Part shown: positions 1 to 64,000 of the stretch, in pieces
Position numbering within the stretch: the first letter of the stretch is position 1
Layout: every line of letters starts with the position of its first letter
NCBI RefSeq assembly: GCF_016862895.1
Contig: NZ_BONV01000001.1
Coordinates: forward strand, 372,001 to 436,000
Reading direction: 5' to 3'
Source of the DNA: Planotetraspora kaengkrachanensis
GTDB taxonomy: Bacteria; Actinomycetota; Actinomycetes; Streptosporangiales; Streptosporangiaceae
Length of the DNA: 64,000 nt
Position numbers and translations under genes: made by a program
Notes under the pieces: generated by a model
What the model was told of the DNA's origin: nothing
Databases searched by the model: none
The model's input: the letters and a program-made list of their open reading frames with translations, nothing else

Positions 1-510
1 GTCCAGCGCTGCCACGACCTCGGCCGTCGTGCAGACGGTAGCGATACGCGGGAAGATGTAGTCGAAGGCGAACTCATGGGCACGCGCGTCGAGTGCCGTG
101 ACCGCGTCCTCGGGCAGGATCACCTTGAAGCCGAACTCGTCGGCGAAACGCGCGGTCTGCTCGACGCCGAAGTTGGTGGCGATCCCGGTGATGATCAGGG
201 TGTCGATGGCGTGCTTACGCAGCGCCTCCTCCAGTCCGGTGTTGTGGAATGCACCCCAGGTGCGCTTCACGATCTCCAGGTCGCCGAGCACCCCATCCAC
301 CAGTTCGCTGCCCGGTGGCTGCTCCGCAACGCCTGGCCGCTCGACCCGCACGGAGACGACGAGACCGCCCGCCTTTCGCACCGCATCGGCCAGAGCGAGG
401 GAGCGGGCGACCACGACAGGTCCGGAATGTGGTGCCGTGGGCTGCTCAACGATGCGCGTCATCAGGTCGATAAGGAGCAATGCGGTGCGGCGGGGATCCA
501 GTTTGTCCAT
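1..510 (-). CDS. Isochorismatase-fold cysteine-hydrolase family protein (3' end cut by window)
   Basis: The reverse strand is open from an ATG at 510 to the window edge, giving 170 residues without a stop; the C-terminus lies outside. The fold signature is visible: LLLIDLM with the first catalytic-type Asp at residue 15, a Lys at about 82 (IVKRTWGAF), and the signature loop TGIATNFGVEQTAR at about 108-121. Gly115 stands where nicotinamidase-type members have the nucleophilic Cys. This makes it resemble the isochorismatase/YecD-like branch rather than an amidase. The substrate cannot be told. The gene faces away from the IS remnant to its right, and no operon partner is visible. Confidence 0.8.
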   Translation of the reverse strand, partial: MDKLDPRRTALLLIDLMTRIVEQPTAPHSGPVVVARSLALADAVRKAGGLVVSVRVERPGVAEQPPGSELVDGVLGDLEIVKRTWGAFHNTGLEEALRKHAIDTLIITGIATNFGVEQTARFADEFGFKVILPEDAVTALDARAHEFAFDYIFPRIATVCTTAEVVAALD

Positions 511-589
511 GATCGGGATAGTAGCGAGCCAAGTCGGCCTTCGACCCTGTAGGCCTGGACCACGATCGCCATCGCCTGGTGGCGGCGGG

Positions 590-715
590 AACGAAGTCGA
601 GCGGATGATCAACGCGCTCAAGAACTCCCGGGCCGCCACCAGGTATGACAAGAGGGCACACGTCTTTCACGGCACTGTGAGCGTCGCCGCAATCCGACTG
701 TGGCTCCACTTGTGA
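590..715 (+). pseudogene. C-terminal remnant of an IS5-family transposase
   Basis: The last 41 residues of this open frame read NEVERMINALKNSRAATRYD followed by KRAHVFHGTVSVAAIRLWLHL and a stop. This matches the conserved C-terminus of IS5-type DDE transposases (E..IN.LK..RA.ATRYDKR...F.GTV.VA.I..WL), including the final catalytic Glu region. Nothing upstream in the same frame looks like the rest of a transposase, and the neighbouring frame has a stop close by. It is therefore the tail of an insertion sequence whose 5' part has been lost. I found no convincing terminal inverted repeat. It marks past transposition beside the isochorismatase-like gene. Confidence 0.7.
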
Positions 716-730
716 TCCGCACGGCAGGTC

Positions 731-1246
731 TCAGGCGCCGGTCTGCCCATCGACGAGCTCACGCACGACATCGAGGTGACCGTTGTGGCGGGACGTCTCC
801 TCAATGAGGTGGAGGATCACCCAGCGGAGGTCGACGTGGCGGCCGTCGCTGACGGGACGCTTCGCTGTTGAGTTCAGGTCGTGGTCGGACACCAGGCGGC
901 GGTACCGGGCGCTCTGCTCCTCATACTCGGCGAGAAGCTGGGGCAACGGGATGTCGACTGCTGTCCGCATCTCAGGGTCGGGATCATCGTCGGTCGCCTC
1001 GGTGAGCGGTCCCGCAGGCTCCTCGCCCAGGAACATGACTTGGAACCAGTAGTACTCGACCCACCGCAGATGGCTGATCAGCCCGCACAACGTCATCAGC
1101 GGTGAACTCGGGAGCGGGGCCTTGCGAGCGTCTTGGGCGGATACGCCCTCACACTTGGCTCGCGCAGTATCACGGGCGTAGTCCAGGAAGGTGGCCAGCT
1201 GCGTACGCTCGTCCCACGTGGGAGGCGTGTCGGTTCGTTGAGTCAT
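731..1246 (-). CDS. DinB/DUF664 family protein
   Basis: The product is about 171 residues from the ATG at 1246 (MTQRTDTPPTWDERTQLATF). A longer open frame reaches 1315, but its extra residues look non-coding and the internal ATG matches the usual family start. The pattern is that of the DinB four-helix bundle of the DUF664 type: an N-terminal WDERTQLATFLDYAR helix, the central HLRWVEYYWF segment, and the terminal EETSRHNGHLDVVREL helix. Here H-x-x-W and two further His residues would form the metal site. Members are often thiol-dependent or metal-dependent transferases, many of unknown substrate. It stands alone. Confidence 0.8.
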   Translation of the reverse strand: MTQRTDTPPTWDERTQLATFLDYARDTARAKCEGVSAQDARKAPLPSSPLMTLCGLISHLRWVEYYWFQVMFLGEEPAGPLTEATDDDPDPEMRTAVDIPLPQLLAEYEEQSARYRRLVSDHDLNSTAKRPVSDGRHVDLRWVILHLIEETSRHNGHLDVVRELVDGQTGA

Positions 1247-1523
1247 CGCGGGGAGTTTCCCGCAGCTCGGAACGGGTGTCGACTCAAATTTGCCGGAAGC
1301 ACCGTCGAGTGCCACAGCACCGGCTGTGCAAGATCCGCCGGACAGGCCCTGGAGTCTCGCCCTCCCGAGTTCCGTTCCAGTTCCGTCCGAGGCCGTGGAA
1401 CGTCAGAAGTCGACGGGAGGCGTTGAGAGGCTGTATTGCCTGGTCAGGGCACCACTCGACGTGATGGGCGAGGTCAGGAAAGGGCAGGTCTGAGCGGCAT
1501 GTGGGCATGTTTGCGGCGGTGTC

Positions 1524-1549
1524 ATATGCCTGACTAAAGTCAGGTATAT
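1524..1549. promoter_or_regulatory. Inverted-repeat operator at the MarR-GNAT start
   Basis: ATATGCCTGAC - TAAA - GTCAGGTATAT is a near-perfect inverted repeat (one mismatch in 11-bp arms) that runs into the ATG at 1548. The position and symmetry fit autoregulation by the MarR-type regulator encoded immediately downstream. No Shine-Dalgarno sequence is seen before the ATG, so the transcript may be leaderless. Confidence 0.65.
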
Positions 1550-2444
1550 GAACTCGGAACTCATCGCCGCAGCGCGGCGGTTCAACCGGACGGTCACACA
1601 GCGGGTCGGGGCGCTCGACGACGAGTACATGGCCCGGGGACGACCCCTCGCGCAGGCACGTCTGCTGTGGGAAATCGGCCCCGGGGGCGCCGAGGTCGCC
1701 GCGCTACGGGCCCGGCTCGGGCTGGACTCGGGGTACCTGAGCCGGCTCCTGCGCACCCTCGAAAGTGACGGGCTCGTCACCGTCGGGCCGGCCGACCAGG
1801 TCGGTGGCGACGCGCGGGTACGGGCCGCCGTGCTCACCGACGCGGGCCGGACCGAGTGGGCCGAGCTCGACAGGCGTTCCGACGAGCTCGCCTGGTCGAT
1901 CCTCGAGCCGCTCACCGAGCAACGCCGCGAACGGCTCGTCGCGGCGATGGCCGAGGTCGAGCGGCTGCTCATCGCGTCGATGGTGGTCATCGAGCCGTGC
2001 CTCCCGGGCGACCCGCGGGCCCGGGCGTGCGTGCGGGCCTACGCCCGGGACCTCGCGCGACGCTTCGACGACGGGTTCGACCCTGCCTTGAGCAACCCGG
2101 TCCACGACGAGGAACTCGTCCCACCCGCCGGCGTGTTCCTGCTCGCCACCCTCAACGCCGAGCCCGTCGGCTGCGGCGCGGTGAAGCTCCACCGCGACGA
2201 ACCCGCCGAGATCAAGCGCGTCTGGGTCGCGGACTCCGTCCGCGGGCTCGGGATCGGGCGGCGGATGCTGGACGAGCTGGAACGATACGCCGCCGAGCGT
2301 GGCTGGGACGCCATTCGGCTGGAGACCAACGGCAACCTCACCGAGGCGATCGCGATGTACCGCTCGGCCGGCTACCGCGAGATCGAGCCGTACAACACCG
2401 AGCACTACGCCCACCACTGGTTCGAGAAGCACCTCGCACCGTGA
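1548..2444 (+). CDS. Fused MarR-type regulator and GNAT acetyltransferase
   Basis: The 298-residue protein has two domains. Residues 1-144 are a MarR winged helix: ARLLWEIGPGGAEVAALRARL, then the recognition region LDSGYLSRLLRTLESDGLV and the wing with VRAAVLTDAG. Residues 145-298 are a GNAT domain with the acetyl-CoA pyrophosphate loop RGLGIGRRML at about 231-240 and the C-terminal NLTEAIAMYRSAGYREIEPY strand-helix. This MarR-GNAT fusion is a known actinobacterial arrangement. The small-molecule substrate and the sensed ligand are unknown. An inverted repeat covers its start codon, suggesting autorepression. Confidence 0.9.
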   Translation: MNSELIAAARRFNRTVTQRVGALDDEYMARGRPLAQARLLWEIGPGGAEVAALRARLGLDSGYLSRLLRTLESDGLVTVGPADQVGGDARVRAAVLTDAGRTEWAELDRRSDELAWSILEPLTEQRRERLVAAMAEVERLLIASMVVIEPCLPGDPRARACVRAYARDLARRFDDGFDPALSNPVHDEELVPPAGVFLLATLNAEPVGCGAVKLHRDEPAEIKRVWVADSVRGLGIGRRMLDELERYAAERGWDAIRLETNGNLTEAIAMYRSAGYREIEPYNTEHYAHHWFEKHLAP

Positions 2445-2612
2445 CGGCGCACCTGGCGGCGTGGCCGGTTGAGTGCGGCTCTACTGGCCGGCATGGTCAC
2501 CGCGGCCGTCAGGCTCACCGCCGTGCCGATCTCCGTTCTGTCCATGTAGGCCACAAGGATGTACCAAGGGCCTTGGGACGCGTTCCAGTCAGGGTGCTGG
2601 TACCTGTTGGCC

Positions 2613-3155
2613 ATGAGTGGAACCAATGATGTGTCCCTCACCGCAGGACTCGAAGCGCTTCGGACGGCGTTCCCCGCTGAGTGGCGAGAGCCCGCATTAG
2701 GGGTAGGTGGCGTTGCGGCCTGGGAGAGCGAGAACAGTGCCCGCCTGCCTGAGCCCTATCGCACGTTCATCGCCGAAGTCTCCAATGGTTCTTCCTTGGG
2801 GCCGCCCGAGGATGGCGGCCTCCTTCCTCTCGGCTGGCTTCCACCAGGTTGGCCCGCGCGGGGAGATCGCATCCCAGGGGCCGTCTTCCCCCTGGACCAC
2901 GCATGGCACTGGGAGGACGACAGCGACTCCACACCTGACTTCAATCAACGGATCGCCGACGTCTACAACCACGGCTCCATCGTCTTGGGCACAGACGACG
3001 AACTCTCATACTGGCTCCTGGTGCTCACCGGCTCCCAACGCGGGAAGATCTGGTTCGTTGCCGACGTCGGCGCCTCCCCCTACCCCGGGCCCGAAGCCAT
3101 CAGCTTCCTCGAATGGGTCCAGCGCTGGCAGACCGGTGTCGGCTGGTGGGACTGA
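2613..3155 (+). CDS. SMI1/KNR4 family protein
   Basis: Starting at the ATG at 2613 gives about 180 residues. The open frame extends upstream to 2559, but those residues are not conserved-looking. SMI1/KNR4 features are seen: LPEPYRTFIAEVSNGSSLGP near the middle, PLDHAWHWEDD, the GSIVLGTDDELSYWLLVLTG strand pair, and the terminal SFLEWVQRWQTG helix. The family includes immunity proteins of contact-dependent and polymorphic toxin systems as well as orphan proteins. No toxin gene is adjacent here, so an orphan immunity role is possible but unproven. No operon partner is evident. Confidence 0.75.
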   Translation: MSGTNDVSLTAGLEALRTAFPAEWREPALGVGGVAAWESENSARLPEPYRTFIAEVSNGSSLGPPEDGGLLPLGWLPPGWPARGDRIPGAVFPLDHAWHWEDDSDSTPDFNQRIADVYNHGSIVLGTDDELSYWLLVLTGSQRGKIWFVADVGASPYPGPEAISFLEWVQRWQTGVGWWD

Positions 3156-3333
3156 GCAGATACCTCGACGGCCATGCCCTGCCCGTGCGGTCGGCAACCA
3201 GCGGGGACTCACGGCCACTCGACCGGCATACGCGCAGGTCACCGTTTCCGCAGGTCACCCGGCATGATGTTGAAAGAATTCCCAAGCTGACGGTGTCGGC
3301 GCTGCCCGCTCCGCCTAACTCTAGGATCGCGGC

Positions 3334-3528
3334 ATGACCCACGCCGAAGATCTCCCGAGATACCGTGTCCTCACCGGCCCCGACGACGCTGCCTTCTGCC
3401 GAAGAGTCAGCGAGATGCTGGATCTCGGCTACGAGTTGCACGGGCCACCTTCCCTGACGTTCAACGGTGATCGCGTAATCGTGGGCCAGGCACTCATCCG
3501 CCCGATAGCCACAGTTATCCCGGATTGA
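3334..3528 (+). CDS. Small DUF1737 domain protein
   Basis: A 64-residue protein that is essentially one DUF1737 domain: YRVLTGPDDAAFCRRVSEML, then LGYELHGPPSLTFNGDRVIVGQALI. The tyrosine-leucine-threonine-glycine-aspartate start and the G-Y-x-L-x-G turn are the family hallmarks. Function is unknown; these domains occur alone or beside other small accessory proteins. The ATG at 3334 starts six residues before the domain. A gap of 178 bp separates it from the SMI1/KNR4 gene, so co-transcription is uncertain. Confidence 0.75.
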   Translation: MTHAEDLPRYRVLTGPDDAAFCRRVSEMLDLGYELHGPPSLTFNGDRVIVGQALIRPIATVIPD

Positions 3529-3741
3529 GAGACGGCCCGGAGGGACGGCCCAGAACCCGGCCTACAGGCCTACTCGTCCGCCCTTCCCCCGCCAAGGTCA
3601 CGTGACCATGTACGCCCTGAGGCACGGTGAGTCGGCCGGCTTCAGCCACAGCTGGGGCTGGGATTCGCGGTATCGGTCGCTGCTTTCCGGCTGCCGAGGA
3701 AAGCGTCCTTCATGCTCGGGCGTCAGCCACTTCAACAGGTG

Positions 3742-4251
3742 TTAGGCCTGTGCCGACAGAGAGTAGGTTGCGACCTCACTCCAGCACTCGCCGTCGTCAC
3801 ACACGATCAGCGAGACGGTGTCGATGTGCGTTGCCAAGGGAAGCGCAGCGCTGATCTCCGCCTCGTCGGCAGGCGCTCCGTGGGCAACGCTCAAGTGGGG
3901 AACGATCTTCTCGAACTTCCCGCCATACGGCGGCGTCTCCGGCCACCGTTCAACCACTGCCTGGGTGAGCTCTACGAACGCAGATGCCGGCTCCGGGGCG
4001 AGATAGATCACTCCAGGAAAGTGCCCGATGCGAGCGAAACTCGCCTCGATAGCCGCATGCCGACTGAAGAGATGCCGCAAGTCGCGACGCACGTCCTCAT
4101 CAATGCGGCTGACATGGAGGAACGGACCCAGGATGGTGACGTGCGCCATGATGCCGATCTCATGCTGGCGCCATCGTCGAACTAGTGGCTCCGCCTCCGG
4201 GACGTTGGCCACGAGCGCCGTCTCTCCCACCTCGAAGGGCGTGTGGCTCAT
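3742..4251 (-). CDS. 2'-5' RNA ligase family (2H phosphoesterase) protein
   Basis: The 169-residue protein carries both H-x-T/S motifs of the 2H phosphoesterase superfamily: H37-V-T39 in AHVTILGPF and H119-L-S121 in PHLSVAHG. They are separated by about 80 residues, as is usual. Such proteins act on 2',3'-cyclic or 2'-5' phosphodiester bonds of RNA or nucleotides; the natural substrate in bacteria is often unknown. Start ATG at 4251. It points the same way as the HIT-family gene upstream, but 294 bp lie between, so they may not be one transcript. Confidence 0.85.
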   Translation of the reverse strand: MSHTPFEVGETALVANVPEAEPLVRRWRQHEIGIMAHVTILGPFLHVSRIDEDVRRDLRHLFSRHAAIEASFARIGHFPGVIYLAPEPASAFVELTQAVVERWPETPPYGGKFEKIVPHLSVAHGAPADEAEISAALPLATHIDTVSLIVCDDGECWSEVATYSLSAQA

Positions 4252-4412
4252 CCGAGTCCCATTACATCGATGACCTGGAATCCCCCAGCAGCATGAAAGA
4301 TCCCGAATGTTCCGATCATCGTAGCCTTGGCATGCCGGTCCGATGCGAGGCCAAGGCGATACCCGTAGAGATCTGGATCTGGGCCCGTCTGCGGGCCGCC
4401 TGGGAGCGACCG

Positions 4413-4440
4413 ACGATGACGGACGACGATGACGGACGAC
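4413..4440. repeat. Short 13-bp direct repeat in a non-coding gap
   Basis: GACGATGACGGAC occurs twice in tandem inside the gap between the 2H and HIT genes (4252-4545). I see no gene or other element in the rest of that gap. Confidence 0.5.
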
Positions 4441-4545
4441 GACCAGAGGTGGCGGCTGGGAGTCGAGGTCAGCGCGATGAGCATGAAGTTGCCACAGGTC
4501 CCTGGAGATCGCCCCCTGAAGGGGATGGCCCGACTGGCCTTCTGA

Positions 4546-4974
4546 CTATCGATTGGTGAGCGCCCTGCGGAGTTGTGCAGCCTGCTGCGCTCGGACCTCG
4601 AAGGGAATCTCCATCTTGTCGGGGTCCGCGAGGATGAATTCGTCGTCGGGAGAACGAGGGATCGCATGGACATGTAAATGTGAAAGCGTCTGGCCTGGGA
4701 TGTTGTCATTTTGTAGAACCATGCTCCCGGGTGCTCCAAACGCCTCCCGCACGGCGGCGGTCACTTGAGCGACAACATCGAACAACTCGGTCAAAAGATC
4801 GCGAGGGGCTGCGTGGAGACTCGTCACGTGCGCAGTCGGAAGCACGAGACAGTGACCGAGGTTCTTTGCTCGTTGCCAGGGGACAGGGAGAACGAAGACG
4901 TTGGCTGTGCGATAGGCGAGGAGCTCACCATCTACATCACCGGCACCGATAAGACAGAAGGGGCATGAGTTCAT
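4546..4974 (-). CDS. HIT domain protein
   Basis: From the ATG at 4974 (MNSCPFC) the protein is 142 residues. It shows the HIT hydrolase architecture: an N-terminal CPFC pair typical of zinc-binding HIT proteins, the GHCLVLPTAHVTSL strand, and the catalytic triad HLHVHAIPR with His at about 99, 101 and 103. HIT proteins hydrolyse or transfer nucleotides (for example AMP-lysine or dinucleoside polyphosphates). The frame remains open to 5064, but MNSCPFC is the usual family start. Confidence 0.85.
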   Translation of the reverse strand: MNSCPFCLIGAGDVDGELLAYRTANVFVLPVPWQRAKNLGHCLVLPTAHVTSLHAAPRDLLTELFDVVAQVTAAVREAFGAPGSMVLQNDNIPGQTLSHLHVHAIPRSPDDEFILADPDKMEIPFEVRAQQAAQLRRALTNR

Positions 4975-5298
4975 CCGCTGGATTTTCGGCCCCATCGGAC
5001 TGACGTGTCCACCTAGATATCTGATGGGTCGATGGCGTGGGGCGGGAAAATGGTCGTAGAGCATCGGCTATGCCTGACCCGGGCGACGTGGGAGCAGCAC
5101 CACACTGTCCCCGTCAGCATTGAATGGCTTGCACCCTGCTTGCCCTTTCTGGGCATCGATGCGTACGCGTGTCGCTGAACGAGGGCGTGTGCCCTCAGCA
5201 AGCACTTCAGGGTTCCGCCCTGGGTAGGCCCAGGATCCCCGCTTCACGTCCGGCTGCGACCGTTGGCGTCCCAGCACCGTGGGGGGGGTGACACACGT
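4975..5298. other. Non-coding gap with two strong hairpins
   Basis: No convincing gene. Two perfect short stem-loops lie close together: GAGGGC-GTGT-GCCCTC at 5181-5196 and CCTGGG-TAGG-CCCAGG at 5219-5234. A run of eight G follows near 5280. It could be the end of a lost mobile element or a structured RNA, but I cannot identify it. Confidence 0.4.
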
Positions 5299-6267
5299 TC
5301 AGGGAGCCGCACCGACCCAGCGGCGATAGGCATCCATGTCGACGTTGCCGCCGCACACGATGGTGACCACGTGTCGTCCGGCGAAGCGGTCACGGTCTTC
5401 GAGGATCGCCGCGATGCCGAGCGCTGCCGACGGTTCGACGACGAGGCCGGCGTGGTCGAAGAGCATCCGCATACCGGCGATGATCGACGCCTCCTGGACC
5501 AGGACGGCGTCGTCGGCGACCAGGAGGAGGTCCTTGAGGACCGCCGGGATGGGACGCCGGCCGGCGACGCCGTCAGCGATGGTGTCGGTCGAGTCGGTGG
5601 TGACGACGCGCCGTTGGCGCCACGAGCGTGTCATCGCCGGTGCGCCCAGCGGCTGGACGCAGATCACCTCGACTTCGGGCGCCCAGGTCTTGACCACATG
5701 ACCCACGCCGGTGGCCAGCGCCCCGCCCCCGAGAGCGATCAAGACGGCGTCGAACGACGGCACGGTGCGCACCAGTTCCAGGCCGATGGTCGCCGCTCCC
5801 TCGCAGGTCTCGATGTCCAGGCTGTCTTCGACCAGCCGGATGCCGTCGTACCGCGCGATGGCCGCCGCCCGCTCGCGAGCCATGTCGAAGTCCCCGTCCA
5901 CCAGCTCCAACCTGGCGCCCAGCGCGCGGATGCGATCAAGCTTGGCCGCAGGCGCGGAGCGGGATGCCACGACGGTGACGTCGAGACCCCGACCGCGACC
6001 GGACCAGGCGAGGGCTTGGCCCAGGTTGCCCGCGCTGGCGCACACCACGGCTCGCGAGCCACTGTCGGCGAGCAGGCTCGCGACCACCTCGGTGCCGCGG
6101 GCCTTGAAGCTGCGGACCGGGTTCGCCGTCTCAAGCTTGATGCTCACCGCGCACCCGAGGTCGGCCTCCAGCGCCTCGCAGCGGTACAGCGGAGTATCGA
6201 GAAAGATCGGGTCGATGACCCGGCGAGCCGCCCGGATCCGAGCGGTGTCGAGGCGCGTCTCCTGCAC
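5299..6267 (-). CDS. PLP-dependent threonine/serine dehydratase-like enzyme
   Basis: A fold-type II PLP enzyme of about 322 residues when started at the GTG at 6267 (reads MQETRLDTARIRAARRVIDP). The open frame upstream is rich in Arg/Pro/Ala and unlikely to be translated. Hallmarks: the Schiff-base lysine in NPVRSFKARGTE, the substrate loop CASAGNLGQALAW, the phosphate-binding GGGALATGVGH, and C-terminal VCGGNVDM. The usual SGNHG loop reads SAGNLG, so substrate preference may differ from classical dehydratases. It is divergent from the double-kinase gene with only 67 bp between starts, so the two promoters must overlap. Confidence 0.85.
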   Translation of the reverse strand: MQETRLDTARIRAARRVIDPIFLDTPLYRCEALEADLGCAVSIKLETANPVRSFKARGTEVVASLLADSGSRAVVCASAGNLGQALAWSGRGRGLDVTVVASRSAPAAKLDRIRALGARLELVDGDFDMARERAAAIARYDGIRLVEDSLDIETCEGAATIGLELVRTVPSFDAVLIALGGGALATGVGHVVKTWAPEVEVICVQPLGAPAMTRSWRQRRVVTTDSTDTIADGVAGRRPIPAVLKDLLLVADDAVLVQEASIIAGMRMLFDHAGLVVEPSAALGIAAILEDRDRFAGRHVVTIVCGGNVDMDAYRRWVGAAP

Positions 6268-6334
6268 GACGCAACAGCGTAGGGGCGAGTTATTTCGATT
6301 GACACCGGAGAGGGGCGGTCTGGAGGCTGGACCG

Positions 6335-8026
6335 GTGTTCGACGATCTGCCGGTGGGCGTGCGCGCGGCCTTCGGGGCATCCTCCGGGCCGGCGCGGCGG
6401 CTACCCGGAGGACGTGGCACCTGCTGGCAGGCGGATGGTCTGGTCTTCAAGCCCGTCCAGCATCCGGTCGTGGCGTCGTGGCTGGCGGACGTATTCGCCG
6501 ACCTGCGCGGTCCGGGTTTCCGGGTGCCGCAGCCGGTGCGCGGGACGGACGGCTCATGGGTCGTCGGCGGGTGGGCGGCGTGGACCGCGGTCGAGGGCGT
6601 GCCGGACCCAGTGGCTCGGTGGCCGGAACTCGTCGCGGCCGGCCGGGCTTTCCACGCGGCCCTGGTCGGTGTCCCGGCGCCCGCATGGCTGGGACGCGGC
6701 CGATCCCGCTGGGAGGTGGCCGAGCGGGTCGCGTGGGATCAGGCCGAGGTCGAGCCGCCGCCGGAGCTGGCGGATCTGGTGAACGGGTTGCGGGCCGCCC
6801 TCCGGCCGCTGCGGTTGCCCAACCAGCTCGTGCACGGTGACCTCGCGGGCAATGTGTTGTTCGCGGCCGGGCGGCCGCCGGCGGTCATCGACTTCTCACC
6901 GAGTTGGCGGCCCGCGGCGTACGCGTTGGCGGTCGCCGCCGTGGACCTGCTGGCCTGGTCCGGCGCACCGCCCAGCATCCTCGACGAACTCGCCGACGAG
7001 GACGACATCGACCAACTGTTGCTGCGCGCCTTGATATGGCGCCTGGTCACCGAGTCGCTCGGGCGGCCCGACCCGGACAGCAGGCAGGCGGTCCGCCGCG
7101 CCAACCAATCGGTGGTCGAACTGCTGCTGTCGCGCGTGTCCGGCCGGCCCGCGACCACCGCGCCGTCGACCGACAGTGAGATCGCCGAATTGGCCGGCCG
7201 CGCACTCGGCTGCAGGATCGCCGGGCTGCGGCCGGTCTCGGGCGGGCACAGCAGGTCTGTGTCACGGATCGCCGACCGTGCTGGGGACGGTCCGGTGTTC
7301 GTCAAAGTCGGCGCAATCGCCGAGCGCGCCGAAGTCGGCACGGAGCTGGCGGTGTACGGAGCACTGGGCGACCGGCCGTTCCTGCCGCGACTGCTGGCGA
7401 GCACGCGCGAACCGGTGCCGATGCTCGTACTGGAAATGCTGGAGCCGGAGTACTGGGTCCGCGAGTGGACCCCCGGCCTTGTCTCGGCCACCCGCAAGCT
7501 CCTCCACGACGTGCACCTGCTGCCCGTGCCGCCCGGTGTGCCGGTGTTGCGGGCGACGCCCAACCCCTGGGACGCCATCGCCGCCGACCCGGCACGCCTG
7601 CTGCGTATGCACGTGTGCTCCCCGCGATGGCTGGCCGACCACCTCGACACGCTGCACGACGCCGCCGCCGAGGCACCCACTGAAGGGGACAGCCTGATCC
7701 ACCGCGATGTACGCGCCGCGAACCTGTGGTGCCGCGACGGCCGCCTGGTGCTGGCCGACTGGGCGTCGGCGGCGATCGGCGATCCCTGGCTCGACCACCA
7801 CCTGTGGCTCGTCGCCCTGCACGCCGAAGGCGGCCCCACGCCGGACACCGACCAGGGACCGAACGCCGCCGGCCATGCAGCCCTGATCGCCGCTCAGCAA
7901 CCCCTGCTCACGCCGGCGCGCGACGCAGATCCGTCACTGTTCGACCAGCGCCGACGCCGCCTCACCGTCGCCCTGTCTTGGGCGAGCCGCCTCCTGGACA
8001 TTCCGCCCCCGCAGCCGACGTCCTGA
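6335..8026 (+). CDS. Tandem (fused) aminoglycoside-phosphotransferase-fold kinase
   Basis: The start is the GTG at 6335, preceded by GGAGG at 6322-6326 with 8-nt spacing; the same frame is open far upstream but is not coding. The 563-residue protein contains two APH-type kinase lobes in one frame. The first has the catalytic loop LVHGDLAGNVLF and metal-binding VIDFSPSWRP at about residues 167-195. The second has LIHRDVRAANLWC and LVLADWASAAIGDPWLD at about 453-490. Each half is near the usual 260-290 residues. The join around residue 270 shows no frameshift. Function could be antibiotic or small-molecule phosphorylation. Such a double fusion is unusual. Confidence 0.8.
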   Translation: MFDDLPVGVRAAFGASSGPARRLPGGRGTCWQADGLVFKPVQHPVVASWLADVFADLRGPGFRVPQPVRGTDGSWVVGGWAAWTAVEGVPDPVARWPELVAAGRAFHAALVGVPAPAWLGRGRSRWEVAERVAWDQAEVEPPPELADLVNGLRAALRPLRLPNQLVHGDLAGNVLFAAGRPPAVIDFSPSWRPAAYALAVAAVDLLAWSGAPPSILDELADEDDIDQLLLRALIWRLVTESLGRPDPDSRQAVRRANQSVVELLLSRVSGRPATTAPSTDSEIAELAGRALGCRIAGLRPVSGGHSRSVSRIADRAGDGPVFVKVGAIAERAEVGTELAVYGALGDRPFLPRLLASTREPVPMLVLEMLEPEYWVREWTPGLVSATRKLLHDVHLLPVPPGVPVLRATPNPWDAIAADPARLLRMHVCSPRWLADHLDTLHDAAAEAPTEGDSLIHRDVRAANLWCRDGRLVLADWASAAIGDPWLDHHLWLVALHAEGGPTPDTDQGPNAAGHAALIAAQQPLLTPARDADPSLFDQRRRRLTVALSWASRLLDIPPPQPTS

Positions 8027-8136
8027 CACGCGACGCCTCTCCCGAATTTCCGCTCCCTTCTCCTACGGCGTCAGCAGACCAGGCGGTTCAGGCTCTGCTC
8101 TCGACGCGGGGAAATCTCTGCTTGATAATCCGCACA

Positions 8137-9312
8137 ATGATCACCCCTCCGGCCACGTCCGAATCCGGTACCGGCTTCGCCCGACGGGACGCCCGCAAGC
8201 GATTCACCCGTCTGAGAGGCCGTCGACTTGACCGGCCGGGCTTGGGAACCGCCCGGGTGCTCACCTACCTGCTGTCGGCCGCCATCCAGGCGATCCCCGC
8301 CGCCCTCATGGCCGCCGCCGTCGTCATCGTGGTCAGCTCGTACGACAACGTCTTGGCCTGGCTTTGCGGCTGCGGCCTCGCCGCCGTCGCAATCTGGTCA
8401 CGGCCGAGGGCGGTCCGGCTCCCGGACGGCGCCGAGGGGGTCACCAGAACGGAGGCACCTGCCCTGTTCGAAGCCGTCGACCGGATCGCCCACGCGGTCG
8501 GAGCGGTTCCCCCGGCCACCATCTACCTGCACGACCAACTCTTCAGTTGCACCCACTTACGTGTCGGCGCGCGACGACGGCCCGCGCTGCTCATCGGCCT
8601 GCCACTTCTGCTCGCCCTCTCACCGCGTGAGCGAGCGGGCATGCTGGGCGTCGCATGCGCCGAGGACGTCGGCCACGATCCCGCCCGCGGCCTGCTCGTG
8701 CGTTCGGCACTCCTCACTGCCGGCGAGTGGCGCAACGCCCTCCTGAACGTGCGGGTCCAGCGGTACAACGGGTACGGCGACCCGGTCGTGGAGTTGTTCG
8801 GCCACCCGTTCCCCTCGGAACGGTCGGCCTCCCAGGTCATAGGGAAGATCATGGGAGCGGCGCTGGGCTCGCCGCTGTTCCTTGCCGAGTTCGCGTTGAC
8901 CCGACTGGTGTCCAGCCAGTCGCAGGTTGCCCGTTACTACGCCGACCAGGTGGCCGCACGGGCCGTGTCGACGCCCGCCGTCGTCCACTACATCGACACC
9001 CTCATGATGGCCGAAAGCCGATTCACGCCCATCCTTTCAGCGGCTCGGCGGGGAGAGACTATCGACGAAATCCGGCGCACCGTACTGCGGTCCAGAGAGG
9101 TCGATCACGAAGCGGTGACCGCGCAACGGGAGGCTTCCCTGGCGCAGCGGAGCTGGCGGGATTTGGAGCCGCCCCTCGCGCTGCGGGCTGCCCTTCTGGA
9201 AGCGGGCGACACGGAGGAGGGCTCCTCTGGAGTCGACGAGGCCGAGTCCGAAGCGATCGACAGAGAGCTCTCACGCCACCTCGCCCGCGCCGTTCGGGCG
9301 CTCACCCTGTAA
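8137..9312 (+). CDS. M48-like membrane protein lacking the zinc site
   Basis: 391 residues from the ATG at 8137. An N-terminal hydrophobic pair (VLTYLLSAAIQAIPAALMAA and a second helix to about residue 90) precedes a peptidase M48-like core (PALFEAVDRIAHAVGAVPPA, then LLIGLPLLLALSPRERAGML). Where active M48 relatives have HELGH, this protein reads VACAE. Where the third ligand Glu is expected before the ADxxAA motif, it has Arg (VARYYADQVAARA). All zinc ligands therefore seem lost, so it is probably a pseudoenzyme with a scaffolding or regulatory role. It follows the double kinase by 110 bp on the same strand. Confidence 0.7.
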   Translation: MITPPATSESGTGFARRDARKRFTRLRGRRLDRPGLGTARVLTYLLSAAIQAIPAALMAAAVVIVVSSYDNVLAWLCGCGLAAVAIWSRPRAVRLPDGAEGVTRTEAPALFEAVDRIAHAVGAVPPATIYLHDQLFSCTHLRVGARRRPALLIGLPLLLALSPRERAGMLGVACAEDVGHDPARGLLVRSALLTAGEWRNALLNVRVQRYNGYGDPVVELFGHPFPSERSASQVIGKIMGAALGSPLFLAEFALTRLVSSQSQVARYYADQVAARAVSTPAVVHYIDTLMMAESRFTPILSAARRGETIDEIRRTVLRSREVDHEAVTAQREASLAQRSWRDLEPPLALRAALLEAGDTEEGSSGVDEAESEAIDRELSRHLARAVRALTL

Positions 9313-9516
9313 ACGACGTCCAGCATGCGCCACCAGCCGGGACGCCCGTGCCCATCCAGGAGGACGCCCTCTGGTGACGAGCGTTCCGGACGGCACCTTC
9401 ACCATCGCGGGTGAGAGCGTGTCCCGGCCCGGTTTCGGCACCATGCGGTGTCGATGACACCGCTGCCTCAGCAAATCAGTAGCGCGGCGGTGGGCGTGCT
9501 CGTCAGGATCGCGTCC

Positions 9517-10158
9517 ATGCTTGCTGATCTGTGGCCCCAGTACGGTCTGACCATCTTCACGCCCCGACTCGAGCTTCGCCTGCCCCGGGAAGAGGAACTG
9601 GCCGAGCTCGCTCACCTCGCCGGCAGGGGCGTGCATCGCGCGAACGAACGTCCGTTCCTGACGCCCTGGACCGACGGCAGCCCACAGGACCGGGCTCGGT
9701 TCGTGCTGCAGGCACATTGGGGCCAGCTTGGAGGCTGGAGTGCGACAGCATGGCGGCTCGGGCTGGGGGTCTTTCGGGCCGGAGACCCGCTTGGCGTGGT
9801 CACGCTTCGAGCGCGCGACTACCCCGTAGTTCGGGAGGTCACGACATCCGCGTGGCTGGGGATCGAACACCAGGGCAAGGGCTATGGGACCGAGGCCCGG
9901 ATCGGCCTGCTGACACTGGCCTTCGATCACCTCGACGCACGTGCCGCGCTCACCGAGGTGTTCCAGGACAACCATGCCTCTCAGGGCGTTTCCCGCAAGC
10001 TCGGTTATGAGTGGGACGGCATCTCAGTCGATGCCCGCGGCGACGAAGCCGTCGTATCGGACCGCCTGCGGCTGACTCGGGAGAGGTGGATTCAGGAGAA
10101 GCGTGCCCCGGTGCGGGTGGACGGGATGGCGTCTTGCCGGCCTCTGTTCGGCCTCTAA
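9517..10158 (+). CDS. GNAT N-acetyltransferase (RimJ/RimL-like)
   Basis: The preferred start is the ATG at 9517 (MLADLWPQYGLTIFTPRLEL) because it begins just before the RimJ/RimL-type LTIFTPRLELRLP strand and has AGGA about 8 nt upstream; the frame opens earlier, at 9448. Length is about 213 residues. GNAT features are the acetyl-CoA loop GIEHQGKGYGTEAR at about residue 110 and the terminal ALTEVFQDNHASQGVSRKLGYEWDG. Members acetylate ribosomal protein N-termini or small molecules; the target here is unknown. Confidence 0.85.
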   Translation: MLADLWPQYGLTIFTPRLELRLPREEELAELAHLAGRGVHRANERPFLTPWTDGSPQDRARFVLQAHWGQLGGWSATAWRLGLGVFRAGDPLGVVTLRARDYPVVREVTTSAWLGIEHQGKGYGTEARIGLLTLAFDHLDARAALTEVFQDNHASQGVSRKLGYEWDGISVDARGDEAVVSDRLRLTRERWIQEKRAPVRVDGMASCRPLFGL

Positions 10159-10208
10159 GAGGCTGACCGGCGCGGGGAAGCGCCTCGCGGGGAACGGCCG
10201 GCGCCGGG

Positions 10209-10242
10209 GTGGCGGTCAGGGCGGGGTGGCGGTCAGGGCGGG
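10209..10242. repeat. 17-bp tandem duplication
   Basis: GTGGCGGTCAGGGCGGG is present twice head-to-tail at the broken end of the MFS remnant, a likely scar of the rearrangement that truncated it. Confidence 0.6.
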
Positions 10243-10690
10243 GTGATGCGCGGCGCGACCGCCGCGGCCTCCGCGCCGAGCAGCATCCCGGCCGCCTGCA
10301 GGCTGAACGCGCTGATCAGCCAGCGCCCCCGGTTCCGGGTCGGCAGGATCTCGGCCAAATACCCGGCCGCGATCGGATAGTCCAGCCCGATCGCCACCCC
10401 CAGCACGAACCGGAACGCGATCAGCGACCAGATGTCCCAGGCCAGCGCGCAGAACACGGAGAACACCACGAACAGCCGCAGGTCGATGCGGAAGATGCGG
10501 CTGCGCCCGAACCGGTCGCCGAGCGGCCCGAGCAGGCCCGCCCCTACGATCGCCGCAGCCGAGACCAGTCCCTTCTGCGCCGGGGTCACGAAGAAGTTCT
10601 GCGAGATCAGCGGGTTCGCCACGCCGATGATGAAGAAATCGAACCCGTCCAGCAGGATGCCCAGCGCCGCGAGCAGCCAGATGCGTTAGC
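10233..10690 (-). pseudogene. Truncated MFS transporter remnant
   Basis: About 150 codons on the reverse strand encode the first third of a 12-TM sugar or phosphate:H+ symporter: WLLAALGILLDGFDFFIIGV (TM1 with the D-G-F-D motif), QKGLVSAAAIVGAGLLGPLG, DRFGRSRIFRIDLRLFVVF (loop 2-3 signature), FRFVLGVAIGLDYPIAAGYL (TM4) and the RGRWLISAF segment. An in-frame stop lies directly upstream of the first conserved residues, and the frame ends after TM5 in a tandem duplication. With neither a full N-terminus nor the last seven helices, it cannot be a working transporter. Confidence 0.8.
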
Positions 10691-10729
10691 GGACAATGGG
10701 TGATCAGAGACCGGCCGGCCCGCGTACGG

Positions 10730-11329
10730 TCACGCGGCCGATCCGGCGGCGCCGGCGAACCCGACGAGCAGGCCCTCGAGCTGGGCGCGCAGTTCGGCCG
10801 CGGTGATCTGGGGATCGAGCAGCGCACTGACGCACTGACGGCGCAGAGCGCGATTGAGTGCGACCGCGGACTCGTCGCCGATGCCCGGGTGGACGATCCG
10901 AATGGTGTCGACCAGACCGATGATCTCGGTCTCGAGCGCCTCGTCGAGGAGGGAGCGGAACGTGTCGACGCCGAGATGGGTGGCGGCGAGCACCGAGGGG
11001 GTGACGAAGGCGCCCGCGGCTGCGGTCAGCGAGTCCAGGCTGGCCGCGAGGTAGGCACGCGGATCGGTCTGGGCCAGGTGCCCGTGCCGGGCACGGAACG
11101 TCGTGCAGAGCCGCTCGAGGTTGGCCGGCGACAGCCCGAAGAGCAGGAGTTCCCGCTTGTTCGGGAAGTAGTGGTACAGCCCGCCGACCGACATCCGCGC
11201 GGCCCGCGCCGCCCGTGCCATGGTGATCTCCTTGACACCGTATGCGCTGATCAGCGGTGCCACCGCCAGGAAGATCTCCTGCTGACGCGCGACTCGATCC
11301 TCGGCCGGCCGCCCGGGTTTTCCGAACAT
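10730..11329 (-). CDS. TetR/AcrR family transcriptional regulator
   Basis: 199 residues. The N-terminal TetR helix-turn-helix is clear: RQQEIFLAVAPLISAYGVKE, then MARAARAARMSVGGLYHYFP and NKRELLLFGL. The rest is the variable ligand-binding core. Immediately downstream on the same strand is the MFS remnant, which may be what remains of the pump gene it once controlled. Start ATG at 11329, 129 bp from the divergent NTF2-like gene at 11459, which it may also regulate. Ligand unknown. Confidence 0.9.
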   Translation of the reverse strand: MFGKPGRPAEDRVARQQEIFLAVAPLISAYGVKEITMARAARAARMSVGGLYHYFPNKRELLLFGLSPANLERLCTTFRARHGHLAQTDPRAYLAASLDSLTAAAGAFVTPSVLAATHLGVDTFRSLLDEALETEIIGLVDTIRIVHPGIGDESAVALNRALRRQCVSALLDPQITAAELRAQLEGLLVGFAGAAGSAA

Positions 11330-11458
11330 GGCGACTGCTTCCTTCCGACAATCCCGAGGCCACTTGTGCGCCCTGACGGCGATCTGAAGACTTCTTGTGA
11401 CGGTTCGCCGGGCCCATCCACCGTCGTCGCTTCAGCCCGTTTCTCTTGGGGGACAGCC

Positions 11459-11845
11459 ATGACCGAAAACAACGTCGAGATTATCAGGCGGCTCTACGAC
11501 GCCTTCGAGACGCAAGACTTCAACGTGATCGCCGAGCTCTTCGACCCCGAGGTCGAGATCTACCAGTCGGAGCTGCTGCCCTGGGGCGGGAACTACAAGG
11601 GGCACGACGGAGCGGTCACCTTCTTCACCGGGCTTCTCCAGCACATCGACTCCAAGGTGACCCTCGAGCGGTTCATCGAGGCCGGGGATCACGTCGTCGA
11701 GGTCGGCCGTACCGCCGGCACGACCAGGAGCGGCTCCGCTCCCTTCGACGTCCCCGAGGTCCACGTGTGGCGGGTGCGCGACGGCAAGATCGTCCGGATG
11801 GAGTCCTATGTCGACGTTCCGCTCATGCTCGAGGCGCTGAGCTGA
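11459..11845 (+). CDS. SnoaL/NTF2-like fold protein
   Basis: 128 residues from the ATG at 11459, with a purine-rich GGGGGA ribosome-binding site about 6 nt upstream. The sequence has the NTF2-like pattern: NNVEIIRRLYDAFETQDFNV, DPEVEIYQSELLPWGGNYKG, then two strands EVGRTAGTTR and EVHVWRVRDGKIVRMESYVD. This fold forms small cone-shaped barrels that bind or isomerise hydrophobic substrates; some are polyketide cyclases, many are uncharacterised. It is divergent from the TetR gene and ends at a strong terminator. Confidence 0.85.
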   Translation: MTENNVEIIRRLYDAFETQDFNVIAELFDPEVEIYQSELLPWGGNYKGHDGAVTFFTGLLQHIDSKVTLERFIEAGDHVVEVGRTAGTTRSGSAPFDVPEVHVWRVRDGKIVRMESYVDVPLMLEALS

Positions 11846-11858
11846 CTCGAGGTCGGAT

Positions 11859-11888
11859 CCGGCGCGGGGTGCGGACATCCCGCGCCGG
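11859..11888. terminator. Bidirectional hairpin terminator
   Basis: CCGGCGCGGG and CCCGCGCCGG form a perfect 10-bp stem around a 10-nt loop, followed by TTCTTC. It sits between the convergent NTF2-like (+) and hydrolase (-) genes. Confidence 0.75.
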
Positions 11889-11915
11889 TTCTTCGTCCAT
11901 GGGGACGCCCCGGGG

Positions 11916-13217
11916 TCAGCGCGTGACGAGAGAGGCGAGCCGGGTGAGCATCCCTCGCCGGGGAGCCAGCCAGCCGGCGATGTCGGCGACCACGGCCGGG
12001 TCGACGTGCTGGGGTGACTCGTAGTCCGAGGGCGTGGACGGGCCCGAGCCGGCGAAGAACATGTGGTCGTCGGCGTCGTGGACGCGGATCGTGACGTCCG
12101 GCCGGTGAGCGAGCCCCGCCCGCCACCGCGAGAGATCGTCGGCGACGGTCACCTGGTAGTCGCGGCCGCCCTGGAGGATGAGCATGGGCTTGTCGAGCGC
12201 GGCGGCGGTCGCGACGGGGTCGTAGCCACGAAGATCCAGATGGTAGGCGGCCGTGAAGCCGAACAGCAGCTCCGTGGCGGGCGTGTCAGGCGACAGGTCG
12301 GGGCTGCCGGTCATCGCGGCCTGGCGTGTGATCATCTCGACGGCGGCCTGCGTCGCGGGGCCCGGGTTCAGCGAGGCGAGGTGGCGGACGACGCGGACCG
12401 CGGCCTGGGGCATCGGCTCAGCGTCCGCGGCCAGGAGCACCAGGCCGGCGACGGACGGTTCGGCGGCGGCCACACGCGGCGCGACCTTGCCGCCCGCGCT
12501 GTGGCCGGCCACGTATACCCGCGCGGCGTCGACGGCCGGATGGTCCTGCAACAGGTGGACGGCGGCCACCGCGTGCGGGACGTACTCGTCGCCGATGGTG
12601 AAGCCCGCCCGTGCGGCCACCTGGTCGGCGTGGGCGTGGGTCACCTTGTCGAAGCGCAGCACCGCCACGCCTCGACCGGCCAGCCCCCAGGCCAGGTCCT
12701 TGAGCGGCTTGTTGGGGCCGCTGGTGGCGTCCCGGTCGAACGGCCCGCCGCCGCTGAGCAGCACCACGCCGGGCCGGGGGCCGCGCCCGCGCGGCACGCT
12801 CATCGTCCCGGGTACGGCCAGGGCGCCGGAGCCCACGGTGACTTCGTGCTCGTCGAACCTCCTCCTGCGGGTGTGGGGCGGCGGGGTCCAAGGCGTGGTG
12901 AGCGCGGGGGCGAGTTGCAGCCCCTGCAGCAACCCGTCCGCGTCGACCGACATGACCAGCGTGAGCCCACCCCGCTCGTACGTCAGCGGGAGGCTGATCC
13001 GGACCGGTCCCCCTTTGGGCGGCTCGGTGATCGGGGCACCGACCGCGGTGATCGACCCCATCGTGGACAGCTGGGCCTCCCAGGCGACCCGGACCGTCTC
13101 CGCGGACACCACCGCACGCAGTGGTGGAGCGAACAACTCCTCGATGTCCTCGAAGCGCCCGCTCTGCGCCATCTCGACGACCGTCGCGGCAACCGCCGTC
13201 GGGGCTCTTTCCACCAT
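11916..13217 (-). CDS. DUF3887-alpha/beta hydrolase
   Basis: 433 residues from the ATG at 13217. A TTG two codons earlier is possible, but AAAGG lies 6 nt before the ATG. Residues 1-105 form a DUF3887-type NTF2-like domain (VVEMAQSGRFEDIEELFAPP). The rest is an alpha/beta hydrolase: oxyanion region VVLLSGGGPFDRD, nucleophile elbow YVAGHSAGGKVAP, acid near LQGGRDYQVT, and the catalytic His in DADDHMFF. The family hydrolyses small esters or amides. It is divergent from an HTH regulator whose start is 49 bp away, and a 13-bp hairpin-like palindrome lies between. Confidence 0.85.
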   Translation of the reverse strand: MVERAPTAVAATVVEMAQSGRFEDIEELFAPPLRAVVSAETVRVAWEAQLSTMGSITAVGAPITEPPKGGPVRISLPLTYERGGLTLVMSVDADGLLQGLQLAPALTTPWTPPPHTRRRRFDEHEVTVGSGALAVPGTMSVPRGRGPRPGVVLLSGGGPFDRDATSGPNKPLKDLAWGLAGRGVAVLRFDKVTHAHADQVAARAGFTIGDEYVPHAVAAVHLLQDHPAVDAARVYVAGHSAGGKVAPRVAAAEPSVAGLVLLAADAEPMPQAAVRVVRHLASLNPGPATQAAVEMITRQAAMTGSPDLSPDTPATELLFGFTAAYHLDLRGYDPVATAAALDKPMLILQGGRDYQVTVADDLSRWRAGLAHRPDVTIRVHDADDHMFFAGSGPSTPSDYESPQHVDPAVVADIAGWLAPRRGMLTRLASLVTR

Positions 13218-13242
13218 CCACAACCTTTCTCACTTTTTGCGA

Positions 13243-13255
13243 ACCGTAGCACGGT
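13243..13255. promoter_or_regulatory. Candidate operator between hydrolase and HTH regulator
   Basis: ACCGT-AGC-ACGGT is a perfect inverted repeat in the 49-bp divergent promoter region. It is short, so it remains a candidate only. Confidence 0.4.
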
Positions 13256-13266
13256 ATGAGAATGTT

Positions 13267-13818
13267 GTGCTCGTGGAAGGTTTGGAGCTGCTGGCCCACC
13301 CGGTGCGGCTGCGCATCGTGCACGCCATGCGCGGGGGGCGGGAGCTCACCACCGCCCAGCTGTGCGACCGGATCCCCGACGCCTCGAAGGCCATGGTGTA
13401 TCGGCACGTCGACGTCCTCACGACGGGCGGAATCCTGGAGGTGGCCGGCGAGAGGCGCGTACGCGGCGCGGTGGAACGCCGGTACCGGCTCCGCCTCGAC
13501 CGGATCGTCGTCGACGCCGACGCGGTCGCGACGCTGTCGCCCGACGACCATCGGCGCGTGTTCGCCACGTCGATGGCCGTCCTCGCCGCCGAGTTCAACG
13601 CCTACCTCGACCGGGAGAGCTCCGACCCGGCGGCGGACCTCGTCGGCTACCGGCAGCACGCCGTCTGGCTCAGCCGCGGCGAACTGGAACAGATGATCAT
13701 CAACCTGCGACGTGTGCTGCTGCCCCTGCTGGCCAACCAGCCCGCGCCGGATCGCGCGCAATATCTGCTCAGCCCGGTTTTCTTTCCGATCGAACAACCG
13801 CCCGCCGAATCCGATTGA
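13267..13818 (+). CDS. ArsR-like helix-turn-helix regulator
   Basis: About 183 residues from the GTG at 13267 (a second GTG at 13273 is equally possible). The winged helix begins at once: EGLELLAHPVRLRIVHAMRG, TTAQLCDRIPDASKAMVYRH, VDVLTTGGILEVAGERRVRG, with a wing containing ERRYRL. The C-terminal half (DDHRRVFATSMAVLAAEFNA and following) is a helical extension seen in such HTH-20/ArsR-like repressors. It is divergent from the DUF3887 hydrolase, which is its most likely target. Ligand unknown. Confidence 0.85.
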   Translation: MLVEGLELLAHPVRLRIVHAMRGGRELTTAQLCDRIPDASKAMVYRHVDVLTTGGILEVAGERRVRGAVERRYRLRLDRIVVDADAVATLSPDDHRRVFATSMAVLAAEFNAYLDRESSDPAADLVGYRQHAVWLSRGELEQMIINLRRVLLPLLANQPAPDRAQYLLSPVFFPIEQPPAESD

Positions 13819-13941
13819 GGGCCTCGGTCACGTCCGGCGGCAGTGCCGGCACAAGCGGGCCGAGGTGCGCGGAGGAGATGTGACCGGCATGACCGATGAG
13901 AAGAACGGGACGCCTTCCTTGGCGTGCGCCTAACGCCGCCA

Positions 13942-13969
13942 TAATCAGCGGATGACTCCCCGCTGATTA
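13942..13969. terminator. Strong hairpin followed by a T-rich stretch
   Basis: TAATCAGCGG and CCGCTGATTA form a perfect 10-bp stem with an 8-nt loop; GCATAATTTTGTCATTT follows. It could terminate the HTH regulator transcript or act as an operator for the SnoaL-like gene at 14083. Confidence 0.6.
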
Positions 13970-14082
13970 GCATAATTTTGTCATTTATGTTCGATCCGGG
14001 CGCTTATCGGGCGCTGGGGCAGCGCCGATCTCGATCCGATCGATGGGCGCCGGCGGCCCCCGACACCGGCCAGGTGCATTCG

Positions 14083-14520
14083 ATGTCTACTTACTGGGAT
14101 CTCAAACACCGTCTGGGCAAGGCGATCAACGCGCACGACCTGCAGGCGGTTCTCGACTGCTACTGCCCGAACGCCGTCTACGTGACGCCGTCAGGCGTGG
14201 CGGAAGGGCACGAGCAGATCGCCTGGATCTACGAGCAGTTGTTCAGGAGCTTCCCCGACATCCACCTCACGCCGTGGTTCGAGCTCGGTGACTGTGAGAA
14301 TCCCGCGGTCACGGAGTGGACCATGACCGGAACGCACACCGGGCCCCTACTCCTGCCGGACGGGCGTGAGCTGCAGGGAACAGGCCGGAAGATCAGCCTC
14401 CGCGCCACCTGCTCCACCTTCGTCGGGGACGGCAAGATCAAGACTCATCGCGAGTACTTCGACCAACTGGAGCTCTACAGCCAGCTCGGTCTGCGCCTGT
14501 CGGAGCAGGCCTCCGCGTAG
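14083..14520 (+). CDS. SnoaL-like ester cyclase family protein
   Basis: 145 residues from the ATG at 14083 (MSTYWDLKHRLGKAINAHDL). The frame is open upstream to 13978, but those residues cross the hairpin and are unlike the family. The pattern DLQAVLDCYCPNAVYVTPSG, IYEQLFRSFPDIHLTPWFEL, VTEWTMTGTHTGPLLLPDG and HREYFDQLELYSQLGL is that of the SnoaL-like polyketide or ester cyclase group. No polyketide synthase is nearby, so it probably acts on a small hydrophobic metabolite. Only 35 bp separate it from the next hydrolase, suggesting one transcript. Confidence 0.8.
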   Translation: MSTYWDLKHRLGKAINAHDLQAVLDCYCPNAVYVTPSGVAEGHEQIAWIYEQLFRSFPDIHLTPWFELGDCENPAVTEWTMTGTHTGPLLLPDGRELQGTGRKISLRATCSTFVGDGKIKTHREYFDQLELYSQLGLRLSEQASA

Positions 14521-14555
14521 GCCACGCGGGTCACTCGACCGGTCATGAGGGGCGC

Positions 14556-15266
14556 ATGGCGACGTACGTGCTGATACACGGCGCGTGGCTCGGAGGGTGG
14601 AGCTGGGATCGTGTGCGGCCCGCGCTCGAGGGGGCAGGGCATCGGGTGTTCGCGCCCACCCTGGCCGGCATGGCGGAACGCCGGCACCTGGCCGTCCCCG
14701 ACCTGGGCCTGTCCGTCCACATCCGCGAGATCGTGGAGCTCTTGGAACACCAGGACGTGACGGACGTGATCCTGGTGGGGCACAGCTACGGAGGCATGGT
14801 CATCGCCGGAACGGCCGGGCTCGTCCCCGGGCGCATCGGGCGGCTGTGCTACGTCGACGGCCTCCTGCCACGGTCGGGCCAGTCGGCGTTCGACCTGGTC
14901 CCCCTCATGAGAGAGCACTTCGGCCGGTCACCACCGAGCCTGCCCTGGATGGCCTCACCCGTGGATCCGGCCCTCTTCGGCATGGACGGAGAAACCGATC
15001 GCCGGTGGGTGGCGGATCGGGTCACTCCCGTGCCGAGGCGCACCGTCGAGGAGCCGCTGCCCGCCGTCGACGACGACGCGCGTGAGTCCATTCCCTCGAC
15101 CTACGTGCACTTCGCGGGTTTCCCGTTCCTCGAGGAGACCGCCGAGGTGGCCGGCCGCCGAGGTATGCGGGTGATCACGCTGGACGGCGTGGGCCACCTG
15201 GCGATGGTGACCCACCCCGAGGTCCTGGCCCGGGAACTCCTGGCCCTTGCCGGTCCGCCCGCGTAG
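14556..15266 (+). CDS. Alpha/beta hydrolase (esterase-like)
   Basis: 236 residues from an ATG at 14556 with GAGG about 6 nt upstream. Compact alpha/beta hydrolase of the methylesterase/salicylate-binding-protein type: YVLIHGAWLGGWSWDRVRPA with the HGAW oxyanion region, FAPTLAGMAERRHL, nucleophile elbow ILVGHSYGGMVIAG with Ser at about 82, and the terminal catalytic His in TLDGVGHLAMVTHPE. Probably co-transcribed with the upstream SnoaL-like gene and closed by a terminator. Confidence 0.88.
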   Translation: MATYVLIHGAWLGGWSWDRVRPALEGAGHRVFAPTLAGMAERRHLAVPDLGLSVHIREIVELLEHQDVTDVILVGHSYGGMVIAGTAGLVPGRIGRLCYVDGLLPRSGQSAFDLVPLMREHFGRSPPSLPWMASPVDPALFGMDGETDRRWVADRVTPVPRRTVEEPLPAVDDDARESIPSTYVHFAGFPFLEETAEVAGRRGMRVITLDGVGHLAMVTHPEVLARELLALAGPPA

Positions 15267-15306
15267 GCGCCCAGACGGAAGGCCGGTCGCGGGTCCCGCG
15301 CATGAC

Positions 15307-15332
15307 GGCCGCCCCGTACGGGGAGGGCGGCC
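15307..15332. terminator. Hairpin terminator between convergent genes
   Basis: GGCCGCCC and GGGCGGCC form a perfect 8-bp stem around a 10-nt loop, between the hydrolase (+) and the membrane protein (-). Confidence 0.65.
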
Positions 15333-15349
15333 GCCTGGCGCGATGGCTC

Positions 15350-16855
15350 CTACTGCTTGGTGACGGCGCCGCTGACGCGGGACTTGAGACCGGTGACCCG
15401 CCGGAACATGTCCCACCAGAAGGGGGCTCCGAACAGGACCGCCACCAGGGTGAGGAGGAAGCCGGGCCAGTGGCCCGGCGACGACAGCCGGTCCCACCAG
15501 CCGCCGCCGTGCCATTCCCACTGCGGGCCGGCGTCGCCGCTGCTCATGGTCACGCTCACGGGCGCGTTCGCGAAGATCTTGACGAAGGCCGGCGTGCTCA
15601 GCACCTCCGTCACGCACGTGTAGGTGTCCTGGCCGGGCGCGCACTGGTCCTGGAAGGGCTTGAGCGCCTCCTCCCCCGACTGGGCGAAGGCCGTGACCGC
15701 GCTCCGGTAGGCGTTGTCGTTGAGCAGCGTCTTGCCGTACTCGAGGGCGTCCATGCTGAACACGAGCGTCACGACCAGCGACAGCAGCGCGACGACCCAG
15801 CGGACGTACCGCTTGTAGAGCATGGACAGCCGCTGCATCTCGCCGTCGAACCACTCCTCGACCCCGCGGCGGAAGGCCTCCATGTCCGCGTCGGCCTTGT
15901 CCCAGACGGCCTTGAGCGGACGGTAGATCGGGCTCTTGAGCTGGTCGAGGTCGCGCATCAGCGGCTCGACGCCGCCGTGCTCGGTGGCGATCTCCATGAG
16001 CGCCACGGCGAAGCGCGCCGGCGGGATGTCGGCGATGCTGGTCTTGCCGCGCCTGGAGTGGTCGATCTCCTGGAGTCGCTCATGGAGCAACTCGGCCATC
16101 GACTTGCCCTGCCCGGGCGCCGCCACCTGCGCGGCGGCGACGCTCTCCCCCGCCTCCGTGCTCGGCTCGGCGGCCGCGGCGGCGGTCTCCTCCGGCTGCG
16201 CGATCGGCCCGGCGACGCTCTCCCCCGCCTGCGCGGCGGGCGCCCGCTCCTCGTCGTCGGCCTGGTCGGCCCCGTGCGCGGGGTCCGCCGGGTCGATCTC
16301 GGCGGTGACGACCCCGTCGCCGGTGCCGTCGGCCGGCAGCACCTGCCCGGTGGCCGCGCTCTCGGGCGGAGCCGCGCCCGCCGGCGCTCCCGCGGGGACG
16401 GGGTCCGACTGAACGGCCTGCGCCGCCGCGACCGAGTCGGGGGCGGCGGCGAGTGGTGGGCTCTGGGACGGCGCAGGCAACGGGCTGAAGGCGGGCCTAG
16501 GGTCCGCGCCGAAAGGCAGCTTGGCGAACACGCCGAGCACGGTGGCGGGCAGCCGGGACCGTCCCTCCTCCGACGGCGGCAGCAGGTCCATGAGCGGGGC
16601 CCGCAGCCTACGCCCGAGCCCCTTCAGCATGTCGAGCAGCCGTTCCAGCATCCGGATGAAGAACGAGGGCCTTTCCCCGGTCTCAGCGCCGTCGAGCGTG
16701 TCGCGAAGGTATGCCCATAAGAACTTGCTGCGAATTCCGAGCAGCCTGACGATGCCCTCGTTGAGTCCGCTGACCAGCAACGACAACAACAGGAAGGCGA
16801 GAATGAGACCGATTGCCAGGTCTACGTAATACGAGATCAATAAAATCACCCGCAC
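15350..16855 (-). CDS. Uncharacterised multi-domain membrane protein
   Basis: 501 residues from a GTG at 16855. I do not recognise a named family. An N-terminal helix (YVDLAIGLILAFLLLSLLVS) is followed by NEGIVRLLGIRSKFLWAYLR, a pattern seen in uncharacterised bacterial membrane proteins. Residues about 130-245 are an Ala/Pro/Glu-rich disordered linker. Then come a cytosolic helical domain (PARFAVALMEIATEHGGVEP), a second membrane pair near RWVVALLSLVVTLVFSMDAL, an extracytoplasmic loop with two Cys, and a C-terminal helix near PGFLLTLVAVLFGAPFWWDM. Codon 5 is a rare TTA, so bldA-type control is conceivable. Confidence 0.7.
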   Translation of the reverse strand: MRVILLISYYVDLAIGLILAFLLLSLLVSGLNEGIVRLLGIRSKFLWAYLRDTLDGAETGERPSFFIRMLERLLDMLKGLGRRLRAPLMDLLPPSEEGRSRLPATVLGVFAKLPFGADPRPAFSPLPAPSQSPPLAAAPDSVAAAQAVQSDPVPAGAPAGAAPPESAATGQVLPADGTGDGVVTAEIDPADPAHGADQADDEERAPAAQAGESVAGPIAQPEETAAAAAEPSTEAGESVAAAQVAAPGQGKSMAELLHERLQEIDHSRRGKTSIADIPPARFAVALMEIATEHGGVEPLMRDLDQLKSPIYRPLKAVWDKADADMEAFRRGVEEWFDGEMQRLSMLYKRYVRWVVALLSLVVTLVFSMDALEYGKTLLNDNAYRSAVTAFAQSGEEALKPFQDQCAPGQDTYTCVTEVLSTPAFVKIFANAPVSVTMSSGDAGPQWEWHGGGWWDRLSSPGHWPGFLLTLVAVLFGAPFWWDMFRRVTGLKSRVSGAVTKQ

Positions 16856-17027
16856 CGTTGATACACCGTGGCAACCTCTGGGCGCAACGCTTCAGATAAT
16901 CACGATCTGACCCCTGAGCACCGGTGGCCCCGGCGGTTCAGCGCATATATGACAGATCGTCCCGCGGGCCCACGAACACCGCATGACAATTGCCAGAAAA
17001 ATGCGTATTGAAGAAAGGCCGACCCGT

Positions 17028-20000
17028 TCAGTCTTCGTACAGCAGGCGTTCCGCGACGGCCCGCGCCCTCCGCGTGGCCCTGCGGTAATCCTCGATGAGG
17101 TCCTCGGATCCGTCAGGCGGGTACCCGAGCGCCCGGGAGATAAGGACGCGCTCCTTCACCGCTCCGGGAATGCTGTCGGCGGCCCGGCCGCGCACCAGCA
17201 TGATGGCGTCGCGGACACGCGAGGCGAACCGCCACGCCTCCGCGAGCACGGCTTCGTCCGCCTGCTCCAGCAGGCCCTCCGCGGCAGCGGCGCGCAGGGC
17301 GTCGAGGGTCCGCGTCGTCCGCAGGGCCGGTACGGCTCCCGCGTGCCTGAGCTGGATGAGCTGGGCCACCCACTCGACGTCGCTGAGCCCGCCCCTGCCG
17401 AGCTTGGTGTGGAGGGTCGGGTCGGCTCCCCGGGGCAGCCGCTCGGCCTCCATCCGGGCCTTGAGCTTGCGCATCTCCCTGACGGCCTCCACCGAGATGC
17501 CTTCAGGCGAATACCGCATCGGGTCGATGAGATCCATGAACTCGGCGCCGAGCCCGGCGTCTCCGGCGCAGAATCTGGCCCGCATGAGCGCCTGCGCCTC
17601 CCAGTGAGACGACCAGCGCTCGTAGTAGGCGCGGTAGGAGGCGATCGTGCGGACGAGCGGCCCCTGCCGTCCCTCCGGGCGGAGCCCCGCGTCGATCTGC
17701 AGCGGCGGGTCGGGGGCGGGCTGGGCGAGCAGCTTGCGCATCTCCTCGGCCACCGTCTGGGCCGCGACCGCGGCGTCCCTTTCCGGGACCCCCGGAAGCG
17801 GGGCGTGGACGAACATGACGTCGGCGTCGCTGGCGTAGGAGCTCTCCAGGCCGCCCAGCCGGCCCATCGCGATGACGGACAGCCGGGTGGGGAAGTCCTC
17901 CCGCCTGCCCTGGCAGACCTTGTTGATGGTCGCGTCCAGGGCGGCCTGGATGGTCACGTCGTTGAGCGACGACAGCGCCCCGCCGACCTCCTCGATGTCG
18001 ATCAGCCCGAACAGGTCGGCGCACGCCGTACGCAACAGCTCCTTGCGGCGCAGCGCCCGGATGGCGGTGACGGCGGTCTCCGCATCGGCGCCGTGGCGGT
18101 TGACGGCGGACGCCGCCTCCCCCGCCAGCGTCGACGCGGGCCGTACGGCGAGCTCGCTCGTCTCGCCGAGCATCCCGACCGCTTCCGGGGCGTGGAGCAG
18201 CATGCCGGTAACGTAGCGGCTGGTGCCGAGCACCCGGGCCAGCCGCTCCGCGACGGCGGTCTCGTCCCGGAGCAGCCGCAGGTACCAGGGCGTGCTCCCG
18301 AGCTTGTCGCTGACCTGGCGGAAGCCGAGCAGGCCGGCGTCCGGGTCGGGGGCGTCGGCGAACCAGCCCAGCATGACCGGCAGCAGCGTGCGCTGGATGG
18401 CCGCGCGCCTGGACACCCCGCTGGTCAGGCCGGCGATGTGGCGCAGCGCGCCGTCCGGATCCGCGTAGCCGAGCGCTTCGAGCCTGGCCTTCGCGGCGGC
18501 GGCGGAAAGACGGGTCTCGGACTCCGGCAGCCGGGCGACCGCCTGCAGGAGCGGGCGGTAGAACAACTTCTCGTGCAGCCGCCGCACCTCGAGCGCGTGC
18601 CGCTTCCAGGTCGTGGTGAACTCCCCGACCGGGTCGGTGGTCATGCCGAGGCCGCGGCCGATCCTGCGCAGATCGGCGGTGTCGGAGGGCACCACGTGCG
18701 TACGGCGCAGCCGGTAGAGCTGGATCATGTGCTCGACCTGGCGGAGGAACGTGTACGCCTCGGCCAGGGCCTTGGCGTCGTCCCTGCCGACGAATCCGCC
18801 CCTGGACAGGGCGGCCAGGGCCGACAACGTCGCGCGGCGGCGAAGAAGGGGCTCCGAACGGCCGTGCACGAGCTGGAGCAGCTGCACGGCGAACTCGATG
18901 TCCCGCAGGCCTCCCGGCCCCAGCTTGATCTGCCGCTCCGCCTCGCTCGCCCGGACGTGGGCCTCGACGCGGCGGCGCATCGCCTGGACGTCCTCGACGA
19001 AGTGGGGGCGGGCGGCGGCCTGCCAGACCATCTCGTTGACGGCCGCGACGTACGCCTGTCCCAGTTCCAGGTCACCCGCGATCGGCCTGGCCTTGAGCAA
19101 GGCCTGGAACTCCCAGGTCTTGGCCCATCGGCGGTAGTACGTGAGGTGGCTGTCGAGGGTCCGCACGAGGGGGCCCATCTTCCCCTCGGGCCGGAGTCCG
19201 GCGTCCACCTCCCACAGGGAGCCTTCGGGCGTGCTGGTCGAGCAGGCCTTCATCATCGCCTGGGCGAGCCGGGTGGCCGTCTGCAGCGCCTTGGTCTCGT
19301 CGACGCCGTCCTTGGGTTCCGCCACGAACACGACGTCCACGTCGGAGATGTAGTTCAGCTCGCGTGCGCCGCACTTGCCCATCCCGATCACGGCAAGCCG
19401 CACGTCGCCTGAGTCGGGGGTCTCCGCCCTCGCGATGGCGAGGGCGGCGTCGATGGCCGCGCCGGCCAGGTCGGCGAGCGTGGCCGCGGTCTCGGCGAGC
19501 GTCGCGTCGCCTGCCACGTCCCGTGCGGCGATGTGCAGGACCCTGCTGCGGTAGGCCACGCGCAGCGCGTCCAGGGCGGCGCCCCTGCCTCCCGCGCCAG
19601 TCCCGGGCGCCGGCTGCGGCGACCCGTCCGCGACCGGCTGCGGCGGCCCGTCCGCGACCGGCTCCGCGTCCTCCGGGTCGGCGCCGACGGCGAGCAGCAG
19701 GTCCTCCCGCAGCTCCCGGTCCGTGGGCCGTCCCACGGCCTGGACGAACTGCAGGCAGTCGGGATGCCGGACGACGTGGTCGCCGAGGGCGGCGCTCAGC
19801 CCGAGGACGCCGAACAGTCTGCGGCGCAGCACCGGGTCGTCCCTGAACGTGCCGAGCACGCTCGGGTCGCGCTCGGCGAGACGGGAGACCGAGCCCAGCG
19901 CGAGGTCGGGATCGGCCGCGGCGACGAGATCGTCGAGCAGGTCGAAGTCGCCCACGGCCTCGGGGCCGAGCGCGTCGAGCAGCCGCTCGGCCCGGGCACC

Positions 20001-20093
20001 GTCGGCGAAGCCGAGGGCGGCCAGGCGGCCGGCTGTGGTCTGGATCCGGGGCGCCGTGGTAACCGTTCCTTCCTCGACGCCGGCGTCGATCAC
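17028..20093 (-). CDS. glnE: Glutamine synthetase adenylyltransferase/deadenylyltransferase
   Basis: Bifunctional enzyme that adds AMP to, and removes it from, glutamine synthetase according to nitrogen status. The GTG at 20093 has GGGAGG 5 nt upstream and gives about 1021 residues; the frame extends to 20183 with unlikely sequence. Two nucleotidyltransferase halves are present. The N-terminal (deadenylylating) half has GMGKCGARELNYISDVDVVF and VDAGLRPEGKMGPLVRTL; the C-terminal (adenylylating) half has AMGRLGGLESSYASDADVMF and IDAGLRPEGRQGPLVRTI. Each half is followed by a GlnD_UR-type helical domain (GPGGLRDIEFAVQLLQL; GRGGLSDVEWVAQLIQL). The length fits the family. It lies 7 kb from the glnA2-type gene, as in streptomycetes. 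Confidence 0.95.
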   Translation of the reverse strand: MIDAGVEEGTVTTAPRIQTTAGRLAALGFADGARAERLLDALGPEAVGDFDLLDDLVAAADPDLALGSVSRLAERDPSVLGTFRDDPVLRRRLFGVLGLSAALGDHVVRHPDCLQFVQAVGRPTDRELREDLLLAVGADPEDAEPVADGPPQPVADGSPQPAPGTGAGGRGAALDALRVAYRSRVLHIAARDVAGDATLAETAATLADLAGAAIDAALAIARAETPDSGDVRLAVIGMGKCGARELNYISDVDVVFVAEPKDGVDETKALQTATRLAQAMMKACSTSTPEGSLWEVDAGLRPEGKMGPLVRTLDSHLTYYRRWAKTWEFQALLKARPIAGDLELGQAYVAAVNEMVWQAAARPHFVEDVQAMRRRVEAHVRASEAERQIKLGPGGLRDIEFAVQLLQLVHGRSEPLLRRRATLSALAALSRGGFVGRDDAKALAEAYTFLRQVEHMIQLYRLRRTHVVPSDTADLRRIGRGLGMTTDPVGEFTTTWKRHALEVRRLHEKLFYRPLLQAVARLPESETRLSAAAAKARLEALGYADPDGALRHIAGLTSGVSRRAAIQRTLLPVMLGWFADAPDPDAGLLGFRQVSDKLGSTPWYLRLLRDETAVAERLARVLGTSRYVTGMLLHAPEAVGMLGETSELAVRPASTLAGEAASAVNRHGADAETAVTAIRALRRKELLRTACADLFGLIDIEEVGGALSSLNDVTIQAALDATINKVCQGRREDFPTRLSVIAMGRLGGLESSYASDADVMFVHAPLPGVPERDAAVAAQTVAEEMRKLLAQPAPDPPLQIDAGLRPEGRQGPLVRTIASYRAYYERWSSHWEAQALMRARFCAGDAGLGAEFMDLIDPMRYSPEGISVEAVREMRKLKARMEAERLPRGADPTLHTKLGRGGLSDVEWVAQLIQLRHAGAVPALRTTRTLDALRAAAAEGLLEQADEAVLAEAWRFASRVRDAIMLVRGRAADSIPGAVKERVLISRALGYPPDGSEDLIEDYRRATRRARAVAERLLYED

Positions 20094-20289
20094 GCCGGCC
20101 TCCCGCGGTGGGCTTTCCCCGTAACGGTACACATGGGATGAAAGCCTCCTCGCCTGGATCGGTCGCACACGCGCCGCGCACACGGTAACCCGCGAGGTGG
20201 TACGCCGTCCTTAGCGGTTTCTCAGCGTAATCAGCCCATCACGCGGATTGCACGCGCACTCGGCGCGTGTTCCCCGCGACGCGCTCCGC

Positions 20290-21066
20290 TCACAACGAGG
20301 GCGCCGCGTCGGCACGCGCGTCCGTGACGGCACCCGCTGCGGTGACGGCGCGAGCTTCGGTGGCGGACCGCTGGAAGATCTGCGCGGCGAACGCCTCGGC
20401 GAGCGGCCGCCAGGTCGCGCGCAGCTCCTCCTCGCCCTGTCCCACCTGGGCGTTCAGCTCGCCGACCTGGGAGTCGGGCAGGCCGCCCCCGCTGGTCCAG
20501 GACTCGAACACGCCCGCCGTGGCCTCCGGGTGGAACTGCACGGCCCACGCGCTCGCTCCCAGCCGGTAGGCCTGGTTGGGGTACTGGCCGCCGGTGGCCA
20601 GCCGTACCGCGCCGGGAGGCAGCGCTGTCATCGCGTCGTAGTGGTACTGCACCGCACGCAGGGGCCGGGCGGGAAGCGCGGAGAACAGGGGGTCGTCCCC
20701 GGCCTCGGGAAGCGCCACCACGTCGCACAGGCCGATCTCGAGACCGGCGTCGCCCCGCTCGACCGTGCCGCCGCACGCGATGGTCATGAGCTGGGCGCCC
20801 AGGCAGATGCCGAGGGTCGGCACGCCGTCCTCGACCGAGCGGGCGAGCAGCGCCCTCGTGGCCGGCAGCCAGCCGTACCCCTCGTCGTCCCACGCGGACG
20901 CCTCGCCGCCGAGGACGACCAGCCCGCGATCGGCGGTCTCCGGGACCGGGTCGCCCTTGTACGGCCGGACCACCTCGCAGTCGACTCCGGCGTCACGCAA
21001 CCAGCCGGCGAAGAAGCCGAGACCCGCCTCGGCCTCGTGTTCGATCACAGTGACTCGTTCCCGCAT
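20290..21066 (-). CDS. Class I glutamine amidotransferase
   Basis: 258 residues. A stand-alone GATase1 domain: GLVVLGGEASAWDDEGYGWL, the nucleophile Cys in TLGICLGAQLMTIACGG at about residue 88, and the His-Glu pair in AVQFHPEATAGVFESW at about 176-178. The C-terminal 40 residues are Ala-rich and variable. Such proteins release ammonia from glutamine or hydrolyse gamma-glutamyl amides, including gamma-glutamyl-polyamine-type compounds. Proximity to glnE and the glnA2-type gene makes a nitrogen or polyamine role plausible, but this is inference. Divergent from the hydrolase at 21134. Confidence 0.88.
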   Translation of the reverse strand: MRERVTVIEHEAEAGLGFFAGWLRDAGVDCEVVRPYKGDPVPETADRGLVVLGGEASAWDDEGYGWLPATRALLARSVEDGVPTLGICLGAQLMTIACGGTVERGDAGLEIGLCDVVALPEAGDDPLFSALPARPLRAVQYHYDAMTALPPGAVRLATGGQYPNQAYRLGASAWAVQFHPEATAGVFESWTSGGGLPDSQVGELNAQVGQGEEELRATWRPLAEAFAAQIFQRSATEARAVTAAGAVTDARADAAPSL

Positions 21067-21133
21067 GAGGCGAGCTTAGAGACAGTGCCCGGGGCACGAC
21101 ACTCCGGGAACGGCCTGCCGTAAAGTCCGAATC

Positions 21134-22000
21134 ATGAAATTTGATGACGTGGCTGTTCCGGGAGGCCACCTGCGGATCGCCAGGTTCGGCGAGGGACCGC
21201 GCCTGATCATCGCCGCACACGGCATCAGCGCCTCCCTGATGGCCTGGCGCACGGTGGCCGACGCGCTTCCGCCCGAGTGGTCCCTCATCGCTCCCGACCT
21301 GCGCGGGCGCGGTCACAGCACGGACGTGCCCGGCCCGTACGGCCTGCCCCGGCACGCCGAGGACCTCGAGCTGATCGCCCAGCACGTGGGGGCCGACGAG
21401 ACGAGCGTGCTCACCGGTCACTCGATGGGGGCGTACATCGCCGCGCTGCACGGCGCGCGGCGCCGCTACGCCCGGGTCGTGCTGGTCGACGGCGGGCTGC
21501 CACTGCCCCTTCCCCCCGGCGTGGACCCTGACGCGGCGCTGGAGGCCGCCCTCGGCCCCGCCCTCGCACGGCTCAGGCTGACCTATCCGAGCGTCGACGC
21601 CTATCTCGACTTCTTCCGCGCTCATCCCGCGTTCGCCGGCCACTGGACGCCCGACGTGGAGGAGTACGTCCGCTACGACGCCGACGGCGACGGCCTCGGC
21701 GGCGCCGTACGTTCGCGGGCGCGTGAGGACGCGGTACGGCACGACGGCCGCTGGCTCCGGACCGAGGTCGACATGATCGGGTCGGCGCTCGATGCGATCG
21801 AGTCGCCGCTGACCCTCCTGCGCGCGCCCCGGGACCTGCTGAACGAGGAGGGGGGCCTGCTTCCCGACGACATCACCGCCACATGGATGGAGAGGCTCCC
21901 CCGGATGCGGCACGAGCTCGTCGAGGACTGCAACCACTACACGATCATCTTCGAACCGCGGCGCGCGGCGGTGGTGGCCGACCACCTCACCACCGACTGA
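21134..22000 (+). CDS. Alpha/beta hydrolase
   Basis: 288 residues. Classic alpha/beta hydrolase: LIIAAHGISASLMAWRTVAD, LIAPDLRGRGHSTDVPGPYG, the elbow VLTGHSMGAYIAALHGARR with Ser at about 99, a cap domain at about 130-215, and a terminal His in DCNHYTIIFEPRR. The substrate is not predictable. Start ATG at 21134, 67 bp from the divergent amidotransferase start. Its stop codon runs almost directly into the first 53-bp repeat array. Confidence 0.88.
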   Translation: MKFDDVAVPGGHLRIARFGEGPRLIIAAHGISASLMAWRTVADALPPEWSLIAPDLRGRGHSTDVPGPYGLPRHAEDLELIAQHVGADETSVLTGHSMGAYIAALHGARRRYARVVLVDGGLPLPLPPGVDPDAALEAALGPALARLRLTYPSVDAYLDFFRAHPAFAGHWTPDVEEYVRYDADGDGLGGAVRSRAREDAVRHDGRWLRTEVDMIGSALDAIESPLTLLRAPRDLLNEEGGLLPDDITATWMERLPRMRHELVEDCNHYTIIFEPRRAAVVADHLTTD

Positions 22001-22013
22001 GCCGCGACCCCTC

Positions 22014-22184
22014 GCGCATGATCACGAACGACGAAGGCGCAGGCCGGACGGCCTGCGCCAGAAGTCGTGCATGATCACGCGCAGTGGAGGTGCAGGTCAC
22101 ACGGCTTGCGCCCGAACCTGTGCATGATCACGGGCGGAGAAGGGCGGGGCCGCGCCGCCCGCGCCCGAACCTGTGCATGATCAC
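22014..22184 (-). repeat. 53-bp post-stop repeat array, cluster 1
   Basis: Four cores related to GTGCATGATCAC (+ strand) start at 22014, 22067, 22120 and 22173, each exactly 53 bp apart. Read on the minus strand, the array begins 6 bp after the stop of the hotdog gene with GTGATCATGCAC, then CAGGTTCGGGCGC. The unit spanning 22026-22078 contains a perfect 10-bp stem (GGCGCAGGCC / GGCCTGCGCC). It fills the whole space between two convergent genes. Confidence 0.9.
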
Positions 22185-22190
22185 GGGGGG

Positions 22191-22979
22191 TCAGGGGCGG
22201 GGGGTGATCCAGGTCGCCTTGGCCGCCGCCACCAGGGTGCCGTCCACCTCGTAGACCGCGCTCACTCCGTGAAGCTTGCGGCCCTCGCGCCCGATCGCCC
22301 GGGCCACGACGGAATAGCTGCCGAGGGGGTACACCCGGCGGAACACCTGACCGGTCAGCCGGCCGAGCAGCGCCGAGCCCGCCGGCACGGAATCCGTCCC
22401 GGGCTCCTCGGAGGAGCCGTACTGGACCCAGCCGGTGGCGCAGTCGAGAGCGGACCAGATGATCGAGTCGGGGACGACCCCGTGCTCGTCGGTCACGCCC
22501 ACCGGAACACGCCACCCGGCGGCGACGAGATCGGTTCCCTCGACCGGCCCGGGGAAGATCCTCAGCCCGTCGCCCGGCTCACGCAGGCCGCACGCGAAGC
22601 AGCCCGCGATGGGGTGCCGGTGCCGGCCGCGGAACCCGTCCTCCGCCCGCGCGGCGTCGTTGAAGGGCACGAACGGCGGCGGCGTGAGCGCGTCCGCCGA
22701 ACCGCTTCCCGCGCCGTGGCCGAGCGCGACCGGGATGGCCTCCACCAGGTGCTGGTCGCCGAGGTTCAGCGTGACGGCGTTGCCGACGTGCTCGATCGTG
22801 ACCTCGGTCTCGAGCGGGACCGGTTTGTGCAGGGTGACCTCCACCGCCGAGGCATGCCCACCACCGGTGAGCGAACTCGCCAGAGTCCCCGCGATCCACC
22901 CGCCGTTGGCGATGCCCTCAGGTCCTCGGAACCGCTCCGGCACGGACAACACTGTCCGCAGCCCCGCAGCTGCCGTCAT
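22191..22979 (-). CDS. Hotdog-fold thioesterase-like protein
   Basis: 262 residues from the ATG at 22979 (a GGAGAG lies about 9 nt upstream; an in-frame ATG at 23000 is less likely). Two hotdog-like halves are suggested: PERFRGPEGIANGGWIAGTL with VEVTLHKPVPLETEVTIEHV, then HPIAGCFACGLREPGDGLRI followed by SIIWSALDCATGWVQY and GEGR-type strands. The C-x-x-C-G-x-x-x-P-x-x-G-L-x-I motif is typical of uncharacterised acyl-CoA thioesterase-like proteins of actinobacteria. The substrate is unknown. The gene is followed by a 53-bp repeat array. Confidence 0.7.
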   Translation of the reverse strand: MTAAAGLRTVLSVPERFRGPEGIANGGWIAGTLASSLTGGGHASAVEVTLHKPVPLETEVTIEHVGNAVTLNLGDQHLVEAIPVALGHGAGSGSADALTPPPFVPFNDAARAEDGFRGRHRHPIAGCFACGLREPGDGLRIFPGPVEGTDLVAAGWRVPVGVTDEHGVVPDSIIWSALDCATGWVQYGSSEEPGTDSVPAGSALLGRLTGQVFRRVYPLGSYSVVARAIGREGRKLHGVSAVYEVDGTLVAAAKATWITPRP

Positions 22980-23210
22980 TAGGCCGCACTCTCCCCACAT
23001 AAGTCTTATTACGGTCCATCCGCATCATGCATAACAAACGACCACATTTTACTCTTCCGTCTGCGCACAGCAGATCAGCGGGGGATGTCCCGGGTGTTAG
23101 CAGACTGTGACGATGCGGTGACGACTCGGCACCGGCGCACGCCCGATGCGGGAACGACGGGAGTCACGGGACGCGCGTGGCCGCCCGCCCGGAAAGGCGA
23201 GGAACGCGGA

Positions 23211-23295
23211 CTACAGGACGGGCAGGTGACGGCCGAGTTCACGCTCGGGCACCTGGCCGCGGTACTCCGCCCACTCGGCCCGCTTGTTGCGGAGG
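23211..23295 (-). repeat. Displaced glutamine synthetase 3' tail (att copy 3)
   Basis: On the minus strand this reads RNKRAEWAEYRGQVPEREL then GRHLPVL and a TAG stop, four residues different from the tail of the functional gene. The last 37 bases (23259-23295) are identical to the other two copies. It is the most diverged, hence probably the oldest, displaced attachment site. TTCGTAGCTGATCAC follows at 23319-23333 and recurs near copy 2. Confidence 0.85.
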
Positions 23296-23485
23296 GACAA
23301 ACCATACATGATCAGGACTTCGTAGCTGATCACAGACGGCCACCATTCCTATGAGACTGACCGTGGGTGACGCACGGTCGGCGGTGGAGAGGTCCTTCAT
23401 CGTTTCTCCGTGATGGTGCGGGTCCGCCTGCGGCGGCTGTGAAAATCGCTGTCCAATTGTTGGAAGGCGGTGATAGAGAGTCCGG

Positions 23486-24283
23486 GTGACAACGACCCTT
23501 GAGTTCCCCGCTCTGCTGCGATTGATCGACGAACGGTCGACTGCCTTCCGCGCCGCGGTCGCCTCCGCGCGCAGCCTCGACGTACAGGTGCCGACCTGCC
23601 CCGAGTGGACGCTGTTCGATCTGGCGCAGCACATCGGCGAGGGGCGCCGCGACTGGGCCGCCACCGTCGCCGCAGGGCCTGCTCCGGCCAAGTCCGCAGC
23701 GGAGGGCGCCCCGGCTGCGCCTCGGGAGCGCGAGGCGCTGCTGGCCTGGTTGGCGGAGTCCACGGAGCAACTGCTTGACGCATTGCGGAAGGCCGGCCCG
23801 GATCGCGGTTGCTGGACGTGGTGGGGGACATCGCAGTCGCCGCAGACCTCCGGTGCCGTAGCTCGGCACCAGCTCCTGCAGTTCGCGGTGCACACGTACG
23901 ACGCCCAGATCACCGTGGGTGCCCCGCAGCCGCTGCCGGACGAGGTGGCGCTCGACGGTGTCGACGAGTTCCTGTCCACCTGCGTCGCAACGACGAGTGC
24001 CTGGCCGCACAAGCCCGCTGCTGTCGACTTCCACGCCTCCGAGGGCCGCTCCTGGCGCCTCTTGCTCTCCGCCGACGGCGCACGGACCACCCGTCTTCCC
24101 GGGCTCGGCACCATATCGGCCACCGCTGCCGGCCAGGACCCGGACGCGGCCGCCGCCTCCGCTCGGGGCACGGCCAGCGAGCTGGTCCTCATCCTGCACG
24201 ACCGTATCCCGATCAACTCCCTGAAGCTCGACGGCGACCGACGTCTCTTCGAGCAGCTCAGCGCCTGGGACCCGGATGAGTAG
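23486..24283 (+). CDS. Maleylpyruvate isomerase-like (MDMPI/DinB superfamily) protein
   Basis: 265 residues from a GTG at 23486. The N-terminal DinB-like helical domain shows LLRLIDERSTAFRAAVASA, VPTCPEWTLFDLAQHIGEGR (with the metal-site His) and VARHQLLQFAVHTYDAQITV (second His pair). The C-terminal SCP2-like part includes HASEGRSWRLLLSADGART. Members of this mycothiol-dependent-type superfamily are common in actinobacteria; their substrates are mostly unknown. It is the only gene between att copies 3 and 2, so it appears to be cargo of the older element. Confidence 0.85.
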   Translation: MTTTLEFPALLRLIDERSTAFRAAVASARSLDVQVPTCPEWTLFDLAQHIGEGRRDWAATVAAGPAPAKSAAEGAPAAPREREALLAWLAESTEQLLDALRKAGPDRGCWTWWGTSQSPQTSGAVARHQLLQFAVHTYDAQITVGAPQPLPDEVALDGVDEFLSTCVATTSAWPHKPAAVDFHASEGRSWRLLLSADGARTTRLPGLGTISATAAGQDPDAAAASARGTASELVLILHDRIPINSLKLDGDRRLFEQLSAWDPDE

Positions 24284-24489
24284 GACGTGACGATGCGCCA
24301 CCTCGTAAGCCCCGGGGCATGCCTCCCGCCAACGGCTACAGCCACGGCTCCGCCGACGGCTGTTCTGGCGCTACACACTGGTCTGGCACCAGCGGTGAGC
24401 GGCCGCGCGGGCCGATGATGTCTGCGGCCGTAGCCCAGCGCGACGGAAAGGGCACGGCGGGCCATGGACGCCTTCTTCAACGACGACTC

Positions 24490-24507
24490 GTGTGCCCCGG
24501 ATGTGCC
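24490..24507. promoter_or_regulatory. Possible integrase arm-type site
   Basis: GTGTGCCCCGGATGTGCC contains two imperfect GTGTGCC repeats about 90 bp from att copy 2. A clearer copy lies on the other side at 24785. Tandem GTGTGCCC-like repeats near an att core suggest integrase arm-binding sites. Confidence 0.35.
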
Positions 24508-24593
24508 TTGATCTTCGATGGTGCGGAACCGTCCCTTCCGACGAGCCTTCCTCGATCACCGGGGAACGCTCGCCGGAAACGTGTTTCAGCAGG

Positions 24594-24678
24594 TCAGAGC
24601 ACCGGAAGGTAGCGGCCGAGCTCGTACTCGGTCACCTGGCGGCGGTACTCCGCCCACTCGGCCCGCTTGTTGCGGAGG
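24594..24678 (-). repeat. Displaced glutamine synthetase 3' tail (att copy 2)
   Basis: Positions 24607-24678 match 27181-27252 at 71 of 72 bases. On the minus strand the copy ends GRYLPVL and TGA, so the protein tail is identical to that of the functional gene while several bases differ synonymously and the stop codon is different. The identical 37-bp core is 24642-24678. Confidence 0.92.
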
Positions 24679-24784
24679 GACTAATCACGCCGGGCCGCTG
24701 CCTGCGGCGAAAGCCTGAACCACCGCGATGACCTGCAAAGGCTATCTCGGTGGTTCTCAACATTTCGTAGCTGATCACGGTGTC

Positions 24785-24803
24785 GTGTGCCCTCGGTGTG
24801 CCC
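24785..24803. promoter_or_regulatory. Possible integrase arm-type direct repeat
   Basis: GTGTGCCC-TCG-GTGTGCCC, a perfect 8-bp direct repeat with an 11-bp period, lies just beyond TTCGTAGCTGATCAC (24764-24778) on the far side of att copy 2. Confidence 0.45.
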
Positions 24804-24833
24804 TCCGGACCACCCGGGCAGCCAAGCTGCCGG

Positions 24834-25394
24834 TCATAGCCGACGTTCAAGTGACGAGCGAGGCGGTGTCCATTCGATCTTGTCTGCCTCGGCTGGATCT
24901 GGAAAGACCATCACAGATTCGTCGAATCGATGCCATTCAAGCGATCCGTTGTCGAGCTCGTAGATCTCGGCCGCGATGACAAGGATCGTCGCGCGGCCGA
25001 TCGAGAGTGTGACCTCGGCGAGCATTCCCCGTTCGTGTCGCACTGTCACCGCATCGATCCGGCCCACTGGGAGGCTGAGTTCGGACTCCCGATAGATGCC
25101 GGTCCACTCTTGCGCATGTGGGTGTGCTGACCCTGCGACGCGTAGACCAAAACAATCATCGTTCTGATACGTATCGATGGTTCGATGGTCGCCACCGGCA
25201 AGAGTCACTTGCAGTCGCAGCAGCTGGAGACACGACACGTCAGGGTCAGAGAACTCTGGTCCGTCTGACGTGCCTTCGCGGATGGCCATCTCAACGCCTC
25301 TCCACCTCTCGACGGCGCGTCCGGCAAGAGTCTCGAACTCGGCTGTCTGCTCGGTCAGCCAAGCAATCGGCCGTTCTGAGAAGGCGTCAGGCAT
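24834..25394 (-). CDS. Hypothetical protein in the integrative element
   Basis: 186 residues; I do not recognise a family. It is acidic, begins with ERPIAWLTEQTAEFETLAGR (helical), and has a strand-rich middle (SCLQLLRLQVTLAGGDHRTI, CFGLRVAGSAHPHAQEWTGI) with repeated beta segments to the end. It has no signal peptide or membrane helix. It starts at an ATG at 25394 and diverges from the next gene. Its location between att copies 2 and 1 marks it as cargo. Confidence 0.55.
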   Translation of the reverse strand: MPDAFSERPIAWLTEQTAEFETLAGRAVERWRGVEMAIREGTSDGPEFSDPDVSCLQLLRLQVTLAGGDHRTIDTYQNDDCFGLRVAGSAHPHAQEWTGIYRESELSLPVGRIDAVTVRHERGMLAEVTLSIGRATILVIAAEIYELDNGSLEWHRFDESVMVFPDPAEADKIEWTPPRSSLERRL

Positions 25395-25683
25395 GCAGCC
25401 AGTATCGGGGGCGCCGGGTCACGTCCCGCCGATTCGGATGTTGAAGCGGAACTCTGACCGCCGTTCAGCCGACCTGGGCGTTCAGCTCTCTGCGCTGGTC
25501 GAGCGGCCTTCCGGGCCTCACGTCGGCAGTCATTCGTTGCCGACGTTTCACGATGTTGGCACGCCACCATCCGACGGTTCTGTGGGAGCTGGCGGGCGCG
25601 TCCCGCCGGCCACCCGGCCTACTCCTGACCGTAGAGGTAGCGCCTGTGGCGTGGTGGGCATCGACCGTTGTAGGGTGCGCGCC

Positions 25684-26115
25684 GTGGGATACCTGGTGTG
25701 GCCTTCAGGCCGTCTGAACCTCCCGGAGTCGGACGACGTCGCTGCGGTCGCCGCTGTCAAAGCCGCCATGGCTGTACGAGATGGTTGGTTCAAACCGGAT
25801 GCGTCTTCTTCAAATGAGACACTGGCCGACATGGCGGAGTGGGCCGGGGCCTCGGTCATCCGCGACGGGGACTGGATCGAGTTTGGTTACGACGACGGGG
25901 GTGACCCCAAGTGGTCGGATCAGGCGACGGCCTTCTACGTCGCGATTGCGCCGTTCGTTCGCTCGGGAATCGTTCAGATCGAGGGCGAGGACGGTTTCGG
26001 TTGGTCATACACCTACGCTGACGGGCAGATCACCCAACAGGGTTGGAACGGTTGGGATGGGTCCATCGAGCCGTTCGGCGAGAACGTGAGTCTCCCTCCC
26101 CTGGACCACCCATAA
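25684..26115 (+). CDS. Hypothetical cargo protein
   Basis: About 143 residues from a GTG at 25684 (AGGG lies about 7 nt upstream); the frame is open much further upstream but is not protein-like. No family is recognised. The middle reads SNETLADMAEWAGASVIRDG, then WIEFGYDDGGDPKWSDQATA and FYVAIAPFVRSGIVQIEGED, and it ends with aromatic-rich FGWSYTYADGQ and WNGWDG. The D/E-rich, Trp-rich composition resembles small immunity-like proteins, but that is only an impression. The local GC is lower than in the flanks, supporting foreign origin. Confidence 0.55.
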   Translation: MGYLVWPSGRLNLPESDDVAAVAAVKAAMAVRDGWFKPDASSSNETLADMAEWAGASVIRDGDWIEFGYDDGGDPKWSDQATAFYVAIAPFVRSGIVQIEGEDGFGWSYTYADGQITQQGWNGWDGSIEPFGENVSLPPLDHP

Positions 26116-26214
26116 GCGCGGCTCCCTCACCGGCTGCCAGGGCTTCGGAGAGCGGATCTCCTCGTCGGGCAGTCGTAGACCGTCCAGCCTCCCCGGAAGT
26201 GGGGGTACGCCTTT

Positions 26215-27093
26215 TTGCAGCTCAATCGCGCCAAGACCTCGGCTTTTGTGGAGCCAGCCGCACACTCTCCCATCCCGTCTGCCATCGACCCACCGCGCAG
26301 CGGCAGCGGGCCGGCGACAGAGGTGCAAGCCCGGCTTGACGTGTCCCTTCGCCTTGGCACCTTCCACGGCCCTTGGACGCCAACGGTCACAGCCGGGCTT
26401 GCGGCGGCGGAGACGGGCTGCTGGGCTCGCCTGGGTCGATGGCAGGCGGGGTGGGCACCCATCGGTGCCGGCTGCGGGCTCCGGCAAGGGGAAATCTTCG
26501 GCCTACCGCTCGATGAGGTGGACTTTGACGAGGGCTGGATGCGTGTTGCCTACCAGGTCAAGCTCATCAATGGTCGCCTCGTGTTCGCTCCGCCTAAGCG
26601 AGAGAAGGAACGAGACGTACCGCTGCCGGCGCGAGTAGCGGAGGCCCTGAAGACGCACGCCGACCTGTTCCCGCCCGTCAAGGTCACTCTTCCTTGGCGT
26701 ACGCCGGACGGCCCTCCGCTGACCAAACTGCTATTTTTCTCCAGGAACGGCGGAGGCCCAGTACGCCGAAGCGACTTCAACGTCTTCGCCTGGAAGCCCG
26801 CTCTGGTAGCCGCTGGTGTCATTCCCGAGCCGATCAAGGGTGAACGGCACCAAGCGGCCCGGGAACACGGCATGCATGCCCTCAGGCACTTTTACGCTTC
26901 GGTGCTGCTTGATGCCGGCGAGAACATCAAGGCCCTGAGTCAGTACCTCGGGCACAGCGACCCCGGCTTTACGCTCAGGGTCTACACGCACCTCATGCCG
27001 AGCAGCGAGGGACGCACGCGGCGGGCCGTGGACGGAGCATACGAGGCCATGGGGCCTAAGTCTGACGGCCCAGAGACGGCCCAGGAGCGATGA
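26215..27093 (+). pseudogene. Truncated tyrosine recombinase (phage-type integrase)
   Basis: From about residue 85 onward the sequence is a good catalytic domain: GAGCGLRQGEIFGLPLDEVD (first Arg), KREKERDVPLPARVAEALKT, GMHALRHFYASVLLDAGENI (His-x-x-Arg), LSQYLGHSDPGFTLRVYTHL (His and the nucleophilic Tyr). Everything before it is out of register with any integrase. The arm-binding and SAM-like core-binding domains (about 170 residues) are missing, so the protein cannot be expected to act alone. It ends 75 bp from the glutamine synthetase stop codon, the usual int-att layout. Confidence 0.85.
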
Positions 27094-27167
27094 AACGGCG
27101 CGGGATCAGCGGTTGTGCACCGCTGGTCCGTAGCCCATATACCGCGAGAAACCTCTCTGACCTGCGA

Positions 27168-27252
27168 TTACAGCACGGGCAGGTAGCGGCCGAGTTCGTA
27201 CTCGGTCACCTGGCGGCGGTACTCCGCCCACTCGGCCCGCTTGTTGCGGAGG
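27168..27252 (-). repeat. Attachment-site copy 1 inside the 3' end of the glutamine synthetase gene
   Basis: The last 28 codons of the functional gene plus stop (TAA). The 37-bp block 27216-27252 is identical in all three copies and is the likely crossover core. Confidence 0.88.
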
Positions 27253-28529
27253 AAGAAGTCGAAGACGTGCTCCCCCAGCGTCTCGGCGACCAGTTCGCTG
27301 TGCTCCATCACCGTGATCGCCTCGTCGAGCGACTGCGGCAGCGGCTGGATGCCGAGGGCCCGCCGCTCCCCGCTGGTCAGCGCCCAGACGTCGTCCTCGG
27401 CGCCGGGAGGCATCTCGTAGCCCTCCTCGATGCCCTTCAGCCCGGCCGCAAGGATCACGGCGAACGCCAGGTAGGGGTTGCACGAGGAGTCGAGCGAGCG
27501 GAACTCGATCCGGGTCGAGCCGCCCTTGTGGGGCTTGTACATCGGCACCCGGACCAGGGCCGAGCGGTTGTTGTGCCCCCAGCAGACGTACGAGGGCGCC
27601 TCGCCGCCCGCGCCCGCGATGGCCTCCGCGCCGCCCCAGAGCCTCTTGTAGGAGTTGACCCACTGGTTGCAGACGGCCGTGACCTCGGGGGCGTGCTTGA
27701 GCAACCCGCCGATGAACGACCGGCCGATCTTGGAGAGCTGGTAGTCGGCGCCCGGCTCGTAGAAGGCGTTGCGGTCGCCCTCGAAGAGCGACATGTGCGT
27801 GTGCATGCCCGAGCCGGGGAACTCGGTGAACGGCTTCGGCATGAATGAGGCCCACACGCCCTGCTCCAGCGCGACCTCCTTCATGACCAGGCGGAAGGTC
27901 ATGATGTTGTCGGCGGTCGTGAGCGCGTCGGCGTAGCGCAGGTCGATCTCCTGCTGGCCGGGGGCGCCCTCGTGGTGGCTGAACTCCACCGAGATCCCCA
28001 TCGACTCCAGCATCATGATCGCGTGGCGGCGGAAGTCGTGCCCGGCGCTGTGCGGGGTGTGGTCGAAGTAGCCGCCCTCGTCGATCGGCTGCGGCTTGCC
28101 GCCCTTCTCCGGCCGGTCGCGCAGCAGGAAGAACTCGACCTCGGGATGCGTGTAGAACGTGAAGCCCATGTCCGCCGCCTTGGCCAGCGTGCGCTTGAGC
28201 ACCCAGCGGGGGTCGGCGTGGGACGGCGAGCCGTCCGGCATGAGGATGTCGCAGAACATGCGCGCCGTGCCCGGGGACTCGCTGCGCCAGGGCAGGACCT
28301 GGAACGTGGACGGGTCGGGCTTGGCCAGCATGTCGGATTCGTAGACCCGGGAGAAGCCCTCGATCGCCGAGCCGTCGAAACCGATGCCCTCGGCGAAGGC
28401 GCCCTCCAGCTCGGCCGGGGCGATCGCGACCGATTTCAGGAAGCCGAGCACATCCGAGAACCACAGCCGAATGAATCGGATATCGCGCTCTTCGAGCGTG
28501 CGGAGGACGAACTCCTGCTGGCGGTCCAA
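27168..28529 (-). CDS. glnA2: Glutamine synthetase family protein, GlnA2 (gamma-glutamylpolyamine synthetase) type
   Basis: The TTG at 28529 has GAGAGG 6 nt upstream and yields a protein starting DRQQEFVLRTLEERDIRFIR, the usual start of this branch; an ATG at 28550 is the alternative. About 453 residues. Type I GS motifs: EGIGFDGSAIEGFSRVYESD, EVEFFLL, EFSHHEGAPGQQEIDLRYAD, PGSGMHTHMSLFEGDRNAFY, GHNNRSALVRVP and RIEFRSLDSSCNPYLAF. It is most like Streptomyces GlnA2 (SCO2241), reported as a gamma-glutamylpolyamine synthetase. Where adenylylated enzymes have a Tyr before the last third, it reads EDDVWAL, so GlnE probably does not modify it. Its 3' end is an integration site. Confidence 0.9.
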   Translation of the reverse strand: MDRQQEFVLRTLEERDIRFIRLWFSDVLGFLKSVAIAPAELEGAFAEGIGFDGSAIEGFSRVYESDMLAKPDPSTFQVLPWRSESPGTARMFCDILMPDGSPSHADPRWVLKRTLAKAADMGFTFYTHPEVEFFLLRDRPEKGGKPQPIDEGGYFDHTPHSAGHDFRRHAIMMLESMGISVEFSHHEGAPGQQEIDLRYADALTTADNIMTFRLVMKEVALEQGVWASFMPKPFTEFPGSGMHTHMSLFEGDRNAFYEPGADYQLSKIGRSFIGGLLKHAPEVTAVCNQWVNSYKRLWGGAEAIAGAGGEAPSYVCWGHNNRSALVRVPMYKPHKGGSTRIEFRSLDSSCNPYLAFAVILAAGLKGIEEGYEMPPGAEDDVWALTSGERRALGIQPLPQSLDEAITVMEHSELVAETLGEHVFDFFLRNKRAEWAEYRRQVTEYELGRYLPVL

Positions 28530-28581
28530 GGCATACCTCTCGAAACACATGTCGGGTCGACTACCAGTGTGCCTCGTATGT

Positions 28582-28597
28582 GTTTCACAGGCGTTAC
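28582..28597 (-). promoter_or_regulatory. Candidate GlnR box upstream of the glutamine synthetase gene
   Basis: On the minus strand GTAAC-GCCTGT-GAAAC matches the actinomycete GlnR consensus (gTnAC-N6-GaAAC) in both half-sites. It lies 52 nt upstream of the chosen start, a position suitable for nitrogen control. Confidence 0.6.
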
Positions 28598-28679
28598 GAG
28601 GGATTGTGAGCGGGCCGTCCCGCCAAGTGCGGGCGGGGCAAGCGGGGCGTCGGGGCCGGCCCGCGACGATCAAGACGAT

Positions 28680-29645
28680 CTAAGCGCCGTGCGCGAGGGC
28701 GTCACCCACGGCCGTCCTGCGGTAGAGCACCTCGCGGCCCAGCCGCCGCCGGGTCACCAGGCCGCCGTCGGAAAGGACGGTCAGGTGCTGGCTCACGGCC
28801 CCGGGGGTGAGGTCGAGCCGCCGGGCGAGGGCGGTGGTCGACCCCGGTTCCTCGAGCGCCACGAGGACGCGGGCCCGGGATCGGCCGATGAGGGCCGACA
28901 GCGCGTTCGGCGTGCAGGGGGCGCCGGCCGCCCAGAGGTTGCCGACCCCCCGCGCCGGATAGCTCAGCATGGGCTGGTATGGCTCGTACATGATCGAGAC
29001 CGCCCGCCAGTTGAACGCGCTGGGGACGAGCACCAGCCCGTCACCGGTGATGTCGCCCGAGTAGTCGTGGTTCAACCTCTCGGTGACCAGCCGGTCCCCG
29101 TGCCAGACGACCGAGGGGTGGAGATCCTCGAACAGCTCACGCACGCCCCCTGCGGCGAGCCCGCGCGAGCGCCACATCACGTCGCCCTCGAGCACACCGT
29201 GGATCGCCGGCCAGAACTCCTCGATGGCCACCTTCCAGTAGTCGTACAGCCGGTCGGCCACCCGCTGGACGCCGGCGACGGGATCGTCCCTGAACCGGGC
29301 GGCCGCCTCGGGATCGGCGCTCTGCACCCAGGCCACCTCTTCGGCGGCCGTGTGCGGAGGGGCGTTCCTGACCCGGTCGAGCTCGGCCATGAAGTCGGGC
29401 AGCGGCGTGTCCGGCGGAGGCGTCAGGAAGTCGGGCATGTAGCCGGTGACCGGCACCAGCGCGAACAGCTCCGACAGATCCAGATCGCGCAGGCGTGGCC
29501 GTACGGCCCGCAGCCACGGCAGGTGCAGCGAGTGGCGGGCGGGCGACCGCAGCACGCGCAGGCTCGTCACCAGCTCCCACATGGGCGAGAACGCGAACCT
29601 CAGCCGGGCCACGTCGTCCGGCGTGAACCGCCATTCGATCGCCAT
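28680..29645 (-). CDS. ArsR-type regulator with N-terminal DUF5937-like domain
   Basis: 321 residues from the ATG at 29645 (GGGGAG 5 nt upstream). The N-terminal 230 residues (MAIEWRFTPDDVARLRFAFS; SPMWELVTSLRVLR) are of the DUF5937 type. The C-terminal winged helix reads NALSALIGRSRARVLVALEE, TTALARRLDLTPGAVSQHLT and VLSDGGLVTRRRLGREVLYR. Such proteins repress neighbouring transporter genes. It diverges from an MFS pump, and an 8-bp-arm palindrome lies between them, so it most likely controls that pump and itself. Confidence 0.85.
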   Translation of the reverse strand: MAIEWRFTPDDVARLRFAFSPMWELVTSLRVLRSPARHSLHLPWLRAVRPRLRDLDLSELFALVPVTGYMPDFLTPPPDTPLPDFMAELDRVRNAPPHTAAEEVAWVQSADPEAAARFRDDPVAGVQRVADRLYDYWKVAIEEFWPAIHGVLEGDVMWRSRGLAAGGVRELFEDLHPSVVWHGDRLVTERLNHDYSGDITGDGLVLVPSAFNWRAVSIMYEPYQPMLSYPARGVGNLWAAGAPCTPNALSALIGRSRARVLVALEEPGSTTALARRLDLTPGAVSQHLTVLSDGGLVTRRRLGREVLYRRTAVGDALAHGA

Positions 29646-29668
29646 CGCCGCTCCCCACGCCACGAGAC

Positions 29669-29688
29669 CTTTTAGCCGTCGCTAAAAG
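29669..29688. promoter_or_regulatory. Operator between the ArsR-type regulator and the MFS pump
   Basis: CTTTTAGC-CGTC-GCTAAAAG is a perfect inverted repeat with 8-bp arms in the 81-bp divergent promoter region. It stands out in a GC-rich setting. Confidence 0.75.
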
Positions 29689-29726
29689 ATTGGCACCTCA
29701 GGAGGCCGATGGCAAAGGCTTGACCT

Positions 29727-30944
29727 GTGACTACTGTGACCGAATCCCCCGGTTTCCTCCGGTCCGCGACCGGCGGGCTTCCCCGCGCGTTCTGGGTGCT
29801 GTTCGCCGGGACGCTCGTGAACCGCCTCGGCACGATGGTGGAGCCGTTCATCGGCATCTACCTCACACAGGCGCGCGGCATGTCACTCGCCGCGGCCGGC
29901 CTGGTGATGACCACGTTCGGCGTCGGGTCGCTGCTGTCGCAGCCCTTCGCCGGCTGGCTGGCCGACCACTTCGGCCGGCGGGTGACGCTGACCGGAGCCA
30001 TGATCGCCACCGCCGTCACGTTCATCGCCCTCGGGTACACCACCAGCGTCCACGGCATCACGGTGGCCATGCTGGTGCTCGGCCTCGTCGTCGACGCCTA
30101 CCGGCCCGCGTCCCAGGCCCTGGTCGCCGACCTCGTCTCCCCGGAGGACCGGCCACGCGCGTTCGGGCTGCTGTTCTGGGCGGTCAACCTCGGTTTCTCG
30201 ATCGCGATGGTCGCCGGCGGCTGGCTCGCCGAGGCCGGGTTCACCACGCTCTTCTGGATCGACGCCGTCACCTGCCTGATCTTCGGCGTGCTGGTGTGGC
30301 GGGCGATCCCCGAGACGCTGCCCGACCGCTCGGAGGCCACCCCCGGCCGGTTCGCCGACGTGCTGCGCGACAAGGCGATGGTGGCCTTCTTCGCCATCTC
30401 ACTGACCTTCGCGTTCGTCTACCTCCAGGCGTACACGACCCTGCCGCTCGCCATGAGCGACCAGGGCATGCCCACCAGCGCGTACGGCATGGCGATGGCG
30501 GTCAACGGACTGCTGATCGTCGTCGTCCAGCCGTTGACGAACACCTGGCTGTCACGCCGGGACCCCAGCGCCGTACTGGCCGTCGGATTCAGCGTCGTCG
30601 GAGTCGGTCTCGCGCTCACCGCGGCCGTCTCCTCCACGCTCGGCTACGCCGCGACGGTCGCCGTATGGACGCTGGGCGAGGTCGTCACCGCGGGTGTGGC
30701 GGGCGCGATCGTCGCCTCGCTCGCCCCCGCCCACCTGCGCGGCCGCTACTCCGGTCTGTACGGCCTGGCCTGGTCGGCCGGAGGGATGCTGGCGCCCCTC
30801 GCCGGAACCCGCCTGCTCGCGGTGAGCCCGGTGCTCCTCTGGCTGGTCATCGGGGGGCTGGCGCTGCTCGCGGCCGCAGGTCAGCTGGCGCTCGGGCCGG
30901 TCATCCGGCGCCGGACCCGCGTCCAGGAGACCGCCCCGGCGTAG
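29727..30944 (+). CDS. MFS efflux transporter
   Basis: 405 residues from the GTG at 29727 with AAAGG about 8 nt upstream. Twelve hydrophobic helices; the MFS loop signature GWLADHFGRRVTLTG after TM2 and the second-half equivalent are visible, with PASQALVADLVSPEDRPRAF typical of the DHA1 drug-efflux group (MdtG/YfcJ-like). Its substrate is unknown. It is under the likely control of the divergent ArsR-type regulator and operator. Confidence 0.88.
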   Translation: MTTVTESPGFLRSATGGLPRAFWVLFAGTLVNRLGTMVEPFIGIYLTQARGMSLAAAGLVMTTFGVGSLLSQPFAGWLADHFGRRVTLTGAMIATAVTFIALGYTTSVHGITVAMLVLGLVVDAYRPASQALVADLVSPEDRPRAFGLLFWAVNLGFSIAMVAGGWLAEAGFTTLFWIDAVTCLIFGVLVWRAIPETLPDRSEATPGRFADVLRDKAMVAFFAISLTFAFVYLQAYTTLPLAMSDQGMPTSAYGMAMAVNGLLIVVVQPLTNTWLSRRDPSAVLAVGFSVVGVGLALTAAVSSTLGYAATVAVWTLGEVVTAGVAGAIVASLAPAHLRGRYSGLYGLAWSAGGMLAPLAGTRLLAVSPVLLWLVIGGLALLAAAGQLALGPVIRRRTRVQETAPA

Positions 30945-30982
30945 CGGTCTCGCACATGACGACAAGTCACCTTATCGTCGCT

Positions 30983-31012
30983 TTGACGACAATAAACGGG
31001 ACGTTCTAGGCT
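30983..31012 (+). promoter_or_regulatory. Candidate promoter of nadE
   Basis: TTGACG, an 18-bp spacer and TAGGCT form a sigma-70-like promoter. The predicted start site falls at or within a few bases of the GTG at 31020, and no ribosome-binding site is visible, so the nadE mRNA may be leaderless. Confidence 0.5.
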
Positions 31013-31019
31013 GGTCACC

Positions 31020-32771
31020 GTGGCTCAACTCCGTATCGCCCTCGCCCAGACCAACCCTGTTGTCGGCGACCTCTCCGGCAACGCGGACATGCTCCTCCAG
31101 TGGACCCGGCGGGCCGCCGACCGGGGTGCCCATCTCGTGGTCTTCACCGAGCTGTTCCTGACCGGGTACCCGGCGGAGGACCTGGTCCTGCGCTCGTCGT
31201 TCGTCGAGGCCTCGGTCGCGACGTTGTCCTCGGTGGCGGAGCGGCTGGCCGCGGAGGGCCTCGGCGACCTTCCCGTGGTGGTGGGCTATCTCGACCGGGC
31301 CGACGTCGCCCCCCGGGTCGGCCAGCCCAAGGGCGCGCCGCTCGACGCCGCGGCGGTGCTCTACCAGGGCCGGATCGTGATCAGGTCCGCCAAGCACCAC
31401 CTGCCCAACTACGGCGTCTTCGACGAGTACCGCTACTTCGTGCGCGGCGACCGGCTGCCCGTCATCCGGCTGCACGGGGTCGACGTGGCGATCGCGATCT
31501 GCGAGGACCTCTGGCAGGAGGGCGGCCCGGTGTCGGTCGTGGCCGAGACGGGCGCGGGGCTGCTCGTGGTGCCCAACGGCTCGCCGTACGAGATGGACAA
31601 GGACGACGTCCGGCTGGACCTGTGCGCGCGCCGGGCCCGCGAGGCCGGTTGCGCCCTGGCCTACGTCAACATGGTCGGCGGGCAGGACGAGCTGGTCTTC
31701 GACGGCGACTCCCTCATCGTGGACGCCTCGGGAGAGCTGGTCGCCCGCGCGGGGCAGTTCACGGAGGAGCTCCTGGTGACCGACCTCGAGCTGCCCGAGG
31801 CCACCGGCGAGCTCGGCGAGCGCACGGTCGACGCCCATGACGGCACGGTCATCACAGTGGAGCGCCTGCTGCTGTCGGCCACGCCCGTCGAGCCGTACGA
31901 GCCGGAACCGCCGGTGACCGCCGAGCGGCTGGACGACCTGGCCGAGGTCTACAACGCCCTCGTCCTGGGGGTGCGCGACTACGTGCGGAAGAACGGTTTC
32001 CAGTCGGTCATCCTCGGCCTGTCGGGCGGCATCGACTCCGCGCTGACCGCGACGATCGCCACCGACGCCATCGGCCCGGAACGGGTCAACGTGGTGCTGA
32101 TGCCCTCGCGCTACTCGTCGGACCACTCGATCACCGACGCCGAGGAGCTCGTACGCCGGCAGGGACTCAACGCGCGGGTCGTGCCGATCGCGGACATCGT
32201 CACCGCCTTCGAGAAGGAGATCGAGCTCCACGGCCTCGCGGCGGAGAACCTGCAGGCGCGGGTGCGCGGCATGCTGCTGATGAGCCTGTCGAACGAGCAC
32301 GGCCATCTGGTGCTGACGACCGGCAACAAGAGCGAGCTGGCCACCGGCTACTCCACGCTGTACGGCGACTCCGCCGGCGGGTACGCGCCGATCAAGGACC
32401 TGCTCAAGACGATGGTGTGGAGGCTCTCCGAGTGGCGCAACGCCCAGCCGGGGCCGCCGCCGATCCCGGAGAACTCCATCACCAAGGAGCCCAGCGCCGA
32501 ACTCCGGCCGGACCAGCGCGACACCGACTCACTGCCCGAGTACGACGTGCTCGACCGGCTGCTGAGCGACTACGTGGAGAACGACATGGGCCGCGACGAG
32601 CTGATCGCCGCCGGGCACGACCCCGAGCTGGTCACGCGGATCATCCGGCTGGTGGACCTGGCCGAGTACAAGCGCAGGCAGTATCCGCCGGGGCCGAAGA
32701 TCACGCCCAAGAACTTCGGGCGTGACCGCCGGCTCCCGATCACCAACCGCTGGCGCGAGACCCTGGGCTGA
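31020..32771 (+). CDS. nadE: Glutamine-dependent NAD+ synthase
   Basis: 583 residues. Converts deamido-NAD+ to NAD+ with glutamine as nitrogen source, the last step of NAD synthesis. The N-terminal nitrilase-like amidase domain (1-265) has the Glu in VFTELFLTGYPAEDLVL, the Lys in SAKHHLPNYGVFDEYRYF and the Cys in AICEDLWQEGGP. The C-terminal synthetase domain has the ATP pyrophosphatase loop LGLSGGIDSALTATIA, then TTGNKSELATGYSTLYGD and the terminal KITPKNFGRDRRLPITNRW. The length and layout match the family. It stands alone, ended by a strong hairpin terminator. Confidence 0.96.
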   Translation: MAQLRIALAQTNPVVGDLSGNADMLLQWTRRAADRGAHLVVFTELFLTGYPAEDLVLRSSFVEASVATLSSVAERLAAEGLGDLPVVVGYLDRADVAPRVGQPKGAPLDAAAVLYQGRIVIRSAKHHLPNYGVFDEYRYFVRGDRLPVIRLHGVDVAIAICEDLWQEGGPVSVVAETGAGLLVVPNGSPYEMDKDDVRLDLCARRAREAGCALAYVNMVGGQDELVFDGDSLIVDASGELVARAGQFTEELLVTDLELPEATGELGERTVDAHDGTVITVERLLLSATPVEPYEPEPPVTAERLDDLAEVYNALVLGVRDYVRKNGFQSVILGLSGGIDSALTATIATDAIGPERVNVVLMPSRYSSDHSITDAEELVRRQGLNARVVPIADIVTAFEKEIELHGLAAENLQARVRGMLLMSLSNEHGHLVLTTGNKSELATGYSTLYGDSAGGYAPIKDLLKTMVWRLSEWRNAQPGPPPIPENSITKEPSAELRPDQRDTDSLPEYDVLDRLLSDYVENDMGRDELIAAGHDPELVTRIIRLVDLAEYKRRQYPPGPKITPKNFGRDRRLPITNRWRETLG

Positions 32772-32796
32772 GACCCGCCCTCGGCCGGGTCTCAGC
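32767..32796 (+). terminator. nadE terminator
   Basis: GCTGAGACCCG and CGGGTCTCAGC form a perfect 11-bp stem with an 8-nt loop that includes the nadE stop codon. Two further GTCTCAGCG copies follow directly, giving three tandem 3' arms. Confidence 0.75.
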
Positions 32797-32813
32797 GTGG
32801 TCTCAGCGGGGTC

Positions 32814-33419
32814 TCAGCGGGGACGGAACCCGAGCAGCACCTCGTCGACGATCCGCTCGGCGAGGTCGGCGGGCAGCGGCCCGTCCGCCCACTTCGTCCG
32901 CCACATCATCGTGCCGGACAAGATGGCCATCGCCATCGGGACGTCGAGGTCGGCCCGGAGCTCGCCGTTCGCCATGCCCCGCTCCAGGACGGCGCTCAGC
33001 AACTCCTGACGGGGCTTGATGGCGATCTCGTGGAACCTCTCGGCCACGCGGGGATGCTTGTCCGACTGGCTCATCGCGATGTTCATGATGCAGCGGGTGC
33101 GCACGTGGACGGACTCCGACTGGACCACCTGCAGGTAGGCGACCAGGTCGTCGCGGACGGACACGCCCTTGAGCGGGGCGATCGGCGGCTTGAGCGACGC
33201 GAGCGCGTCGACCACCAGATCCTCCTTGTTGGACCAGCGCCGGTAGATCGTCGTCTTGCCGACGCCCGCCCTGGCGGCGATCGCCTCGATGGACAGCTCC
33301 GAGACGCCGCTGCCCTCGCCGAGGATGTCGAGGGCGGCCTCGATGATGGCCTTCTCCGCCTTCTCGCTGCGGGGGCGGCCCGCGGTGCGAACCGCCCCAT
33401 CCGTCTGCTGCATCGTCAT
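32814..33419 (-). CDS. TetR family regulator of the adjacent multidrug pump
   Basis: 201 residues. DNA-binding domain: SEKAEKAIIEAALDILGEGS, then LSIEAIAARAGVGKTTIYRR and WSNKEDLVVDALASL; the rest is the TetR_C-type ligand core. It lies 7 bp downstream of the DHA2-type pump on the same strand, so both are almost certainly in one operon. This suggests a substrate-inducible repressor that also limits its own synthesis. Operator-like repeats are found upstream of the pump. Confidence 0.9.
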   Translation of the reverse strand: MTMQQTDGAVRTAGRPRSEKAEKAIIEAALDILGEGSGVSELSIEAIAARAGVGKTTIYRRWSNKEDLVVDALASLKPPIAPLKGVSVRDDLVAYLQVVQSESVHVRTRCIMNIAMSQSDKHPRVAERFHEIAIKPRQELLSAVLERGMANGELRADLDVPMAMAILSGTMMWRTKWADGPLPADLAERIVDEVLLGFRPR

Positions 33420-33426
33420 CGCCCGA

Positions 33427-34992
33427 TCACGCTACCGCCGCTTCCTTCTTCTCCGGCTCACCCGCCGAAACCGGAGCGGCCTCCGCGGAACGGCCGGGCA
33501 TCCACAGTCCTACAACGATCACCCCCACCAGCGCCACCGCCGCGGACCCGAGAGCCGCCCAGTGCATGCCGGTGACGAAGGCGGCGTCGGCGGCCTTCAT
33601 GAGGCTCGCCCCCTGCGCGCCGAGGTGCTCGGCGACGCCCGCCGCACCCGAGATCGACTCGCTGACCGGCCCGCGGAGCTGCTCGGGCAGGGCCGAGACC
33701 TTGTCCTCCATGTCGCCGCGGTAGCTGGCCGACAGGGCGGCGCCGAGGACGGCGATGCCGAGCGTGCCACCGACCTGCCGCACGACGTTGCTCATCGAGG
33801 AGCCGACGCCGGCCTTCTCCCGGGGCAGGGAGTTCATGATGGCGGTGGTCGCCGGGGGAAGGATGTTGGCCATCGCGGCGCCCTGGACGAAGCCGAGGAT
33901 GAGGATGAGCCAGACGGGAGTGTCCACGTCCACCAGCGCGTAGCAGGCGAGCGCGGCGGCGATGACGAGCATCGCCACGGTCCCGACCGCCTTGGAGCCG
34001 TACTTCTGCACCATCTTCGAGCTCTGCGGAGCGAAGATCAGCTGTGCCGCCGCGAACGGGAGCACCAGCGCGCCGGACTGCAGCGGAGTGTAGCCGCGGA
34101 CGATCTGCCAGTAGAAGGCGAGGAAGAACATCACGCCCATGGCGGCGAAGAAGACCAGGCCCACGCTGGCGATCGCGGTGGAGAAGCCCGCGTTGCGGAA
34201 GTTCCGCACGTCGAACGCGGGGTGGGTGATCTTGCGCTCGTACCAGACGAAGCCGGCGAGGATCGCGACGCCCACCAGGGTCGGCACGATGACCGAGACG
34301 TCGGCGACGGTGCCGAGGTCGCTGATCCTGACGATTCCGTAGACGAGGGCGATCAGGCCCACGATCGACAGCAGGACGCCGACGGGGTCGAGGCCGACCC
34401 TGTTCGGGTCCTTGGAGTCGGGGACGATCAGGGTGTTGAGCACCAGGGCGATCAGCACGATCGGGACGTTGACCAGGAAGACCGAGCCCCACCAGAAGTG
34501 CGCGAGCAGGATGCCGCCGGTGATCGGGCCGATCGCGACCGCGATGCCGACGCCGCCCGCCCAGATGCCGATCGCCTTGCCGCGCTCATGGATGGGGAAG
34601 ACGTTCGAGATGATCGCCAGGGTCGCCGGCATGATGGCCGCGCCGCCGAGACCCATGAGCGCCCGCGCGCCGATCAGCTGCGTCGGGTCCTGCGCGTACG
34701 CGCTGGCGAGCGATGCCAGGCCGAACAGCACCATGCCGACCAGCAGCATCTTCTTGCGGCCGAACCGGTCGCCGAGCACGCCGAAGGTGAACAGCAGGCC
34801 GGCGAAGACCAGGGTGTAGGAGTTCATCGCCCATTCCAGCTGGCTCTGGGTCGCGCCCAGGCCCTGGATCGGGTCGGCGATCGTCTTGATCGCCACGTTC
34901 AGAATGGTGTTGTCCAGAACCACGGCCAGAAGGCTGAAGACCATCACGCCGAGGATCTGCCAGCGACGCGGGTGTCCCGCGTATGCGTCCAC
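33427..34992 (-). CDS. DHA2-family (14-TM) MFS drug transporter
   Basis: 521 residues from a GTG at 34992. The N-terminal TM1 motif WQILGVMVFSLLAVVLDNTI-LNVA is typical of EmrB/QacA transporters (motif D1), followed by GLLFTFGVLGDRFGRKKMLL (motif A), RALMGLGGAAIMPATLAIIS (motif B region) and motif C-like AVAIGPITGGILL. Fourteen helices are expected from the hydrophobic pattern. It is probably a proton-driven exporter of hydrophobic cations or antibiotics. It is co-transcribed with the TetR gene downstream. Confidence 0.9.
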   Translation of the reverse strand: MDAYAGHPRRWQILGVMVFSLLAVVLDNTILNVAIKTIADPIQGLGATQSQLEWAMNSYTLVFAGLLFTFGVLGDRFGRKKMLLVGMVLFGLASLASAYAQDPTQLIGARALMGLGGAAIMPATLAIISNVFPIHERGKAIGIWAGGVGIAVAIGPITGGILLAHFWWGSVFLVNVPIVLIALVLNTLIVPDSKDPNRVGLDPVGVLLSIVGLIALVYGIVRISDLGTVADVSVIVPTLVGVAILAGFVWYERKITHPAFDVRNFRNAGFSTAIASVGLVFFAAMGVMFFLAFYWQIVRGYTPLQSGALVLPFAAAQLIFAPQSSKMVQKYGSKAVGTVAMLVIAAALACYALVDVDTPVWLILILGFVQGAAMANILPPATTAIMNSLPREKAGVGSSMSNVVRQVGGTLGIAVLGAALSASYRGDMEDKVSALPEQLRGPVSESISGAAGVAEHLGAQGASLMKAADAAFVTGMHWAALGSAAVALVGVIVVGLWMPGRSAEAAPVSAGEPEKKEAAVA

Positions 34993-35008
34993 TGATCCCC
35001 CATTGAGA

Positions 35009-35064
35009 TTTTCGATACGCTAGAGTTTCGCAACGGCAGCGTAGCGTTGTTTATTTCGATACGC
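35009..35064. promoter_or_regulatory. Putative TetR operator region upstream of the DHA2 pump
   Basis: TTTCGATACGC occurs as a direct repeat at 35010-35020 and 35054-35064. Between them is CAACG-GCAGCGTAG-CGTTG, an inverted repeat. The whole area is AT-richer than the flanks and contains the pump promoter. Confidence 0.5.
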
Positions 35065-35122
35065 AACGGTGTCGTTTCATATTACGAGCCGCCGGGACCG
35101 GCTCCCTGCGGGGAATCCCTGA

Positions 35123-36316
35123 TCAGGCGGGCATCGGCTCCGTGGCGGTGTGGCCGGAATCACGCCAGAACGGCAGAGCGGCGAGGACCAGGACGACACC
35201 GGCCGTGCCGGCGGCGGCGAAGGCCCAGCCCGGTCCGTGGGCGTCGACGATGGCGCCCGCGATCGGCCCCGCGCAGGCGACGCCCACGGTCAGCGCGGTG
35301 CCGTGGAGGCCCATCGCCTCACCGCGGGCGGTGGCCGGCACCCGCCGGTTGACCGCGTCGACGCTGGCGGACAGGGCGGGCGCGCACAGGAACCCGGCCG
35401 GGATGAGCGCGAGGCACAGCCACCACCATCCGCCGCCGACGAGTCCGAGAGGCGCGGTCAGCGCGCACAGGCCGCCGATCAGGCCCAGCGGTGAAAGGCC
35501 CCGCGACAGCCCTCCGTAGACGAAGCCGCCGACCAGTGAGTAGCCGCACCACAGGGCGATGACCAGCCCGGTCCACGACGTGGCGCCGCTTTCCTGCATG
35601 GTCGCGACCAGCGACAGCTCGGTCGCGGTGAGGACGAACGTCAACGCCGAGACCATCACCAGCAGCGTGATCAGGCCGGGCCCGACCCATTGCCGGTACG
35701 GCACCGACCCCTTCGTCTCCCGGTCCGCCTCGTCGGGCGACCGCGTCGGCGGGTCGAGCAGGAACAGGGCGACGCCTGAGCCGACCAGCCCGACCCCCAC
35801 CGCGTACATCGTGGCGGTGCTGGAGAAGGCCGTCACGGCGGCGGCCGCGAGTGCGGGTCCCACCATGAAGGACAGCTCGACGGCCATGGAGTCCAGGGCG
35901 AACCCGGTCCTGTGGTCCTCCGCCGGGACCATGGCCGCGACGCACTGCCTGATCGCGCCGAAGACCGGCTGGCTGAACACCCCCGCGACGGCCGCCCCCA
36001 CGAGCAGCGCGTGGTAGGGCAGCGACGGCGCGACGCACCAGAAGCACAGCTGGATGATCGTGGTGACGGCGATGACCGGCCGCAGCCCGCGCCTGTCGAC
36101 GATGCGCCCGGCGAGAGGGGAGCCGACCGCGGAGCCGATCATGCTCGCCGCTCCGACGAGCCCGGCCTCGAGGTAACCGAGGTGCAGGCTGTTGACCACG
36201 TGCAGCGTCAGCGTGATTCCCGTGCCGGTCAGCGGGATCCTGGCCACCAGGCCCACCAGCATCAACGCACGCACGCCCGGCAGTGCCAGCACCCGCCGGT
36301 AAGGTTCAATCGCCAT
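35123..36316 (-). CDS. MFS transporter
   Basis: 397 residues with 12 predicted helices. The loop signature reads PLAGRIVDRRGLRPVIAVTT. The N-terminal motif RALMLVGLVARIPLTGTGIT and the segment HRTGFALDSMAVELSFMVGP are typical of a widespread actinobacterial MFS group of unknown substrate, with inner helices around LVMVSALTFVLTATELSLVA. The second half is shorter but complete. It is transcribed away from panB; no dedicated regulator is adjacent. Confidence 0.85.
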   Translation of the reverse strand: MAIEPYRRVLALPGVRALMLVGLVARIPLTGTGITLTLHVVNSLHLGYLEAGLVGAASMIGSAVGSPLAGRIVDRRGLRPVIAVTTIIQLCFWCVAPSLPYHALLVGAAVAGVFSQPVFGAIRQCVAAMVPAEDHRTGFALDSMAVELSFMVGPALAAAAVTAFSSTATMYAVGVGLVGSGVALFLLDPPTRSPDEADRETKGSVPYRQWVGPGLITLLVMVSALTFVLTATELSLVATMQESGATSWTGLVIALWCGYSLVGGFVYGGLSRGLSPLGLIGGLCALTAPLGLVGGGWWWLCLALIPAGFLCAPALSASVDAVNRRVPATARGEAMGLHGTALTVGVACAGPIAGAIVDAHGPGWAFAAAGTAGVVLVLAALPFWRDSGHTATEPMPA

Positions 36317-36544
36317 CTTGGTTGATTACCTCCGCATGGAATTGTGCACTGCTTCTCTGACAATTCCGACACCGGATCCGGGACCGGACAACCGGTCTGC
36401 CATCGGGCTCCCGGCGAGGTCCCCCGGGGCCCGGACAGGCACGGGATTACCGGTACGACCGGGGGTGTTCCAGCCAGTGGCGACATGCGATGATCTGACT
36501 GTCCGGGGACGCCATAGGGGCGCCACGAGGCCTTGGAGGTAGCC

Positions 36545-37414
36545 ATGTCCTCTGTTTCCGCTGTACCTGACAACCCGTCCGCGTCCGGCTCGGCCGGCAT
36601 GCTCTACGGCGGGTCGTCCGGCCGCAGAGTCACCGTCCGCGACATCGCGGCGGCCAAGGAGCGGCACGAGCGGTGGCCGATGGTCACCGCGTACGACGCC
36701 ATGACCGCCAGGGTCTTCGACGACGCGGGCATCCCCGTGCTGCTCGTCGGCGACTCGGCCGCCATGGTCGTGTACGGCTACGACTCGACGCTGCCGGTCA
36801 CGGTCGATGACCTTCTCCCGCTCACCGCCGCCGTGGTCCGCGGGTCGTCACGGGCGATGGTGGTCGCCGACCTCCCGTTCGGCTCCTACCAGGCCTCGCC
36901 GCAGCAGGCCCTGGAGACGGCCGCCCGCTTCATGAAGGAGTCGGGCGCGCACGCCGTGAAGCTCGAGGGCGGGCACCGGGTCCTCCCCCAGGTGGAGATG
37001 CTCGTGTCGGCCGGGATCCCGGTCATGGCACATCTCGGCCTGACCCCGCAGTCGGTCAACGTGCTCGGCGGCTACCGCGTCCAGGGACGCGGCCAGGCCG
37101 GGGACGAGTTGATGGCCGACGCCAAGGCGCTGGAGCACGCGGGCGCCTTCTCTGTCGTGCTGGAGTGCGTGCCGAGCGACCTCGCCGAGCGGGTGACCGC
37201 CTCGCTGAGCATCCCCACCATCGGCATCGGGGCAGGCCCAGGCACCGACGCCCAGGTCCTCGTCTGGCAGGACCTCATGGGCCTCACGGCTCACCCCGCC
37301 AAGTTCGTCAAGAAGTACTTCGACCTGGCCGGCGAGATGGAGCGCGCGGTGCGCGGCTTCGCCGACGAGGTGGCCGCCGGCGTGTTCCCCGCGCCGGAGC
37401 ACAGCTACCGCTGA
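36545..37414 (+). CDS. panB: 3-methyl-2-oxobutanoate hydroxymethyltransferase
   Basis: 289 residues from the ATG at 36545, with GGAGG 5 nt upstream. The first enzyme of pantothenate synthesis, transferring a hydroxymethyl group from methylene-THF to alpha-ketoisovalerate. Family blocks: [39 protein letters not shown], the Mg-binding Asp residues in [43 protein letters not shown], and [20 protein letters not shown]. An Ala/Ser-rich N-terminal extension of about 25 residues is usual in actinobacteria. It is ended by a bidirectional terminator. Confidence 0.96.
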
Positions 37415-37421
37415 CGTCCGC

Positions 37422-37450
37422 TCCCCCGCCACATCTCGGGCGGCGGGGGA
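37422..37450. terminator. Bidirectional terminator between panB and the dehydratase gene
   Basis: TCCCCCGCC and GGCGGGGGA form a perfect 9-bp stem with an 11-nt loop between two convergent genes. Confidence 0.75.
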
Positions 37451-37497
37451 CTCCACGGCCCGCTTCCGCGCTCCGGGCACCCCTGCCCGGGGCGCGG

Positions 37498-38415
37498 TCA
37501 GCCGGCCAGCGTCGCCGGATCGGTGTTGGCCCCGCACACGATGACCGCGACCCTCTCGCCCGCCGCCGGCACGTACGCGCCGGACCTCAGCGCGGCGAGC
37601 GCCGCCGCGCCGGCGTATTCGGCCGCCACCCTGAACTCCCGCCACAGCGCGCGCCGGGCCTCGACGATGGCGTCGTCGGACACCAGGACGCTGGAGACCC
37701 GTGCGGCCACGGTGTCGAAGGCCACCTGCCCGATCCGGCTCGCGCCGAGGGCGTCGGCGGCCACACCGCTCACGTCCACGCGGACCGGTCCGCCCGCCTC
37801 CAGGGCGGCGTGCAGAGTGGGGATGCGTTCGGGCTCGACCGCGACGACCCCGGCCCGGCCGTCCACGGCCGCCACGACCCCCGCGACCAGGCCTCCCCCG
37901 CCGACCGCCACGAGGACGGTGTCGAACTCGGCCTGCTCGAGCAACTCGGCGGCTACCGTGCCCGCACCGGCCGCCACGTCAGGCTGGTCGTAGGCGTGGA
38001 TCTCCAGCGCGCCGGTCTCGGCCGCGCGCTTCCGGGAGGCCTCGTAGGCCTCGGAGTAGATCGCCCCCACCTGGGTGACGTGGGCGCCCAGCAGGCGCAG
38101 GCCCTCGACCTTCACCGGGGCGCTGACCTCCGGCACGAAGATCTCCGCCCGCACGCCCAGGGCGCGGGCGGCGTACGCCACGGCCAGGCCGTGGTTGCCT
38201 CCGGACGCCGCGATGACGCCGGCGGCGGGCAGCGCGGCCGTCTCCCCCGCCGCCAGGATGCGGTTGAACGCGCCGCGCGCCTTGAAGGAGCCCGAGTGCT
38301 GTGTGCTCTCGAGCTTCAGGACGAGGTGGGACTCCGCCTGGAGAAGGGGCGTCCTGCGGACGTGCGGGGCGATCCGCCCCGCGGCCCTGTCCACGTCCTG
38401 CCGCACGACGGTCAT
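37498..38415 (-). CDS. Threonine/serine dehydratase (PLP, fold type II)
   Basis: 305 residues. The Schiff-base Lys is in QHSGSFKARGAFNRIL; SGGNHGLAVAYAARALG is the substrate and phosphate loop (classical SGNHG form with one extra Gly), and VAVGGGGLVAGVVAAVDG is the PLP phosphate-binding glycine loop. There is no C-terminal ACT domain, so it is of the catabolic or serine-racemase-like length rather than IlvA with allosteric control. Deamination of threonine or serine is the likely reaction. It lies downstream of, and in the same direction as, a cystathionine synthase-type gene. Confidence 0.9.
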   Translation of the reverse strand: MTVVRQDVDRAAGRIAPHVRRTPLLQAESHLVLKLESTQHSGSFKARGAFNRILAAGETAALPAAGVIAASGGNHGLAVAYAARALGVRAEIFVPEVSAPVKVEGLRLLGAHVTQVGAIYSEAYEASRKRAAETGALEIHAYDQPDVAAGAGTVAAELLEQAEFDTVLVAVGGGGLVAGVVAAVDGRAGVVAVEPERIPTLHAALEAGGPVRVDVSGVAADALGASRIGQVAFDTVAARVSSVLVSDDAIVEARRALWREFRVAAEYAGAAALAALRSGAYVPAAGERVAVIVCGANTDPATLAG

Positions 38416-38510
38416 GGGTGTCTCCTCACTTCGCGATCCAAGAGCGGAGTACGGCGGTCCCGCGACCGCCGACGGAATGCCGCTTCCGGCCGGGCCAGTG
38501 AAGCATCTCC

Positions 38511-38613
38511 GTGCTCAGGTCCCGTGCTCAGGTCCCGTGCTCAGGTCCCGTGCTCAGGTCCCGCGCTCAGGTCCCGCGCTCAGGTCCCGCGCTCAGGTCC
38601 CGCGCTCAGGTCA
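38511..38613. repeat. 13-bp tandem repeat (8 units)
   Basis: GTGCTCAGGTCCC is repeated four times, then GCGCTCAGGTCCC four more (the last incomplete). The last unit contains the stop codon of the PLP enzyme at 38611. The single-base switch splits the array into two blocks, showing stepwise expansion. It is a likely length-variable locus. Confidence 0.9.
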
Positions 38614-39795
38614 CCGCGGAAGGCCGGCGAGAGCCTGGTCGAAGTCGGCCCACAGATCCTCGGGGTGCTCGATGCCGACGGCCACCCGGACCGTGCCCTC
38701 GCCGATGCCGGCGGCGGCCAGCCCCGCGGCGTCGAGGCCGCGGTGAGAGGTGGTCGCCGGGTGCAGGATGAGCGTCTCCACGCCGCCGAGCGACGGCGCG
38801 AGCAGCGCCAGCCGCACGGCCTTCATGAAGGCCTCTCCGGCGGGGCGGCCGCCCTTCAGGTCGAAGGAGAAGACGCCGCCGAACTCGGGCAGCAGCTTGG
38901 CCGCCACTTCGTAGGAGGGATGCGAAGGCAGCCCCGGCCAGTGCACGGCGGCGACGGCGGGATGCTCGGCCAGCCGGGTCGCGAGCAGCCGGGTGTTGGA
39001 GCAGTGGCGGTCCATCCGCAGCGGCAGCGTCTGTATGCCGCGCAGCGTCAGCCACGCGGCGAACGGGTCGGCGGTCGCGCCCAGTTCGAGCGAGTGCGTC
39101 CAGATCTTGCGGTAGAGCTCGTCGGTGGCCGCGACGGCGATCCCGCCCAGCACGTCGGTGTGCCCGGACAGGAACTTGGTGGTGGAGTGCACGACCACGT
39201 CGGCGCCGTGCTCGATCGGGCGGCACAACACGGGCGAGGCGAAGGTGTTGTCCACGACGGTGACCAGTCCGGCCTCGCGCGCGGCCTCGCTCATCCCCGG
39301 AAGGTCGGCGACCTGTGTCATCGGGTTGGCGATCGTCTCCAGATAGAGCAGCTTTGTCTCGGGCCGCACCGCGGCGCGCACGGCGGCGGGGTCGGCTTCG
39401 GGCACGTAGGTGACCGCGATGCCGTACCTCGTCTCCAGGTCCTTGAAGACGGTGGCGGTGCCGCCGTACAACGCCGTCTGGGCGATCACGTGGTCGCCCG
39501 ACCGGAGCAGTCCCAGCAGGACCGTGTTGATGGCGCCCATCCCGGAACCGGTCGCCACCGCGCCCGCGCCGCCCTCGAGCCCGGCGACGGCCTCCTCGAG
39601 CGAGCGGACGGTCGGGTTCGACAGCCGCCCGTAGACGAAGGCGCCGTCGGGGCGGCCCATCCCGTCGGCGAAGACGGCAGGGTCGTCGAAGACGAACCCG
39701 GAGGTCTGGTAGATCGGCACCGCGATCGGCCTGCTGCCGTTCAGCTCAGGCTGGGGAAGGTGGACCACTCGCGTTTCCGGGTGAAGAGAGCTCAT
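38611..39795 (-). CDS. Cystathionine gamma-synthase/lyase family PLP enzyme
   Basis: 394 residues. Cys/Met metabolism PLP enzyme: IYQTSGFVFDD, YGRLSNPTVRSLEEAVAGLE, ATGSGMGAINTVLLGLLRSG, QTALYGGTATVF, and the PLP-lysine block ADVVVHSTTKFLSGHTDVLG, ending HPATTSHRGLDAAGLAAAGI and VRVAVGIEHPEDLWADFDQA. It could act as cystathionine gamma-synthase, gamma-lyase or methionine gamma-lyase; the family cannot be split reliably by eye. A 13-bp tandem repeat overlaps its stop codon. Confidence 0.9.
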   Translation of the reverse strand: MSSLHPETRVVHLPQPELNGSRPIAVPIYQTSGFVFDDPAVFADGMGRPDGAFVYGRLSNPTVRSLEEAVAGLEGGAGAVATGSGMGAINTVLLGLLRSGDHVIAQTALYGGTATVFKDLETRYGIAVTYVPEADPAAVRAAVRPETKLLYLETIANPMTQVADLPGMSEAAREAGLVTVVDNTFASPVLCRPIEHGADVVVHSTTKFLSGHTDVLGGIAVAATDELYRKIWTHSLELGATADPFAAWLTLRGIQTLPLRMDRHCSNTRLLATRLAEHPAVAAVHWPGLPSHPSYEVAAKLLPEFGGVFSFDLKGGRPAGEAFMKAVRLALLAPSLGGVETLILHPATTSHRGLDAAGLAAAGIGEGTVRVAVGIEHPEDLWADFDQALAGLPR

Positions 39796-40009
39796 AGCGA
39801 CCAGAATGACCCAGGCGGGTGGAAATTGTCAGATCCAATCCGGCGGAATCGGCCACGTTGAGGCGCCCGAGCCACGTGCCTTTCGCCTCCCAGAGCGGGG
39901 GCCGGACCACGGGCCGCGTGCTGATCACGGCTCTGGGACGAGGATGACGAGGATTACGCCCGCAGCGCACGCGACGCCGCCTGCCGGAGACGGTGACGAG
40001 GATGTGGTG

Positions 40010-40693
40010 ATGGACATCACCTTCCTGCTCGTCCACAGCCCCTCCGTCGGCCCCTCCACGTGGACGCCCGTGGCCGAGGTGCTGCGGGCGCGGGGCCACA
40101 GGGCCGTGGTGCCCTCCCTCGTCGATGTGACCGCGGGGCCGGCGCCGTACTGGCCGCGCGTGGTGGACCAGGCGGCCGCCTCCGCGCCGCCGGAGGGCCC
40201 GGTCACGGTCGTGGCCCACAGCAACGCCGGCCTGTTCGTCCCGCTCATCGCGCAGGCGTTGCGCGAGCGGGTCACCTCGTGCCTGTTCGTCGACGCGGCC
40301 CTGCCCCCGCGGCAGGGGACGGTCACCGCGGCCGAGCCTGAGTTCCTGCCGTTCCTGCGGTCGATGACGGACGATTCGGGCGTCCTGCCACGCTGGACCG
40401 ACTGGTGGGGCGAGGAGGACGTGGCCGCGATGTTCCCCGACGAGGCCACGCGCCGGGTCGTCGTGACCGAGCAGCCCCGGCTGCCGCTCGGCTACTACCT
40501 GGAGGAGATCCCCGTTCCCCCGCACTGGGACAGCGTCGCGGGCGCGTATCTGTGGTTCGGCGACGCGTACGCCGCGATCGCGGCCGAGGCGGCGGAGCGC
40601 GGCTGGCCCGTCGGCCGGATCCCGGGTGAGCACCTGCACCAGGTGTGCGCTCCTGGCGAGGTGGCGGACTGGCTGGTCGCCTCCGCCCGATGA
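40010..40693 (+). CDS. Alpha/beta hydrolase-fold protein
   Basis: 227 residues from the ATG at 40010 (GAGG about 8 nt upstream); the frame is open from 39806, but the extra 68 residues are low-complexity. Pattern: ITFLLVHSPSVGPSTWTPVA, then EVLRARGHRAVVPSLVDVTA, the elbow VTVVAHSNAGLFVPLIAQAL with Ser at about 71, VDAALPPRQGTV, and a C-terminal RIPGEHLHQVCAPGEVADWL with the likely catalytic His. The G-H-S-x-G elbow is altered to A-H-S-N-A, seen in a subgroup of this fold, so activity should not be assumed. Confidence 0.8.
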   Translation: MDITFLLVHSPSVGPSTWTPVAEVLRARGHRAVVPSLVDVTAGPAPYWPRVVDQAAASAPPEGPVTVVAHSNAGLFVPLIAQALRERVTSCLFVDAALPPRQGTVTAAEPEFLPFLRSMTDDSGVLPRWTDWWGEEDVAAMFPDEATRRVVVTEQPRLPLGYYLEEIPVPPHWDSVAGAYLWFGDAYAAIAAEAAERGWPVGRIPGEHLHQVCAPGEVADWLVASAR

Positions 40694-40717
40694 TGGACCC
40701 GTCAGGGGTCGCGCTGG

Positions 40718-41395
40718 CTACACGTCCGTGACCCGCAGGCCCGCGTGAACCTTGTAGCGGCGATTGATCGAGATCAGGTTGGCCGTCATCGCCTCGACCT
40801 GCCCGGCGTTGCGCAGCCGGCCCGCGTAGACGCCCCGCGCTCCGGTGATGCGGGAGGCGAGCGCCTGCACGATGTCGGTCGCCTCACGGTCGTCGCCGAG
40901 CACCAGCACGTCGAGGTCGACCTCCTCCACCGAGGGGTCGAGCAGCAGCACAGCGGACACGTGGTGGAACGCGGCGACGACCCGGCTTCCGGTGAGGACG
41001 GCGGCGGCCTGCTGGGCGGCGCTGCCCTCCTCCACGGGCAGGGCGTGGGCGCCCTGCTTGTCGAAGCCGAGCGGGTTCACGCAGTCCACGACGATCTTGC
41101 CGTCGAGGGGCTCCCTGAGCGACTCGAGCAACTGCCTGTGGCCCTCCCACGGAACCGCGACGATCACGATGTCGGCCTCCGCCGCGACCACCGCGTTCTC
41201 CGCGCCGCGCGCGCCCACGCCCTCTGCGGCCTCCTGCGCGCGCTGGGCGCTGCGGGAGCCGATCAGCACCGTGTGCCCGGCGAGGGCGAACCGGCGGGCC
41301 AGTCCTCTGCCCTGGTCTCCCGTGCCGCCCAGGATGCCGATGGACAGTGCGGACACATCGGGAAGGACCTGCGGAGAATCGGTGCGCTCAGCCAT
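40718..41395 (-). CDS. npdG: NADPH-dependent F420 reductase-like enzyme
   Basis: About 225 residues from the ATG at 41395. The N-terminal Rossmann motif SIGILGGTGDQGRGLARRFA and IGSRSAQRAQEAAEG (NADP-binding Arg pair) are those of NpdG/Fno, which passes hydride between NADPH and coenzyme F420. Further blocks: AEADIVIVAVPWEGHRQLLE, VDCVNPLGFDKQG, and AFHHVSAVLLLDPSVEEVDL. It fits an actinomycete that uses F420. It ends in NLISINRRYKVHAGLRVTDV. Confidence 0.9.
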   Translation of the reverse strand: MAERTDSPQVLPDVSALSIGILGGTGDQGRGLARRFALAGHTVLIGSRSAQRAQEAAEGVGARGAENAVVAAEADIVIVAVPWEGHRQLLESLREPLDGKIVVDCVNPLGFDKQGAHALPVEEGSAAQQAAAVLTGSRVVAAFHHVSAVLLLDPSVEEVDLDVLVLGDDREATDIVQALASRITGARGVYAGRLRNAGQVEAMTANLISINRRYKVHAGLRVTDV

Positions 41396-41494
41396 GGGAC
41401 AGATCATGCCAGCCCGCGGCTCCCCTTCGAGCCGCCGGGTCCGCGTCCGGCGCCGTCCGCGTGCGCGGGGCGCCGGACGCGGCCCACCCGGAAC

Positions 41495-42643
41495 TCAGCA
41501 GTTGCCCACGGCGGGCAGCCCGATGACGCGGCCGGCCAGCCACCCGACGGCGAGCGGGCCGCCCTCGACCGCGCCGAGGACGTGGCTGCCCGCGGGCAGA
41601 CCGGTCCAGAGCACCTTGGCGCCCCCGGCGCAGTACTGCTTCCTGAGCGTCGCGCCCACGCCGTAGGGGATGATCTCGTCGCCCTTCGCGTGATAGAGGT
41701 ACATCGGCACGCGCGGGGTCGTCCCGCCGAGACGGTTCTCCCGCAGGCGGGCCTGCCACTCCGGCAGGTGCATCACGTCGGTCGTGGTGAGTTCGCTCAG
41801 GCGCCGCCCGGACAGCGCGGACCGCAGCTCGGCGACGCAGTCGTCGCGCGCGCCGGCGAACAGCGCCGCGCCTTCGGGGGTCAGGTGGCTCGCCAGCGAC
41901 AACTCGGGGTAGGCGGCGTCGAGGCCCAGTCCCGCCGCGGCCGCGAGGCCGAAGTCGGAGGTCCCGTCGACGTTGTCGGCGACCGCCTGCAGGTCGGCGG
42001 GCACGCCGCCGGCCGCGACCCCCTTGAGCCGGAGTTCGGGCGCGTACGACGGCTGGAGTTGCGCCGCCCAGGCGGCCGACGAGCCACCCTGCGAGTAGCC
42101 CATCACGACGACGGGCGCCTCAGCGGACAACTTCGCCTCGCCCACGCGCGTGGCCGCCCTGATCGAGTCGAGTACGGCGTGGCCCTGCGAGACGCCGGCC
42201 ATGTACGTGTGCTCGCCCGGCGTGCCGAGGCCCTCGTAGTCCGTCACGGCGACAGCCCAGCCCTTGAGCAGCATCAGGCTCATGATCGCCAGTTCGGCCT
42301 CGGTGCCCTGGGACATCGCGTTCGAGGGCGCGCACCGGTCGCCGAGGCCGTGGGTGCCCACGGCGTACCCGGCGATGGGCCGCCGGCCGAACAGATAGGG
42401 CGTCCTGGGGACGAGCAGCGTGCCCGACACCACGTTCGCCGTGCCCGTCGCCGACGTCGACCGATAGCGGAGGTGCCACGCCTTGACCGGCACCTCGAGG
42501 AGCCTCCCCGGCGCGAGGTAGACCGTCGTGGGACTCGCCTCGACGAGTTCGCCGGCCGCGGTCGACTGAGCGGTCCCGCCCAGCACGGGCAGCAGGAGAA
42601 GTGCCCCGATCATGGACATGGTGGCGCGAACACGCAGGTTCAT
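41495..42643 (-). CDS. Secreted lipase (LIP family, PF03583-like)
   Basis: About 382 residues from the ATG at 42643. A signal peptide is evident (RVRATMSMIGALLLLPVLGG, then TAQSTAAG), so the enzyme is exported. The lipase core has GYAVGTHGLGDRCAPSNAMS, GWAVAVTDYEGLGTPGEHTY, the nucleophile elbow VVVMGYSQGGSSAAWAAQL with Ser at about 192, YLYHAKGDEIIPYGVGATL (Asp) and GSHVLGAVEGG (His). The terminal Cys pair could form a disulfide. It likely hydrolyses extracellular triacylglycerols or esters. An 18-bp palindrome lies in its promoter region. Confidence 0.88.
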   Translation of the reverse strand: MNLRVRATMSMIGALLLLPVLGGTAQSTAAGELVEASPTTVYLAPGRLLEVPVKAWHLRYRSTSATGTANVVSGTLLVPRTPYLFGRRPIAGYAVGTHGLGDRCAPSNAMSQGTEAELAIMSLMLLKGWAVAVTDYEGLGTPGEHTYMAGVSQGHAVLDSIRAATRVGEAKLSAEAPVVVMGYSQGGSSAAWAAQLQPSYAPELRLKGVAAGGVPADLQAVADNVDGTSDFGLAAAAGLGLDAAYPELSLASHLTPEGAALFAGARDDCVAELRSALSGRRLSELTTTDVMHLPEWQARLRENRLGGTTPRVPMYLYHAKGDEIIPYGVGATLRKQYCAGGAKVLWTGLPAGSHVLGAVEGGPLAVGWLAGRVIGLPAVGNC

Positions 42644-42697
42644 TGAGCCGCCCTTCACCTATTGGATCAATTTCCAAGAACGGCGCCGTGGGCAGAT

Positions 42698-42715
42698 CGT
42701 TACCCGCGGGTAACG
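42698..42715. promoter_or_regulatory. 18-bp perfect palindrome upstream of the lipase gene
   Basis: CGTTACCCGCGGGTAACG is fully symmetrical and lies 55-72 bp upstream of the lipase start in the divergent interval. TTAC...GTAA palindromes of this kind are typical operators of TetR-type lipid-metabolism repressors; the cognate protein is not encoded next to it. Confidence 0.7.
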
Positions 42716-42773
42716 GACTGTCAAGGACCTGAATCGCGGGACTTCACCGGCGGGTGTCAGGCACCATTGCGGG

Positions 42774-43352
42774 ATGGACTCCGCGTCGGTGAGCCTGCTC
42801 CGCGAGATGCTCGCCTCGACGGGGTGGCTCGAGCAGACCCGGCAGCTCGGCATGGCACTCAGGACCACCCGCTCCCCCGGCGGCCTGCTCGTCGTCGGCA
42901 CCCCCGATGACGAGCCGTGGCACGTGACCGCTCACCTGGCCGACGAGGCGCAGTCGTCCGGCCTCGCCCAGCTGGCCCCCACCCTTCTGCGCTGGGCCCC
43001 TCCGGAGAACGCGCCCGCCCATCTGCGGGTGGGGATGGACCGGCTCCGCGAGGCCGGCAGGGGCGAGACCCTGTTCGTCGTCGCGGAGCAGCGCGCGCCC
43101 GACGGGTTGCTCGAGCGAGTCGACGACGCCAGGCGCACCGGGGTGACGATCCTCGCCGTCGACGGTGGCGACCCCGAGCTCGAGTCGCTGGCACACGACG
43201 CGATAGCCGTACGGCCCGATGACGCGCTCGTGAGCTTCGACGCGGCGCAACATCTGGTGAGCGCGGCGGCCGGCGACGTCCGGCGCCCCGGGTTCCGGGA
43301 ACGGCTCGCCCGGTTCGCCGAGCGGGTCACCGGCCCGCGGCTGAGCGACTGA
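42774..43352 (+). CDS. Uncharacterised actinobacterial protein (SIS-like C-terminal half)
   Basis: 192 residues; no family assigned with confidence. It begins SLLREMLASTGWLEQTRQLG and continues ALRTTRSPGGLLVVGTPDDE, HLADEAQSSGLAQLAPTLLR. The second half has alternating strand-helix structure with ETLFVVAEQRAPDGLLERVD, RTGVTILAVDGGDPELESLA and ALVSFDAAQHLVSAAAGDVR, which recalls sugar-isomerase (SIS) domains, although the typical nucleotide or sugar-phosphate loop is not obvious. It is probably cytosolic. Confidence 0.6.
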   Translation: MDSASVSLLREMLASTGWLEQTRQLGMALRTTRSPGGLLVVGTPDDEPWHVTAHLADEAQSSGLAQLAPTLLRWAPPENAPAHLRVGMDRLREAGRGETLFVVAEQRAPDGLLERVDDARRTGVTILAVDGGDPELESLAHDAIAVRPDDALVSFDAAQHLVSAAAGDVRRPGFRERLARFAERVTGPRLSD

Positions 43353-43388
43353 CCGCACGGCCGACGGGCCGGCGCCCCCGTCGTCTCC

Positions 43389-44345
43389 CTAGCGGGCGCG
43401 CGGCTCCCGGCGGCGGCTGAGCTCCCCGACGCGCTGCGCCACCTCGTCGGCGGCCTCGCGCAGGACCTCGATGACCGCACCCTGGACCGGGTCGGGCTCC
43501 CCCGACGTCGTACGGCTCACGCGGGTGAGCGCCTCGATCCGGCGTGAGCCCACGCCGTGGATCTCGGTGACCACCACCTCGCCGGGAGGCACGTCGAGCA
43601 GGGCGAGGGACGGCACGATCGCCACTCCGTGACCAGCCGACACGAGCCCGAGGGTCGGGGGGAACTCGGCGATGACATGGACTCGCCGGGGTTCGAACCC
43701 GTGGAGCTGCGCCAGCCGCTCCAGCGCCTGCCCGCAGGCCTGGTCGGCGACGCCCGCGACCCACGGCAGACCGGCGAGCTCGTCGACGCTCTCCGGGATG
43801 GAGTCCCAGCCGGGCGGAGCGACGATGCGGTACTCGTCGTCGTACAGCCGGTGCCGGGACATCGAGGGCAGGGACGCGGCGGGCTGGCTCATGTCCCGCT
43901 CGGTGACGACGAGGTCGACGCCGCCCAGGCGGAGCTCCTGCACGGCGACCGGGCCGAACAGCTCGTGGATGACCGGGGTGATGCGCGGATGCCGTACGGA
44001 CAGCGTGCGCAGGGCGGAGACGAGCAGGTGACGGATCACCGTGGGGAAGGCGGCGATCGTGACGGGACCGGACAGCCGTTCGGTGAAACGGTTGAGCTCC
44101 TGCCTGGCCTCGACCAGTTGCTCCTCGATCCGCTCGGCGTAGGCCGCGAGCACCCGGCCGGCCGGCGTCAGGGTGGCCCGGCGCTGCGACCGGTCGACGA
44201 GCGCGAGACCGACCTCCCGCTCGAGCTGCGCGAGCTGCTGGGACACCGCGGAAGGCGTGAGGTGGAGCGCCTCGGCCGCCCGCATGACCCCGCCTCTGCG
44301 GGACACCTCATGCAGGATCCGCAGACGCCGGGGGTCGATTTCCAT
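43389..44345 (-). CDS. LysR family transcriptional regulator
   Basis: 318 residues. The N-terminal winged helix is standard: PRRLRILHEVSRRGGVMRAA, EALHLTPSAVSQQLAQLERE, VGLALVDRSQRRATLTPAGR. The C-terminal periplasmic-binding-like effector domain (90-295) follows. It is divergent from a small CBU_0592-type membrane protein, and the AT-rich 105-bp interval contains T-N11-A-like patches (for example CTTAAGATTTCTTCACTTGA), where it most likely binds. Confidence 0.9.
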   Translation of the reverse strand: MEIDPRRLRILHEVSRRGGVMRAAEALHLTPSAVSQQLAQLEREVGLALVDRSQRRATLTPAGRVLAAYAERIEEQLVEARQELNRFTERLSGPVTIAAFPTVIRHLLVSALRTLSVRHPRITPVIHELFGPVAVQELRLGGVDLVVTERDMSQPAASLPSMSRHRLYDDEYRIVAPPGWDSIPESVDELAGLPWVAGVADQACGQALERLAQLHGFEPRRVHVIAEFPPTLGLVSAGHGVAIVPSLALLDVPPGEVVVTEIHGVGSRRIEALTRVSRTTSGEPDPVQGAVIEVLREAADEVAQRVGELSRRREPRAR

Positions 44346-44450
44346 ACAGCAGAGCTTACGCCCAACTTAAGATTTCTTCACTTGAACTTCATTCCTAGCA
44401 AACGGGATCATTGATGCATTAACCACATAACTGATAGCGAGTAGCAACAT

Positions 44451-44771
44451 ATGTCCACGTTCATCACCATCATCGGCACCGTCGGCGCCGTCGCCCTGTT
44501 GTACGGCTACGCGATGGTGTCGGCAGGGAAGATGTCCGGCGACGGCCTGCCGTACCAGGCCCTGAACTTCGGCGGCGCCGCCACCTTGATGATCAACAGC
44601 GGCTTCCACTCGGCGTGGCCGTCCGCCATCCTCAACATGGTCTGGAGCGGCATCGGCGTGGTGACCCTCGGCAGGCTCGTCGCCGCCCGGGCCGTGGCGC
44701 GCAGGAAGGGATCCCCCGAACCCGAGCCGGCCGCGGAGCAGGGGCGCCCGCTGCTGGAGCCTGCTCCCTGA
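44451..44771 (+). CDS. CBU_0592-type small membrane protein
   Basis: 106 residues with three hydrophobic stretches. Family motif: [20 protein letters not shown], then [20 protein letters not shown] and [20 protein letters not shown]. Its function is unknown. It starts at 44451 and diverges from the LysR gene, so it may be a regulated target of that protein. The last 25 residues are a polar Pro/Glu-rich tail. Confidence 0.8.
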
Positions 44772-44790
44772 CCACGGTCGGCCCGGGCGG

Positions 44791-44970
44791 TCAGTCTTCC
44801 TCCCACTCCTTGTCCTGCTTCCTCCAGGCCTCGTTCCGCTCGGACGCGGTCTGGAGGGCGTGCTCAGCGGCCTCCTCGGACTCGTAGGGGCCGAGCCGGT
44901 CCTTGTTGGGGCACCCCTTCTCCCCTTCGACGCGCATGTGCTTGAGACAGAACCACCATTGATCGCTCAC
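44791..44970 (-). CDS. 59-residue conserved actinobacterial protein
   Basis: A short reverse-strand gene from a GTG at 44970 to a TGA at 44791. It encodes [20 protein letters not shown], continuing [20 protein letters not shown] and [19 protein letters not shown]. The [20 protein letters not shown] pattern is that of a small conserved actinobacterial protein with a possible Cys/His metal site, followed by an SPOR-like helix. Function unknown. It sits between a membrane protein gene and map, transcribed away from map. Confidence 0.8.
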
Positions 44971-45012
44971 GGGCTAATGGTGCCCCGTCGAAGCGCAACT
45001 AGACTTGGCGGC

Positions 45013-45861
45013 ATGACGACGCTGCTCCGGCCCGGGCGAATCTCGCCCACGCGCAAGGTCCCCGCCCACATCAAGCGCCCGGAGTACGTGGGAAGAGCCG
45101 AGCCCAGGAAGGGCGGCTCGGATGTGCAGACCCCCGAGACCATCGAGAAGATGCGCGTCGCCGGCCGGATCGCCGCCCAGGCCCTGGAAGAGGTCGGCAA
45201 GCACGTCGCCCCCGGTGTGACCACCGACGAACTGGACCGGATCGGCCACGAGTTCCTCTGCGACCACGACGCCTACCCGTCCACCCTCGGCTACCGGGGC
45301 TACCCCAAGTCGCTGTGCACCTCGATCAACGAGGTCATCTGCCACGGCATCCCGGACGACACCGTTCTGCACGACGGCGACATCGTCAACGTGGACATCA
45401 CCGCGTTCATCGGCGGGGTGCACGGGGACACCGACGCGACGTTCCTCGTGGGCGACGTCGACGAGGAGTCGCGCCTGCTGGTCGAGCGCACCCGCGAGGC
45501 CACCATGCGGGCCATCAAGGCGGTCGCCCCGGGGCGGCAGCTCAACATCGTGGGCCGCGTGATCGAGGCCTACGCCAGGCGCTTCGGCTACGGCGTGGTC
45601 CGCGACTTCACCGGCCACGGCATCTCGACGTCGTTCCACTCGGGGCTGATCGTCCCCCACTACGACGACCCGTCGCTGTCGGTCACCCTGGTGCCCGGCA
45701 TGACGTTCACGATCGAGCCGATGCTCACCCTCGGCACGATCGAGTACGAGATCTGGCCGGACGGCTGGACCGCGGTGACCAAGGACCACAAGCGGACCGC
45801 CCAGTTCGAGCACACGCTCGTGGTCACGGAGTCGGGCAACGAGATCCTGACGCTCCCCTGA
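45013..45861 (+). CDS. map: Methionine aminopeptidase, type I
   Basis: 282 residues from the ATG at 45013. Removes the N-terminal methionine of new proteins. The five metal ligands of the family are visible: Asp in [20 protein letters not shown] (two Asp), His in [18 protein letters not shown], Glu in [12 protein letters not shown], and Glu in [13 protein letters not shown]. The substrate His is in [11 protein letters not shown]. An N-terminal extension of about 35 residues ([20 protein letters not shown]) is typical of the actinobacterial MapA form. A TAGACT hexamer lies 7 bp before the ATG, so the mRNA may be leaderless. Confidence 0.95.
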
Positions 45862-45874
45862 CCGGTCGCCGGTC

Positions 45875-47869
45875 CTACTCGGCGGCCGCGTCCCGCTTGT
45901 TCAGCTTGGCGAGATAGTCGTTGTAGGCGTCCAGCTCGGCGTTTCCGGTGCCTCCGGTCTTCGCGGCGAGCGCGTCGGCCCGCCTGTCGTCACGGCGGGC
46001 CTTGCGGTCGTCGTCGCGCCACCACTGGATCGCGAGCGCGAGCAGCACGATGAGCGTCGGCACCTCGCCGAAGGACCAGGCGATCCCCCCGCCGGTCGCC
46101 TGGTCGGACAGCGACGACGCCCCCCATGTACGGCCCAGCTGGTCGTACCAGTCGGAGGCGAGCACCGTGCCCATGCTCATCAGCGCGACCCCGAAGAACG
46201 CGTGGAACGGCATCGTCACCAGGAGCAGCACCAGACGGGCGACGTGGGGCAGCTTGTGCGGCCCGGGGTCGACACCGATGATCACGTAGAAGAACAGGCA
46301 GCCGCTGACCAGGAAGTGCAGCGTCATCGCGATGTGCCCGATGTGCTCCTCCATGGCGGAGGCGAACAGCGGCGTGAAGTACAGCGCGTACGTCGACGAG
46401 ATGAAGATCGCCGTGGCGATGGCCGGGTGGGCCACGACCTTCATGACCCTGCTGTGCAGGATCACCATGATCCACTCGCGGGGCCCGCGGTCGCCGCGCC
46501 GCGCGGCGGGCTTGAGCGCGCGCAGCGCGAGGGTGACCGGGGCGCCCAGCACCAGGAAGATCGGCACCAGCATGGAGAGGATCATGTGCTCGGTCATGTG
46601 GACGCTGAACAGGACCGGCGCGTAGCGCGCGATCCCGCTCTGCGTCGCCAGGACCAGGATGACGACGCCCGCGAACCACAGGACGGTGCGGCTCCACGGC
46701 CATGAGTCGCCACGCCTGCGCAGCCGGACCACGCCGACGCCGTACAGGCCGGCGAGCGTGGCGGCGATCGCGGCGAAGAACAGGTCGAACCACCACAGCG
46801 TGGCCAGATTCGCCAGCGACACCGGGGGCGGCATCAGGTAGCCGAGCAGCTCGAAGACCCGGTCGATCGGGTTGGGCGCCGGCGGCGGCGCGGTGCGCGA
46901 CAGCGCGACGGCGATCCCGACGGTGGCCGCCATGATCACGATCTCGCCGAGCGCCAGGCGCAGGAACGACCGCGACTCCCCCGACGCGAGCCGGGGCAGC
47001 GTGCGCTCGCGGTGGCGCCAGCCGATCACCCCGAGGACGACGAAGGCGGCGGTCTTGGCGAGCAGCATGAGCCCGTAGGCCGAGGTGTAGAGCTGGTCGA
47101 CGGACGACAGGCGGGCGAGCACGCTCGCGACGCCCGAGATGCCCACCCCGACGAAGCACCACAACGCCATCCGGGAGAAGCGGGCGGCGGCGACGTCGAG
47201 CTGGCGCTCACCGCGCAGGGCGTGGATGCAGAGCATGCCGAGCCCGCCGACCCACAACGCCAGGAAGAGCAGGTGGAAGGCGACCGAGGTGGTCGCCAAT
47301 CCGTGGTTGGGCGAGGAGGACGAGTGCCCGGTCAGCGCGGGCGGCAGCAGCGTCGCGAGGGAGAAGACCAGCAGCCCCGCCGCGGATCCTGAGGTGATCG
47401 CACCACGGGCGAACAGGGCGATCGCGACGGCGAACAGCACGACGAGCGTCAGCGCGATGCCCTGGGGGACCTGGCTCGCGTAGCTGGTCAGCTCGTTGCC
47501 GCCGAGGATCTCCCCCACCGGCGCGCCCAGCGTCTCCGACAGGCTGAAGACCAGCGCGGAGGCCGCGGCGACGGCCCAGACGACCGCGGCCCACGAGGCG
47601 GCCTTCACATACCCCTGCGCGGGCTTGCCGAGCAGCCCCTTGTCGCTGGGCAGCAGGACCGCGCCGATGGCCAGCAGGCCCACGGTCAGCACGCCGGCGA
47701 CGTCCATCCCCAGCTTCGAGAAGGGGAGCATCCAGCGCGTCAGCATGCCCTGGTCGGGCAGGCCCGGGATGATGCGGGGGGTGGCCGCGCCTCCGGCGAC
47801 CATCCCGATGACGAGGGCTCCCGCCGCCGCGCAGAGGGCGGCGACGGTCAGGCGCAGTGTCCTGTTCAC
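45875..47869 (-). CDS. Fused CopD (copper resistance D) and CtaG (cytochrome oxidase assembly) membrane protein
   Basis: 664 residues with about 14 helices. The N-terminal half is CopD-like: an N-terminal signal-like helix, SVAFHLLFLALWVGGLGMLC with the H..W..G copper-site pattern, and LRLALGEIVIMAATVGIAVA. The C-terminal half (from about 365) is a CtaG/caa3-type assembly domain: LLFSVHMTEHMILSMLVPIF with conserved His residues, and HIGHIAMTLHFLVSGCLFFY. The start overlaps the copC stop by four bases (GTGA), so the two are translationally coupled. Role: copper uptake or delivery to cytochrome oxidase at the membrane. Confidence 0.9.
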   Translation of the reverse strand: MNRTLRLTVAALCAAAGALVIGMVAGGAATPRIIPGLPDQGMLTRWMLPFSKLGMDVAGVLTVGLLAIGAVLLPSDKGLLGKPAQGYVKAASWAAVVWAVAAASALVFSLSETLGAPVGEILGGNELTSYASQVPQGIALTLVVLFAVAIALFARGAITSGSAAGLLVFSLATLLPPALTGHSSSSPNHGLATTSVAFHLLFLALWVGGLGMLCIHALRGERQLDVAAARFSRMALWCFVGVGISGVASVLARLSSVDQLYTSAYGLMLLAKTAAFVVLGVIGWRHRERTLPRLASGESRSFLRLALGEIVIMAATVGIAVALSRTAPPPAPNPIDRVFELLGYLMPPPVSLANLATLWWFDLFFAAIAATLAGLYGVGVVRLRRRGDSWPWSRTVLWFAGVVILVLATQSGIARYAPVLFSVHMTEHMILSMLVPIFLVLGAPVTLALRALKPAARRGDRGPREWIMVILHSRVMKVVAHPAIATAIFISSTYALYFTPLFASAMEEHIGHIAMTLHFLVSGCLFFYVIIGVDPGPHKLPHVARLVLLLVTMPFHAFFGVALMSMGTVLASDWYDQLGRTWGASSLSDQATGGGIAWSFGEVPTLIVLLALAIQWWRDDDRKARRDDRRADALAAKTGGTGNAELDAYNDYLAKLNKRDAAAE

Positions 47870-48465
47870 TTCTTCTTCCGCATGCTGATGACCATGCCGA
47901 GGTAGATCCCCCCGGCGCCGAAGACCACGACCCAGATCCAGCCGGGGATCAGCGGCTTGTCCTCGTCCTTCTGGGCGTCCGCTGCCGGGCTCGCGGCGAC
48001 GGCCGCGGTGGGGGTGGCGGACGCGGTCGCCGCGTCTGACGCGGCGGAGGTGGGCGTCGCCGACGGGGTGCCCGCCTCCTGCGTGGCGGGCGGGGACGGC
48101 TTGCCCGCCACGGTGAAGGGGATCTCCCCGGTCAGCGGGTGACCGTCCTCGGAGACGACCCGCCAGGCGATGGTGTAGGCGCCGTCGGGGATCGACTCGT
48201 CGACCCCGATGCTCACCTTGACCCCGTTGACGACGGGCTGGCCGCTCTCGTAGCGCTTGCCGCCCGCGCCGCGGACCAGCAGGGTCGGGAACCGCACCGA
48301 CTCGGAGAACTCGAGGGTCACCTTGCCGAGGCTCTCGACCTCGGCGTTCTTCTCCGGTGTGCTGCTCTTCAGCGTGGTGTGCGCCTGAGCGGGAGCCGAC
48401 AGGCCCAGACTCAGCACCACGGTCGCGAGCAACGCGGCCATTACGGCGATCGGGGATCTTTTCAT
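47866..48465 (-). CDS. copC: CopC domain protein with signal peptide and C-terminal membrane anchor
   Basis: 199 residues from the ATG at 48465; the upstream-open residues lack a signal. Signal peptide AVMAALLATVVLSLGLSAPA-QA precedes His-1 of the mature CopC domain (HTTLKSSTPEKNAEVESLGK; copper ligand His at the new N-terminus). VTLEFSESVRFPTLLV, YTIAWRVVSEDGHPLTGEIP (second His) and FTVAG follow. Then come a Thr/Ala/Ser-rich linker and a C-terminal helix GWIWVVVFGAGGIYLGMVI with a Lys tail. It carries copper outside the membrane to the CopD/CtaG protein encoded just downstream. Confidence 0.92.
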   Translation of the reverse strand: MKRSPIAVMAALLATVVLSLGLSAPAQAHTTLKSSTPEKNAEVESLGKVTLEFSESVRFPTLLVRGAGGKRYESGQPVVNGVKVSIGVDESIPDGAYTIAWRVVSEDGHPLTGEIPFTVAGKPSPPATQEAGTPSATPTSAASDAATASATPTAAVAASPAADAQKDEDKPLIPGWIWVVVFGAGGIYLGMVISMRKKK

Positions 48466-48592
48466 GACAGCCCCAAGGCTACCGACGCGAGGTGCCGGTC
48501 CACACCCCGATCCCATGACGCCGGGCGATCTCAATGCCCGCAAACGCGCCGGGGCACCCGCGACACGGCGCGGATGCCCCCGCTCACAGAGA

Positions 48593-49879
48593 TCACAGAC
48601 CCGCGCAGGCGAGCGCCTTCTGGTAGGCGGCCACGCTCAGGTCGGGATTACCCGCGCGGTCACGGAGCTCGGCGACGGCCATCCACTTCTCCGCCAGCTT
48701 CCTCGTCTGCGGAGACCCCTCCAGCCAGGTGCTCACCTGGCTCAGCTCCGCATCCGACTCCTCATCCCGGTGGAGGAGGTGGTGGGCCTGGCTGAGCAGC
48801 AGGTAGGCGTCGAGGTTCAGGCCTCCGGCGGACTCGTTCATCAGGTCCCGAGCGGCGCTCGCGTGCTCCGCCGCGTCCTCGGGGTGGTCCAGGGTCAGCT
48901 CCGCGTAGGCGAGGGACAGGGAGCAACGGGCCTTGTCCGACATGCTGGTGGCGGTCTCTTCGTAGTCCCGCGCGGCGCGCAGCAGCAGATCGCGGGCCTT
49001 CTCCACGTCGCTGGGGCGCACCCGGAGCATCGTGAACGCGTAGGCCTGGTGCAACCGGGCCAGGTTGCGCTGGTCGCCGGTCTCGGAATGGATGGCCAGC
49101 GCCCGCTCGATCAAGGACATGGCCTCCTCCCCGCGGCCGGCCTTCTCCGCCACGAGCGCGGCGTTCCAGCACGAGGCGACGTTCGCCCGTGGGCTTCCCA
49201 GCCCCTCCGCGGCGACGAGCAACTCGGCCGCGAAGTGGCCCGCCCGCATCAGGTCGCCACGCACCAGATAGGCCAGCAGGAGAGTGGCGCCGAGCTCGAC
49301 CAGGCCGTCGGTCCAGCCGCCCGAGCCGACGTCGGCGAGCACCGCCTCACCGACCTGGACCGCGGCGGAGAAGTCGCCCCGCTCCCGGTGGCACCGGCAC
49401 ATCGCGAGCGCCACGGCGATCTTCCGTTCGGCCGGCACGGTCTCGGACTCCCGGAGCTCGGACAGCACCGCGATCGCCTCAGCGAGCTCGCCGCACGCCT
49501 CGAGGGCGAGCGCGTAGCCGTACTGGGCGTCCTGGCGGAGCGAGACGAGCCCCGCGAGGCTGTTGTCGGCGAGCAGTTCAGCGAAACGCCGGCTGGCCTC
49601 TTCGACCTCGCCGTTCTCGAGAGCCATGCGGGCGAAGCTCAGGCCGACCTCGAGCTCCTGCATCTGCTCGGCGGTGACCCCGTTGACGAGATAGGTCAGC
49701 GAGCAGTCGAGCTTCTGCGCGAGCAGTTCCAGGACCGCGGGAGTCGGCGTCCGCTTGCCGCTCTCGATCAGAGACACGTAGCTATCCGAAAGTTCCGGGT
49801 GTGCTAGCTGTGCCTGGGAAAGACCACGCTGACGGCGTATCGCCTTGATTCGCTGACCAACGAGATCTTGCGCAACCAT
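48593..49879 (-). CDS. XRE-type regulator with tetratricopeptide repeats (RRNPP-like)
   Basis: About 428 residues from the ATG at 49879 (AGAGG 5 nt upstream). Residues 1-68 are an XRE helix-turn-helix: LVGQRIKAIRRQRGLSQAQL, ELSDSYVSLIESGKRTPTPA, VLELLAQKLDCSLTYLVNGV. The rest is a run of tetratricopeptide-like helical pairs (ELEVGLSFARMALENGEVEE; ALALEACGELAEAIAVLSEL; AALVAEKAGRGEEAMSLIER; SLSLAYAELTLDHPEDAAEH). Size and layout match peptide-sensing RRNPP regulators such as NprR. A tiny exported peptide is encoded divergently 53 bp away. It may act as a cytosolic receptor and repressor or activator. Confidence 0.85.
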   Translation of the reverse strand: MVAQDLVGQRIKAIRRQRGLSQAQLAHPELSDSYVSLIESGKRTPTPAVLELLAQKLDCSLTYLVNGVTAEQMQELEVGLSFARMALENGEVEEASRRFAELLADNSLAGLVSLRQDAQYGYALALEACGELAEAIAVLSELRESETVPAERKIAVALAMCRCHRERGDFSAAVQVGEAVLADVGSGGWTDGLVELGATLLLAYLVRGDLMRAGHFAAELLVAAEGLGSPRANVASCWNAALVAEKAGRGEEAMSLIERALAIHSETGDQRNLARLHQAYAFTMLRVRPSDVEKARDLLLRAARDYEETATSMSDKARCSLSLAYAELTLDHPEDAAEHASAARDLMNESAGGLNLDAYLLLSQAHHLLHRDEESDAELSQVSTWLEGSPQTRKLAEKWMAVAELRDRAGNPDLSVAAYQKALACAGL

Positions 49880-49897
49880 GGTTACCTCTTGAGACAA

Positions 49898-49910
49898 TGT
49901 GGGCCCCACA
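49898..49910. promoter_or_regulatory. Palindromic operator candidate between regulator and peptide genes
   Basis: TGTGGG-C-CCCACA is a perfect 13-bp palindrome centred in the 53-bp interval between the two divergent starts (49879 and 49933). Confidence 0.6.
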
Positions 49911-49932
49911 ACCAAACCGAACGGAGACTCCC

Positions 49933-50067
49933 GTGCGCCGCCGCCTTGCACTATCCGTACTTGCCGTAATCATCTCGACCACTGTGGCCGTAATCGGCAA
50001 TGGTACGACGACGACCGCCAGTTCGTCTCCTATGCGATCGTATGAGTTTGCGGCTGGATGCTGCTGA
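49933..50067 (+). CDS. 44-residue exported peptide (pheromone precursor candidate)
   Basis: GTG at 49933 with GGAG 6 nt upstream, stop TGA at 50065. The product starts MRRRLALSVLAVIISTTVAV, a basic N-region and hydrophobic core typical of a Sec signal; IGNGTTTTASSSP follows, and it ends MRSYEFAAGCC. The mature part would be only about 15-20 residues, with a terminal Cys pair. It is divergent from the XRE-TPR regulator and separated by a palindrome. No other gene fits this interval. Codons are unusually AT-ended (CTA, GTA, CTT, AAT, TAT), unlike the neighbours. It was judged too short for ordinary gene callers, so it would be missed. Confidence 0.65.
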   Translation: MRRRLALSVLAVIISTTVAVIGNGTTTTASSSPMRSYEFAAGCC

Positions 50068-50149
50068 TTTCTTCCCCCCACCCGCGCCCGTTCGCATCCG
50101 CGTCCGGGCCAAGTGGATTTCGGACTCGACCGCCGGTCTGAGATCTCTG

Positions 50150-51670
50150 TCAGCCCGCGCGCAGCGCAAGAAAGAGATCAACCCGGTCGGCCATGGAGGA
50201 GAGGTCCTTGGCGGTCAGCTCCTCGATCCGGCGAATTCGATAACGAACAGTGTTCACATGGACGTGCAGGCGTTCGGCGCAGCTGTTCCATGAGCCCGCA
50301 CAATCCAGGAACGTCCCCAGCGTCCGCACCAGCTCGGCCTGGTGCACGCGGTCGTAGTCGAACAGCGGCCCGAGGAGCCGATCGGCGAACGACCTGCGGA
50401 CATCGCCTGGGACCGTCGCCAGCAGCAGCACGTGAGTGTAGATCTCATCGCTGGTGACCACCCCCCCACCACGCGCGTCGGCGATCCGCCGCGCATGCCC
50501 GGCCTCCTCCATTCCGCCGCGGATGGCCGTGGCTCCGGTGAGCGCCGCGCTCACCCCGATGGACACCATGGTGTCCGGCAGTCCTTCCGCCAGCAGTCCC
50601 GTCCGCTCCTTCAACCGGGCGGCGACCGAGCCGGCCGTGTCCTCGCGGAGCGGAACGAGGGAAACCGCCCCGTCCGCGCCGGCGGCGGCGACCACCCGGC
50701 GGTCGAGCAACTCCTCCAGCACCCTGCCGCCGAGCGCGGACAGACCGGGATCGTCGGCGGCGCCTCGTCTCGCCGCCGTCGCCGACACCACGATGTACGG
50801 CTCGGCGGTGTCGATCCCGCAGGTGCGCAGGCGCGCCGACAACTCGGACGGGTCCGCCTCCCCCGAGCCGGCGAGGGCGACGAGCTGTTCCGCGAGCCGC
50901 CGTTCGACCCGGCGCCCCTCCTCCATCCGCGTGCGCTCCATCGCGACGCACGAGGCCAGTTCGAAGCCCGTCTCCGCGTCGACCTCGCCCCGGCAGGCCA
51001 GGGCCCATCCGGACGCCCGATGGGAACGGTCCACCGCGAAGATCGTCCAGACGTCCTCCCCAGGCCACTTGATCACCGTGGGCAGCCGGACCGCGCCGAG
51101 GAATTCGCGTGCCAGCCGTACGGCATGGGCCTGGGCGAGGTCGCCGGCGACGACCGATCCGGCGGCCGAGATCACGGCGGCAGAGACGCCGAGCTCCGCC
51201 GAGGTGAGCGCGACCAGCTCGTCCAGGCCCGCCCCCTCGGCCACCGCGGCCACGATGCGGCGGCGCCGGCCGAGCGCCCCGCGCAGGTCCCTCGCCTGGG
51301 CGGTGGCGAGACTCCGGCCCACCAGCTCCGTCACCGCGCCGAAGGACACCTCGACGGGCACCTTGAACAGGGGAAGCCCTCTGTCGCGGCAGGCGGTGAC
51401 GAGGTCGTCAGGGATGTGACCGAGGCGCGCGTCGCCCGCTCCCAGAGCGGAGACCCCGGCGCGGACCAGCACGTCGACGAACGCCGGGGAGTCCGCGGGG
51501 TCCTGACGCCACATCAGGCCGGTGAGCACCAGCTCGCCGCCGTCCAGATACCGCCCCGGGTCGGGCAGGTCGGTTACGAGGGCGCCCGAGATCTCCCTGT
51601 CGAGGCCCGGCTCGCCCGTGAGGAGGCTGAGCCGAAGCTCCGGCATGGCGAGCAAATCCCTCAGCAACAT
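50150..51670 (-). CDS. PucR family transcriptional regulator
   Basis: 506 residues. The N-terminal PucR domain is clear (MLLRDLLAMPELRLSLLTGE, LVTDLPDPGRYLDGGELVLT). The C-terminal HTH_30-type domain reads GTFLDCAGSWNSCAERLHVH and VNTVRYRIRRIEELTAKDLS, with a GGDEF-like/GAF-like middle. PucR proteins control purine catabolism in bacilli and actinobacteria. Here the neighbouring divergent gene is a xanthine dehydrogenase-type large subunit, which supports a role in purine degradation. Confidence 0.9.
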   Translation of the reverse strand: MLLRDLLAMPELRLSLLTGEPGLDREISGALVTDLPDPGRYLDGGELVLTGLMWRQDPADSPAFVDVLVRAGVSALGAGDARLGHIPDDLVTACRDRGLPLFKVPVEVSFGAVTELVGRSLATAQARDLRGALGRRRRIVAAVAEGAGLDELVALTSAELGVSAAVISAAGSVVAGDLAQAHAVRLAREFLGAVRLPTVIKWPGEDVWTIFAVDRSHRASGWALACRGEVDAETGFELASCVAMERTRMEEGRRVERRLAEQLVALAGSGEADPSELSARLRTCGIDTAEPYIVVSATAARRGAADDPGLSALGGRVLEELLDRRVVAAAGADGAVSLVPLREDTAGSVAARLKERTGLLAEGLPDTMVSIGVSAALTGATAIRGGMEEAGHARRIADARGGGVVTSDEIYTHVLLLATVPGDVRRSFADRLLGPLFDYDRVHQAELVRTLGTFLDCAGSWNSCAERLHVHVNTVRYRIRRIEELTAKDLSSMADRVDLFLALRAG

Positions 51671-51750
51671 GTGAAACAGCGTATTTGGAGAAACCTACAA
51701 TTACCGGCATCTGCCGCCCTCCCGTTTCATGTCACCGGCTCTAGGCCCTG

Positions 51751-54009
51751 ATGACCTGGGTTGATGTACTTCGTCATGTGACCGGCATCAGGACAGGAAC
51801 ACGCTCGGGAGTCGGCGAGAGCGTGCTGCGGCCCGACGGGACGCTCAAGGTGACCGGGGAGTTCGCGTACTCCTCGGACCTCTGGCTGGACGGCATGCTC
51901 TGGGGTGCGACGCTCCGCAGCCCCCATCCGTCGGCGTGGATCCGCTCCGTCGACGTGGGGCCCGCGCTGGCCATGCCCGGAGTGTTCGCGGTGCTGACCC
52001 ACGAAGACGTGCCGGGCGAGAAGTTCTACGGCCTGGACCACAGGGACCAGCCCGTGCTCGCGATCGACCAGGTCCGCTACCAGGGCGAGCCCGTGGCGAT
52101 CGTGGCGGCCGACCATCCGGAGACCGCCCGCCGCGCCGCCGCGGCCGTCGTCGTCGACTACGAGGTCCGCGAGGCGGTCGTCGACGCCCGCAGGGCCGCC
52201 TTCGACCCCTCCTGCCCGTCCGTCCATCCCCACGGCAACCTCGTGCGGCACCAGCCCGTCCGGGTCGGATCGGCGTTCGACGCGCCGGTGGTCGTGACGG
52301 GCGAGTACGAGGTGGGCATGCAGGACCAGGCCTTCCTTGGCCCCGAGTCCGGCCTGGCCGTACCGGACGAGGACGGCGGCGTGGACCTCTACGTCGCCAC
52401 CCAGTGGCTGCACGTCGACCAGGACCAGGTCGCCCCCTGCCTCGCGCTCCCCAAGGAGAAGGTGCGCCTGTCGCTCGCCGGGGTCGGCGGCGCGTTCGGC
52501 GCCCGCGAGGACCTGTCGATGCAGATCCACGCGTCGATGCTGGCGCTCAGGACCGGCCGGCCCGTCAAGATCGTGTACGGCCGCGAGGAGTCGTTCTTCG
52601 GGCACGTGCACCGGCATCCCGCACGGATGCGGTACGAGCACGGCGCGACCGCCGACGGCAGGCTCGTGTACGTCAAGGCGGAGATCGTCCTCGACGGCGG
52701 GGCGTACTGCTCGTCGTCCCCCGCCGTCGTCGGCAACGCCGCGTCCCTGGGCGTCGGGCCGTACGAGGTGGACAACGTCATGATCGACGCGTACGGCGTG
52801 TACACGAACAACCCGCCCTGCGGCGCCATGCGCGGGTTCGGCGCCGTGCAGGCGTGCTACGCGTACGAGTCGCAGATGGACCGGCTGGCCGAGGCCTGCC
52901 GCCTGTCCCCCGTCGAGATCAGGGTGCGCAACGCCGTGTCACAGGGGTCGAAGCTCGCCACCGGCCAGATCATCGACACCCCCGCGCCCCTGGCCGGCAT
53001 GCTGAGACAGCTCGAGGCCATGCCGGGCCCCGGGGACCCCGCGCTGGCCGGGGACCTGCGGTCGCTCCCCGGAGGCGTCGCCCAGACCACGCACGGCGAG
53101 GGCGTGCGGCGGGGCGTCGGATACGGCGTGGGAATCAAGAACATCTGCTTCTCCGAGGGCTTCGACGACTACTCGACGGCCCGGGTCCGCGTGGAACTCC
53201 TCGGCGGTGAGCCGCACGTGCTGGTGCACACGGCGGCCGCCGAGGTGGGCCAGGGGCTGGTCACCGTCAAGGCGCAGATCGCCCGCACCGAGCTCGGCAT
53301 CGACAAGGTGACCGTCGCTCCCCCCGACACCTCGGTCGGCTCGGCGGGCTCCTCGTCGGCGTCCCGCCAGTCCTACGTCACCGGCGGCGCGGTCAAGGTC
53401 GCCTGCGAGGCCGTACGGGAGTGCCTCGACCGGATGCGGGCCGCCCACCCCGAGTCGTCCCTTGAGGAGCTCCTGGAGCGGTTCGGGCCGGTGGAGGAGA
53501 CGCGGGAGTACCGCCACCGCCCCACGTCCCCCATGGACGCGGTCACCGGGCAGGGGAACTCGCACGTGCAGCTCGCGCTGTGCGTCCACCGGGCCGTGGT
53601 CGACGTGGACGTCGACCTGGGCCTGGTCAAGGTCGTCGAGCTCGCGGCGGTCCAGGACGTCGGGCGGGTCCTCAACCCCCTGGCGCTCGAGGGGCAGATC
53701 CACGGAGGGACCGCGCAGGGCCTTGGCCTGGCGCTCATGGAGGAGATCCAGGTCAGGGATGGCAAGGTGCTCAACCCCTCGTTCACCGACTACCTGATCC
53801 CGACCATCCTCGACATGCCGCCCATGCGGCTGTCGATCCTGGAGAACCCCGACCCGCACGCCCCGTACGGCCTGCGCGGTGCCGGCGAGCCGCCGACGTT
53901 GTCCTCGACGCCCGCGGTCGCCGCGGCCGTGCGGGCCGCGACGGGGCTGGACCTGCCCCGTGTCCCGATCCGCCCCGAGGACATCGCGCTCGCGCCTGCG
54001 ACCGCCTGA
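51751..54009 (+). CDS. Xanthine dehydrogenase-type molybdopterin-binding large subunit
   Basis: 752 residues. Aldehyde/xanthine oxidase a/b hammerhead domain at about 25-130 (LKVTGEFAYSSDLWLDGMLW), then the molybdenum-cofactor domain: GVGGAFGAREDLSMQIHASM, GAMRGFGAVQACYAYESQMD, EVGQGLVTVKAQIARTELGI, and the catalytic Glu in GLRGAGEPPTLSSTPAVAAA near the C-terminus. The start at the ATG at 51751 lacks a clear ribosome-binding site; a GTG at 51778 is possible. FAD-binding and iron-sulfur subunits are not adjacent, which is odd for a working XDH. It diverges from pucR. Confidence 0.9.
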   Translation: MTWVDVLRHVTGIRTGTRSGVGESVLRPDGTLKVTGEFAYSSDLWLDGMLWGATLRSPHPSAWIRSVDVGPALAMPGVFAVLTHEDVPGEKFYGLDHRDQPVLAIDQVRYQGEPVAIVAADHPETARRAAAAVVVDYEVREAVVDARRAAFDPSCPSVHPHGNLVRHQPVRVGSAFDAPVVVTGEYEVGMQDQAFLGPESGLAVPDEDGGVDLYVATQWLHVDQDQVAPCLALPKEKVRLSLAGVGGAFGAREDLSMQIHASMLALRTGRPVKIVYGREESFFGHVHRHPARMRYEHGATADGRLVYVKAEIVLDGGAYCSSSPAVVGNAASLGVGPYEVDNVMIDAYGVYTNNPPCGAMRGFGAVQACYAYESQMDRLAEACRLSPVEIRVRNAVSQGSKLATGQIIDTPAPLAGMLRQLEAMPGPGDPALAGDLRSLPGGVAQTTHGEGVRRGVGYGVGIKNICFSEGFDDYSTARVRVELLGGEPHVLVHTAAAEVGQGLVTVKAQIARTELGIDKVTVAPPDTSVGSAGSSSASRQSYVTGGAVKVACEAVRECLDRMRAAHPESSLEELLERFGPVEETREYRHRPTSPMDAVTGQGNSHVQLALCVHRAVVDVDVDLGLVKVVELAAVQDVGRVLNPLALEGQIHGGTAQGLGLALMEEIQVRDGKVLNPSFTDYLIPTILDMPPMRLSILENPDPHAPYGLRGAGEPPTLSSTPAVAAAVRAATGLDLPRVPIRPEDIALAPATA

Positions 54010-54113
54010 GGACGTCCCAGGTCGGCCGATCGCCGTCCAAGGGGGTCGCGTCGGTCAACGGGATCGCGTCGGCCGAGAGGGCCGTGCTCAGGGCGGTCGC
54101 TCGGACCGGGGAG

Positions 54114-55856
54114 TCAGCCGAGGTCGCCCGGGTCGCAGGCGACGCCGTCGTTGTCGGCGTCGACATACCAGTAGTACTCCGGGTGGACGCCTTTGGTGTA
54201 CGGGCCGTAGCCGTTGTCGTTGGCCTGCCTGCAGTCCGCGTAGCGCACCGACCCCGAAGTGGATCCGGAGGCCGGCTGCGTGGAGAAGCCCTGCGGGGTC
54301 GCCGGCGGCGTGGTGAACGTCGTCGTGCCAGGGGACGTGAACGATCCGGTCTGGCCGGGGAACGGCGTGCCCGGGGTCGTCTGGCCCGGCAGACCGGGTT
54401 GGCTCGGCTGGCCCGCCTGACCGGTTTGGCCCGGTTGGCCCGGCTGTCCCGGCGTCGGCGAGGTGCCCGCGGGGCTCTGGCCGGACGAGGGTCCCGACAA
54501 CAGCGCCATCAGCGCGTCCGCCTGGGTCTTGTCGAAGCCGGCGATGCTGAGGCTGTCCTGGGTGATCGCCTGCGCGACGCGCGGCGCCGCGACCACCTGG
54601 TCCCCCACGACGATCGCCAGCTGCTGCCTGACGGTCTCGCGGGTGAGATCGGCGATCTGCTGACGGCTCGCCGGAGACAACACCAGGCGGATGGAGTAGG
54701 TGCCGTCCGACTCGGCCACGGACCCGACCTTCTGCACGGTCGTGACGGTGACTCCGGGGTCGAGCTGGTAACACGTGGTGCCGGTGTTGTCGGGCACGGC
54801 CTCCATGCCGTCGCACGGCGCGGCGTGGACGCCGGTGACCGGCGCGAAGTGCACCGGGGAGCGCAGTTTCAGTACGGGCGTGCCGGAAAGCGGTGGGGCG
54901 TCGGGGTTCTGGGTGCTCAGGACCGCGATCGCGCCGAGAACGACGCTGATCGCGAGCACCACGATGAGGACGACGACGAGGATCACCGTCGTCCGGCGGG
55001 CCGCGTGGGGCGGCGGCCCCTGTGGAGGAGCCTGAATGGCCGCGCCCGGGAAGGGGACCTGCGGGAACGGCGCCTGCTGCTGGAGGGCCGCCTGCGGCAC
55101 CGCCGGCAGCGCCGCGGTGGTCGCCTCAGCGGCCGCGTCCGCCGGCTTCGCACCCCCGGCCCCGGCGGCGCCCGGCGCACCCGCAGACCCGGCTACGTCC
55201 GGCGCACCCGCAGACCCGGCTACGTCCGGCGCACCCGCAGACCCGGCGGCACCCGGCGCACCCGCAGACTCGGCGGCGCCTGACCTGCGGCGACCCCATT
55301 TCCGTTTATCGGATTTGTCGGGAATTGATGCGTTATCGCCTGATTTGTCGTGGCTGGATCCGCGGCGGCCGCGCCATCTGCCGCGCTTCTCTGCGGTTTC
55401 TCCGGCGCCGTCCGAGCCGCCGGAACGACCGCCGCCATCCGATTGACCGTTCTCGCCGAGCCGGCCCTCTTCACCGGCGGGCGCGTCACTCTTCGATTCC
55501 TCGCGGGTGGCCGTCTGCGAGGGCGAGCCCGCGGGCTTTCCTGCGCCCGGCCCGCCGGAGGGGGAACCCGTCGCAGGCTTCTCACCCGGCGCCTCACCGT
55601 CGCGTTCCCGCCGCGGCTCGCCGGCGCCCGCTCCTTGTCCGCCAGGCGCTGCGGTCCCGGATGTGGCCCCTGTTCCGGCCGCACCGGGAGCCGCGGACGG
55701 GGAAGGCGCCGTGGACCCGGAAGGGGCCGTGGAGCCGGAGGCCGGGGATCCGGGTCCGCCCGGAACCTCGGACGTTCCGGCGTCGCCGGTCGGCGAACCG
55801 GCCTTCCCGTCGCCCGGTACGGCCCCGTTCTGCATCCCTACCTCGATCCCAGCCAT
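54114..55856 (-). CDS. Membrane-anchored protein with SecD P1-like head and Excalibur domain
   Basis: 580 residues. Residues 1-270 are Gly/Pro/Ser/Glu-rich and disordered, with four 9-residue repeats (GSAGAPDVA type) coded by a 27-bp DNA repeat. A single helix (TTVILVVVLIVVLAISVVLG) anchors it. A SecD/SecDF P1-head-like domain follows (YSIRLVLSPASRQQIADLTR; VVGDQVVAAPRVAQAITQDS). A collagen-like GQPGQPGQTGQAG segment leads to the C-terminal Excalibur calcium-binding motif (YADCRQANDNGYGPYTKGVH; DADNDGVACDPGD). It is probably an extracytoplasmic surface protein. Function unknown. Confidence 0.8.
   Translation of the reverse strand: MAGIEVGMQNGAVPGDGKAGSPTGDAGTSEVPGGPGSPASGSTAPSGSTAPSPSAAPGAAGTGATSGTAAPGGQGAGAGEPRRERDGEAPGEKPATGSPSGGPGAGKPAGSPSQTATREESKSDAPAGEEGRLGENGQSDGGGRSGGSDGAGETAEKRGRWRGRRGSSHDKSGDNASIPDKSDKRKWGRRRSGAAESAGAPGAAGSAGAPDVAGSAGAPDVAGSAGAPGAAGAGGAKPADAAAEATTAALPAVPQAALQQQAPFPQVPFPGAAIQAPPQGPPPHAARRTTVILVVVLIVVLAISVVLGAIAVLSTQNPDAPPLSGTPVLKLRSPVHFAPVTGVHAAPCDGMEAVPDNTGTTCYQLDPGVTVTTVQKVGSVAESDGTYSIRLVLSPASRQQIADLTRETVRQQLAIVVGDQVVAAPRVAQAITQDSLSIAGFDKTQADALMALLSGPSSGQSPAGTSPTPGQPGQPGQTGQAGQPSQPGLPGQTTPGTPFPGQTGSFTSPGTTTFTTPPATPQGFSTQPASGSTSGSVRYADCRQANDNGYGPYTKGVHPEYYWYVDADNDGVACDPGDLG
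55174..55280 (-). repeat. 27-bp in-frame tandem repeat (4 units)
   Basis: Units begin at 55174, 55201, 55228 and 55255 (GGCGCACCCGCAGACCCGGC core). Since 27 is a multiple of 3, they encode 9-residue repeats in the disordered region of the Excalibur protein and could vary in copy number without frameshift. Confidence 0.85.
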
Positions 55857-56012
55857 CGATCGCAGAGCCTACCCAGGTATGCCAATGCCAGGTAATCGGC
55901 GAATCATGCCGAGGTAGATTGCAGGCACAATTGACAATTTGTCGTGAATGTCTGCCAAATGCTTGCGCGTTGCCGCCTGACGTAGACGTTTGCGGACAAC
56001 CAGAGTGAAGGG

Positions 56013-57131
56013 ATGAAGGTCGGAGTTCCCCGCGAGATCAAGACCCACGAGTACCGGGTCGCGCTGACGCCGGCGGGAGTCCACGAGTTCGTCCGCAAGG
56101 GCCACCAGGTCCTCATCGAGCACGACGCAGGCAGAGGGTCCTCCGTACCCGACGACGACTTCGCCGGCGCGGGCGCCACGATCGTCGACTCGGCCGACGA
56201 CGTCTGGGCGGAGGCCGAACTGATCCTCAAGGTCAAGGAGCCCGTGCCCGCCGAGTACCACCGGATGCGCAAGGACCAGGTGCTGTTCACCTACCTGCAC
56301 CTGGCGGCGTCGGAGGAGTGCACGAGGGCGCTGCTGGACTCGGGGGTCACCGGGATCGCCTACGAGACCGTGCAGACGGCCGACGGCGCCCTGCCACTGC
56401 TCGCCCCCATGTCCGAGGTGGCGGGCAGGCTCGCCCCACAGGTGGGGGCGTACCACCTGATGCGGCAGGGCGGAGGGCGCGGCGTGCTGATGGGCGGCGT
56501 GCCAGGGGTCTATCCCGCGAAGGTCGTGGTCATCGGCGCCGGCGTGTCCGGGATGAACGCGGCGTCGATCGCCGCGGGCATGCAGGCGCAGGTGCTGCTG
56601 CTCGATCTCAACGTCGACAGGCTCCGCCAGGCGGACGTGGTCTACCAGGGGAAGGTCGGGACCGTCGCGTCCAACGCGTACGAAATCGAGCGGGCGGTCA
56701 CGGACGCCGACCTGGTGGTCGGCGCGGTGCTCGTGCCCGGTGCGAAGGCGCCGACGCTCGTCAGCAACGCGCTCGTCGCGCGGATGAAGACGGGTTCCGT
56801 TCTGGTCGACATCTCGATCGATCAGGGCGGCTGCTTCGAGGACTCCCGGCCCACGACCCACGCCGACCCCGTCTACCGGGTGCACGACTCGGTGTTCTAC
56901 TGCGTCGCCAACATGCCGGGGGCGGTGCCGCACACCTCGACGTACGCGCTGACGAACGTGACCCTGCCGTACGCCCTGGCCATCGCCGATCTGGGCTGGC
57001 GGGAGGCGCTCACGGCCGACCCGGCGCTCGCGCTGGGGCTCAACACCCATGAGGGCCATCTGACCAGCCGTCCCGTCGCCGAGGCCCACGGGCTGGAGGC
57101 GGTGCCGGTCACGCGGGTGCTCGTTTCCTGA
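56013..57131 (+). CDS. ald: Alanine dehydrogenase
   Basis: 372 residues. NAD-dependent interconversion of alanine and pyruvate plus ammonia. Family blocks: [20 protein letters not shown], catalytic Lys in [13 protein letters not shown], the catalytic His in [11 protein letters not shown], and the Rossmann motif [20 protein letters not shown], then [20 protein letters not shown] and [20 protein letters not shown]. Length matches. It stands alone after 156 bp of non-coding sequence and is closed by a very strong terminator. It fits nitrogen and carbon starvation metabolism. Confidence 0.95.
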
Positions 57132-57156
57132 GCTCCCTGCGGGGACCCGAAGACGC

Positions 57157-57194
57157 TACGGCCCGGCGGTGCGCTGCCGCACCGCCGGGCCGTA
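57157..57194. terminator. 17-bp-stem bidirectional terminator
   Basis: TACGGCCCGGCGGTGCG and CGCACCGCCGGGCCGTA form a perfect 17-bp stem with a 4-nt loop (CTGC) between ald (+) and the DUF3105 gene (-). It is the strongest terminator in the window. Confidence 0.9.
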
Positions 57195-57206
57195 CGCCGT
57201 CGTGGG

Positions 57207-57902
57207 TCAGGAGGCCGCCGGCGTCGGGGTCGGCTCCGTGGAGGCGGCGGCGTGGGGGCTGGCCGAGGGGGCCGGCTCAGGCGGCAGCGGCTGGTCGGCC
57301 GTCGTGCTGACGCCCTGGTCGCAGGCCGCGCCGAACTCCGGGGTGTAGGTGGGGTTCTGCTTGTACTTCTTGATGAATTCGGCAAGCCGGGGGTCGGACG
57401 CCCCGTCGAGGACGATCTGGTGGTTCCAGGAGCTGGCGACCACCTTGCCCGGAAGCCCCGGGTACGGGCTGAGCAGCATGTAGTCGGAGGAGGCCAGTGT
57501 CTTCAGCTTGTCGACGTCGGCGGCGGGCAGATCGGGGCTGTAGGTGATCCACACGGCACCGTGCTCCAGCGAGTGGACGCCGTGCTCGTTGTGGATCGGC
57601 TTGTCGTAGATCCCGCAGTTCTGCCAGTAGTAGTTGTGCTGGCCGCCCACCGGGGGGTTCTCCTTGTAGGAGATCTTGGTCCAGGCGTGGTCGGAGCCCT
57701 TGTAGTCGTAGGTCTTCACCGCGCTCAGGGACTTCTCCGACCGGTCGTTGACGATGTAGAAGCCGACCAGACCGACCACCACGAGGACGACCAGACCGCC
57801 GACTCCCCACATGAGGAATGCGGCACGCCGCTCCTTGCGCCTCTGCTCGGCACGCATGCGCTCGAGATGCTCGCGTCTCGCCTGCGTCTTGCCCTTCGCC
57901 AT
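57207..57902 (-). CDS. DUF3105 membrane-anchored protein
   Basis: 231 residues from the ATG at 57902 (GGAGG 5 nt upstream). A Lys/Arg/Glu-rich N-terminus and one TM helix (AFLMWGVGGLVVLVVVGLVG) are followed by the extracytoplasmic DUF3105 domain: NPPVGGQHNYYWQNCGIYDK, PIHNEHGVHSLEHGAVWITY with conserved His residues, and SSWNHQIVLDGASDPRLAEF. A Pro/Ser/Thr tail ends it. It is divergent from the DUF305 gene; the pairing of DUF3105 with DUF305 is common in actinobacteria and may reflect copper or redox handling. Confidence 0.9.
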   Translation of the reverse strand: MAKGKTQARREHLERMRAEQRRKERRAAFLMWGVGGLVVLVVVGLVGFYIVNDRSEKSLSAVKTYDYKGSDHAWTKISYKENPPVGGQHNYYWQNCGIYDKPIHNEHGVHSLEHGAVWITYSPDLPAADVDKLKTLASSDYMLLSPYPGLPGKVVASSWNHQIVLDGASDPRLAEFIKKYKQNPTYTPEFGAACDQGVSTTADQPLPPEPAPSASPHAAASTEPTPTPAAS

Positions 57903-58012
57903 CAAGCCCTCCACCACCGGTTCGCTGACAACCCCGCTGCGGTATGGAGAATAGTGGGTGAGATGCACCTTTGGCTCAGCCCGGTCAGACAGGACAGGTA
58001 GCCTGTGGGGCG

Positions 58013-58693
58013 ATGACCACCGAGACGAGCGTCATGCTCGACACCACGCCGCAGCCCAGGAGGCGGTTTCCCCTCGTGGGGCTGGTCGCCCTCGTCCTCG
58101 CGGCGGCCGCCCTGGTGCTGTTCGCGACCAGGTCGGGGACCCCGGGAGACACCTCGCCCGAGGCGGGCTTCGCCAGGGACATGGCCGTGCATCACTCCCA
58201 GGCGGTCGAGATGGCCTTCGTCATCCGGGACAAGACCTCCGACGGGCCGCTGCGGACCCTGTCGTACGACATCATCACCACCCAGACGGCCCAGCGCGGG
58301 ATCTTCATGGGCTGGCTCCAGCAGTGGGACCTCGACCAGGCGTCGTCCCAGCCGCCGATGGCGTGGATGTCCGGGCACGCCCACGGTGGCGCGACCGCGG
58401 GCACGACCCCCGGCGTCATGCCGGGCATGGCCTCGGAGGAGGAGCTGAACCGGCTGCGGGCGGCGCAGGGCAAGGACGCCGAGATCCTCTTCCTCCAGCT
58501 CATGATCCGCCACCACGAGGGCGGCGTGGAGATGGCGCAGGGCCTGCTCCGGGTCTCGGACCGCCCCGAAGTCCGGTCGCTGGCACAGCACATCGTCGAC
58601 GGCCAGACGGCCGAGATCAAGCTGATGAAGGGCCTGCTGACCGAGCGCGGGGCCCAGCCGCTGCCGAGCATCCTCCAGAGTCCGGCGGGATAG
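58013..58693 (+). CDS. DUF305 protein (CopM-like ferritin-fold)
   Basis: 226 residues from the ATG at 58013. One TM helix (PLVGLVALVLAAAALVLFAT) anchors a DUF305 domain with the two conserved His pairs: DMAVHHSQAVEMAF and LMIRHHEGGVEMAQG. A His/Gly/Met-rich segment (AWMSGHAHGGATAGTTPGV) could bind metal. DUF305 proteins such as cyanobacterial CopM bind copper outside the membrane; this role is inference. A TAGCCT hexamer 9 bp before the ATG could be the -10 element. It shares a short divergent promoter with the DUF3105 gene. Confidence 0.88.
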   Translation: MTTETSVMLDTTPQPRRRFPLVGLVALVLAAAALVLFATRSGTPGDTSPEAGFARDMAVHHSQAVEMAFVIRDKTSDGPLRTLSYDIITTQTAQRGIFMGWLQQWDLDQASSQPPMAWMSGHAHGGATAGTTPGVMPGMASEEELNRLRAAQGKDAEILFLQLMIRHHEGGVEMAQGLLRVSDRPEVRSLAQHIVDGQTAEIKLMKGLLTERGAQPLPSILQSPAG

Positions 58694-58733
58694 GCGCGCA
58701 CAAGGTCTCCGGCCGGGGCACGATGGAGGTGCC

Positions 58734-59051
58734 GTGCCCAGAGGAGAGAAGAGATTGAACGACGACCCGGAAAGTCGGCTCGAGGTGAGCATCACACCCG
58801 AGGTCGAGTCAGGGCAGTACGCCGACTTCGCTTCGGTCTGGCATACCCAAGATGGATTCGTCCTGGACTTCGCCGTGATCACCCGGCCGCCGGCACTCGC
58901 CGACGACCCCCTGTCCGGAGACCGGTACGTCAGCGTGCCGACCAGGATCGTCAGCCGGGTCAGGCTGCCTCCGGCACAGGTCTTCGAGCTGATGAAGGCC
59001 CTCGAGCAACAGCTCACCGCCTACGAAAAAGACACCGGCCAAAAAGTCTGA
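58734..59051 (+). CDS. DUF3467 protein
   Basis: 105 residues from a GTG at 58734 (GGAGG upstream). An alternative TTG at 58755 has AGGAG 6 nt before it and starts just before the conserved part. DUF3467 is a small family with the pattern ITPEVESGQYADFASVWHTQ, then FVLDFAVI and RIVSRVRLPPAQVFELMKAL. Function is unknown. Its stop is followed after 22 bp by the first unit of the largest 53-bp repeat array. Confidence 0.8.
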   Translation: MPRGEKRLNDDPESRLEVSITPEVESGQYADFASVWHTQDGFVLDFAVITRPPALADDPLSGDRYVSVPTRIVSRVRLPPAQVFELMKALEQQLTAYEKDTGQKV

Positions 59052-59073
59052 CCCCCCACCACCCCCCTTGCCC

Positions 59074-59468
59074 GTGATCATGCACAGGTTCGGCGGCATA
59101 CCCCGTGACCTGCCACAACCCTCGGCGTGATCATGCACACATTCGCATGTTGCCCATGCGACCAGCACCGATTCCCGGCGTGATCATGCATGGATTCGGC
59201 GAAAGCCCGCCAGAGCTGGACTGTCACGATCGATGATCATGCACACCCTCGGCCGCACGCTTCACCGCCTGGGAATTCAGGCTCAGCGATCATGCAGGCA
59301 TTAGCGTCGTGCATGATCACTAACTGCATCACGGCTGCTCAGGCCGCACGTCTCCGAATCTGTGCATGATCACGCCGAGGGGTTGGAGCACGTCAGATCA
59401 TGCACGGGCGAACCCGTGCATGAATCACCCTCAAGGGAGGCACGGCGCCGCTGCCTGTGCATGATCAC
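59074..59468. repeat. 53-bp post-stop repeat array, cluster 2 (two converging arrays)
   Basis: Five GTGATCATGCAC-like cores start at 59074, 59127, 59180, 59233 and 59286 (period 53), reading away from the DUF3467 stop. From 59309 the orientation flips: GTGCATGATCAC cores at 59309, 59362, 59416 (one extra base) and 59457, reading away from the threonine aldolase stop at 59487. The two arrays meet at 59297-59309. An extra inverted core lies at 59394. Spacing breaks only at the aldolase end (54 and 41 bp). Confidence 0.92.
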
Positions 59469-59486
59469 CCCGGAGGGGCGGCGCCC

Positions 59487-60560
59487 TCAGGCGTGGAGTT
59501 CTTGGGTCAGGGCGGCGACGAAGGCGTCCACGTCGGCTTCGGTGGTGTCGAAGGCGCACATCCAGCGGACCTCGACCAGGCCGTCGCCGATCCGGTCGTT
59601 CCAGTTGTAGAACCGGAACCGCTTGCGCAGCCGGTCGGCCACGTCCCCCGGCAGGATCGCGAAGACCGCGTTGGCCTCGACCTCGCGCGCCACCCTGACA
59701 CCCGGCAGGTCACGTACGGCGTCCGCCAGCCGCCTGGCCATCCCGTTGGCCTGACGGGCGTTGCGCAGCCACAGGTCGCCGCCGAGCAGCGCCTCGAACT
59801 GCACGGACACGAACCGCATCTTCGAGGCGAGTTGCATGCCGGTCTTGCGCAGGTACGGCAGGCCCTTCGTGGCCGAGGGGTTGAGGACCACGACGGCCTC
59901 CCCCAGCATGAGCCCGATCTTGGTGCCGCCGAAGGACAGCACGTCGACCCCCGCGTCCGTGGTCATGGCGCGGAGGGGCACGTCGAGGGCCGCGGCCGCG
60001 TTGGTCAGCCGGGAGCCGTCCAGGTGGACGAACATGCCCAGCTCGTGGGCGTGGTCGCAGATCGCCTTGATCTCAGCCGGCGTGTAGAGCGTGCCGAGCT
60101 CCGTGGCGTTGGAGATCGAGACCACCCGCGGCTGGGCGCGGTGCACGTCCCCGAACCCCCATGCCTGCTGGTCGATCAGCTCGGGCGTGAGCTTGCCGTC
60201 CGGGGTCGCCACCGGGAGCAGCTTCAGACCGCCGGTGATCTCCGGTGCGCCGCCCTCGTCGGTGTTGATGTGTGCGCTGTCGGGGCAGATCACCGCCTCC
60301 CACGAGGCGCACATCGAGCGCAGCGAGAGCACGTTCGCGGCGGTGCCGTTGAACACCGGCAGGGCCTCGACGTGGTCGCCGAAATGCCGCCGGAAGACGC
60401 CCTGCAGCGCCTCGGTGTAGGCGTCGTCTCCGTAGCTGATCTGGTGCCCGCCGTTCGCCAGGGCGATGGCCTCCAGCACCTCCGGGTGGATCCCGGCGTA
60501 GTTGTCGCTGGCGAAGGTCTTGATCTCCGGCTCGTGCCGCCGCACGGCATCCGTAGTCAC
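59487..60560 (-). CDS. Low-specificity threonine aldolase
   Basis: 357 residues from the GTG at 60560, with GGAGA 6 nt upstream; the frame is open further but the GTG fits the family start. PLP enzyme cleaving threonine to glycine and acetaldehyde: FASDNYAGIHPEVLEAIALA, YGDDAYTEALQGVFRRHFGD, VFNGTAANVLSLRSM, and the PLP-lysine block DVLSFGGTKIGLMLGEAVVV. It is the last gene of a three-gene operon with an SDR and a DUF6421 protein. The 11 bases directly before the start codon are identical to those before the DUF6421 start. Confidence 0.92.
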   Translation of the reverse strand: MTTDAVRRHEPEIKTFASDNYAGIHPEVLEAIALANGGHQISYGDDAYTEALQGVFRRHFGDHVEALPVFNGTAANVLSLRSMCASWEAVICPDSAHINTDEGGAPEITGGLKLLPVATPDGKLTPELIDQQAWGFGDVHRAQPRVVSISNATELGTLYTPAEIKAICDHAHELGMFVHLDGSRLTNAAAALDVPLRAMTTDAGVDVLSFGGTKIGLMLGEAVVVLNPSATKGLPYLRKTGMQLASKMRFVSVQFEALLGGDLWLRNARQANGMARRLADAVRDLPGVRVAREVEANAVFAILPGDVADRLRKRFRFYNWNDRIGDGLVEVRWMCAFDTTEADVDAFVAALTQELHA

Positions 60561-60592
60561 GAAATATCTCCGTTGAATCGAAAAAGTAGACG

Positions 60593-61246
60593 TCAGGCGG
60601 TGAGGTCGATCCGCTGCCCGTTGACCTCTGCGGGTTCGCGGTCCCAGAGCGCCTCGACGGAGCGCGCGAGATCGTCCACGTCGGTGAACCCCTTGTACGC
60701 CTTGCCGGGGTTCGCCGCCCTCATCCCATCGTCCACCAGTGCGGTGATAACCAGGATCGCGGCCGCGGACGACGTGCCCTTCAGGGAGTCCGCGAGCGAC
60801 AGCGTCCACGCCTCGGCGGCCGCCTTGGCCGCCGCGTAGGCCGCGTTCGTCCGCGTCGGCGCCTGGGCCGCCTTCGCCGAGACGATGACGAACCGGCCGT
60901 TCTCACTGACCCGCAGCAGCGGCTCGAACGCCAGGGAGACGTTCTGCAGGGTTCTGATCAGCAGCCCGTGCAGCAGGTCCCAGTCCTCGAGCGAGGTGTC
61001 GGCGAAGGTCTTGGACCCGCGCCATCCCCCGACGAGGTGCACGATCCCGTCGACCCGGCCGTGCTCCGCCTCGACCCGCTCCGCCAGCTTCCGTACGGCT
61101 GACGCGTCCTGGAGGTCGACGGCCAGGGCGCCGTCGCCCCCCGACCTGTTCACGGCGATGACGGTATCGCCGAGCTCGGTGAACCGCCGGACGACGGCCC
61201 GCCCCGACGGGCTGCCCATGCCCGTGACCAGAATGACCCTGCTCAA
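60593..61246 (-). CDS. Short-chain dehydrogenase/reductase
   Basis: The TTG at 61246 (AGGTGGG 7 nt upstream) gives MSRVILVTGMGSPSGRAVVR, a standard SDR start; a GTG at 61258 is the alternative. About 217 residues. Rossmann motif TGMGSPSG (TGxxxGxG variant), NNAG-like position LVGGWRGS, Ser in FVIVSAKAAQ and the catalytic Tyr-x-x-x-Lys in NAAYAAAKAAAEAWT. The cofactor pair Asn-Arg after beta2 (IAVNRSG) suggests NADP. It lies 31 bp downstream of the DUF6421 gene and 32 bp upstream of the aldolase gene, so all three are one transcript. Confidence 0.88.
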   Translation of the reverse strand: MSRVILVTGMGSPSGRAVVRRFTELGDTVIAVNRSGGDGALAVDLQDASAVRKLAERVEAEHGRVDGIVHLVGGWRGSKTFADTSLEDWDLLHGLLIRTLQNVSLAFEPLLRVSENGRFVIVSAKAAQAPTRTNAAYAAAKAAAEAWTLSLADSLKGTSSAAAILVITALVDDGMRAANPGKAYKGFTDVDDLARSVEALWDREPAEVNGQRIDLTA

Positions 61247-61277
61247 ACGATGACCCACCTTTCGAACGGGTCAGGGT

Positions 61278-63371
61278 TCACGCCCTGATGCCCCGCGTGG
61301 ACTCGACCACGTCGGTGAGCTTACGACGCAGCGCCTCATAGAACATGCTCAGGGGGAACTCATCGGGCAGGACGGCGTTGACCATCGCCTTCTGCTCCTC
61401 CGGCAGCGCCTGGACGCCCTGGCTCCACACCGACGCCGGATGCGGCGCGACGTACGCGGCCACGAGCCGGTGGGCGGCGAGCCAGTGGGCCAGCTTGGAC
61501 CTGTCGATGCCGTCGCGGTAGAGCGTCTCGACCTCGCCCCGGAGTTCGGCCACCCCGTCGGCGACCTTGGCCCAGTCGATGAAGAGCCTGTTGTCGGTCC
61601 AGCGGACGATGCCGCGCCGGTGCAGGTAGGCGAACAGCAGTTGCCCGCCGAGCCCGTCGTAGTTGCGCACCCGCTCACCGGTGATCGGGAAGCGGAACAG
61701 CCGGTCGAACAGGATCGCGTACTGCACGTACCGTGCGTGCGGCACGCCGTCGATCTCGAGCTTCACCGCCTCACCGAACGCGGTCAGGTCGCAGCGCAGC
61801 TCCTCGAGCGTGTAGAGCCAGTACGGCATGCGCTGCTTGATCATGAACGGGTCGAACGGCAGGTCGCCGTGGCTGTGGGTGCGGTCGTGCACCAGGTCCC
61901 ACAGGACGAAGGTGTCCTGGGCCAGTTCCTGCGACGCGAGCAGCCTGGCCGCGTCCGGCGGCAGCGCCAGCTTGAGGGTGGCGGCGGCCGCCTCGCTGAC
62001 GGCGCGGAAGCGAGCGGCCTCCCGGTCGCAGAAGATGCCGCCCCACGAGAACCGCGGCGGCGTCTCGCGGACGGCGACGGTCTCGGGGAAGAGCACGGCC
62101 GAGTTGGTGTCGTAGCCGGAGGTGAAGTCCTCGAAGGCGATCGGCACGAACATCGGGTTGTCGTAGCCGTTCCGCTCCAGTTCCGCCAGCCAGTCGGGCC
62201 AGACGACGCGGATCCAGACCGCCTCGATGTTCCGGTTGGGGTTCCCGTTCTGCGTGTACATCGGGAAGACGACGAGGTGCTCGAGCCCGTCCACCCGCTG
62301 GGCGTCGGGGTGGAAGAGGTTCAGCGAGTCGAGGAAGTCGGGCACGCCGAGGCCGTCGGCCACCCACTTGCGCAGGTCGGCGACGACCGCCTCGAGGTAG
62401 TCCTTGTCGTGCGGGAACCGGGGCGTGAGCCGTACGACGTTGTCGCTGATCTCGGAGATCAGCTCGACGGCGCGGTCGCGGTCCTCGGTGATGGAGCCGT
62501 CCTTGGCCTGGAGCGGCCGGAGCGCCTCGACGGCGGCCTTGAGCGCGTTCCACGCGGCGTCCAGGCCTGCCGAGGCCTCGGAGCCGCCCGCGTCGCCCGC
62601 GGCGCCGTCCGGAATCCTGGCGGCCCAGGTGACGAGGTTGGTCCAGAGTTGCGCGTGGTCGAAGTCGCCGATCGAGTCGTCGCCGAACAGGTCGGAGTCG
62701 GCGAGAGCCACGACCCGGCCGCGCCCGTGCCGTACGGCAATGGCCAGCGGACGGCCTGCGGGATCGGCGGTCCCGGACGTCTCGAACAGCACCTCCGCGC
62801 CCTCAGGGGCGACGAGCGTGCCGGCCCGGTAGAAGCAGGCCTGCCCCACGCCGGCGAGCAGGTCCTGGTGCAGGCCCGGACCCTGGGCGCCGGCGCCGCG
62901 GACGCCGAGGACCCACGTCGCCACCTTGTTGTGGGAGCCGGAGGGGTCCTGGACGGTGGTGTGCTCGATGCCGACGCCGAAGCGGCCGAGCAGGTCGGCG
63001 AGGTTGTTCCCGTACTTGTCCTGCTCGCACTCGGCGAGCACGACGAGCCCTCCCCCGGCGGCGACGTACGCCTCGACGGCGTCGAGTTCCGCGTCGGTGA
63101 ACAAAGGGCTGCCCGCGCCGGTCGTCCGCTCCCAGCGATCCCCGGACGGGTGGGCGATCACGAACACGTCGTGCGGGTCGAGCACGGACGCGGTCACCTG
63201 CCCCACGGTGTGCGCGGTGACGGTCTGGCCGAGCCGCCGCAGGATGGCGGCGGCCGTCGAGTAGCCGCTGTCGTCGGGATGCGCGGGATTCATGGCCTCG
63301 GCGACTTCCCGCCTGATGGTCCATGCCTCGCTGTGCGCCTCATCGAACAGGACTGACGGGAATGCCCTCAT
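61278..63371 (-). CDS. DUF6421 family protein with N-terminal GATase1-like domain
   Basis: 697 residues from the ATG at 63371 (GGAGA 6 nt upstream); the ORF opens at 63443, but the extra residues are Cys-rich and unlikely. Residues 1-240 resemble a class I amidotransferase-like/DUF4350 fold (VLFDEAHSEAWTIRREVAEA; GGGLVVLAECEQDKYGNNLA; RHGRGRVVALADSDLFGDDS). The remainder is the DUF6421 domain with many conserved polar residues (WDLVHDRTHSHGDLPFDPFM, RMPYWLYTLEELRCDLTAFG). Function unknown. The operon with an SDR and threonine aldolase suggests a role in amino-acid-derived metabolism. Confidence 0.85.
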   Translation of the reverse strand: MRAFPSVLFDEAHSEAWTIRREVAEAMNPAHPDDSGYSTAAAILRRLGQTVTAHTVGQVTASVLDPHDVFVIAHPSGDRWERTTGAGSPLFTDAELDAVEAYVAAGGGLVVLAECEQDKYGNNLADLLGRFGVGIEHTTVQDPSGSHNKVATWVLGVRGAGAQGPGLHQDLLAGVGQACFYRAGTLVAPEGAEVLFETSGTADPAGRPLAIAVRHGRGRVVALADSDLFGDDSIGDFDHAQLWTNLVTWAARIPDGAAGDAGGSEASAGLDAAWNALKAAVEALRPLQAKDGSITEDRDRAVELISEISDNVVRLTPRFPHDKDYLEAVVADLRKWVADGLGVPDFLDSLNLFHPDAQRVDGLEHLVVFPMYTQNGNPNRNIEAVWIRVVWPDWLAELERNGYDNPMFVPIAFEDFTSGYDTNSAVLFPETVAVRETPPRFSWGGIFCDREAARFRAVSEAAAATLKLALPPDAARLLASQELAQDTFVLWDLVHDRTHSHGDLPFDPFMIKQRMPYWLYTLEELRCDLTAFGEAVKLEIDGVPHARYVQYAILFDRLFRFPITGERVRNYDGLGGQLLFAYLHRRGIVRWTDNRLFIDWAKVADGVAELRGEVETLYRDGIDRSKLAHWLAAHRLVAAYVAPHPASVWSQGVQALPEEQKAMVNAVLPDEFPLSMFYEALRRKLTDVVESTRGIRA

Positions 63372-63629
63372 GAAATATCTCCTGCACTTTGCGCCATCTG
63401 CACAAAAATATACACAAAGACTACGCATGCACCGATAAGTCACCCGTGGCGAGGAGATCGACTACCGTCGGCGACGAGGGTCCGCATGGGTGGTCGGCCG
63501 TCCGACATGAACGCCCACGGGCGCCCTAACTGCCGCAAAACCCGAAAAAACTGGAGATTTCGAAGATCGGCGAGCCTCCGGAGACCCCGGAGATCTCTGA
63601 AGATCCTGCGCTACCGCCTAGCGCCTCCG

Positions 63630-63658
63630 CCCGAACTCTTCGATCTTGGAGGTTCGGG
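63630..63658. terminator. Hairpin CCCGAAC / GTTCGGG
   Basis: CCCGAAC and GTTCGGG form a perfect 7-bp stem with a 15-nt loop, downstream of the last repeat array and upstream of the DUF6421 gene. It may end transcription of the gene entering from the right edge. The rest of 63444-63716 has many GGAGATCT/CGAAGATC-like short repeats but no gene. Confidence 0.5.
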
Positions 63659-63716
63659 TGCTCCGGCCCGGGTTCTCCGACCTGCGCTCTCGGTCTGGAG
63701 CTTCCACCGGGCCCTT

Positions 63717-63834
63717 GTGCATGATCACGAACCGCGTCGGCGCTGGTCGCGGGACACGTCGCCGAAACCGTGCATGATCACCCCGGGGATCGGCCCAGGT
63801 CATGAGAGTGACGGCCGAAAGTGTGCATGATCAC
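63717..63834 (-). repeat. 53-bp post-stop repeat array, cluster 3
   Basis: GTGCATGATCAC occurs at 63717, 63770 and 63823, exactly 53 bp apart. On the minus strand the array begins 23 bp after the stop of the Gfo/Idh-type gene at 63858. TTTCGGC-type sequence follows each core. Confidence 0.9.
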
Positions 63835-63857
63835 GCCGAGTCGGGGGGCGGGGGGCC

Positions 63858-64000
63858 TCAGGCGAGTTGCCGCTCGGCGTCCGCGATGATCTCCTGCATC
63901 CGCAGCCCGTGGCGGGCGTCGAGCGGATGCCCGCCACCGCGGCGGACGGTGCCGGCGAACTCCCGCGCCACGGCCGCGAACGCGTCGTCGCCGATCTCGG
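63858..64000 (-). CDS. Gfo/Idh/MocA-type oxidoreductase, C-terminal end (cut by window)
   Basis: The reverse strand is open from the right window edge to a TGA at 63858. The 46 visible residues read EIGDDAFAAVAREFAGTVRR, GGGHPLDARHGLRMQEIIAD, AERQLA. The pattern Asp-Ala/Gly-Leu-Arg-x-Gln near the end is typical of the C-terminus of NAD-dependent Gfo/Idh/MocA sugar oxidoreductases. The start is outside the window. It is followed by a 53-bp repeat array. Confidence 0.55.
   Translation of the reverse strand, partial: EIGDDAFAAVAREFAGTVRRGGGHPLDARHGLRMQEIIADAERQLA

Follow-up and report, generated by a model that had tools for sequence, protein, structure and literature searches.

The question raised by this locus is whether a gene of only 44 codons, lying back to back with a regulator built from a DNA-binding domain and tetratricopeptide repeats (TPR), specifies a signal that the regulator reads. 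The window, i.e., the whole stretch of DNA that was analysed, is 64,000 nt long and comes from Planotetraspora kaengkrachanensis. A preliminary description of it had reported a 428-residue XRE-type helix-turn-helix (HTH) and TPR regulator, along with a small gene on the other strand, 53 bp from the regulator start and ending SYEFAAGCC, and both are borne out. The features of the locus are listed below.

48593-49879, minus strand: XRE-TPR regulator, putative peptide receptor, 428 aa, ATG start (Pfam; AlphaFold2)
48605-49672, minus strand: TPR superhelix, residues 70-425 (Pfam; AlphaFold2)
49676-49858, minus strand: XRE-type HTH DNA-binding domain, residues 8-68 (Pfam; column entropy)
49868-49898, plus strand: candidate peptide promoter, -35-like TTGCGC, 19 bp, -10-like GACAAT (by eye)
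49923-49926, plus strand: Shine-Dalgarno (SD)-like GGAG of the peptide gene, 6 nt ahead of the GTG
49933-50067, plus strand: 44-codon gene for a predicted exported peptide, GTG start, ends SYEFAAGCC and stop (conservation)
49933-50022, plus strand: leader with VRRR, hydrophobic core, N-x-T and predicted cleavage after TTTTAS (rule of thumb)
50023-50064, plus strand: predicted mature peptide SSPMRSYEFAAGCC, 14 aa (A-x-A/S rule)
50059-50064, plus strand: C-terminal Cys-Cys codons (73/82 end CC)

Pfam matches to the regulator are HTH_3 (E 7.8e-12), which is N-terminal, and TPR_14 (E 4.4e-7), and an AlphaFold2 model (mean pLDDT 89.8, pTM 0.77) displays the HTH followed by 18 helices, which in our grouping may form nine TPR-like pairs. 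Both Pfam and the model place the HTH before the TPRs as in RRNPP receptors, a likeness of order alone. Within the regulator, the HTH domain has the lowest mean column entropy (0.25 bits). Across 82 orthologues, third-position GC is low in the first ~50 codons (49700-49879, minus strand; 0.57-0.70 versus ~0.94), and synonymous conservation is not raised at this 5' end. The small ORF translates as VRRRLALSVLAVIISTTVAVIGNGTTTTASSSPMRSYEFAAGCC; its n-h-c layout and hydrophobicity fit a signal sequence, both being rules of thumb, and no Pfam or NCBIfam family matched it.

Conservation within the Streptosporangiaceae

The regulator is present at E 1e-50 or better in 232 of the 341 family genomes examined, the closest named relatives being P. 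silvatica (92%) and P. mira (91%). It is accompanied by a divergent ORF with a Cys-Cys (CC) end at 30/30 of the closest orthologue loci versus 0/5 paralogues (~31% identity), and such an ORF lies beside 73 of 82 Streptosporangiaceae regulators (that of the window and 81 in 80 named loci). The remaining nine, from Streptosporangium, Planomonospora and Planobispora, have a similar leader, and eight of them carry Trp-x-x-Pro tails and one (L196) ends LGPLNNAE; the Trp tails of the family read WNHPD, WSYPD, WGYPD, WQWPI, WVYPG and WNGPA. In the window and the named loci, the likely peptide start is 47-63 nt from that of the regulator. The ribosome-binding site claimed for the small gene recurs at these loci, where GGAG is found at most 18 nt ahead of the start in 77/82, GAGG in 1/82 and AAAGAG in 4/82, and the basic and hydrophobic, signal-like leader likewise keeps its layout across the 82 regulators. 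Of 70 distinct CC peptides, 59 have N-x-T within the leader and 65 a looser (N/D)-(A/V/G/I)-(T/M). The 80 named loci contain 3930 small ORFs, of which 64 end in CC and all but four of these are, by our reading, this peptide. The expectation that the small ORF would be conserved beside orthologous regulators has held for its position, start, leader and C-terminus, and similar ORFs are found beside distant homologues.

Several loci of the family have distinct arrangements. At L042 and L043 the regulators are duplicated in tandem, each with its own, different CC peptide. The divergent ORF of L050 (genus code g58) contains four GWNGPD repeats, as though several signals were carried by a single precursor, and in this it resembles a multi-copy pheromone precursor. 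In g55 and g63, two genera of this family (L062-L091, L103-L105), 33/33 regulators are without a recognised peptide. In the regulator tree, the family's Trp tails form one group (11 rows, with three rule-negative rows and one CCYE row), a clade within a single bacterial family where the common end of the putative signal is of the Trp and not the Cys-Cys type and where leader and receptor are retained. The tree is a quick, midpoint-rooted one that gives no direction of tail-type change.

Close pairs of CC peptides (74 in all) give a pN/pS of 0.52 for the leader and of 0.95 for the tail. Over 70 distinct CC peptides, entropy is 0 at the last two positions (Cys-Cys) and 3.1-3.9 bits at the preceding nine, a measured variability of the C-terminal tail between species such as RRNPP signals display. 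A constrained leader, a free tail and two invariant cysteines make up the pattern to be expected of a pheromone and its receptor. The cysteines are encoded by TGC as well as TGT, and each of the two codons varies synonymously in a few rows, a sign that it is the residue that is under selection. The frame test was weak (pN/pS 0.71 in frame versus 0.75 and 1.17 in the shifted frames), and the case for translation therefore rests on the conserved start, SD-like site, leader and end.

Two SD-like sites fall within the gap between the two starts, which at about 50-60 bp has scant space for two promoters. The TTGCGC of the candidate peptide promoter sits within the first codons of the regulator and, in the window itself, is a poor -35 element. 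TTGAC is found on the peptide strand over the first codons of 45/82 regulators, and in 44/82 the best promoter fit combines TTGACC or TTGACT with a -10-like hexamer lying 17-19 bp further on, an arrangement that points to a peptide promoter overlapping the start of the regulator gene. A 13-bp palindrome between the starts, TGTGGGCCCCACA, had been offered as a further clue to the circuit. It is indeed present (49898-49910), and palindromes with 6-bp arms occur in 1.6% of shuffled 53-mers; none of 81 related intergenic regions has it, those of the two closest species included, and because of this it carries no weight and was rejected as an operator. A TGACnnGTCA dyad occurs at the regulator start in 30/82 and is not claimed as an operator because it lies over codons and over the -35-like element, and no conserved operator was found among the intergenic regions compared.

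According to Pfam, CopC-like and CopD/CtaG-like genes lie past the regulator in the window (45875-48465, minus strand), and past the peptide gene there are genes for a PucR regulator and for a molybdopterin-binding protein of the xanthine-dehydrogenase type. Of the 81 Streptosporangiaceae loci compared, 72 have a CopC-like gene at +1, and 79 have a CopD/CtaG-like gene in either the +1 or the +2 position. Such neighbours, and a Cys-Cys end without exception in the CC class, would suit a secreted peptide that binds thiols or metal (copper) or reports redox state, its vicinal cysteines acting as the sensor and the regulator answering stress. However, the whole stretch is syntenic, with PucR-like genes at 51 and xanthine-dehydrogenase-like genes at 45 of the same 81 loci, and at the f19 loci inspected the near genes resemble, by eye, HisC, EamA and ribonucleotide reductase instead, so that a copper link is not supported as a general feature. 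The Trp-tail clade also retains the regulator, and a metal ligand leaves the hypervariable tail unexplained; a metal or redox role is, in our judgement, unlikely. A short, hydrophobic ORF beside an XRE regulator might equally be a membrane-active small toxin or bacteriocin under a neighbouring XRE-TPR repressor, but the constraint on the leader and last two residues, with a free tail, and the lack of an evident modification or immunity gene among the neighbours inspected (with Pfam for the window's genes) make this very improbable.

Distribution across the Actinomycetota

The preliminary description had placed the circuit in an actinomycete, which is too narrow for the range. A conserved mini-gene is linked to the HTH-TPR regulator in several families, and in further classes of the phylum as well. 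Homologues 33-43% identical in families f9, f14, f19, f20, f26 and f27 keep the CC peptide, and its place differs: it is divergent in f9, f19, f20, f27 and one f14 locus, and convergent, directly past the regulator, in f26 and another f14 locus. In deeper samples it accompanies 20/21 distinct regulators of f19 (divergent) and 24/31 of f26 (convergent), and 18 of the 22 f26 loci having a CC ORF end in Trp-Cys-Cys or Tyr-Cys-Cys. The sole CC ORF at L221 (f26, 32%) is ~1.6 kb downstream, and no CC ORF was found at the L212 locus (f19). Four f19 loci (L113, L116, L275 and L279) have an extra convergent CC ORF besides the divergent one, with a tail like APWND(D)GV..TPDGGS.(F/Y)CC.

In the class sample, 52 of 394 genomes carried the regulator at E 1e-45, and a profile search of the phylum found it in 24 of 396, 23 of them outside the window's genome. 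At 15 of these 23 loci from other classes (16 with L232) there is, by our reading, a divergent short ORF with an aromatic-Pro or CC tail. The tails (YPWPK, FPWPK, NWPKH, GWPRH, APWPPCC and APWPHCC) carry Trp-Pro or Pro-x-Cys-Cys, and the Trp-Pro ORFs of f90 and f94 are 28-31 residues long. One genome with two regulators (L251, L260) has a WPHVP peptide divergent at one and convergent at the other. L242, L243 and L246 belong to the 23 loci and none has a divergent peptide; at L242 and L243 (f86), a possible small exported ORF lies downstream on the same strand, with tails ending KFYPKSHTWSDGH and WSDGHL. No peptide was found beside six plasmid homologues (L117, L118, L119, L120, L121 and L122; L118-L122 are Streptomyces plasmids with homologues 33-36% identical), or at the regulator locus of phage contig L322 (MT836207).

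The pooled set started from 315 places, of which 313 had a start, and came to 233 distinct regulator sequences, 231 of them (at least 370 residues) being aligned. L003, L012-L016 and L224 were deliberately excluded, and L119, L122, L242, L243, L246, L270 and L322 yielded no row. A signal-like ORF with a CC end was present in the divergent or convergent slot beside 142/233 distinct regulators versus 1/1606 control slots (seven other slot types of similar size, with one rule used throughout), a fraction that, like the others given here, is no prevalence estimate since loci were chosen by similarity to the window's regulator or its kin. Among the control slots, 8/1606 satisfy a less strict CCx rule, these all belonging to a single slot type, and 4/1606 pass the Trp-Pro rule, which is a loose one. 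By rule, no peptide was found for 58/233 regulators, including all 33 of g55 and g63. L112 and L311, missed by the hydrophobicity rule, were assigned convergent CC for the tree and residue comparison (144 there versus 142). The exported-looking ORFs at L099 and L196 end otherwise, and L099 was scored as none. Convergent Trp-Pro calls at L301 and L319 (f26) look like chance and were dropped from the independent-pair test.

We regard it as almost certain that the small ORF and the regulator form a real, conserved peptide-regulator module. Linkage and conservation, which are what these data establish, would also suit a regulator that simply represses a small secreted peptide and never binds it, the peptide acting outside (at the cell surface, for instance), and g55 and g63 keep the regulator without the peptide. 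Against this, the linkage outlasts the switch in gene order from divergent to convergent across families, and duplicated regulators carry their own versions of the peptide, both of which fit co-evolving partners; plain repression has, we believe, a small chance of being correct.

A proposed signal and its relation to known systems

The reading we prefer is that the small peptide is a signal read by the adjoining regulator, working like RRNPP quorum sensing, and we consider this probable. The pro-peptide would be exported by Sec and cut behind the leader, giving a peptide of about 12-17 residues, and this, or a shorter C-terminal piece, would re-enter via an oligopeptide permease, sit in the TPR groove and alter DNA binding by the HTH. 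The regulator would most likely control the peptide promoter and other targets. The tail may confer species specificity, with the Cys-Cys or Trp-Pro end as a common anchor.

That the TPR groove reads the peptide tail is something we infer from the known family and not from these data, because conservation falls in both helices and co-variation is too thin. The 43 best conserved residues beyond residue 90 are scattered over first helices (15), second helices (20) and elsewhere (8, by our count), and so conservation does not point to the groove. Clade-specific changes (5 columns in the Trp clade, 3 of them in first helices; 11 in Nonomuraea; 15 in Herbidospora, 7 in first helices) do not single it out and were rejected as a pointer to it. 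Co-variation between receptor residues and peptide type was not significant over three to five independent pairs, and three candidate positions were set aside. Cys161, considered as a partner of the peptide cysteines, occurs in 79/144 CC-type versus 2/29 Trp-type regulators, and the independent pairs were unsupportive. Residue 235 is Ala, Ser or Gly in 142/144 CC-type regulators and mostly larger in the Trp-type, with two of three independent pairs in the same direction and none opposite, which is too few pairs. Residue 239 is Asn in 139/144 CC-type, 12/29 Trp-type and 12/55 peptide-less regulators, the pairs being not significant; it is Glu in 33/55 of the peptide-less regulators.

A broader reading, held tentatively and in our view somewhat doubtful, is that of an old, phylum-wide peptide communication in Actinomycetota, separate from the RRNPP systems of Firmicutes, in which lineage-specific tails would share a Cys-Cys or Trp-Pro end read by the TPR groove; here the cysteine pair could add redox or metal dependence, or linkage to receptor cysteines. 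Actinomycetes are a main source of antibiotics. A pair kept across families and classes would supply testable pheromones with named species, and would offer a handle on the behaviour of rare actinomycetes. In the literature searched (open-access, no preprints), no account of a peptide-receptor pair of this kind in Actinomycetota was found. According to PMC10075063, actinomycetes are held to signal with small molecules, and the scan it describes covered Firmicutes and viruses alone.

The RRNPP-like pheromone circuit of the preliminary description stands as regards layout and species-variable tail. No sensor-domain homology to known RRNPP members was detected by phmmer, as the weak matches to PlcR and ComR (E 0.0017-0.0065) cover the HTH alone, within residues 5-67. 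Since this homology was tested and not found, we class the pair as RRNPP-like in operation and claim no membership. Foldseek searches with the regulator model retrieved PlcR with PapR7 and DNA (3u3w, E 2.1e-7; also 2qfc) and Rap of phage phi3T with its pheromone (E 8.7e-7), with TMq values for PlcR and Rap of 0.35-0.53 and eukaryotic and designed TPR proteins ranking equally high. Among actinobacterial proteins, NCBIfam matches to NsdA-family TPR regulators and RamB are weak, far under cut-offs, and partial, being to the middle TPRs for NsdA and the HTH alone for RamB.

In the PlcR-PapR system, a receptor with HTH and TPR domains is adjoined by a small exported pro-peptide that has the signal at its C-terminus. 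The present pair resembles this RRNPP system of the Bacillus cereus group in its HTH-TPR receptor and its adjoining small pro-peptide (predicted to be exported here, and within the 10-100 aa typical of the family), and PlcR is among the fold matches along with equally close eukaryotic TPR proteins, whereas it belongs to another phylum, has a longer TPR array and a C-terminal Cys-Cys or Trp-Pro, and its sequence match is confined to the HTH. Rgg-SHP and ComR-ComS of Streptococcus are alike in that their pro-peptides are very short and the tails a few residues long, and ComR also in the HTH match, but sensor-domain homology to them was not detected and gene order in the present system varies by clade. 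SHP and XIP peptides have Trp-rich ends, and it is their layout that the short Trp-Pro ORFs of f90 and f94 resemble.
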